This document shows positions 1 to 33,332 of a stretch of DNA of 33,332 nt, one piece after another. The notes under the pieces were generated by a model. The model was not told the origin of the DNA. It did not search any database and saw only the letters and a list, made by a program, of their open reading frames with translations. Origin of the DNA: Terriglobia bacterium (GTDB lineage: Bacteria > Acidobacteriota > Terriglobia > UBA7540). A program made the translations under genes and the position numbers. The stretch covers positions 1 through 33,332 of the forward strand of contig JAIQGB010000049.1 of assembly GCA_020072905.1 (NCBI GenBank), read 5' to 3'. Positions within the stretch are counted from its first letter, which is position 1. Each line of letters opens with the position of its first letter.

Positions 1-46
1 AAGTCCATGATACGACGAAGGAGCCGGGCCGCTCAGGACACGTTTC

Positions 47-553
47 TCAACTTTTTTTCATGACCGGCAAATACTCGGACAGGCGCTCCAAGGTCTGTTT
101 TCCGCCTTCGATGGCGCCAAATTCCTTGACCACAAAGTCGCGGTCCTTGGCCGACGCCAGCTCAGCAAAACATTTCGCCGGTCCGCCCCAGAACACCAGG
201 ATCGTCGATTTCCCCTGCGTCGAACAGAGCACAGCCCAGTCCTTCTGGGCTTTCCTGGCGAACTCCCCGGTAATCACATTGTGCGGCGCACTGAACTCGG
301 CCGATTGGGGAATGGTACAACCCCGGCTTTCGAGTTGTTTCATGATTGGAGCCGGGAGTTCCTTGAACTCCGACGGCGAGAGGCGGCTAATCTCCCGCGC
401 GGCTCGCTCCCAATCCTGGTTGGCGGTTGAGCGTCCCTGTCGCGGGAGTCCGGTAGTTGCCGACGCCATGAGCAGCACCGTAAGACTCAAAGCCGCCGGC
501 TGCCAGCGGGAGGATCGCCAGGAGCTCAGCCCAAGCCGCGGCAGCAATCGCAT
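47..553 (-). CDS. hypothetical secreted protein
   Basis: Frame of the 47..967 ORF; start placed at MRLLPRLGLSSWRSS..., hydrophobic N-terminus; upstream part of the ORF overlaps the next gene and is low-quality. Confidence 0.55.
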   Translation of the reverse strand: MRLLPRLGLSSWRSSRWQPAALSLTVLLMASATTGLPRQGRSTANQDWERAAREISRLSPSEFKELPAPIMKQLESRGCTIPQSAEFSAPHNVITGEFARKAQKDWAVLCSTQGKSTILVFWGGPAKCFAELASAKDRDFVVKEFGAIEGGKQTLERLSEYLPVMKKS

Positions 554-585
554 GCACCCTCCCGAAAGCGACCAAGCCTGAACAC

Positions 586-2061
586 TCAGGAACGCCCGCG
601 CTTCTGCACGGGCTTTTCTCCGTCGGGCTTGGGCACGAAGATGTCCTGCCACTCGAGCCCGCATTCCTTGACCATCTGAACACAGTATTCGAGCCGGCCC
701 AATTCCCGGTCGCCGTTGTTGGTACCGAAGGAGAACTTCACGCCCGCCCTCTTGGCCGCCTTGATGAACTTGGCACTCGGAATCCGGTAGTGGCTGTTGA
801 TTTCGATGGCCACGTCGTTGCGCTTCGCGGCTTCGATCACTTTCTGCATCCGCTCCGGCGTCCAAAGCTGGTCGTAATCGCCGGCGATCGCCTCGGGCAG
901 GAACGTGGGGTTGACGTAGATATCGATTGGCTCGTGGTTGAGCACTCCAAGGATGCGGTCCACGCACATGTCTGTGAACTTCTGCTTATCCGTGATCTCC
1001 CCAACCTCTTCCTTGATCCAGAGCCTCATGCGCTTGCCGTTGTCGTCGGTGAAGGTCATGGCGTCGGTGAACGCGTAATCGAACTTGGCGATGGTTTCCT
1101 TGGAGAACAGCTTCACCCATTCCCGACCTTCGCCCTGCATGGCGATGAACACCGGCTGGCCCTTCATCGTCCTGAGGAACTCTTCGGCCGCGGCGTCGTT
1201 AGTGATCGGAAAGCCCAGCCCGCAGTTGATGGCGATCCCGTACATGATGCCGAGGCGCCGCGACTCCGCGAGCGCTTCCTCGAGCGTCAACCCGCCCTTC
1301 AAGTGGACGTGATAATCCACCACCGGGTAATTCTCCGCGTTCATGCGCGCCAGTTCGCGATAGACGTCGTCCACCGCCGGCCGCTCCGCGGCCATCGGCA
1401 GATCATCCGCCAGCGGCTTCACCAGAATGTTGCGGAAGAAGACCTTCGATTTCGGATCGTGGCATTGCAGCGCGAAAGTGCCGCGGTCGAGAATGCGCCC
1501 CGCCGCATCGCCCACGCGCAGGGGCGGGTCGGGCTCGACGTAATCGACAATCAGTGTGTCATTCAGCCAAACCTTCACCTGCTTGGCCCGCACCAGGACG
1601 TGCAACTGGAACCAGTCGTCGTCCTTGACCAGCGCCTTGTAGATGTTGCGGACGCCGTAAAGCGAGCCGGTCTTGCGCCGCTCCACGTAATTCGCATCGC
1701 CCTTTTGCGTGTTGTTGATCTGGACCTCAAAACCCTTCGCCGGCCAATCGTTGGGCTGGAACTTGGTGTGAAAGTAGATGCCGGAATTAGCGCCCGGCCG
1801 CGCCAGGACGTCCGCCTTCAACTCGAAGTTCTTGAAGTCAGCGTTCCGCACGCTGCCCGTGTAGAAAAGGTGCGAGCGCGGGCCATCGGCGGCGATCTGG
1901 CCGTCAACGACTCGGAAGGAACCGCCGTGCTCGCTCGCCTTCCAGCTGTCGAGTGACCGGCCGTCGAAAAGCGGCACCCAGCCGTAATCGCCGCGGAAGA
2001 CGGCCGGCAGGAGAAGGAATGAAGCCAGCAAATCGCGCCGGGAAATGGGAAGCATTGTCAT
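586..2061 (-). CDS. DUF1080 (3-keto-disaccharide hydrolase-type) domain fused to C-terminal PHP-like domain, exported (SRRDLL Tat-like signal)
   Basis: N-term WVPLFDGRSLDSWK...GSFRVVDGQI...NSGIYFHTKF...FEVQINN typical DUF1080; C-term VVDYHVHLKGG HxH motif; start MTMLPISRRDLL preceded by AAAGGA. Confidence 0.8.
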   Translation of the reverse strand: MTMLPISRRDLLASFLLLPAVFRGDYGWVPLFDGRSLDSWKASEHGGSFRVVDGQIAADGPRSHLFYTGSVRNADFKNFELKADVLARPGANSGIYFHTKFQPNDWPAKGFEVQINNTQKGDANYVERRKTGSLYGVRNIYKALVKDDDWFQLHVLVRAKQVKVWLNDTLIVDYVEPDPPLRVGDAAGRILDRGTFALQCHDPKSKVFFRNILVKPLADDLPMAAERPAVDDVYRELARMNAENYPVVDYHVHLKGGLTLEEALAESRRLGIMYGIAINCGLGFPITNDAAAEEFLRTMKGQPVFIAMQGEGREWVKLFSKETIAKFDYAFTDAMTFTDDNGKRMRLWIKEEVGEITDKQKFTDMCVDRILGVLNHEPIDIYVNPTFLPEAIAGDYDQLWTPERMQKVIEAAKRNDVAIEINSHYRIPSAKFIKAAKRAGVKFSFGTNNGDRELGRLEYCVQMVKECGLEWQDIFVPKPDGEKPVQKRGRS

Positions 2062-2286
2062 AATCCTTTCGAGATGTGTGTAAGCCAGCCAGCGAGTATA
2101 AGCGCGGAAGTGCTTCGCAGCAAATCGCGCCGCCAAGGGCCGCCATACCCTCCGGACAGGAAGTCACTCGCCGTGCCGTGGCTAATGGAATAGGCTTGTC
2201 GAATGCTCAACACTCTTATATCTTTGCGCGCCCTGGCGTTTCCGCCAGATCCCTGGCGAGGAAAGAATTCAAACCGAGGTGTGACC

Positions 2287-3366
2287 ATGAAGCATTGGTG
2301 CATGCGTTTCGCAATCCTGACAGTGCTGGGCCTTTCCGTAGCGGCGGTTTCCCCGGGTGCGGCTTTGGTGCTTCCCGTGCGCGGCCTCAACCTGGGCGCG
2401 CCCAAGCCCGACGAAGTCCCGCAGATGGTGAGCTTTATTCGTGAGGCGCTTCCCAAAGAAGGAGTGAACGTGCTGGTGATGGAGTTCGATTACAACTACC
2501 AGTACACGAGCCATCCCGAGGTGGTTGACCCGGACGCTCTCTCCAAGGACGATGTGAAAGCCATCGTCGAGGCCTGCAAATCGGCGGGAGTGCGGCTGAT
2601 TCCGCTCATCAACCTCCTCGGGCATCAGTCCTGGGCAAAAAAGACCCTGGGCCTGCTGCGCTCGCACCCGGAGTTCGACGAGACGCCGGGAAAATATCCC
2701 AACAACAAAGGCATCTATTGCCGCAGCTATTGCCCGCTGCATTCCGACCTGCACAAGATCGTCTTCGACCTGATGGACGAGCTTGCCGACGTCTGCGAAG
2801 CCGACGCCGTGCACGTGGGCATGGATGAGGTCTTTATTCTCGCCGACCCGGATTGTCCGCGCTGCAAGTCGCGCAATCGCGCCGAGCTCTTCGCGCAGGA
2901 AGTGCGCACGCTTCACGACCATCTGGCGGCGACACATCGTGAGATGTGGATGTGGGGCGACCGGTTCCTCGACGGGGAGGTCATGGGCATCGGCGAATGG
3001 GAAGGCAGCCAGAACGGCACGGCGTTCGCCATCAACATGGTCCCGCGCGATATCGTGATCTGCGACTGGCACTACGAAGCTGTGTCACCCACCGCCGCCT
3101 ATTTCGCCGCGGAGGGGTTCCGCGTCCTCGCAGCGCCCTGGCGCAAGACTGATGTCGCTCTCGGTCAGTTGGATCTGATCTACTCCATCCGGACGCACGC
3201 CGATGAGACCGTCGCTCCCCGCATGCTCGGCGTGCTGCAAACCACTTGGACCGACGCGAAGGATTTCATCAAGGCATATCAGCGGGATAACAAGGCCCCG
3301 AGGAGTGCCGCGGAAGCCGCCTACACCTTCAAGGCCTTGTTCAACACTATTCGCGCCTTGCAGTGA
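2287..3366 (+). CDS. secreted glycoside hydrolase family 20-like protein (beta-hexosaminidase-like catalytic barrel)
   Basis: Signal peptide MKHWCMRFAILTVLGLSVAAVSPGAAL; VRLIPLINLLGHQSW and HVGMDEVF (D-E pair). Confidence 0.7.
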   Translation: MKHWCMRFAILTVLGLSVAAVSPGAALVLPVRGLNLGAPKPDEVPQMVSFIREALPKEGVNVLVMEFDYNYQYTSHPEVVDPDALSKDDVKAIVEACKSAGVRLIPLINLLGHQSWAKKTLGLLRSHPEFDETPGKYPNNKGIYCRSYCPLHSDLHKIVFDLMDELADVCEADAVHVGMDEVFILADPDCPRCKSRNRAELFAQEVRTLHDHLAATHREMWMWGDRFLDGEVMGIGEWEGSQNGTAFAINMVPRDIVICDWHYEAVSPTAAYFAAEGFRVLAAPWRKTDVALGQLDLIYSIRTHADETVAPRMLGVLQTTWTDAKDFIKAYQRDNKAPRSAAEAAYTFKALFNTIRALQ

Positions 3367-3635
3367 GCGCGGAAACGATCTGCCAGTTGGCGCCTGATTC
3401 ACTGAATGGTCGTGGTCCGGGGATTCGGGTCGCGGTTTGTTCAACCAGAAGCCGCAGACCTCAAGAGCAGGCCTGCTGCACCGCATGCTCGCTGTCTCCC
3501 AACCGAGAAGGCACGGGCTTCCACAATAAGGCCGCGTCAAGCGCTCTTCGGCCGGACAACCCGGACGAAAGGTTGATTGGAGCGGGGGGCCGGCTGCCCT
3601 ACCCAAGGCCGCCGGGTTCTGTTACTCTTCCCGCG

Positions 3636-4148
3636 ATGGCCACTCCGATTCAGCGCCCGGTACCGGTCTTCCGCATGCCCCCGGTAGCGCTCTGGGTGAC
3701 GGTTTTTGTGGCGCTGCTGCTGCAGACCGTCCTGCCGCTCAAGCTGCCGTTGGCGCGGCTCTTCGACTTCCCGCTGCTGGTGACCATCTACTTCGCGGTC
3801 ATCCGTCGTAACAAACTCTTTGCCATCGGCTTGGGCACGGGAATCGGGCTGCTGCAGGACGCGCTTTCCAACGGCCTGATCGGCATTTTCGGCATGGCCA
3901 AGGGACTGATTGGGTATCTGGCGGCCTCGGCCAGCGTCAAATTCGAGCTCGACGATCTCCTCGGGCGGCTGGCCCTGACGGCGACTCTGGTGCCCATTCA
4001 TGCGCTGTTTCTGAAGCTCCTGCAGCGCGGGCTATTGGAGAATCCCCCGCCCTGGCAGGCGCTCGATCTGGTGAGCGGCTCACTGGTGAACGTCGGCCTG
4101 GGATTGATCCTGTTCCAGATTCTGGATAAGTTTCGGCGCCCGGCATAA
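3636..4148 (+). CDS. mreD: rod shape-determining protein MreD
   Basis: About 170 aa hydrophobic protein, FPLLVTIYFAVIRRNKLFAIGLGTGIGLLQDALSNGLIGIFGMAKGLIGYL typical of MreD; cell-shape genes follow downstream. Confidence 0.75.
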   Translation: MATPIQRPVPVFRMPPVALWVTVFVALLLQTVLPLKLPLARLFDFPLLVTIYFAVIRRNKLFAIGLGTGIGLLQDALSNGLIGIFGMAKGLIGYLAASASVKFELDDLLGRLALTATLVPIHALFLKLLQRGLLENPPPWQALDLVSGSLVNVGLGLILFQILDKFRRPA

Positions 4149-4154
4149 GAAGAC

Positions 4155-4184
4155 AGTGCCAAGTGCCAAGTGACGAGTGACGAG
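4155..4184. repeat. degenerate array, exact 7-nt period
   Basis: agtgcca agtgcca agtgacg agtgacg ag. Confidence 0.8.
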
Positions 4185-4272
4185 GGAAAAAGGATGAAGG
4201 GGGAAGCACGGGGGCTGGAGGCGCAAGGGCGCGGGAACACTCGCCTCGCTGGAACGGTTCTCCTCTTTCCTC

Positions 4273-4300
4273 CTTCATACTTCACACTTCATCCTTGAGA
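4273..4300. repeat. degenerate array, exact 7-nt period
   Basis: cttcata cttcaca cttcatc cttgaga; CTTCATCCTT is the reverse complement of AAGGATGAAG at 4190-4199. Confidence 0.8.
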
Positions 4301-4374
4301 AACGGCGTGCTAAGATAGCGCGCTGGCTGGGACCCCGCTCAGTGACCCGCAGCCGCCTCGCAGGAGGATCCCTT

Positions 4375-5793
4375 ATGAGCGCAACAACCTTTGGTGTCAT
4401 CATCGGCAATCGTGGTTTTTTCCCCGCCGTCCTGGCGCGTGACGGCCGCGAGGAAATGCTGCAAGTTCTCAAAGAGGCGGGTTACCAGACGGTCTGCCTG
4501 ACGCCTGAGGACACCAAGCACGGCTCGGTCGAAACACTTCAGGAGGCCCGCAAGTGCGCCGACCTTTTCCGCCAACATCGCGACGAGATCGACGGCATCA
4601 TCGTCAGCCTGCCGAATTTCGGCGACGAGCGCGGCGTGGCGAACACCCTGCGCATGGCGGGCCTCGAGGTGCCCGTGCTGGTCCAAGCCTTCCCCGACGA
4701 GCCGGAGAAGATGCTGATGGGCGGCCGGCGGGACAGTTTCTGCGGCAAGATCTCCGCATGCAACAACCTTTGGCAATACGGCATCCACTACACGCTGACG
4801 TCGCAGCACACGGTCTCGCCCAAATCCGATTTTTTTGGAGATGATGTGAAAGCGTTTGCGGCCACTTGCCGCATCCTCAAGGGCCTCAAAAACGCGCGCG
4901 TCGGCGTGCTGGGTGCGCGGCCCGCGGCGTTCAATACCGTGCGCTTCAGCGAAAAGTTGCTGGAGCAGGCGGGCATTTCCGTTGAGACGCTCGACCTGTC
5001 GGAAGTCTTCGGCCGCATCGGTCGGCTCAAGGACGACGACGACAAGGTGCAGGCGAAACTCTCCGGCATCGGCGGCTACGTGCCCACGGCCGGCGTCCCC
5101 GCGCCCTCGCTCCTCAAGATGGCCAAGTTCGGCGTGGTCGTGGACGACTGGATGAAAGACAACGAACTGGCCGGCACCTCTGTTCAGTGCTGGACTGCCA
5201 TGGAGGAATTTTTCGGCGTGGTGCCGTGCACGCTGATGAGCATGATGTCCAACAACCTCCTGCCCAGCGCCTGTGAGACGGACATGGTCGGCATGCTCGG
5301 CATGTACGTCCTGCAACTCGCCTCGGGCGACCCGAGCGCCATCGTCGATTGGAACAACAACTTCGGCGAAGACCCGGACAAGGCCGTCATCTTCCACTGC
5401 TCGAACCTGCCCAAGCATTTCTTCGAGGAAGCCAAGATGGATTTCCAGGAAATCATCGCCGGCTCGGTCGGCAAGGCAAATACCTTCGGAACCGTCGTGG
5501 GCACGCTCAAGGCCGGCCCGCTCACCTTCTGCCGCATCTCCACCGACGATCTGCACGGACGCATGCGCGCTTACATCGGCGAAGGGGAAATCACCAGCGA
5601 TAAACTGAAGAGCTTCGGCGGTTACGGCGTAGTCAGGATTCCGGGCTTGCAGCAGTTGCTCCAGTATATCTGCAACCACGGCTACGAGCACCACGTCGCC
5701 GTCAACCGCAGCCACTTCGGCCGCGCCGTCGTCGACGCCCTCGCCAATTACAAAGGCTGGGAGGTCTACCACCACCAGCCGGCGGGATGCTGA
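4375..5793 (+). CDS. L-fucose/L-arabinose isomerase family protein
   Basis: MSATTFGVIIGNRGFFPAVLARDGREEMLQVL...; FucI/AraA-like layout; GGAGGATCC upstream. Confidence 0.8.
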   Translation: MSATTFGVIIGNRGFFPAVLARDGREEMLQVLKEAGYQTVCLTPEDTKHGSVETLQEARKCADLFRQHRDEIDGIIVSLPNFGDERGVANTLRMAGLEVPVLVQAFPDEPEKMLMGGRRDSFCGKISACNNLWQYGIHYTLTSQHTVSPKSDFFGDDVKAFAATCRILKGLKNARVGVLGARPAAFNTVRFSEKLLEQAGISVETLDLSEVFGRIGRLKDDDDKVQAKLSGIGGYVPTAGVPAPSLLKMAKFGVVVDDWMKDNELAGTSVQCWTAMEEFFGVVPCTLMSMMSNNLLPSACETDMVGMLGMYVLQLASGDPSAIVDWNNNFGEDPDKAVIFHCSNLPKHFFEEAKMDFQEIIAGSVGKANTFGTVVGTLKAGPLTFCRISTDDLHGRMRAYIGEGEITSDKLKSFGGYGVVRIPGLQQLLQYICNHGYEHHVAVNRSHFGRAVVDALANYKGWEVYHHQPAGC

Positions 5794-5816
5794 ACGTCGT
5801 TCTGACGCCTTCGCTT

Positions 5817-5913
5817 GTCATCCTGAGCGCAGCGAAGGATCTCGGCAGTTCTTGGCCTCAAGCAACTGCTGAGATCCTTCGTCGTCCTGAGGGGCGGGAC
5901 TCCTCAGGATGAC
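5817..5913. repeat. imperfect palindromic intergenic repeat
   Basis: GTCATCCTGAgcgcagcgaaggatct ... agatccttcgtcgtcctgaggggcgggactccTCAGGATGAC; 10-bp terminal inverted repeat and internal GGATCT/AGATCC. Confidence 0.7.
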
Positions 5914-5931
5914 ACCGTGGGGGCATCGACG

Positions 5932-5959
5932 GTCAATAGTCAAGAGTCAAAAGTCGAAA
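5932..5959. repeat. degenerate array, exact 7-nt period
   Basis: gtcaata gtcaaga gtcaaaa gtcgaaa. Confidence 0.8.
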
Positions 5960-6174
5960 ACTTCGTAGGGGCGGGCCCCCGTGCCCGCCCTTCTTCTCAC
6001 AACCGAAATCTCCAATCTCCTTTCGTCCACGTTCCGGCCCGCAACCCCCCGCGCTTGGGCTCGCAACTCCTTGACTCCCCCCGCAAGGAAGAAGAAAATT
6101 CTTCCCGGGGAATCGCAGGCCTCATAAACCAGGGGTCTGCCCCAGCCCGCCAAATCAGCCATTGGAGGTGTCCC

Positions 6175-6732
6175 GTGAAGGCGGCGTCTGCTCTGCTTTC
6201 TGCGCTTCTCATTCTTTCCTTTGCCGATTCAACGCTCGCACAGGGGGAGCGGAATCCGGAGATAATCATCGACGGCGTAAGTGTATCGCTTGGAATGCCC
6301 GAGCAGACTGTCTTGTCGAAGCTCGGTAGCGAACACCGCGTCGAGAAAGTATCGGGCGACGTGCGCGCCGATATGTGGTTGGTAATGTCCAAACAGGGTC
6401 CGCCCTCGGTATCGTACGGGAGCGTTTCCTTCGAGGATGGAAAGCTCTCGCAGGCTAGTGTGGATTGGGCCAATTCTGCGGACCGGGGAGCATTGGGGTT
6501 TGCCAGGGCTGTCTTAGGCGCACTTTCGAGCGCGGCAGGACAGTTTGGCACCACTTGCACGGTGACAGTGCGGAGGGCACAGACGCCGGGGTCTGACTAT
6601 AATTTCGCCTCTGTAAAGTGTGGCCGCAGAACGGTCGGAATCAGCCTCCTGATGAGCCTTGACGGTAAAATAGTAAGCAGTGCTTTGGTATCCGAAGAAA
6701 TCAGCTCTGTCGGCGGGTCTGCACCCGAGTAA
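6175..6732 (+). CDS. hypothetical secreted protein
   Basis: GTG start with GGAGGTG RBS; signal peptide MKAASALLSALLILSFADSTLAQ. Confidence 0.6.
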   Translation: MKAASALLSALLILSFADSTLAQGERNPEIIIDGVSVSLGMPEQTVLSKLGSEHRVEKVSGDVRADMWLVMSKQGPPSVSYGSVSFEDGKLSQASVDWANSADRGALGFARAVLGALSSAAGQFGTTCTVTVRRAQTPGSDYNFASVKCGRRTVGISLLMSLDGKIVSSALVSEEISSVGGSAPE

Positions 6733-6770
6733 GCGGATGATCCTTCGACCTTGCTCTGTCGAATGACCGG

Positions 6771-7430
6771 CTACTTGCTGCCGGGAGTGAAGTGGCGGGA
6801 AATCGCCCCGGATATTCTCTTGCTGCATTTCTCTAAAACATTTAGCTCTTTCGCTTCGAGAAACCTCACAGAGTCTCCGCGCACAATCGCAACCTCTATG
6901 GGAACGTCCACGCGAGGGTCGAGCCTTGCAACTTCGCTGACGCAAAAGTAAGCCAGAAGCTGGCGCTGGTCGCTCGACATTTTCTGCGAATGGTAGCGAT
7001 ACGCAAAGTAGAGCCCGCCATGCCGCTTAGCTCCTATAGCTTCTGGACGGTTTGAGAAGTGGGGGAAGCTAAACGTTGGAGAAGAGAACATCACAATCTG
7101 AGGTTTTTCGTTCGTGAATCCACAAAGTAGCGCGCTAAATGGCGGTTGCGGCTCCGAATATACAGCCTGATAGACTGCTTTCATTCTCTCTGTAAGGCTC
7201 GACACCCACGCCCGGAAATCTCCAGCACAATTGAACCCCTGTGCTTCCAGCTTTTCCAACAAGCTCAATCCGACATCGCTTCCGGCTACGCAGAACAACC
7301 GGTTCCCGCCCGCTTCCCTGATCTTCCGCCCACTGAAACCATAATAGCCGCCTTCGTCCCCCGCGTAGCCAAGGGTATCCGCCGCGACGACGATTTCATC
7401 TTGACCTGGCAGTGCGATGACGACGCTCAT
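6771..7430 (-). CDS. proteasome beta-subunit/HslV/Anbu-like Ntn hydrolase, predicted Ser nucleophile
   Basis: M-SVVIALPGQDEIVVAADT...GRKIREAGGNRLFCVAGSDVG...YHSQKMSSDQRQLLAYFCVSEVARLDPRVDVPIEVAIVR; in-frame TAG 9 nt upstream of ATG fixes the N-terminus. Confidence 0.7.
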   Translation of the reverse strand: MSVVIALPGQDEIVVAADTLGYAGDEGGYYGFSGRKIREAGGNRLFCVAGSDVGLSLLEKLEAQGFNCAGDFRAWVSSLTERMKAVYQAVYSEPQPPFSALLCGFTNEKPQIVMFSSPTFSFPHFSNRPEAIGAKRHGGLYFAYRYHSQKMSSDQRQLLAYFCVSEVARLDPRVDVPIEVAIVRGDSVRFLEAKELNVLEKCSKRISGAISRHFTPGSK

Positions 7431-7683
7431 GGGTGGCTAGCTCTTTAGCTCAACCTGGCGGTAGTCCGCTGGTGGCGGATACATCGCGCCTTTTGTGACG
7501 CGTGCAGCAGAATGGCTTCCCGCCACTCACCGAGTGTTGCCGCCGCGTTACCATTCATTGTATACAACGACTTTGAGGGCAATTCAAGGCAGCCTGGAGC
7601 GTGTGAGGGTGGCGCACGCATCGCGTTCTGTGCAATGTGTGCGGTTGAGCCGGCAGGCAAAGCGCCGGCTTGCGTTTGCGCAA

Positions 7684-7707
7684 CATGGTCATTATAATAT
7701 GACCATG
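7684..7707. promoter_or_regulatory. putative toxin-antitoxin operator over a -10 box
   Basis: CATGGTCAT-TATAAT-ATGACCATG, 9-bp perfect inverted repeat 17 nt upstream of the antitoxin ATG. Confidence 0.65.
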
Positions 7708-7724
7708 GTCTTTTGGAGGTGTCC

Positions 7725-7958
7725 ATGAAGCAAATGCCGGCGGGGGAGTTCAAGGCGCGGTGCCTGAAAGTAATGGACCAGGTTCACAAAACACGGGAGC
7801 CCGTGGTGATTACCAAGCACGGGAAGCCGGTGGCCAAGCTCGTTCCTGCCGGCAAGCGTGGCGACGATATCTTTGGATGCCTCAAGGGGCAGTTCGAGAT
7901 TGTGGGAGACATTGAGTCGCCCATCGTACCCCCCGAGGAGTGGGAGGCGCTCCGGTGA
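7725..7958 (+). CDS. Phd/YefM-type antitoxin
   Basis: MKQMPAGEFKARCLKVMDQVHKTREPVVITKHGKPVAKLVP; GGAGGTG RBS. Confidence 0.9.
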   Translation: MKQMPAGEFKARCLKVMDQVHKTREPVVITKHGKPVAKLVPAGKRGDDIFGCLKGQFEIVGDIESPIVPPEEWEALR

Positions 7959-8350
7959 TCCTGCTCGACACCCACGCCCTGGTGTGGCTGATGCTCGAAC
8001 CAAAAAAGCTTTCACGGGCTGCGGGCTCGGCCATTCGCAGAGCGCGGGCGAACGGAGGAATCGGCATCGCCGCCATCAGCCTCTGGGAACTCGCCTGGCT
8101 GTATTCATTGGGCCGCGTGAAGGGCCGTGGCGCGGTCGAAACGTGGTTGAGGGCGATTGTGGAAGCGGCGGGCGTGACGATCGTGCCCATTACATCGGAA
8201 ATCGCCGCACTGGCGACGCAGTTCCCTGAAGACTTCCCTCACGACCCTGCCGACCGGCTCATCGCGGCAACAGCGCGTTCGGAGGGATTGGCATTGGTCA
8301 CGCGGGATGTTCGCATCCGCCAATGCACTCTGCTGAAAACTATCTGGTAA
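7955..8350 (+). CDS. PIN-domain toxin (VapC-like)
   Basis: ILLDTHALVWLMLEP...ISLWELAWL...DFPHDPADRLIAATARSEGLALVTRD; GTGA overlap with antitoxin stop. Confidence 0.9.
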   Translation: MILLDTHALVWLMLEPKKLSRAAGSAIRRARANGGIGIAAISLWELAWLYSLGRVKGRGAVETWLRAIVEAAGVTIVPITSEIAALATQFPEDFPHDPADRLIAATARSEGLALVTRDVRIRQCTLLKTIW

Positions 8351-8471
8351 ACAGTCCGCAATCAGAATCGGTCAGCGCGCCAAATCGCCTCCTTTCACGA
8401 AATTTCCACAGGCCTCCTCCTTACCAGTTGATTCCGCAATGGGTTAGGATTACACTGAGTCGGGACGTTGT

Positions 8472-8490
8472 GCCTCACTTTCCGTGAGGC
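8472..8490. promoter_or_regulatory. hairpin GCCTCAC-tttcc-GTGAGGC upstream of mrdA
   Basis: 7-bp perfect stem, 5-nt loop in the vapC-mrdA spacer. Confidence 0.4.
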
Positions 8491-8553
8491 TGCACTTCCT
8501 GTTGCTATCTAAGGCTTGCCGGGCGGGAGGGGGACCCCGGCACACGCAAGGCA

Positions 8554-10313
8554 ATGGAATTTCGTTTCCCGGAAGACGCACGCTCTCCGGCCCGGAAGAT
8601 TTCCTTCCTGCAGTGTTTCGTTGCGGGCACATTTTTCTTCCTGCTCTTCGGATACTGGCGCCTACAGATCGCCCATCATCGCCAATATCTCGAACAGGCG
8701 GAACGCAACCGCATTCGCAACCTGCCGGTCATCGCGCCGCGCGGGAGGATTTTGGACCGCGAGGGGCGCGTCCTGGCGGACAACTTCCCCGCCTTCAGCG
8801 TCCTGCTCATGCGGGAAAGCCCAACGGCCCTGACGCCCGAGCGCGTGCAGGGAATCGCGCGCCGGTTGGGTGTCGATCCCGCTGACCTGGAGGGCCAGGT
8901 GGAGCGGGCGGAGAAACTCCCGCGCTTCCAACCGGTCATCCTAAAGCCGTCCGCCACGCTCGAGGACATCGCCTTTGTCGAGTCGCACCGCGTGGAGTAC
9001 CCCGAACTGGACCTCTTGCAGGTGCAGCAGCGCTCCTACCCCAAGCAGACGATCGCCGCCGCAGCACTAGGCTACGTAGGTGAAGTCTCGGAAGAAATGA
9101 TCGCCGAACGCAGCTCACCCTACCGGCCGGGCGACGTGGTCGGCAAGTCGGGAATCGAGCGCACCTACGACTCGATTCTGGCGGGGCGGGACGGGATGCG
9201 CCGGGTCATCGTCAACAGCCGCGGGCAGGAAATGGGCTCCATGACCACGATTAACGCCTTGGCTGGCAATGACTTACGGCTGACGATTGACCTCGACCGG
9301 AGAAACTGACCTCGGACCCTCAAAAGCCGCTGATGAACAAGGCCATCCAGGCGCACTTGGCGCCGGGCTCGGTCTTCAAGATCATCACCGGCGCCGCGGC
9401 CCTGGAAACCGGAACCATCAAACCCAGCTACACGCTGTACTGCCCGGGGCTGGTCAACATTTATGGGCATACCTATCACGACTGGGTCTGGAGTAAGGGC
9501 CGCGGGCATGGGAGCGTGGACTTCCACCAAGCCATCGTGCACTCCTGCGACGTGTATTTCTACACCCTCGGCAAACTCCTGGGGATAGACAAAATTGCCT
9601 ATTTCGCCCATGGCCTTGGACTCGGCGCGCGCACGGGGATTGATCTGCCTGGTGAAGATTCCGGCCTGGTTCCCTCGCCTGAATGGGTGAAACGGGTTTT
9701 CAAACGGCAATGGTGGCCAGGAGAAACGATCTCCGTCGCCATCGGCCAGGGCGCGGTAGCCGTCACGCCTGTGCAACTCGCCTACGCTCTCGGCGGGATC
9801 GCTTCCGGGGGAGAGTTTCGCCGGCCCCATCTGGCCTTCCGTAACCAGCTTCTTGCCCTGGGCGTGGAGCCTGGACAGCAAGTAGAGGATCGCCGCTCCC
9901 CCTTAAGCGAGGAGACCGTCGATGCTCTCTCCCGCGGCATGTGGGGAGCGGTCAACGAAGGGGGCACGGGCGCCGCCGCCTACGAGCTGGGGCTGGATAT
10001 CGCCGGCAAGACCGGAACCGCACAGGTCGTGAGCGTCGGTCTGCAGCAGGCCGCCAAGAAGCACGAGTATCGGAGCAACGCCTGGTTTGTGGCCTACTCG
10101 CCGAGCGCGAAGCCCGAGATCGTGGTTGCAGCCCTGGTCATGCAGGGCGAGCACTCTACCGTCGCGGTGCCCATCGCGCGCGACGTCATCAAAGCGTACC
10201 TGCAGAAGAAAGCGGCGCGACGGCCTCCACCCAATCAGCTTCAGACTCAGATTCGGGTGATGAGCGAGGCCCGGGAGCTTCCACCCGGCCCCGCCGCGGG
10301 AAGAGCGCATTAG
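8554..10313 (+). pseudogene. mrdA: penicillin-binding protein 2 (MrdA), split into two ORFs (8554-9309 and 9333-10313 or slightly upstream) with missing internal segment
   Basis: N-part LPVIAPRGRILDREGRVLADN...LRLTIDLD; C-part (EKLTSD)PQKPLMNKAIQAHLAPGSVFKI, HSCDVYF, AGKTGTAQ; frames differ and about 50 residues between LTIDLD and SDPQKPL are absent. Confidence 0.85.
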
Positions 10314-10334
10314 AATGGCCACCGGATTCGGCTC

Positions 10335-11423
10335 ATGAGGAAAACGGTCCGCCTTCGCGACTCGGACTGGGTCTTGCTCGCCTTGGCCTTGGCCATCGCC
10401 GCCATAGGCATCGCCGAGATTTACAGCACGACAGCACACACGCCCCTGGCTGTCCAGGTCAAGAGGCAGGTCTACTGGGTGCTTATCGGGTCGTTCCTGG
10501 CAATCGCGGTTAGCTGGCTCGACTACCACCGGGTGATCGAACTAATCCCTTGGATCTATGGGGCTTGTATGCTGGCACTGGGGGGCCTGCTGGTCCTGGG
10601 CCCTACGATCGCCGGGGCCAAGCGATGGATTCCCATCGGCGGCCTTACTTTCCAAGTGTCAGAGATGGCGAAGTTAGTTATAATACTTATTGTGGCGGCC
10701 TATTTCGCCGATCGACAAGGCAAGTTTGTCACCTGGAAAGACTACCTGAAACTAGGAGCTTTGGTGGGCCTGCCGGCGGTTCTTGTGGCTATGGAACCCG
10801 ACCTCGGCACGGCACTGACTTTCTTTCCAATTGTCGCCGCCGGTTTCTTCCTGGCGGGCATTCGGCCGAGGCAAGTTGCGGTGCTGGCCTTGCTAGCAGC
10901 GATGATGCTCCCGGTTGGCTGGCACTTGTTGAAGCCATACCAGCGGGAACGGCTGATCAGCTACGTTCACCCCTCACACGACACCCAAGGCTCAAGTTAC
11001 CAGGGAACGCAGGCGAAGATCGCCATCGGTTCGGGCGGCTTCTGGGGGAAAGGTTTTGCCAGCGGGACGCAAAGCAGGCTGGGGTTTGTCCCTGTTTCCC
11101 ACGCCGACTTCATCTTCGCCGCCTTCGCCGAGGAACAGGGGTTCGTGGGCACGCTCATCGTTTTGCTCTTGTATCTGGCCTTCCTCCTTCGGCTCCTCGA
11201 TGGGGCCCAAACGGCCGGTGACCGTGCCGGAAGTTTCTTGCTTGTAGGTTTCGCGGCGGTTCTGTTTTTTCAAGTCGCCGTCAACGTCGGCATGATGATC
11301 GGTTTCTTTCCGATCACCGGCATTCCTTTGCCGCTCATGAGCCAGGGAGGTTCCTCGGCACTGTTCACCTTCCTGGGTCTGGGGCTGGCAATGAGTGTCA
11401 AGATGCGGCGATTCGTGAACTGA
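10335..11423 (+). CDS. rodA: rod shape-determining protein RodA (SEDS)
   Basis: GAKRWIPIGGLTFQVSEMAKL...PITGIPLPLMSQGGSSALFTFLGLGLAMSV. Confidence 0.92.
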   Translation: MRKTVRLRDSDWVLLALALAIAAIGIAEIYSTTAHTPLAVQVKRQVYWVLIGSFLAIAVSWLDYHRVIELIPWIYGACMLALGGLLVLGPTIAGAKRWIPIGGLTFQVSEMAKLVIILIVAAYFADRQGKFVTWKDYLKLGALVGLPAVLVAMEPDLGTALTFFPIVAAGFFLAGIRPRQVAVLALLAAMMLPVGWHLLKPYQRERLISYVHPSHDTQGSSYQGTQAKIAIGSGGFWGKGFASGTQSRLGFVPVSHADFIFAAFAEEQGFVGTLIVLLLYLAFLLRLLDGAQTAGDRAGSFLLVGFAAVLFFQVAVNVGMMIGFFPITGIPLPLMSQGGSSALFTFLGLGLAMSVKMRRFVN

Positions 11424-11677
11424 GCACACTCGTCGCTTTGGGTGGGGAATTTATCTAGCCAGCCGGTCGAAGGACGCCGGCTGAATTGGACAGGGTGGGT
11501 CCTGGCGGCCTGCGGACTTCGTAGGTACTGTCGAAGCCACCCACAGAATCTGGGGTCCGGTCGTGCTGCCTCTTCGCCCCCCCGGGGTGGGGAGCCGCGG
11601 CCGGAAAGAGCTCACCAGGAGTTGATCTCCCGCGGAACGGGATGGATCCTCCGGGAGGCTCCCGTTAAGGAGTTCCC

Positions 11678-14299
11678 ATGGCCAAGGAGTTGTATGTTTC
11701 CTCGTCTCCTCACGAGACGAAGATCGCCGTGTTCGAAGACGACCAACTGGTGGAAGTGTATTACGAGCGGGAAGCGGACGTGGGCCTGGTCGGCAGCATT
11801 TACAAGGGCCGCGTGAGCCGCGTATTGCCGGGAATGCAGTCGGCGTTTGTCAACATCGGTCTGGAGCGAGACGCCTTCCTTTACGTGTCGGACTTCGTCG
11901 AAGACGAAGAAGAGTACGACAAAATCTTCTCCGAAGCCGAAGCACGTGCGACGCGCTTTGTGCAAAGCCCCCAGGCGGTTACCGAACCCTCCGTGAGCCC
12001 TCCTCCACCCAGCGAACCGGCTCCCGCGGAGGCTCTCGAGACTCCACCCCCGGCAGCGCGCGTCGAGAGCGCAGAGGCAAGCGAGTCGCCTGCTCCCTCG
12101 GCGACAACGGCGCCACCGTCTCCCTTCCGGCCATCCGGTGAACGCGGGGAATCCCACCGTCACGAGCAGCTTCGCGGGCGACGGCGGCGGAGTCGCGGCG
12201 GGCGCGATTTCCGCTCTGGCCCCCCGGTCGAAGCTCCCGTGCGCCCGACTGAGCACGTGGAGCACCCAACGCCGCACAGCTTTGAAATCCTGCCCGGAGA
12301 ATCCCTGGCCAAGTACCGCGGCACGGCGGCCGAAGCTGGTGCAGGAGAAGTTGCGGCGGCCGAGCCCCCTGCTGCGGAGGCTCCTCCGGAGAGCCCCGAC
12401 ATTACCGAATCGAAAGTGCCGGCGGAAACCGCGGTTTACGTCAGGGCCACGGAGGAGCAGCCCGGACCCGTCGCCGCGCCAAATCTCGATCCCGTCGCAC
12501 CGAGCGCGGATTCCCCTGCGCCTTCCGAGCCGGAGTCTCGACCCGAGGAGGACGCGATTTCTTTCCCGGGCGGAATTGCGATGGTTGGCCCCTCCCCTGC
12601 CCCCGCTGAGGCAGCGCAGGCTGCCCCACGCGAGCCTGTAGCCACACTGCCTGCTGAAACCTCTCCGGCTCCTCGTGAAACTCACGAGGAGTCTGGCGGA
12701 GCGGAAGAAACGCTGGAGGGAAGGCCCTGGCTCCTCAGACGGCCAAGCCCCGAGGCTCCTGCAGCCCCGGAGTCATCCGCTGCCGCGATCGAGGAAGTCG
12801 AGGCGGAGTCAGAACTGGAACCTCCGGCCCTCGATCCGGTCGCCGAGGAGTTTGTTGAAGAGCATCTCGCCGAGGAAACCGCCCCAACCGAGTCCGCAGA
12901 GCCAAATCAGAGCGCGACGGCTCCAACCGAGGAAACAACCTCCTCTCAACCTCCTGGCGAGCCAGGGGAAAAGAAATATACTCTGCGCGAGCCCTACCAG
13001 CGCCCACGCTTTGCGCCGCGTCGCCGCCGGGGGCGTCGCGGCATGGGAAAACCCCGCGCGCCGGGCTACGAGTCCCCCCGCCCCGGTAACAACACCCCCG
13101 TCCAGATCAGCGATCTGCTCAAGGAAGGGCAGGAGATCCTGGTGCAGATTGCCAAGGAACCGCTCGGCACCAAGGGTGCGCGCATCACCTCGCACATCGC
13201 GCTCCCCGGCCGCTACCTGGTCTTCATGCCCACCATCGACCACATCGGGGTCTCCCGCAAGATCTCGTCGGAGGAAGAGCGCCTGCGGCTGCGCAATATC
13301 ATCCTGGAGAACAAAGGTACACTCACGGGGGGCTTCATCGTACGCACGGCGGGCGCCGGCCGGTCGGAGGAAGAACTCAAAGCCGACCTGAGGTTCCTCT
13401 CCACGCTCTGGAGCGACATCCGGGCGAAAGCCGAAAGGGCAAAAGCGCCCGCGCTCCTCCACCGCGATCTGGACCTCGTCCAGCGCATCCTCCGCGATAC
13501 GCTCTCGCCGGATTTCAAGCAAGTGCGCGTGGACAATGAAGTCGAGTACGAGCGCTGCGTGGAGTTCGTCAACCGCTGCCAGCCGTCGCTGGTTGGCCAC
13601 GTCAAGCTCTACACGCGGAACACGCCGCTTTTCGAGGAATTCGGCATCCAGCAAGAAGTGGATAAAGCGCTCAAGCCCAAGGTGTGGTTGAAGTCCGGGG
13701 GCTATATCGTCCTCAACCAAACCGAAGCGCTGGTGGCAATCGACGTCAACACGGGCAAGTACGTCGGCAAGACGAACCGCCTGGAAGACACGATCGTCAA
13801 GACCAACATCGATGCGATCAACGAGATCGTGCGCCAGATCCGCCTGCGCGATCTGGGCGGCATCATCGTCATCGATTTCATCGACATGGATGAGCGGCGC
13901 AACCGCCAGAAGGTGGTCCAGGCGCTTGAGGAGGCTCTGCGCCGCGACCGCGCGCCGACCAAGGTCCTTTCCTTCAACGATTTCGGATTGGTGGCGATCA
14001 CCCGCAAGCGCGTCAAGCAATCGCTCGAGCGCACGCTCTGCCAGCCGTGTGTTTACTGCACGGGGTCAGGCTGGATTAAATCCGTCAACACGGTTTGCAA
14101 CGAGATTTTGGGCGAAGTCAGGAAAATGGCTCGGGAGCTGGAAGGCGATTCCATAACCCTGCGCGTCAATCCGGATGTCGCCCACGCGCTCAAGTCGCGC
14201 CAGGGAGCGCTGCTCTCCGAGCTCGAGTCGCTCACCCACAAAGACATCATCATCAAGAGCGACGCGACAGTGCATCAGGAAAGGTTTGAGATTTACTAA
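11678..14299 (+). CDS. rng: ribonuclease E/G with very long low-complexity insertion in the S1 domain
   Basis: IYKGRVSRVLPGMQSAFVNIGLERDAFLYVSD; EPLGTKGARITSHIALPGRYLVFMP; GGYIVLNQTEALVAIDVNTGKYVG; DLGGIIVIDFIDM. Confidence 0.93.
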   Translation: MAKELYVSSSPHETKIAVFEDDQLVEVYYEREADVGLVGSIYKGRVSRVLPGMQSAFVNIGLERDAFLYVSDFVEDEEEYDKIFSEAEARATRFVQSPQAVTEPSVSPPPPSEPAPAEALETPPPAARVESAEASESPAPSATTAPPSPFRPSGERGESHRHEQLRGRRRRSRGGRDFRSGPPVEAPVRPTEHVEHPTPHSFEILPGESLAKYRGTAAEAGAGEVAAAEPPAAEAPPESPDITESKVPAETAVYVRATEEQPGPVAAPNLDPVAPSADSPAPSEPESRPEEDAISFPGGIAMVGPSPAPAEAAQAAPREPVATLPAETSPAPRETHEESGGAEETLEGRPWLLRRPSPEAPAAPESSAAAIEEVEAESELEPPALDPVAEEFVEEHLAEETAPTESAEPNQSATAPTEETTSSQPPGEPGEKKYTLREPYQRPRFAPRRRRGRRGMGKPRAPGYESPRPGNNTPVQISDLLKEGQEILVQIAKEPLGTKGARITSHIALPGRYLVFMPTIDHIGVSRKISSEEERLRLRNIILENKGTLTGGFIVRTAGAGRSEEELKADLRFLSTLWSDIRAKAERAKAPALLHRDLDLVQRILRDTLSPDFKQVRVDNEVEYERCVEFVNRCQPSLVGHVKLYTRNTPLFEEFGIQQEVDKALKPKVWLKSGGYIVLNQTEALVAIDVNTGKYVGKTNRLEDTIVKTNIDAINEIVRQIRLRDLGGIIVIDFIDMDERRNRQKVVQALEEALRRDRAPTKVLSFNDFGLVAITRKRVKQSLERTLCQPCVYCTGSGWIKSVNTVCNEILGEVRKMARELEGDSITLRVNPDVAHALKSRQGALLSELESLTHKDIIIKSDATVHQERFEIY

Positions 14300-14318
14300 A
14301 GGGGAAACGCTCCGGTAT

Positions 14319-14337
14319 GCCCTCTCCTGAGGAGGGC
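14319..14337 (+). terminator. possible hairpin after rng
   Basis: GCCCTC-tcctgag-GAGGGC 20 nt after rng stop; no clear U-tract. Confidence 0.3.
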
Positions 14338-14503
14338 GGATCACGCCTCAATGGCCAAACAGGAATTCCCACTTCCGATGCGATTAGCTCCCCTGCCGAT
14401 TCCTGCCCGGCAAGCTGGCCCGAAACGTGATATTGTTTGCCGCGTCTCGCGAAGCAGGTAGTCGGGACCGGCAGCCGCTGGTTGGGCCAAAGATCCTGCA
14501 ACC

Positions 14504-16057
14504 ATGCACATCCTTTTCTACGTGCCGGACAACGAGGTCACGGGAAACTTTATTCCCCAACTCTGGCCTTTCTTGCTCCAGGCGCTGACCCCCAAAGAAC
14601 ACCGCGTCACCATCATCGACGGCAACGCTCAGCACCTGCGGGCCCACGAGCTGGTCCAATTCATAGCTCAAAACAATGTTGATCTGGTGGGCATGGGGTT
14701 CATGACCCGGATGGCGCAGAGTGCCTACCGGATGGCGACCGCCATTCGCAAGGCCAGCAAGGTGCCGATCGTCATGGGGGGGCCACACGTCACCGCCGTC
14801 CCCGACGAGCCCTTGGGTCTGACGGGCCAGCCACGGCATGCCGACGCGGTGGTGATCGGCGAAGCGGACAACATCTGGCCCCGGGTTGTGCGTGACGCCG
14901 TTCTCGGAAAACTTCAGGGTCTCTACCGGCCGGAGATGGTGGACGGAGAAGAGGCCAAGCCCTCGCTCGCCGACTATCCGGCCATCCCCTGGGAGCAGGT
15001 GGACCTTTCAAGGTTCAACTTGATGCGGTTTGTCCCGGCGGGAGTCAGGCGACTGTTGAGACGCCTCGGCTTTACCTACGACGCCGCCTTTGCCATTCCG
15101 GTGGAGACCAGCCGCGGTTGCCCCTACGGATGCGAGTTCTGCACCGTGACGGGATTCTTTGGACACGACCTCCGTTACCGGAGCAATGAGGACGTCGTCG
15201 CCGAGTTGCTGCGACTGAAGGCGATGGCCAAGGAGAAGAATGGCCTGACCATGGCCTTCTTCGTGGACGATAATTTTGCCATCCATCGCGCCCGGACCAA
15301 ATCCCTGTTGCGCGATATGATCCGGCACGACGCCTGTATTCCCTGGACGGGCCAGGTCAGTATCAACCTCTTGCAGGATGAGGAGCTCGTGCGATTGATC
15401 GCGGCCAGCGGTGCCCGCTGGATTTTCATGGGTCTGGAATCAGTGGACCCGGCCAGTCTGAAGCTGGCTCACAAGGAGTTCAATAAACCCGCTCAGTACG
15501 CGGCCGTTCTCAACACGCTGGCCAAATACAACCTCTACGGCATCACTTCTTTTATCTACGGCTTGGATGGCGACGGGCTTGGTGTGTCTCGCCAGACGGT
15601 CGAGCAGGTGGACCAGTGGCCACCCGGCTTGCCGGTGTTCGGATTGCTGACTCCGTATCCCGCGACGCCCTTGTACGATCGGCTTCAGGCGGAAGGACGG
15701 GTGACTCGCCCGCAGCACTGGCTGGATTTCCGCGCCTTCAAGACGGCCTATCTTCCCAAGGGTATGACGCCCGAGGAAGCAGAAGCCGAAGTCCGCCAGT
15801 CCTGGAACTACTGTTACGCGCCAGCTTCCTTCCAGAAGGCTCAGAAGTGGCTGGTTGAAAATCAGAAGTCCTTTGGCTATCAGCTCATGCACTTTGTGGC
15901 GCGCATGCTTTTCCGCGGAATCTATTTTCCCCAAATGAACCGCTGGGCCTGGATCAAGCTCCTGGCCCAAAACAACCGCACGCTGGGTAGCCTGGTCCTT
16001 TCCGGGTTGCGCTCGCAGCGCAGGGTGAAGGTCTTGACGCCGGCGCCCCAGCAATAA
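14504..16057 (+). CDS. B12-binding domain radical SAM protein
   Basis: N-term cobalamin-binding-like fold (VDLVGMGFMTRMAQSAYRMATAIRKASKVPIVMGGPHVT), CPYGCEFC radical SAM motif. Confidence 0.88.
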   Translation: MHILFYVPDNEVTGNFIPQLWPFLLQALTPKEHRVTIIDGNAQHLRAHELVQFIAQNNVDLVGMGFMTRMAQSAYRMATAIRKASKVPIVMGGPHVTAVPDEPLGLTGQPRHADAVVIGEADNIWPRVVRDAVLGKLQGLYRPEMVDGEEAKPSLADYPAIPWEQVDLSRFNLMRFVPAGVRRLLRRLGFTYDAAFAIPVETSRGCPYGCEFCTVTGFFGHDLRYRSNEDVVAELLRLKAMAKEKNGLTMAFFVDDNFAIHRARTKSLLRDMIRHDACIPWTGQVSINLLQDEELVRLIAASGARWIFMGLESVDPASLKLAHKEFNKPAQYAAVLNTLAKYNLYGITSFIYGLDGDGLGVSRQTVEQVDQWPPGLPVFGLLTPYPATPLYDRLQAEGRVTRPQHWLDFRAFKTAYLPKGMTPEEAEAEVRQSWNYCYAPASFQKAQKWLVENQKSFGYQLMHFVARMLFRGIYFPQMNRWAWIKLLAQNNRTLGSLVLSGLRSQRRVKVLTPAPQQ

Positions 16058-16194
16058 AACTTATCGAACAGGATCTCTCCTCGTAATGCCCTGTTGTGAT
16101 GTGCCGCCAACGGGGCCGCCTTGCGGCCAACCCCTGGCCCTTCGGATCCCGCGCCGGTTCACGCCTGATTCCTGGTCCTTGCTTCTCCCCTTCC

Positions 16195-16812
16195 TCAGTC
16201 GGTATCGTATCGCTGCTCCTTCCAAGGATCCCCATACATGTGATAGCCGTTCTGCTCCCAGAAGCCTAGCCGGTCATGGGGAAGGAACTCCAACCCGCGC
16301 ACCCACTTGGCGCTTTTCCAGCCGTAGAGCTTGGGCACGACCAGGCGCAGCGGGCCCCCATGCTCGGGAGTGAGCGGTTCGCCGTCGTGCTTCAGTGCGA
16401 AGAGCACGCTGCCCTCGAGAAGATCCCTCAGCGGGATGTTCGTCGCGTAACCCTCCGAGGCGTGAACCAGCACATGCGTCGCTTCGGGTTTCGGCCGAGT
16501 CAGGTTGCAGACCGCCTGAAACGGGATGCCCTCCCAGCGGTTATCAAACCGGCTCCACCGCGTCACGCAATGGAAGTCGGCTGTGACCTCAGTTCGCGGC
16601 AGCTTCAAAAACTCGTCCCAGGTCAGGCGCAGGGGGGCGTCGACCAGCCCGGAAGTGCAAAAGTCCCACGTCGCGGAATCAAACTCCGGGACATCGGCGT
16701 AGTGAAGGACCGGCCACTTCAGCGTTGCAACCTGGCCAGGCGGAAGGCGGCCCTCTTCCTTCATCCGGGCTTCAAGGAGTTTGCGCTCGCTGTTGTTCGA
16801 AAAGATGCCCAC
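16195..16812 (-). CDS. sulfite oxidase-like molybdopterin oxidoreductase
   Basis: VTADFHCVTRWSRFDNRWEGIPF; HGGPLRLVVPKLYGWKSAKWVRGLEF. Confidence 0.88.
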   Translation of the reverse strand: MGIFSNNSERKLLEARMKEEGRLPPGQVATLKWPVLHYADVPEFDSATWDFCTSGLVDAPLRLTWDEFLKLPRTEVTADFHCVTRWSRFDNRWEGIPFQAVCNLTRPKPEATHVLVHASEGYATNIPLRDLLEGSVLFALKHDGEPLTPEHGGPLRLVVPKLYGWKSAKWVRGLEFLPHDRLGFWEQNGYHMYGDPWKEQRYDTD

Positions 16813-16917
16813 CCAGTCCTCCCCTCGATCCGAGGCTTTTGCGCGACCTGCCCTGACTATTAGATACTTGAGCAGGGCGCTCGTTACAATCGGTTAGCGC
16901 GCCCGGGCACGGCCCTT

Positions 16918-17307
16918 ATGGAATCCTCCATTTCAGAAGGCATCCAGCTTTTCAACACGCAGAAGTTCTTTGAAGCCCACGAAGCCTTGGAAATCGTCTG
17001 GCTGCAAGCCCGGGGCGAGCAGAAGACGTTCCTCCACGGCCTGATCCAGGTCGCTGCGGCGTTTCACCATTTCACGCGCGATAATCTCCCGGGGTTTCGG
17101 TCGCTGCTTGAAAAGGGTTTGAGGAAGCTGGAAAAGTCCGGGGAAGGATGGGGCGGGATTCAGTTGGCTGATCTTCTAGACCAGCTTCAACCCTGGCGGG
17201 AATTGGCACGACAGGTGGGCGCGCTACCGCCTTCGCGCGGCCCACAAGAAATCAGACGCTCGGTTCTACTCCCGTTCCCCCGGATCGCACCTGCGCCGCG
17301 GGAATGA
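16918..17307 (+). CDS. DUF309 family protein
   Basis: GIQLFNTQKFFEAHEALEIVWLQARGEQKTFLHGLIQVAAAFHHF. Confidence 0.85.
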   Translation: MESSISEGIQLFNTQKFFEAHEALEIVWLQARGEQKTFLHGLIQVAAAFHHFTRDNLPGFRSLLEKGLRKLEKSGEGWGGIQLADLLDQLQPWRELARQVGALPPSRGPQEIRRSVLLPFPRIAPAPRE

Positions 17308-17346
17308 ACATCCGCAGAGACACCACGCACTGAATCCGCCTTCGTC

Positions 17347-17374
17347 ATTCACAATTCACCATTCATCATTCTTC
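17347..17374. repeat. degenerate array, exact 7-nt period, overlapping the cupredoxin 3' end
   Basis: attcaca attcacc attcatc attcttc. Confidence 0.8.
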
Positions 17375-17743
17375 GACGACTAGCTTTCCCTTCATTTTTC
17401 CGTGTCCGAAGCCGCAGAATTCCGAGCACTGGAACTTGAATGTGCCCACCTTGTCCGCCGTGAATTCGATAGTGGTGGGATCGCCCTTCTTGAGTTTCTG
17501 GTCGATGCCGAACGCCTCAAGCTTGAAGCCATGCTCGCGATCGAGCGCGGTGATGACGAGCTTGACGTGCTCGCCCTTCTTCACGGTGATGAGGTTGGGA
17601 TTGAACTCATACTTCTTGGCAGTCATTTGAACCTCGTGCACACCGCCCGGTGCGGACGGCGCCGCCGGTTCTTGCGCGAGGGCGCGCAGCGCCAGCGCCA
17701 CGAGCACCGCCAAAGCCAATAGATAGGTCTTGGATCGCTTCAT
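17366..17743 (-). CDS. secreted cupredoxin-domain protein with CuA-like motif
   Basis: Signal peptide MKRSKTYLLALAVLVALALRALAQ; CSEFCGFGHGKM (CxxxCxxxHxxM). Confidence 0.85.
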   Translation of the reverse strand: MKRSKTYLLALAVLVALALRALAQEPAAPSAPGGVHEVQMTAKKYEFNPNLITVKKGEHVKLVITALDREHGFKLEAFGIDQKLKKGDPTTIEFTADKVGTFKFQCSEFCGFGHGKMKGKLVVEE

Positions 17744-17793
17744 GATTTTCTCCTGTTCTGACACGGCCCCCCAGGCGGAGGCCCACGGATTAG

Positions 17794-18772
17794 CTACCAT
17801 CTCAACAGAGCTGTTTCAGCGGCCATGCCCGGCCCGAGCGCGATCATCACTCCCCAGTCACCCGGCTGCGGGTCCCCCTCGCGAATGACCTCATCCAGGA
17901 CGAATAATACCGTCGCTGAGGACATGTTCCCGTAATGGCGATAGATCTGCTTCGAATAACGCAACTGCTCATGCGTCAGGCCGAAGTGCTCCTGGTCGGT
18001 CGTGACGACCTCGTCCTCCGGCTGCAAGTCGAGACCGGCGATCACGACCGAGCACCCGCGCGTCGTCGAGTCGACGAGCGCGACGCAGCTTCCCTTCGCG
18101 CTGCTCGAAACCCACCTTGCCGAGCTGCTCGGGATCGAGGAAGGTTTGGAAATCGACCACCATCGGGAAGCGGCGGCCGTCGTGCGCTTCGCTACTGAGA
18201 AGAAGCGCCGCGGCACCGTCCGCGCAGATGGCGTTGCCGACCACCGTTTCGAGCGAGTTGTCGATGTAGTAGCTCGCCGAGCAGATTTCGACCGAAAGCA
18301 TAAGGGCTGTGCGGCCGGGACGGGCCGTGGTGTAATCCCAGACACGCTGCAGCGTGGGCAGCGCACCCGCGCAGCCCAGGCCCAGCATCGGTGCGCGCTC
18401 GACGTCGCTGCGGAACTTCATGTGGCCGATGAGCCGGCTGCCCAGGTCCGGGCAAAGATAGCCTGTGCATGTACAGACTGCGAAGAGGTCGACGTCACGC
18501 GGCGTCAGGCCCGCCGACTCCAGGCAGCGGTGCACAGCCCGGCACCCCGTTTCCATCGCCCCGCGCAGGTAGCGCTGGTTCAACTGGTCGGGCGTTTCCT
18601 GGCGGCTGAAACTCCCCGGGTCGAGATAGAAATGGCGGTATTCAATGTCGCTGTTGAGGAAAATCTCGAGAATCCGCTGGCTCTCGTAACCCGCCAGCCG
18701 GTAGGCGTCACGTTGCGTGAAACGCTGGGGAGGATTTGCCGTGCCGATGGCGATAATTCGCGGATTGCTCAA
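17794..18772 (-). pseudogene. type III polyketide synthase (chalcone synthase-like), frame-disrupted/chimeric
   Basis: N-part (17969-18772 frame) MSNPRIIAIGTANPPQRFTQ...GLGCAGALPTLQR...GDGAAALLLSS-like; C-part (17794-18366 frame) EQLRYSKQIYRHYGNMSSATVLFVLDEV...GWGVMIALGPGMAAE-like; no HPGG active-site segment in either frame. Confidence 0.8.
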
Positions 18773-18944
18773 GCGCGTCCTGCTCCTCGATTTGGGTCAA
18801 TGCCCTGACACTGATTAGACGCATACAATAGCCCTGTAGACGGCGAAAAGGAATCGCCACCATGTAAACTGATTGTCAAGGAATGATTTTCGTGGTCTTC
18901 TCGATTAGAATCGAAGTTGGCAGATGCCCTCGCGGGGGGTTGCT

Positions 18945-19244
18945 ATGGTGACACAAGAACAGGTCTTCGAGGTGCTCCGCGACTGCTACGACCCGGAGCT
19001 CCCCGTCAACATCGTCGATCTGGGGCTGGTGTATGACGTCGCGGTCCAGGACGACAACGTCAAGGTGGTGATGACACTCACCGCTCGCGGATGCCCGGCG
19101 CACTCCTTCATCAGCGAGAGCGTGCGGGTGCGTGTGGCCAAGATTCCCGGCGTGAAGTCCGCCGACGTGCAGGTGGTTTGGGACCCGCCCTGGGACATCA
19201 GTCGCATGAGCGAGGCAGCCAAGAAGCGCCTGGGGATGATGTAG
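18945..19244 (+). CDS. MIP18/DUF59 family protein (SufT/PaaD-like, Fe-S maturation)
   Basis: VFEVLRDCYDPELPVNIVDLGLVYDV...MTLTARGCPAHSFI. Confidence 0.88.
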   Translation: MVTQEQVFEVLRDCYDPELPVNIVDLGLVYDVAVQDDNVKVVMTLTARGCPAHSFISESVRVRVAKIPGVKSADVQVVWDPPWDISRMSEAAKKRLGMM

Positions 19245-19412
19245 AGACGTTTCGGCGGAACGTCGCACGCGGAGGCGGCCCCTGGGGCCACCTCTCCGTT
19301 CGCATCCGCGCCCACCGCCATGCAGGCCGGGCTGGCATCGAGAACCCACGCACCACGACAACAAGTAACATTCGCTGGGCTCAGCGACAGATCCTGATGC
19401 GCGGAGGCACTG

Positions 19413-20048
19413 ATGATCCGAATCACCGAAAAGAAGACGGAACAATACATCTACTCCCTGCTCCCGCGGCGCGATGCGGTGCTGCGCGAAATGGAACGCT
19501 ACGCCGCCCGCCACGATGTGCCCATCGTCGGCCCGGCCTGTGGACGCCTGCTATACCAACTGGCCCGCCTGATCGGGGCGCGGCGCGTCTTCGAATTGGG
19601 TTCGGCGATCGGCTACTCAACGCTGTGGCTGGCGCGTGCCGTCGGGCCGGAGGGCACGGTCTACTACACCGACAATAGTGCGGACAATGCCCGTCGCGCC
19701 GAAGCTTCGTTCCGCCGCGCCGGTGTCGTGGACCGTGTCCGTATCCTGGTGGGCGACGCCCTCCGAATGCTGGAATCCACCGAAGGCGAGTTCGACCTCA
19801 TCTTCAACGACGTAAGTAAGGCGCAGTACCCGGAAGTTTTCCATTTGGCCGTGCCCCGCCTGCGCTCCGGCGGCTTGTTCATCGCCGACAATGTCCTCCG
19901 CGAGGGGCGGGCGGCCCGCCCTGCCGCCAAGCAAGACACCGCAACGCGCGCCATCAGGAAATTCAATCGCCTCGTCTATGGCTCGAAGGAACTTTTCACG
20001 ACCATTGTGCCGCTGCGCGACGGGTTCGCTGTGTGCCTGAAGAATTGA
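19413..20048 (+). CDS. O-methyltransferase (class I SAM, COMT/CCoAOMT family 3)
   Basis: RRVFELGSAIGYSTLWLARAVGPEGTVYYTD; FDLIFNDVSKAQYPE; GGLFIADNVL. Confidence 0.85.
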   Translation: MIRITEKKTEQYIYSLLPRRDAVLREMERYAARHDVPIVGPACGRLLYQLARLIGARRVFELGSAIGYSTLWLARAVGPEGTVYYTDNSADNARRAEASFRRAGVVDRVRILVGDALRMLESTEGEFDLIFNDVSKAQYPEVFHLAVPRLRSGGLFIADNVLREGRAARPAAKQDTATRAIRKFNRLVYGSKELFTTIVPLRDGFAVCLKN

Positions 20049-20183
20049 ATCATTGAGCCATTGGTTCATTGATTCATTGAAGCTCACCGGCCAGCTCTCG
20101 GTTGTCTTGTCTCTCAAAAGGAACAGGCGCACGCCTGATCATATCAACGGCTCAATGGTTCAATGATCCAATGGATCAATCCC
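20044..20183. repeat. two inverted degenerate arrays with 8-nt period
   Basis: attgaatc attgagcc attggttc attgattc attgaagc (20044-20083); tcaacggc tcaatggt tcaatgat ccaatgga tcaatccc (20144-20183). Confidence 0.8.
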
Positions 20184-20204
20184 CACAGCGCTCTTCCCTG
20201 CCCC

Positions 20205-21116
20205 TCACCCTCGGAACAGATTCCTCAATAGGAACACTAGGTTTGCCGGGCGTTCGGCGAGGCGGCGCATGAAATAAGCGTACCATTGGCGGCCATAGGG
20301 CACATAGACGCGCACGCGGAAGCCTTCACGAAGGAGCTGCCGCTGCAGCCTGCGCCGGATGCCATAAAGCATCTGGAATTCGAAGCACTCGGGCCCCAGG
20401 CCCCGCGCACGCGCGTACTCTTTTGTGGCGGCGATCATCTGCGGGTCGTGGGTGGCGATCGCGTGGTAATAACCGCTGGAGAGCAGCTTCTGCATCAGCC
20501 GAACGTAGTTCTGGTCCACATCCTCCTTGCGAGGGAAAGCCACCTCCGGTGGCTCCTTGTAGGCGCCTTTGCAGAGCCGGATCCGCGCCCCAGTCTGGAG
20601 CAGGTCTTCCACGTCCTTCTCGCTGCGATAAAGGTACGATTGGATGACGATCCCCAACACCTCGCGCGGGGCATTCACTTCGCGGAAGGCGCGGAGCGTG
20701 GCGTCGGTGTGCGCAGAACTTTCCATATCGATGCGCACAAAGTTGTGGTGGAGCGTGGCGCGCTCGGCGATGGCGGCGAGGTGCCGGCACGTCATCGCTT
20801 CGTCGAGGGCGAGGCCGAGCTGCGTCAGTTTGATGGAAATATGCGAGCGGAGGCCTTCGGCGGCGAGGCGGTCGAGGATCCGCAGGTAAACCTGGCAGGC
20901 TTCTCCCGCCGCCGCAGCCTCGTGGACGCTCTCGCCCAGGTAGTCGAGCGTGACCTCGAAGCCCTCGTCAGCTAGACGCCGGACCACGCCCAGCGCATCG
21001 GCAAGTTCCTCGCCGGCGATGAAGCGCGCCGCAAGGCGCCGCCCGAGTGATGACCTCAGCAGAAGCTTTTTGGGAAATTCGCGCTCGGACAGGTAGAGCA
21101 GAAAGGAGCGGAGCAT
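20205..21116 (-). CDS. proline dehydrogenase
   Basis: HISIKLTQLGLALDEA; FVRIDMESSAHTDATL; RIRLCKGAYKEP; ATHDPQMI; FEFQMLYGIRRRLQ; RVYVPYGRQWYAYFMRRLAERPAN. Confidence 0.9.
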   Translation of the reverse strand: MLRSFLLYLSEREFPKKLLLRSSLGRRLAARFIAGEELADALGVVRRLADEGFEVTLDYLGESVHEAAAAGEACQVYLRILDRLAAEGLRSHISIKLTQLGLALDEAMTCRHLAAIAERATLHHNFVRIDMESSAHTDATLRAFREVNAPREVLGIVIQSYLYRSEKDVEDLLQTGARIRLCKGAYKEPPEVAFPRKEDVDQNYVRLMQKLLSSGYYHAIATHDPQMIAATKEYARARGLGPECFEFQMLYGIRRRLQRQLLREGFRVRVYVPYGRQWYAYFMRRLAERPANLVFLLRNLFRG

Positions 21117-21121
21117 GAGGT

Positions 21122-21185
21122 CAGGTGTCGGGTGCCAGGTGTCAGGCCTTTGCCCTAAAACCTCACACCTGAAACCTAGCACCTG
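21122..21185. repeat. two inverted degenerate arrays with 7-nt period
   Basis: caggtgt cgggtgc caggtgt cagg (21122-21146); cctcaca cctgaaa cctagca cctg (21161-21185). Confidence 0.8.
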
Positions 21186-21190
21186 CTTTC

Positions 21191-22111
21191 TCAGTGTTCG
21201 GCTTCCAGAAACCTCTCGGCGTCGATCGCGGCCATGCAGCCGGATCCCGCCGCCGTAATCGCCTGGCGGTAGACGGGGTCCTGTACATCGCCGGCAGCGA
21301 AGACGCCCGGCACGCTGGTCTTCGCGCCCTCGCGCGTGAGGATATAACCCACATCGTTCATTTCGAGCTGTCCGCGAAACAGGCTGGTATTCGGCGAGTG
21401 GCCGATGCCGATGAAGACGCCGTCGCAGCCTTTCAAGGTCTCTTCGCCCGTTTTGGTGTTCTTGAGTTTTACGGCGCTCACTTCGCCCTTGGCGGGATCG
21501 AGGATGTCGGCGACCACGGAATTCCACACGGGCTTGATCTTCTCGTTGCGCAGGAGCCGGTCCTGCATGATCTTCGAGGCGCGCAACTGGTCGCGGCGGT
21601 GAATGAGGTTAACCTGGGTGGCGTAGCGGGTGAGGAAAAGCGCTTCCTCGGCCGCCGTGTCGCCGCCGCCCACCACCGCCACCTCCTTGTTGCGGAAGAA
21701 ATAGCCGTCGCAGGTGGCGCAGGTTGAGACGCCATGGCCGAGCAACTTGCGCTCCGACTCGAGTCCGAGCATCTTCGCAGACGCTCCGGAAGCAATGACG
21801 AGCGTGCGAGTCTCGAGGCGCTGGCCGCTCACTTCGAGAACGAACGGCCGCCGCGAGAGGTCAACGCGCGTGACGTTCCCTTCCAAGAATTCCGCGCCAA
21901 ACTCCGCCGCCTGCTTCTGCATCAGCTCAATCAGCTCGGGTCCCTGGACACCCTTGGGGAAGCCGGGAAAATTTTCGACCAGGGTTGTGAGCGTCAACTG
22001 GCCGCCGGCTTCGAGCCCGCGGATCAGCAGCGGCGCAAGGTTGGCACGCCCCGCGTAGAGGGCCGCCGTCAGCCCCGCCGGACCCGAACCGATAATCACT
22101 ACATTCCTCAT
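21191..22111 (-). CDS. trxB: thioredoxin reductase
   Basis: VVIIGSGPAGLTAALYAGRA; CATCDGYFFRNKEVAVVGGGDTAAEEALFLT; GVFAAGDVQDPVYRQAITAAGSGCMAA. Confidence 0.95.
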   Translation of the reverse strand: MRNVVIIGSGPAGLTAALYAGRANLAPLLIRGLEAGGQLTLTTLVENFPGFPKGVQGPELIELMQKQAAEFGAEFLEGNVTRVDLSRRPFVLEVSGQRLETRTLVIASGASAKMLGLESERKLLGHGVSTCATCDGYFFRNKEVAVVGGGDTAAEEALFLTRYATQVNLIHRRDQLRASKIMQDRLLRNEKIKPVWNSVVADILDPAKGEVSAVKLKNTKTGEETLKGCDGVFIGIGHSPNTSLFRGQLEMNDVGYILTREGAKTSVPGVFAAGDVQDPVYRQAITAAGSGCMAAIDAERFLEAEH

Positions 22112-22340
22112 GCGCCTCGCCTCTTCCTCGGGGTCATGGTCGCGACGGATTATCTTACTCGATGGCCCACCTTTCGTATAGCCGCTTCAAGCTGCCGCCA
22201 CGCGGGCGTGGCCGACCGTCGATCCTCGCGCCTGCAGGCGTACCCATTGCTTACTTCCGACATTTGATGATACAAACAAGATTCCCGTTTCGGAAGGCGA
22301 TCAAGGACAGTGCGCCGGCCAATGCGTCCCGGGCCGCGCG

Positions 22341-23267
22341 ATGGTCACAGGTGTTCAGCCCATGGATGCCATCGTCCTGGAAGGCGTTTCGAAGCATTTC
22401 AACTCGGTTACCGCGGTGAGCGATCTCAACCTGCGGGTGAGCGAGGGTGCGCTCTTCGGCCTCCTCGGCCCGAACGGCGCGGGCAAGACCACCACCTTGC
22501 GCATGATCCTGCGGGTGCTGATCCCCGACCAGGGCGCCGTGCGTATTTTCGGCGAGCCGCTCAGCGACCGGGCGCAGGATCTGATGGGCTACCTGCCCGA
22601 AGACCGCGGCCTCTACCCGCGCATGAAGGTCCGCGAGATTCTGCGGTTTCTCGCCGCGCTCAAGGGAGTGACGGAAAGGGAGGCCGACCGCCGCGCGCGG
22701 CAGTGGCTGGAACGGCTGGAGTTGGCGGACTGGGCCGAGAAGAAGATCATCGACCTCTCCAAGGGCATGCAGCAGAAAGTGCAATTCATCGCCGCGGTTC
22801 TCCACCGGCCGCGCTTGCTGATCCTCGATGAGCCCTTCACGGGCCTCGATCCGCTCAACGCGCAGGTCATCAAGGACATCATGCTGGAGATGCGCCAACA
22901 GGGAACGACCCTCATCCTCTCCACCCACCGGATGGAACAGGTGGAGATGATGTGCGACTCCATCTGCCTGATTCACCAGGGACGCAAAGTGCTCGATGGC
23001 GAGCTCGCCGCCATCAAGCGGTCTTATGGAAAGAATACTCTGCGCATTCAGTACGCCGGCAACGGGGGCTTCCTGGACTTGCCCGAGCTCATCGAAAGCA
23101 CCAATCATTACGGGGCCGTCGTCGAAGTCAAGCTGCGCCCCGGCGCCGACCCACAGGAAATTCTGAAGCTCGCCGTCCAGCGCGGTGTGCGTATTTCCCG
23201 CTTCGAACTGATCGAGCCGCCGCTGAACGATATCTTCATCGAAAAGGTCTCCGAGGCCGATGCGTAA
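22341..23267 (+). CDS. ABC-2 type transporter ATP-binding protein (NatA-like)
   Basis: GPNGAGKTTTLRMILRV; LSKGMQQKVQFIAA; LLILDEPFTGLDPLNAQ. Confidence 0.92.
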   Translation: MVTGVQPMDAIVLEGVSKHFNSVTAVSDLNLRVSEGALFGLLGPNGAGKTTTLRMILRVLIPDQGAVRIFGEPLSDRAQDLMGYLPEDRGLYPRMKVREILRFLAALKGVTEREADRRARQWLERLELADWAEKKIIDLSKGMQQKVQFIAAVLHRPRLLILDEPFTGLDPLNAQVIKDIMLEMRQQGTTLILSTHRMEQVEMMCDSICLIHQGRKVLDGELAAIKRSYGKNTLRIQYAGNGGFLDLPELIESTNHYGAVVEVKLRPGADPQEILKLAVQRGVRISRFELIEPPLNDIFIEKVSEADA

Positions 23268-24534
23268 ACTCTGGCTGGTCGTCAAACGCGAATACCTCGC
23301 GCGCGTCCGGACGCGCGCGTTTGTCATCAGTACGGTGTCCTTGCCGCTCCTCACGCTCGGCATCCTGGTGCTTGCCCAAGTGGTCGCCCGACAGCATCAG
23401 GACCATCCGCTGAAAATTGCCATCCTCGACGCCGCCGGCGGCTTGGGGGAACCTGTCGCCAAAGGCCTGACCCAGAAACTGCCCGACGGGCGCCCGACGT
23501 TCCAGGTGACCAAAACGATCGAGCGTCCGGAGCAGACCGAGAAGGTCCGCGAAGAACTGCGCGCGCAGCTCCGCCAGGGACGGCTCGATGCCTACCTGCT
23601 GATTCCCCGCGACGTGCTGGAGGGAAAAGCCGCGGAGTTCCACTCCAAGAATCCCGGCGACGCCATGATCACCGCACCCCTGCGGCGCGCCGTTACGGAA
23701 GCGGTCATCAGGCGACGGCTCAGCGACAGCGGCGTGCAGGTGGAGAACTTGGAGAAGGTCATTCGCAGCGTGGACCTCACCCTCGTCAAAGTCACCGAGC
23801 AAGGCGAGGCGGAAGAAAAAGGCCAGACTTTTCTCCTGGCCACTGCTCTGGCGACCGTGCTCTATATCACGCTTCTCACTTACGGGATCGCGACGATGCG
23901 CTCGATTCTGGAGGAGAAGTCGACGCGGATGGTGGAGATCCTGATCGCCTCGATCCGGCCGTCACAGCTCCTGGCAGGAAAAATCCTGGGCGTGGCGGGT
24001 GTTGGCCTGACGCAGTTCTTGATCTGGATCCTGACGGCGGCGGCCCTGGGCGCTTACGGCGGGGCTATGGCCAGGGCCCTCCAGCCGGACGCCAGCCCCG
24101 TCCAGGTCCACTTCCCACTCTCCACCCTGGTCTACCTGGTGGTGTTCTTCCTGGGAGGCTATTTCCTTTACGCCACGCTCTATGCCACCGTCGGTGCCAT
24201 CGTCTCCAGCGAAGAGGACGCGCAACAGATGCAGTGGCCGGTCACCTTACTGGTGATCATGGCATTCGTGCCCTTCGGCATCGTCCTGCACGACCCGAAT
24301 TCGCCGGCCTCCGTCGTTCTTTCCCTGGTTCCCTTCTTCGCACCGATCCTGATGTTCCTGCGCATCGCCCTGCAGACCCCACCCTGGTGGCAGATCGCGC
24401 TGTCGCTCGCGCTCCTCGTGCTGACTACCGTCGGCCTGATCCGATTTGCCGGGAGGGTCTACCGCGTTGGCGTGCTGATGTACGGAAAGCGTCCGTCGCT
24501 GGTGGAGGTGTTTCGCTGGCTCAAATACACGTAG
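23260..24534 (+). CDS. ABC-2 type transporter permease (NatB-like)
   Basis: Overlaps preceding ATPase; VVKREYLARVRTRAFVISTVSLPLL...MVEILIASIRPSQLLAGKILGVAGVGLTQ. Confidence 0.9.
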   Translation: MRKLWLVVKREYLARVRTRAFVISTVSLPLLTLGILVLAQVVARQHQDHPLKIAILDAAGGLGEPVAKGLTQKLPDGRPTFQVTKTIERPEQTEKVREELRAQLRQGRLDAYLLIPRDVLEGKAAEFHSKNPGDAMITAPLRRAVTEAVIRRRLSDSGVQVENLEKVIRSVDLTLVKVTEQGEAEEKGQTFLLATALATVLYITLLTYGIATMRSILEEKSTRMVEILIASIRPSQLLAGKILGVAGVGLTQFLIWILTAAALGAYGGAMARALQPDASPVQVHFPLSTLVYLVVFFLGGYFLYATLYATVGAIVSSEEDAQQMQWPVTLLVIMAFVPFGIVLHDPNSPASVVLSLVPFFAPILMFLRIALQTPPWWQIALSLALLVLTTVGLIRFAGRVYRVGVLMYGKRPSLVEVFRWLKYT

Positions 24535-24573
24535 GCGCCGGGACGCGCCCCCGCGATGAGGCCGGCGCGCCCG

Positions 24574-24771
24574 CTAGATTTCCTCCATGCCCTCGACCGG
24601 CGTCGGCGTACAGACGCGGAAGGGTACGTCCTGGACCTGGCCGCAGTCTTCGTTCTTGCACTGGAGGTCTTCGAATTTGTTGGGCCAGCCGTCTTCCTCG
24701 CTAACTACACGGCGGAAGGACTGCTTTCTTCCGCAACTTGGACATTCCCACTCGACGAGATAAGCCTGCAT
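24574..24771 (-). CDS. small zinc-ribbon protein
   Basis: MQAYLVEWECPSCGRKQSFRRV...LQCKNEDCGQVQDVPFRV. Confidence 0.55.
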   Translation of the reverse strand: MQAYLVEWECPSCGRKQSFRRVVSEEDGWPNKFEDLQCKNEDCGQVQDVPFRVCTPTPVEGMEEI

Positions 24772-24919
24772 GCGCCGCTCCTGTGGTCGCTGCTCGCCAG
24801 TTCTCAGTTTCCCAGGATAATTCTCTTCACGACCAGGCACCAAAGTCAAAGGGTTTGCGAGTGACCAGGGCCGGCTCGGCGCTTGACACTCGCAAACAAG
24901 CTGGGCGAAGCTGGGTGCC

Positions 24920-25267
24920 ATGACCCTCGCGCCTCTCACCGTCGCCTGCCCGGAGTGCGGTTCGCGCGACGTTTTCTATTCCTGCAAGCCGGAATGCTGC
25001 TTCAACCACGTCTGCAACCAATGCTACACCACCTTCGAGCTCGAAACCGAGCGCGTCGGCGAACTGCAGGAGGATATCACGGCGCCTCCCGACCCCGACC
25101 CGTCCGCACCCACAGCGCCCTGCGCGCGCTGCGGGGAGTATAAGATCTTCGCCATGGACGGAATGCTGCCCCGCTCTGCACAATACCTCTGTGTCTCCTG
25201 CAAAGCGCTCCTGGCTCTCTCGATTACCAATGTGGCCAAGGGTTCGTTGCCGAGGGAAGGACAATAG
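24920..25267 (+). CDS. double zinc-ribbon protein
   Basis: CPECGSRDVFYSCKPECCFNHVCNQC ... CARCGEYKIF...YLCVSCKALLAL. Confidence 0.6.
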   Translation: MTLAPLTVACPECGSRDVFYSCKPECCFNHVCNQCYTTFELETERVGELQEDITAPPDPDPSAPTAPCARCGEYKIFAMDGMLPRSAQYLCVSCKALLALSITNVAKGSLPREGQ

Positions 25268-25382
25268 AAGGCAACCACCGGCCTGCGTGACCGGGATCCC
25301 GCGGCCGTTTATCTGGCAGCACGGCAGGTGCCGGGACAGAGCCGAGAGCCGCGCGGTTTTCTCCACCACAAACTGAACAACT

Positions 25383-25399
25383 CTCGACTTGAAGTCGAG
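25383..25399. repeat. perfect palindrome CTCGACTT-g-AAGTCGAG
   Basis: 8-bp arms, 1-nt centre, intergenic; second CGTCTT-g-AAGACG at 25465-25477. Confidence 0.6.
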
Positions 25400-25543
25400 G
25401 GGGTCTGAGCTGCTTGGAGCCTTGACGCTTCACCCTCAGTTCTGGCTGCCATCGGCCGTGTCATCGTCTTGAAGACGGCTGAAAGGAGAGTGTGGTAGCA
25501 CCCTCCGGGTCACAGCTGCAGAACCCGCAGCCATGTCGCCCGA

Positions 25544-25825
25544 CTACTCCTGCCCTGAGAAGGAGGGGTTTCCAGCATCCCTGCGGGAGACACTAATGTG
25601 GTCAACTGGCGGGAGAAAAAACTTGTGCCACCTCTCGCTGGCTCTCATCATGAGCGAGAGTCGCGACCAGTGAGGGGGAAAAAGGACACTTCCCTGCGCC
25701 ACGATGCGGTCGAGGAGGTCAGCTTCTCCAGCTAACAACAGCGCAATTAGCAGGGCAGCGGACCCCACAGCCCCCACGAAAATGGCTACCACAATCAAGA
25801 CCAGGTACTCTTCAATCAAAAACAT
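25544..25825 (-). CDS. small hypothetical membrane protein
   Basis: MFLIEEYLVLIVVAIFVGAVGSAALLIALLLAGEADLL one TM segment; located after MerR-like gene on same strand. Confidence 0.4.
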   Translation of the reverse strand: MFLIEEYLVLIVVAIFVGAVGSAALLIALLLAGEADLLDRIVAQGSVLFPPHWSRLSLMMRASERWHKFFLPPVDHISVSRRDAGNPSFSGQE

Positions 25826-25883
25826 CTGTTACTCCATCTAGCTCTCGGACCGATCGCTCGCCCATTGATCCCCTTGCCTTGTC

Positions 25884-26144
25884 CTACGAGTTTGTGGCAC
25901 ACGCCGACGCGGCCGGTGGCGCAAGCTTGGCCCGTGCCTCGTCCACAGAGAGACCTCTTTGGCGCATAAGAAAAAGCACACCTTTCAACCGGTAAAAATC
26001 CTGCGAGGAATAGTATGTGCGCCCTTTCTTGGGCACACTTTTTATCAGTCCTCGGCTCTCAAAACGGGCCAGTTCCTCTAACGAGAGCCCCAGCTTGCTC
26101 GCCAAGTGTTCATTGAGAAGATAGTCTGGCATTTGCTCTAGCAC
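25884..26144 (-). CDS. MerR-like winged-HTH protein
   Basis: MPDYLLNEHLASKLGLSLEELARFESRGLIKSVPKKGRTYYSSQDFYRLKGVLFLMRQRGLSVDEAR. Confidence 0.7.
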   Translation of the reverse strand: MLEQMPDYLLNEHLASKLGLSLEELARFESRGLIKSVPKKGRTYYSSQDFYRLKGVLFLMRQRGLSVDEARAKLAPPAASACATNS

Positions 26145-26286
26145 CTCCTGAATCGTCCTGGGTCTGCGTCATAAAAGCTGCTCAAGCCGCTTATAGCTCG
26201 CACGACCGGATCGAACCCCCCCCCGGACAGGAGAGGGATTCGTATATTCAAATATAACAATATATCGAGCCAAAAAAAATCCCCTC

Positions 26287-26607
26287 CTAGCTTACCTCAA
26301 GCTGCGCCAAGAGATCCTTCACATCGACCAGATGGTTGTTGAAGATTTCCTTCGCCGCGTCCAGCAGCCGAAATATCGCAGGGTCCTGCACCGAGTAGAA
26401 AACGCTGCTGCCATTCTTCCGGGCCACCACAATGCTCCTATTCCTGAGTACCGCCAACTGCTGAGAGAGCGTGCTTTGCTCCACCGCCAGGCGTGAACAT
26501 AGATCGTTAACACCCACCTCGCCGGCCCGCAGGGCGTCGAGAATCCTTATCCGCAGGGGGTGGGCAAGAGCCTTAAAGAATTCCGCCTTGAATTGGCTTA
26601 TTTCCAT
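26287..26607 (-). CDS. ArsR-family transcriptional regulator
   Basis: FFKALAHPLRIRILDALRAGEVGVNDLCSRLAVEQSTLSQQLAVLRNRSIVVARKNGSSVFYSV. Confidence 0.9.
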   Translation of the reverse strand: MEISQFKAEFFKALAHPLRIRILDALRAGEVGVNDLCSRLAVEQSTLSQQLAVLRNRSIVVARKNGSSVFYSVQDPAIFRLLDAAKEIFNNHLVDVKDLLAQLEVS

Positions 26608-26761
26608 GTTGGCGACCCTGGTTGACCGGCACCTTAGCGGTCTAACATGATATTTGCATATTCAGATGTCTTTGTCAATGGCCATATTGTCGTAGCGGGC
26701 TGGCCGTGGAGAGTTCTCCCTTTGACTTTGACGAAATGGAGGTTGGTCACTCAACGCCTAA

Positions 26762-27852
26762 TTACTTCGGGCAGCAGGCGCCGCGGGGAATGGGCGAGCC
26801 GTGCGGGCAGGTCTCAGGATGCTTCAAGAACTTGCAGAGCTTTTCGGTGACTTCCGCGCTGAGCGTGTGCTCGATGCGGCAGGCGTTGGCGTCGAGCAGG
26901 TCAGATTCCAGGCCAAAGGTATCGAAGAAGAGCCTCTCGGCGAGGCGGTGCCTCGGATGATCTCTCGCGCGCGCGGCCCGCCGTGCGCCGTAAGCGCCAG
27001 TGAGCCGCCGTCCAACCGAATCAGTTCCTCTTGCGCCATCAGCAGGAAGGTGGCGCGGTTAGGCGCGAACTCCGGAACCGCCTCGACGGTGAGCACCGTT
27101 TTCCCCGTGTCCTCCTGCACATGCCAGACCGCCTTGAGCAGGTTGTCGATCAATTCTTCTTCGCGCGCGGGGAAAACCGAAATGTCCGCCAAGCGCCCGT
27201 GGTGAAGCTCGATGCGCCGCTCGGCCATGCGGCCGATTTCCGGGTCGTGCGTCACCATGACGATGGTGTGACCCTCGCGGTGCAACTCCGTGAACAGTCC
27301 CATGACGATCGTCTCATTCATTTCGTCGAGGTTGCCCGTGGGCTCGTCGGCCAGGATGAGGTTGGGCTGGTTGATGAGCGCGCGCGCCACGCAGACTCTC
27401 TGCTGCTCGCCGCCCGAAAGCTGCGAGGGCAGATGATGCAGCCGCTCTCCCAGGCCGACCCGCCGCAGCGCTTCCGCCGCCTCCTGCTCTTCTGCGAGGC
27501 TGTGGAAGTATTGTGCCAGCATCACGTTCTCGAGCGCCGTGAGGTAAGGAACCAGATGGAATTGCTGGAAAATGAAACCGACCTTCTCGGCGCGGAAGCG
27601 CGCCAAGTCCGCAGGGCCGAGCCGGGCGAGCTTTTCGCCGCCGATGACGACGCGGCCTTCCGTAGGCGAATCGAGGCAGCCGAGAATGTTGAGAAGCGTG
27701 CTCTTGCCGGAGCCCGAAGGGCCCATCACCGCCAGCCACTCACCTTTCTCCACTTCGAGGGAGAAGGAACGCAGCGCGTAAACCGCCTCACCGTACTTCT
27801 TCGTCAGCCCGTCAATCTCGATAAACGCCAATTTCCTGCTCTCCCTGCCCAA
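26762..27852 (-). CDS. ABC transporter ATP-binding protein fused to DtxR/IdeR-like metal-sensing domain; apparent 1-nt frameshift near 26951-26956
   Basis: MacB/LolD-type ATPase ([45 protein letters not shown]) then [18 protein letters not shown]...[16 protein letters not shown]; after frame shift [63 protein letters not shown] (stop at 26762-26764). Confidence 0.82.
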
Positions 27853-27870
27853 CTTGAATCCTTCGTACAG

Positions 27871-29100
27871 CTACTCGCCTTTCAGAACCACGGCGGGCTC
27901 GACGCCGCGGACGATCCTGACGGGCAAGAGCGTGGCAGCGCCGGCAAGCAATACCGACATCAAAACGACCAGCGGCAGGGTCCACCAGCTCAGGCCCAGT
28001 GAAACGTCGAAGAGGCGTCGCGCCAGCTCGCGCGCGAGAAGCGCCCCCAGCGCGAAGCCCGCCACGCCCCCTGCCAGTCCCAGCCCCGCGCCTTCGCTCA
28101 AGAAAAGGCCCATGACGAGCTGATCGCTTGCGCCGAGCGCCTTCATCACGCCGATGTCTTTCCGCCGCTCCAGCACGATGGCGGTCATCGTCGCCATCAC
28201 GCAGAGGCCGATAATCGCCAGAATCAGCGCGGTCAAGGAAACCGCCAGCCCGCGGATGGTCTCAAGCACGCGGCCCTGCGATTCGACGATCTGATGGACG
28301 GGGCGCACTTCAACGCCGGGAAGGGTTCGGGCGAGCACCTGCACTCCTCGCTCGATTTCCGCCCCTTCGCCAGGCAGGCTCAGCTCGACCAGACTAATCT
28401 TTCCTTCGAGCCCGGCGAGCCGCTGGAGCGAACCGAGGTCCAGGAAGACGCGGTCATCTTCCGCCCCACCGGTCGAGAGGATCCCGGCAACGCGAAACTC
28501 GGGAGGCGAGGCAGAGATAGGCTCAGGCCCTCCGCCTGCCACTGCCAGCTCGACGCTTCCTCCCGGGGCAAGGTGCAACCGGGTCGCCACGTGGGCGCCC
28601 ACAACGCATTCACCAAGTCCGAGAGCAGCGTTTCCCATCGCTCCCTGGATTCGCCAACCCGGGTAGAGCGAGCGCAGAGCGGCAAAGTCGGTCCCCACGG
28701 CCACGAGGTTTTGAAACTCCGGCAGGCGCGGGTCGGAGGGCACCGGCTTGACGCGCGCCACGACGTGCAACACCGGCGCAAACGTGAGCCCTTTCAATCT
28801 GCGGGCGCCGCTCTTGAGCTGATTCACGACTTGCTCGTCCATCACCGTAGCACCGGGCGATGTGCCCGGCGCGACCGCGGGGGCGAGAATCACGTTCGCG
28901 CCGTAAGCGCGGAATTCCTGGGTCATCTTGCGGCGTACATCGCCATAAAGATTGAGCAGCGCCGCCGCCACCGCCGCCCCTACCAGCAGCGATCCCATCG
29001 CCAGCGCTGCTTGCGGGCGTCTGACGACGAGTGAGCGCCACCAGACTCGCCAGAAAAGCGAGCGGCGCTTACGGGGTTGTGCCGCCGGACGACTACTCAT
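27871..29100 (-). CDS. FtsX/MacB-like ABC transporter permease
   Basis: GLAVSLTALILAIIGLCVMATMTAIVLERRKDIGVMKALGASDQLVMGLFLSEGAGLGLAGG; ATG overlaps upstream permease stop (ATGAGTAG). Confidence 0.9.
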   Translation of the reverse strand: MSSRPAAQPRKRRSLFWRVWWRSLVVRRPQAALAMGSLLVGAAVAAALLNLYGDVRRKMTQEFRAYGANVILAPAVAPGTSPGATVMDEQVVNQLKSGARRLKGLTFAPVLHVVARVKPVPSDPRLPEFQNLVAVGTDFAALRSLYPGWRIQGAMGNAALGLGECVVGAHVATRLHLAPGGSVELAVAGGGPEPISASPPEFRVAGILSTGGAEDDRVFLDLGSLQRLAGLEGKISLVELSLPGEGAEIERGVQVLARTLPGVEVRPVHQIVESQGRVLETIRGLAVSLTALILAIIGLCVMATMTAIVLERRKDIGVMKALGASDQLVMGLFLSEGAGLGLAGGVAGFALGALLARELARRLFDVSLGLSWWTLPLVVLMSVLLAGAATLLPVRIVRGVEPAVVLKGE

Positions 29101-30388
29101 CGCGCAGCACCGCCACGGGCGAGAGCTTGAGTCCACGGGCAAGCGGTAAGGCGCTTCCCGCCAGGGTCACCACCAGGGCCAGGACGAGGGCCGCCGGCAG
29201 GATCACCCAGTTGATTTGTGCTGGAACGCCGAAGACGACGACGCCGAGACGCTGCGCCATCAGGCTGCCTGCGAAATAGCCCGCCAAGCCGCCGAGCAGG
29301 CCCACCACGAACGCTTCGAGCAGGAAAATGGTGGCCACGCGCGCGTCCGTTGCGCCGAGCGACTTGAAGAGGCCGATCTCCGCGCGCCGCTCGAGCACCG
29401 TGGCGAACATCATCGAGGCCACCGCCAGCGTGGAGGTCACCATCGCCGCCGCCGCCAGCAACGCCATCAGCGCGCCGACGCGGTTCAGAATTCTCCCCTC
29501 CGTCTCGGCCACGCGATAGATGGGCTTCGCCTCGGCGGCGGGAATCACCTGCTGGATCTGGTAACAAATGGCGCTCACGTAGGGCGTGCAATACCAGCGA
29601 TCGAATTCCTCCGCGCTCATCTTGGTGACGTCGGAGCGGGCGAAAGCGTCCTCGGGCTTGGTGAGCGCGCTGACCTCCGCGCGGCGGACTCTCCCTTCCA
29701 AGCCCGCCAGCTTCTGAGCGAGGGCAAGCGGCGCGAAGATCTGGTCATCTTCGTCTCCGCCCGTCTCGACGATGCCGCGCACCGCGAGCACGGCGGCTGC
29801 AGTGGACTGCGGGGCTGAGTTCGAACCCGGCGCGACCCGGAGCGCCAGACTGCTTCTTATCTGAATTCCCAGCGAGCGCGCCAGGCGGCGTCCCACCAAG
29901 CACTCGGCCGCATCGTCGTCCGTGGGCCACTGGCCTTCGACCTTCCACGAGGGATGGAGGGATTTCACCCCGGTGTGGAACGCTTCCGATTTGCCGGTGC
30001 TCAGATCCTGGTCAAACCACGTCCCGACCAGCGTCAGGCGGCGCCCCTGCGCCTGGACCGGCACGTCCAGAAATGGCGCGAACGCCATGATGTTGTTTCG
30101 CCAGAAAATCTTCCGGAGCTTCAGCAGGTCGGATTCGGCAAGATACGCGCCGGCTCCGATGGGACGGTAATCGGTTCCGCCCAGCGAAACGGGGAGGCTG
30201 TCAGCAACGGGAGTGAGCGCGATATTCGCACCAAACGACCGCAGCTCGCGCCCCACTCGGTCGCCGACGTCGAGGGCAATTGTGCTGACGGCGGTCGTGA
30301 CCGCGATGCCAAGCGTCACCGCCAGGAGCGTGAGGAGCTTGCGGCGCCGGCGGCGCGTCAAGGAGCGGCCTACGATGCGGGTCAGCAT
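29093..30388 (-). CDS. FtsX/MacB-like ABC transporter permease
   Basis: MLTRIVGRSLTRRRRRKLLTLLAVTLGIAVTTAVSTIALDVGDRVGRELRSFGANI; VLERRAEIGLFKSLGATDARV. Confidence 0.9.
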   Translation of the reverse strand: MLTRIVGRSLTRRRRRKLLTLLAVTLGIAVTTAVSTIALDVGDRVGRELRSFGANIALTPVADSLPVSLGGTDYRPIGAGAYLAESDLLKLRKIFWRNNIMAFAPFLDVPVQAQGRRLTLVGTWFDQDLSTGKSEAFHTGVKSLHPSWKVEGQWPTDDDAAECLVGRRLARSLGIQIRSSLALRVAPGSNSAPQSTAAAVLAVRGIVETGGDEDDQIFAPLALAQKLAGLEGRVRRAEVSALTKPEDAFARSDVTKMSAEEFDRWYCTPYVSAICYQIQQVIPAAEAKPIYRVAETEGRILNRVGALMALLAAAAMVTSTLAVASMMFATVLERRAEIGLFKSLGATDARVATIFLLEAFVVGLLGGLAGYFAGSLMAQRLGVVVFGVPAQINWVILPAALVLALVVTLAGSALPLARGLKLSPVAVLRDE

Positions 30389-30392
30389 GGCC

Positions 30393-31658
30393 TCAGGGAA
30401 AGTACTTGGCGGCGCCGGCGAGAGTAGGCTCGGCGATGATCAGCGTCTGGCCTTCGACGAGGTAGTCGATGTGGATGGGATTGCACCCACCCGCCACACC
30501 GATGGTGGGCACGTAAACGGCTGCGGCGCAGTTGCGGCAGATGACGTTTGCCCCGTCCTGGTAATAGCCCTGATTGCCGCAAATCAGGCAGGCGTCGAGC
30601 CCGGCGCGCACCGTGTCGGTGCCGTCCAGAATGGCAATGAAGCGGACGCGTACGCCGCCCGCGTTCACGACAAAGTGGTGCAGCTTGTGGTCGAGCAGCC
30701 GGCTGACCGGAACGCGCACCTCGCCCGCCGTAATGCTCACTTCTTCCGGCGGCGAGACGCCCTGCGCCGTCCGCGAATAGATGAATTCAGCGCTGATGGA
30801 GATGATGATCAACACACCCACGGCCATCGAGGCGATTTTCCAGAAGCGCTCGCGGTGCCGCTCAGCAAGGACCTTGCGGCGCTCGGGTCGAGACAGTTGC
30901 GGGCTCGCCGCAATGCCCGCTTCCGTCGCCTGCATCCTCTGCGCGCCCACCATAAACAGGGCCAGTGCCACAACGACCACAAAGAAAAACGCTTCGTTGT
31001 TGACGATGGGGCCGACAAGCGCCATCTCCCGCGGGCCCGAGGGCAAGATGCCAGCTTCTGAAAGCTCGTGAATGCCCGACACCAGCAACTGCGCCGAAAC
31101 CGTCAGCAGCACCAGCGTCGTCACCGCGAAGAACTTGCGCAGGTTGACCTTCACGCTGCCTTTGAAAATCGCCACGCCCAGACCCACCGCCAGCGCCAGA
31201 CCCAAGACACCGCCGATGAAGTCGAGCAGCTCACTCGTGCGGAGCGAGACCGCGGCAAGAAACAGAACAGTCTCCATGCCCTCGCGGAACACCATGAGAA
31301 AGACAAATGCGAAAAGGCCCAAAGCCGCGCCGCGCGGGGCCCGGGCGGAGAGGCGAGAAAGCCGCGTCTCGATTTCCTGTTTGAGCCGCCGGCCGGTCCG
31401 ATACATCCACACGGCCATGGTGGCGACAAACACCGCGCCGGCCAGCATCAGCCAGCCCTCGAGCACGTCCTGGTTGATGTGCAGACGGTTCAGTGCGTAT
31501 CCGCCGACAAGGCTCGCCGCCACTGCCCCGCCCAGTCCCCAGTAGACGATCCTGCTCCAACCCTCGCGTCCACTCTTCTTGAGGTGGCCGAGGACGATGC
31601 CGACGATGAGCGCGGCTTCAACGCCTTCGCGGAGCGTGATGACAAAGGACTGGAACAT
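30393..31658 (-). CDS. FTR1-family iron permease fused to C-terminal DUF2318 domain
   Basis: MFQSFVITLREGVEAALIVGIVLGHLKK (REGxE), FMVFREGMETVLFLA (REGME); C-term CLICGNQGYYQDGANVICRNCAAAVYVPTIGVAGGCNPI (DUF2318). Confidence 0.9.
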   Translation of the reverse strand: MFQSFVITLREGVEAALIVGIVLGHLKKSGREGWSRIVYWGLGGAVAASLVGGYALNRLHINQDVLEGWLMLAGAVFVATMAVWMYRTGRRLKQEIETRLSRLSARAPRGAALGLFAFVFLMVFREGMETVLFLAAVSLRTSELLDFIGGVLGLALAVGLGVAIFKGSVKVNLRKFFAVTTLVLLTVSAQLLVSGIHELSEAGILPSGPREMALVGPIVNNEAFFFVVVVALALFMVGAQRMQATEAGIAASPQLSRPERRKVLAERHRERFWKIASMAVGVLIIISISAEFIYSRTAQGVSPPEEVSITAGEVRVPVSRLLDHKLHHFVVNAGGVRVRFIAILDGTDTVRAGLDACLICGNQGYYQDGANVICRNCAAAVYVPTIGVAGGCNPIHIDYLVEGQTLIIAEPTLAGAAKYFP

Positions 31659-31795
31659 GCCGCGATTCCGCCGACGAAAACGTCGGGCTGATCGAGGGAT
31701 TTCGTCTTGCAGGTAAGATGTTAGAAGGAGTCTCGGGCGTTTGTCAACAGGACGACTGAAAGATAAGGGCTTAGGAGACGCCGGAAGGTGTCTAG

Positions 31796-31812
31796 TTGCA
31801 ACTCATTCGCAA
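31796..31812. promoter_or_regulatory. Fur-like near-palindrome upstream of the FTR1 operon
   Basis: TTGCAACTCATTCGCAA (minus strand TTGCGAATGAGTTGCAA), intergenic, about 140 bp upstream of FTR1 start. Confidence 0.45.
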
Positions 31813-31838
31813 CTATCTGCAACCGCTAGGCAGAGCCT

Positions 31839-32765
31839 TCACTGCGGCGTCGAAGCTCCCGCGCTGCCCTGAAAGTGGAAAGAGCGGATAATCTTGTCGA
31901 GCACCGCCTGCTGAAACTGGAACATCTCCGACGAAGTGAGCCCAATGATGCCGAACGCCGTATTCCCTTGCGCCAGGTGGACCGACACTCCGTGCCATTC
32001 GGTGCCTTCGAGGAGGCCCGTGAAGTCGCGGCGCACCGCAGGCCGGCCGTCAAGCTGCAAGGTCGACTGGCCGAGCACCCGAAAATCCTCGTAGGTGCGG
32101 CGCAGGTTCACTTCGATCGCCTCGCTTTTGAGGTCCGGCGCGCCGCTCCACGCCTGCCGCTCCACGAAGAGCAAGGTCCTCTCGTCCTGGCTTCCGATGG
32201 CCACGATGGCCCGCCCCGTTTCGCGCGAAACCCCTTCGTGAATCTTCCACCCGGGAGGCTTGTACATCGTGAACTGGAAAGTGTCGTTGATGTAGTTGGT
32301 GCCTTCCAGATGTTCCTCGATCTTCGCCGGCAGCGGCACGTCGAGGAGACGGCTCACGGGCGGCGGAGGTGGCGCTTTGGGTGCGGCGGCGGGGGCGACG
32401 GATTTCGCTGAGGCGCTTTCGGCAACTGGTTCCGCCAGCGGGGGAGCCGGAGCATTCTTCTCACCGCCTTCGGAACCCGGGACCACAAGCTTTCCTGCGG
32501 CAGGCTTGCCCTTCTCAGCCGCCTGCTTCGCCGCGGCATCCTTCGACGCCGGATTGAACGTGATAGAACGTACGCGGTTCTTACGGACCAGCGCGTAGCC
32601 GAACTCCGTTTCGACCTTGAACATTCCGTTCTCAAATCCCACCACGGTGCCGACGATTTTCTGCCCGTTATCGAGCGTGAACTCCTCGGCCCGCGCCGGA
32701 CTCACAGCGGGCGCGACGGCGACCAGGAGCGCTACGAACCATCCGAGTTGAAATCGTCCCTTCAT
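31839..32765 (-). CDS. hypothetical secreted protein with Pro/Ala-rich linker
   Basis: Signal peptide MKGRFQLGWFVALLVAVAPAVSPARA; FTLDNGQKIVGTVVGFENGMFKVETEFG; C-term domain FTMYKPPGWKI... Confidence 0.65.
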   Translation of the reverse strand: MKGRFQLGWFVALLVAVAPAVSPARAEEFTLDNGQKIVGTVVGFENGMFKVETEFGYALVRKNRVRSITFNPASKDAAAKQAAEKGKPAAGKLVVPGSEGGEKNAPAPPLAEPVAESASAKSVAPAAAPKAPPPPPVSRLLDVPLPAKIEEHLEGTNYINDTFQFTMYKPPGWKIHEGVSRETGRAIVAIGSQDERTLLFVERQAWSGAPDLKSEAIEVNLRRTYEDFRVLGQSTLQLDGRPAVRRDFTGLLEGTEWHGVSVHLAQGNTAFGIIGLTSSEMFQFQQAVLDKIIRSFHFQGSAGASTPQ

Positions 32766-32784
32766 TCCCTACCCGTCGACAACC

Positions 32785-33332
32785 TCAATATTTCCTCAGC
32801 ACGCCGATGACACGCCCCTGGATCTTCACTTCTCTTCCCGGCAGGACGATGGGGTCCATTTGCGCGTTGGCGGGCTGCAGGCGCACCTTGCCATTCGGCT
32901 CGCGGAAAAATCGCTTGAGCGTGGCGTCCGTGCCGCCGGTCAGCGCCACGACGATCTCGCCGTTCTCCGCCGTCTCCGCACCTTCGACCAGAATGTAGTC
33001 GCCGTTACAAATGTGGTCGTCAATCATCGAATCGCCCTTCACGCGCAACACGTAGATGCTGCCTTTGCCCTGCGCGAAGTCGCCGAAAGAAAACGTCTCA
33101 GGGTTGGGAATCGCCTCCACGGGCTGCCCGGCGGCGATGCGTCCGAGGAGCGGAAACTCCAGGTCCCCGAGCGGCCCGGCAGCGCGGGAGAGCACAGCGA
33201 CCGGCGCCGCTTTGCCGGCGGCAGGTCGCGGTTTGCCGAAGGGTCGCATCGCGGTCTTCGCGAAGGGCACCGAGCCCGGCACCGCCACCACTTCCACCGA
33301 GCGGCTCTGATTATAGCCGCGGCGGATGAAGC
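32785..33332 (-). CDS. lexA: LexA repressor, 5' end truncated by the window edge
   Basis: IRRGYNQSRS..., FPLLGRIAAGQPVEAIP (Ala-Gly cleavage), LRVKGDSMIDDHICNGDYILVE, ATLKRF. Confidence 0.93.
   Translation of the reverse strand, partial: FIRRGYNQSRSVEVVAVPGSVPFAKTAMRPFGKPRPAAGKAAPVAVLSRAAGPLGDLEFPLLGRIAAGQPVEAIPNPETFSFGDFAQGKGSIYVLRVKGDSMIDDHICNGDYILVEGAETAENGEIVVALTGGTDATLKRFFREPNGKVRLQPANAQMDPIVLPGREVKIQGRVIGVLRKY

Follow-up and report, generated by a model that had tools for sequence, protein, structure and literature searches.

The stretch of DNA considered in this work, referred to below as the window, comprises 33,332 nucleotides of a contig from a draft Terriglobia genome, and on its minus strand, at 6771..7430, it carries a gene predicted from its open frame, a held-out family profile, and an AF2 fold to encode a solitary proteasome-like Ntn hydrolase of 219 amino acids, named P0001 here. 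The open reading frame agrees with the original prediction, which left its strand unstated: it is stop-free over 219 codons, while each of the five other frames contains 4–12 stops between 6771 and 7430. The protein begins with M-SVVIALPGQDEIVVAADTLGYAGDEGGYYGFSGRKI, and the bases leading to it read TAG CCA CCC ATG AGC on the minus strand, so that an in-frame TAG (7437..7439, minus strand) stands 9 nt 5' of the ATG. As had been proposed, this stop fixes the N-terminus and rules out a propeptide.

On one side, the gene is flanked by a fucose-isomerase-like gene and an unannotated, convergent ORF (5917..6732, plus strand), which belongs to no Pfam family, has atypical codon usage, and probably starts with a leader (KAASALLSALLILSFADSTLAQ). 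On the other side lies a divergently oriented gene for a Phd/YefM antitoxin (7713-7958, plus strand; PF02604, E 4.9e-13), paired with one for a PIN-domain toxin (7940-8350, plus strand; PF01850, E 1.2e-19). A near-perfect palindrome, CATGGTCATTATAATATGACCATG, is present at 7684-7707, just 5' of the antitoxin gene, and is a candidate autoregulatory operator, while a dispersed palindromic repeat (TCCTGAGCGCAGCGAAGGATCTC... with its inverted partner) at 5796-5924 is found dozens of times across this genome and that of a congener. Farther along, mrdA (PBP2; 8554-10313) is read as two ORFs through a 145-bp out-of-frame deletion near 9298, in comparison with the congener G415, whose mrdA is intact, and this split may be either a real lesion or a fault of the assembly. 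The gene for P0001 is absent from the sole other sampled genome of the genus, where the gene upstream of mrdA is a different one.

No partner AAA+ protein or alpha subunit is encoded near P0001, in line with the earlier claim, and no 20S subunits were found in the genome (draft, 88% complete), whose sole PF00227 match is HslV, encoded beside HslU. A check with PADLOC for a defence-system role gave no match. Regarding its composition, the gene has atypical codon usage and a low coding score; its GC at third codon positions is 0.60, compared with 0.72–0.83 for reference genes in the window, and GC around it drops to 0.52. The low third-position GC and the local fall in GC suggest that the gene was recently acquired horizontally.

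When used as a single sequence, P0001 matches no Pfam, NCBIfam, or PHROG model; PF00227 gives no match up to E 10, and thus the protein fails the curated cut-off. The corresponding search of the PDB returned a proteasome alpha chain at E 0.006 and nothing else, and no relatives were retrieved from 85k species contigs, viral contigs, plasmids, phages, a 396-genome sample of the phylum, or a 40-genome sample of the order. A match of this kind in the genome G370 was rejected, as it is interrupted by stops and no such gene exists there. In a sample of 399 genomes of the class, where unrelated frames and sequences interrupted by stops account for most matches with E from 1e-5 to 0.1, genuine homologues were found only in the genomes G504 and G580. 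The first encodes P0002, a full-length homologue with 27% identity to P0001 (E 1.7e-6), which passes PF00227 with 32.5 bits against a cut-off of 22.4, along profile positions 7-187, or nearly the whole model. The second contains a copy with a mid-gene frameshift, the G580 copy, which matches P0001 at E 8.7e-8 over its C-terminal part. A pattern scan of the 85k species with the alignment of these three sequences returned the same two loci only, both from Acidobacteriota MAGs, and the close kin of P0001 are therefore these two proteins only, both of which have Thr as the predicted nucleophile. As read from translations, the G580 homologue (L133, 7598-8309) appears to reside in an island with tyrosine-recombinase-like flanking genes and XRE-type genes, and the contig of P0002 appears to carry an IS1-type transposase about 7 kb off. 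Given the two loci of the scan and their context, the clade of P0001 looks rare and accessory.

The wider family was accessed with an alignment of solitary homologues of the same phylum, which retrieved about 50 ORFs in all. An HMM built from 41 realigned relatives, with P0001, P0002, and the G580 copy left out, matches P0001 over residues 1-214 with 52.3 bits (E 2.6e-15 for 1000 sequences). By comparison, 2000 shuffles of P0001 that preserve its composition score 3.4 bits at best, and for this reason the resemblance is not attributable to chance. Aligned to the family profile with hhalign, P0001 alone gives E 9e-14 and the pair of P0001 and P0002 gives E 1e-18; the mixed family profile, in turn, matches the proteasome beta (E 4e-17) and alpha (E 9e-17) subunits of the PDB, and its position 2 falls on the mature Thr1 of the beta subunits. 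The proposed similarity to Ntn hydrolases is thus upheld by the held-out HMM, by hhalign, and by the passage of P0002 over the PF00227 cut-off.

Regarding the residues involved, Ser1, Asp17, Lys35, and Gly49 of P0001, counted after Met removal, are in register with Thr1, Asp17, Lys33, and Gly47 of the proteasome; the alignment bears out the three positions initially proposed (S1, D17, and K35) and adds Gly49. Ser1, the predicted N-terminal nucleophile, is encoded by the AGC codon next to the ATG start (7425..7430, minus strand) and aligns with the start-Thr of all the 49 relatives with a readable N-terminus, in which Thr directly follows the start codon (32 ATG, 15 GTG, 2 TTG). A nucleophile at position 2 is thereby found throughout the homologues, as anticipated; none of these 49 relatives has Ser there, which is found in P0001 alone. 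Asp17 (ORF residue D18; 7377..7379, minus strand), the putative Asp of the catalytic triad, has an Asp counterpart at exactly position 17 in 46 of the 49 relatives and within one residue of it in the remainder, a register that is partly dependent on the way the relatives were picked, namely by a profile with M-T rows, even though the selection required neither a start codon nor a Thr. Lys35 (ORF residue K36; 7323..7325, minus strand), equivalent to the proteasome Lys33, falls on a column of the family profile where K is conserved, and Gly49 (7281..7283, minus strand), equivalent to the oxyanion-hole Gly47, belongs to a VAG motif placed on the A-G column of the relatives, with an Ala preceding it as in the Ala46-Gly47 pair of the proteasome.

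Other positions of the active site are less well preserved. The equivalent of Asp166, identified as Asp170 (6918..6920, minus strand) by its position relative to the Gly170 column, is an Asp in P0001, P0002, and the G580 copy. The equivalent of Ser129 is Ala in P0001 and in the G580 copy and Ser in P0002, that of Ser169 is Val in all three proteins, and that of Gly170 is an Asp which, among the three, occurs in P0001 only. As judged by the alignment, the network that keeps the free N-terminus in place, where Ser129 and Ser169 of the proteasome form hydrogen bonds with it, is altered in P0001. Moreover, Ser1 depends on one AGC codon, one base away from the ACC codon for Thr, in one draft genome, and a sequencing error is conceivable at this point.

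The structure of P0001 was modeled with AF2 from an input of six rows drawn from the window and from loci related to it, P0001 and five others, two of the latter being fragments. The model (pLDDT 84.4, pTM 0.85) has a proteasome-like order of strands and helices, with residues 22-31 below a pLDDT of 50, and its 50 best fold matches in the PDB are all 20S proteasome subunits, with E from 3.6e-12 and TM of about 0.6–0.7; further matches are to phage proteins that carry an HslV or proteasome-like annotation. The model obtained from the single sequence is poor (pLDDT 44), and its top 50 matches, restricted to proteasome and Anbu proteins, are weak (E 0.03 or worse) and were treated as a hint. In the six-row model, helices H1 (53-63) and H2 (72-90) are followed by a short loop to the next strand, and the chain ends with a strand (187-190) and a C-terminal helix (193-214); the H1/H2 and H3/H4 loops are free of insertions, and the segment from residue 19 to 36 contains no helix. 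The likeness to the proteasome fold, advanced in the original prediction for the beta subunit, holds in both model and profiles, which match beta and alpha subunits alike. With a predicted alpha-beta-beta-alpha fold and S1/D17/K35/G49 in register, P0001 is placed by sequence and model in the Ntn hydrolases of the proteasome superfamily, as a divergent and solitary member.

Solitary proteins of this kind were described by Fuchs, Alva, and Lupas in 2021, who reported 22 solitary families without propeptide, AAA+ partner, or known function (PMC8665760). Like the WPH and group II proteins of that study, P0001 is propeptide-less and ATPase-free, has the nucleophile right after the Met and the D17/K33/G47 residues (PMC8665760), and its family profile resembles alpha and beta subunits alike; unlike them, it has Ser in place of Thr and is too divergent for PF00227 alone to detect. 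Its ATG-AGC start behind an upstream stop, in a solitary gene, also corresponds to the definition of the solitary set. By description, P0001 thus fits the solitary propeptide-less homologues, as a very divergent member with a rarer nucleophile predicted from its sequence.

Other known systems share some of these features. BPH is also propeptide-less and solitary, and Ser1 is natural in BPH outside Betaproteobacteria (PMC5777263); however, BPH belongs to group I, which lacks the C-terminal S12/H5, and its pore loop is long and acidic; P0001 differs in both respects. Due to the C-terminal strand and helix of the model, a BPH architecture was rejected. The original view of a divergent protein that follows the logic of Anbu and BPH can be refined, as P0001 groups by sequence with the solitary Thr-starting homologues of the group II/WPH type. 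Anbu shares the absence of a propeptide, a similar length, the C-terminal helix, and the Thr1/Asp17/Lys32-33 register, but Thr1 is the rule in Anbu, in contrast to the Ser1 of P0001 (PMC5666114, PMC6376114), and the analysis yielded no sequence match between the two at the level of a family. The partners of the Anbu operon, ATP-grasp and transglutaminase-like proteins, are not among the immediate neighbors of P0001, which are the hypothetical ORF, the Phd/PIN pair, and the fucose-isomerase-like gene. A 20S beta subunit was rejected on account of the stop 9 nt upstream and of the missing alpha partner in a genome that is 88% complete. Finally, Connectase is, like P0001, a propeptide-less proteasome homologue without ATPase, but it lacks H1/H2 and has a helical insertion at S3/S4 (PMC8665760), and its architecture was rejected for P0001 because H1 and H2 are present and no helices occur in 19-36.

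The reading that we favor, with a probability of about 0.7, is that P0001 is a solitary, propeptide-less, ATP-independent, and self-assembling accessory peptidase of narrow specificity, which uses Ser1 and was acquired horizontally. Removal of the Met by methionine aminopeptidase would expose Ser1, whose hydroxyl would be deprotonated by Lys35, held by Asp17; Ser1 would then attack the amide bond with Gly49 as the oxyanion hole, and water would release the acyl-enzyme. Catalytic activity is in this sense a prediction from the conserved residues. Self-assembly into a homo-oligomeric ring or an open ring is probable, because the model has a C-terminal helix and, at H1/H2 and H3/H4, none of the insertions that would hinder ring formation (Fuchs 2021, PMC8665760). 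P0001 would probably work as a low-throughput, narrow-specificity peptidase encoded by an accessory gene with no dedicated ATPase, and the lack of a cognate ATPase points to unfolded segments or short peptides as its likely substrates.

Among the alternatives, an unlikely one is that P0001 is catalytically dead, whether its fold persists in a binding or structural role or the gene, of horizontal origin, is decaying. The altered network around the N-terminus is the main reason for retaining this explanation, to which can be added the change from Thr to Ser in this copy only, the replaced equivalents of Ser129, Ser169, and Gly170, the frameshift in one of the two near relatives, and the atypical codon usage. 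Conversely, S1/D17/K35/G49 are all retained, the frame is intact, and the equivalent of Asp166 is present; furthermore, Ser works as a nucleophile in the proteasome fold, as the T1S variant of the proteasome is slower yet active, keeping 55–60% of the Suc-LLVY-AMC activity and losing 40–45% (PMC4792962), and natural examples of Ser1 are known from CodW, from one Anbu, and from BPH outside Betaproteobacteria (PMC5777263). It counts against the favored reading that Anbu and BPH were inert toward standard substrates (PMC5666114, PMC6376114, PMC5777263). Clearly less probable is the idea that P0001, P0002, and the G580 copy together make up an undescribed subfamily associated with mobile elements, with a role outside bulk proteolysis such as transpeptidation or the cleavage of one cognate protein, for instance the neighboring antitoxin; such a subfamily would have a reduced active site, with no Ser169 equivalent, the Ser129 equivalent mostly lost, and Ser1 in P0001.

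A shade more doubtful still is a Connectase-like monomeric transpeptidase or ligase, in which the amine of a partner protein, and not water, would resolve the Ser1 ester: Connectase, itself a propeptide-less homologue of the proteasome, is active as a ligase, so the superfamily permits it (PMC8665760), but the H1/H2 of P0001 and the S3/S4 helical insertion of Connectase argue against it. P0001 could also be imagined as an HslV-like subunit docking on the resident HslU to make an ATP-dependent protease, given that the genome encodes HslU and that CodW of B. subtilis, an HslV with Ser1, is active together with its ATPase (PMC5777263). This is very improbable, and identity with HslV was rejected, because hhalign gives a probability of 0.9–3.4% against a seven-sequence set of HslV of the order, and because a separate, intact hslUV is located on another contig. 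As for a chance ORF or a coincidental likeness of motifs, to which the lack of any Pfam, NCBIfam, or PHROG match and the low coding score might point, its likelihood is negligible: the held-out profile with its shuffle control refutes it, and the predicted structure and the homologues in two other genomes speak against it too.

Compared with these alternatives, the solitary Ser1 peptidase leaves the known picture of such proteins unchanged, because solitary propeptide-less homologues and natural Ser1 enzymes are both known already (PMC8665760, PMC5777263). What P0001 adds is a predicted natural Ser1 enzyme in a superfamily where Thr is nearly universal and where the reason for this preference is debated (PMC4792962), and its Thr1 sister proteins offer a natural comparison. 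For the solitary homologues, no tested substrate is reported in the literature cited on them. The Acidobacteriota prove to encode a wide range of solitary proteasome homologues with a start-Thr, some of them beyond Pfam detection: across the class there are dozens of divergent ones, sometimes more than one per genome, and several are weakly recognized by PF00227. Solitary start-Thr proteasome-like genes related to those of Acidobacteriota are also carried by two IMG/VR viral contigs (L134, 3001-3654; L135, 2001-2801).

The survey of the class also brought to light a second proteasome-like Ntn family, present in 24 of the 399 genomes, in which a hydrophobic, signal-peptide-like leader stands right before a Thr-Thr/Ser pair, along with conserved cysteines. 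The leader pattern occurs in about 17 distinct proteins and mostly ends in the form AxA or GxG, as in VPASAFA/TTIIAV, SLPVWA/TTVIAL, and THLYA/TSVVAL, with the slash placed before the Thr. Its loci include L035 (G414:C180), L039 (G425:C93), and L043 (G411:C58), in addition to L140, L142-L144, L147, L150-L152, L154, L155, L158, and L159. These sequences suggest exported proteasome homologues activated by signal peptidase, of which no mention was found in Fuchs 2021 (PMC8665760). Should the family be real, its Thr1 would be exposed outside the cytoplasm by signal peptidase, and these proteins may merit more attention than P0001.
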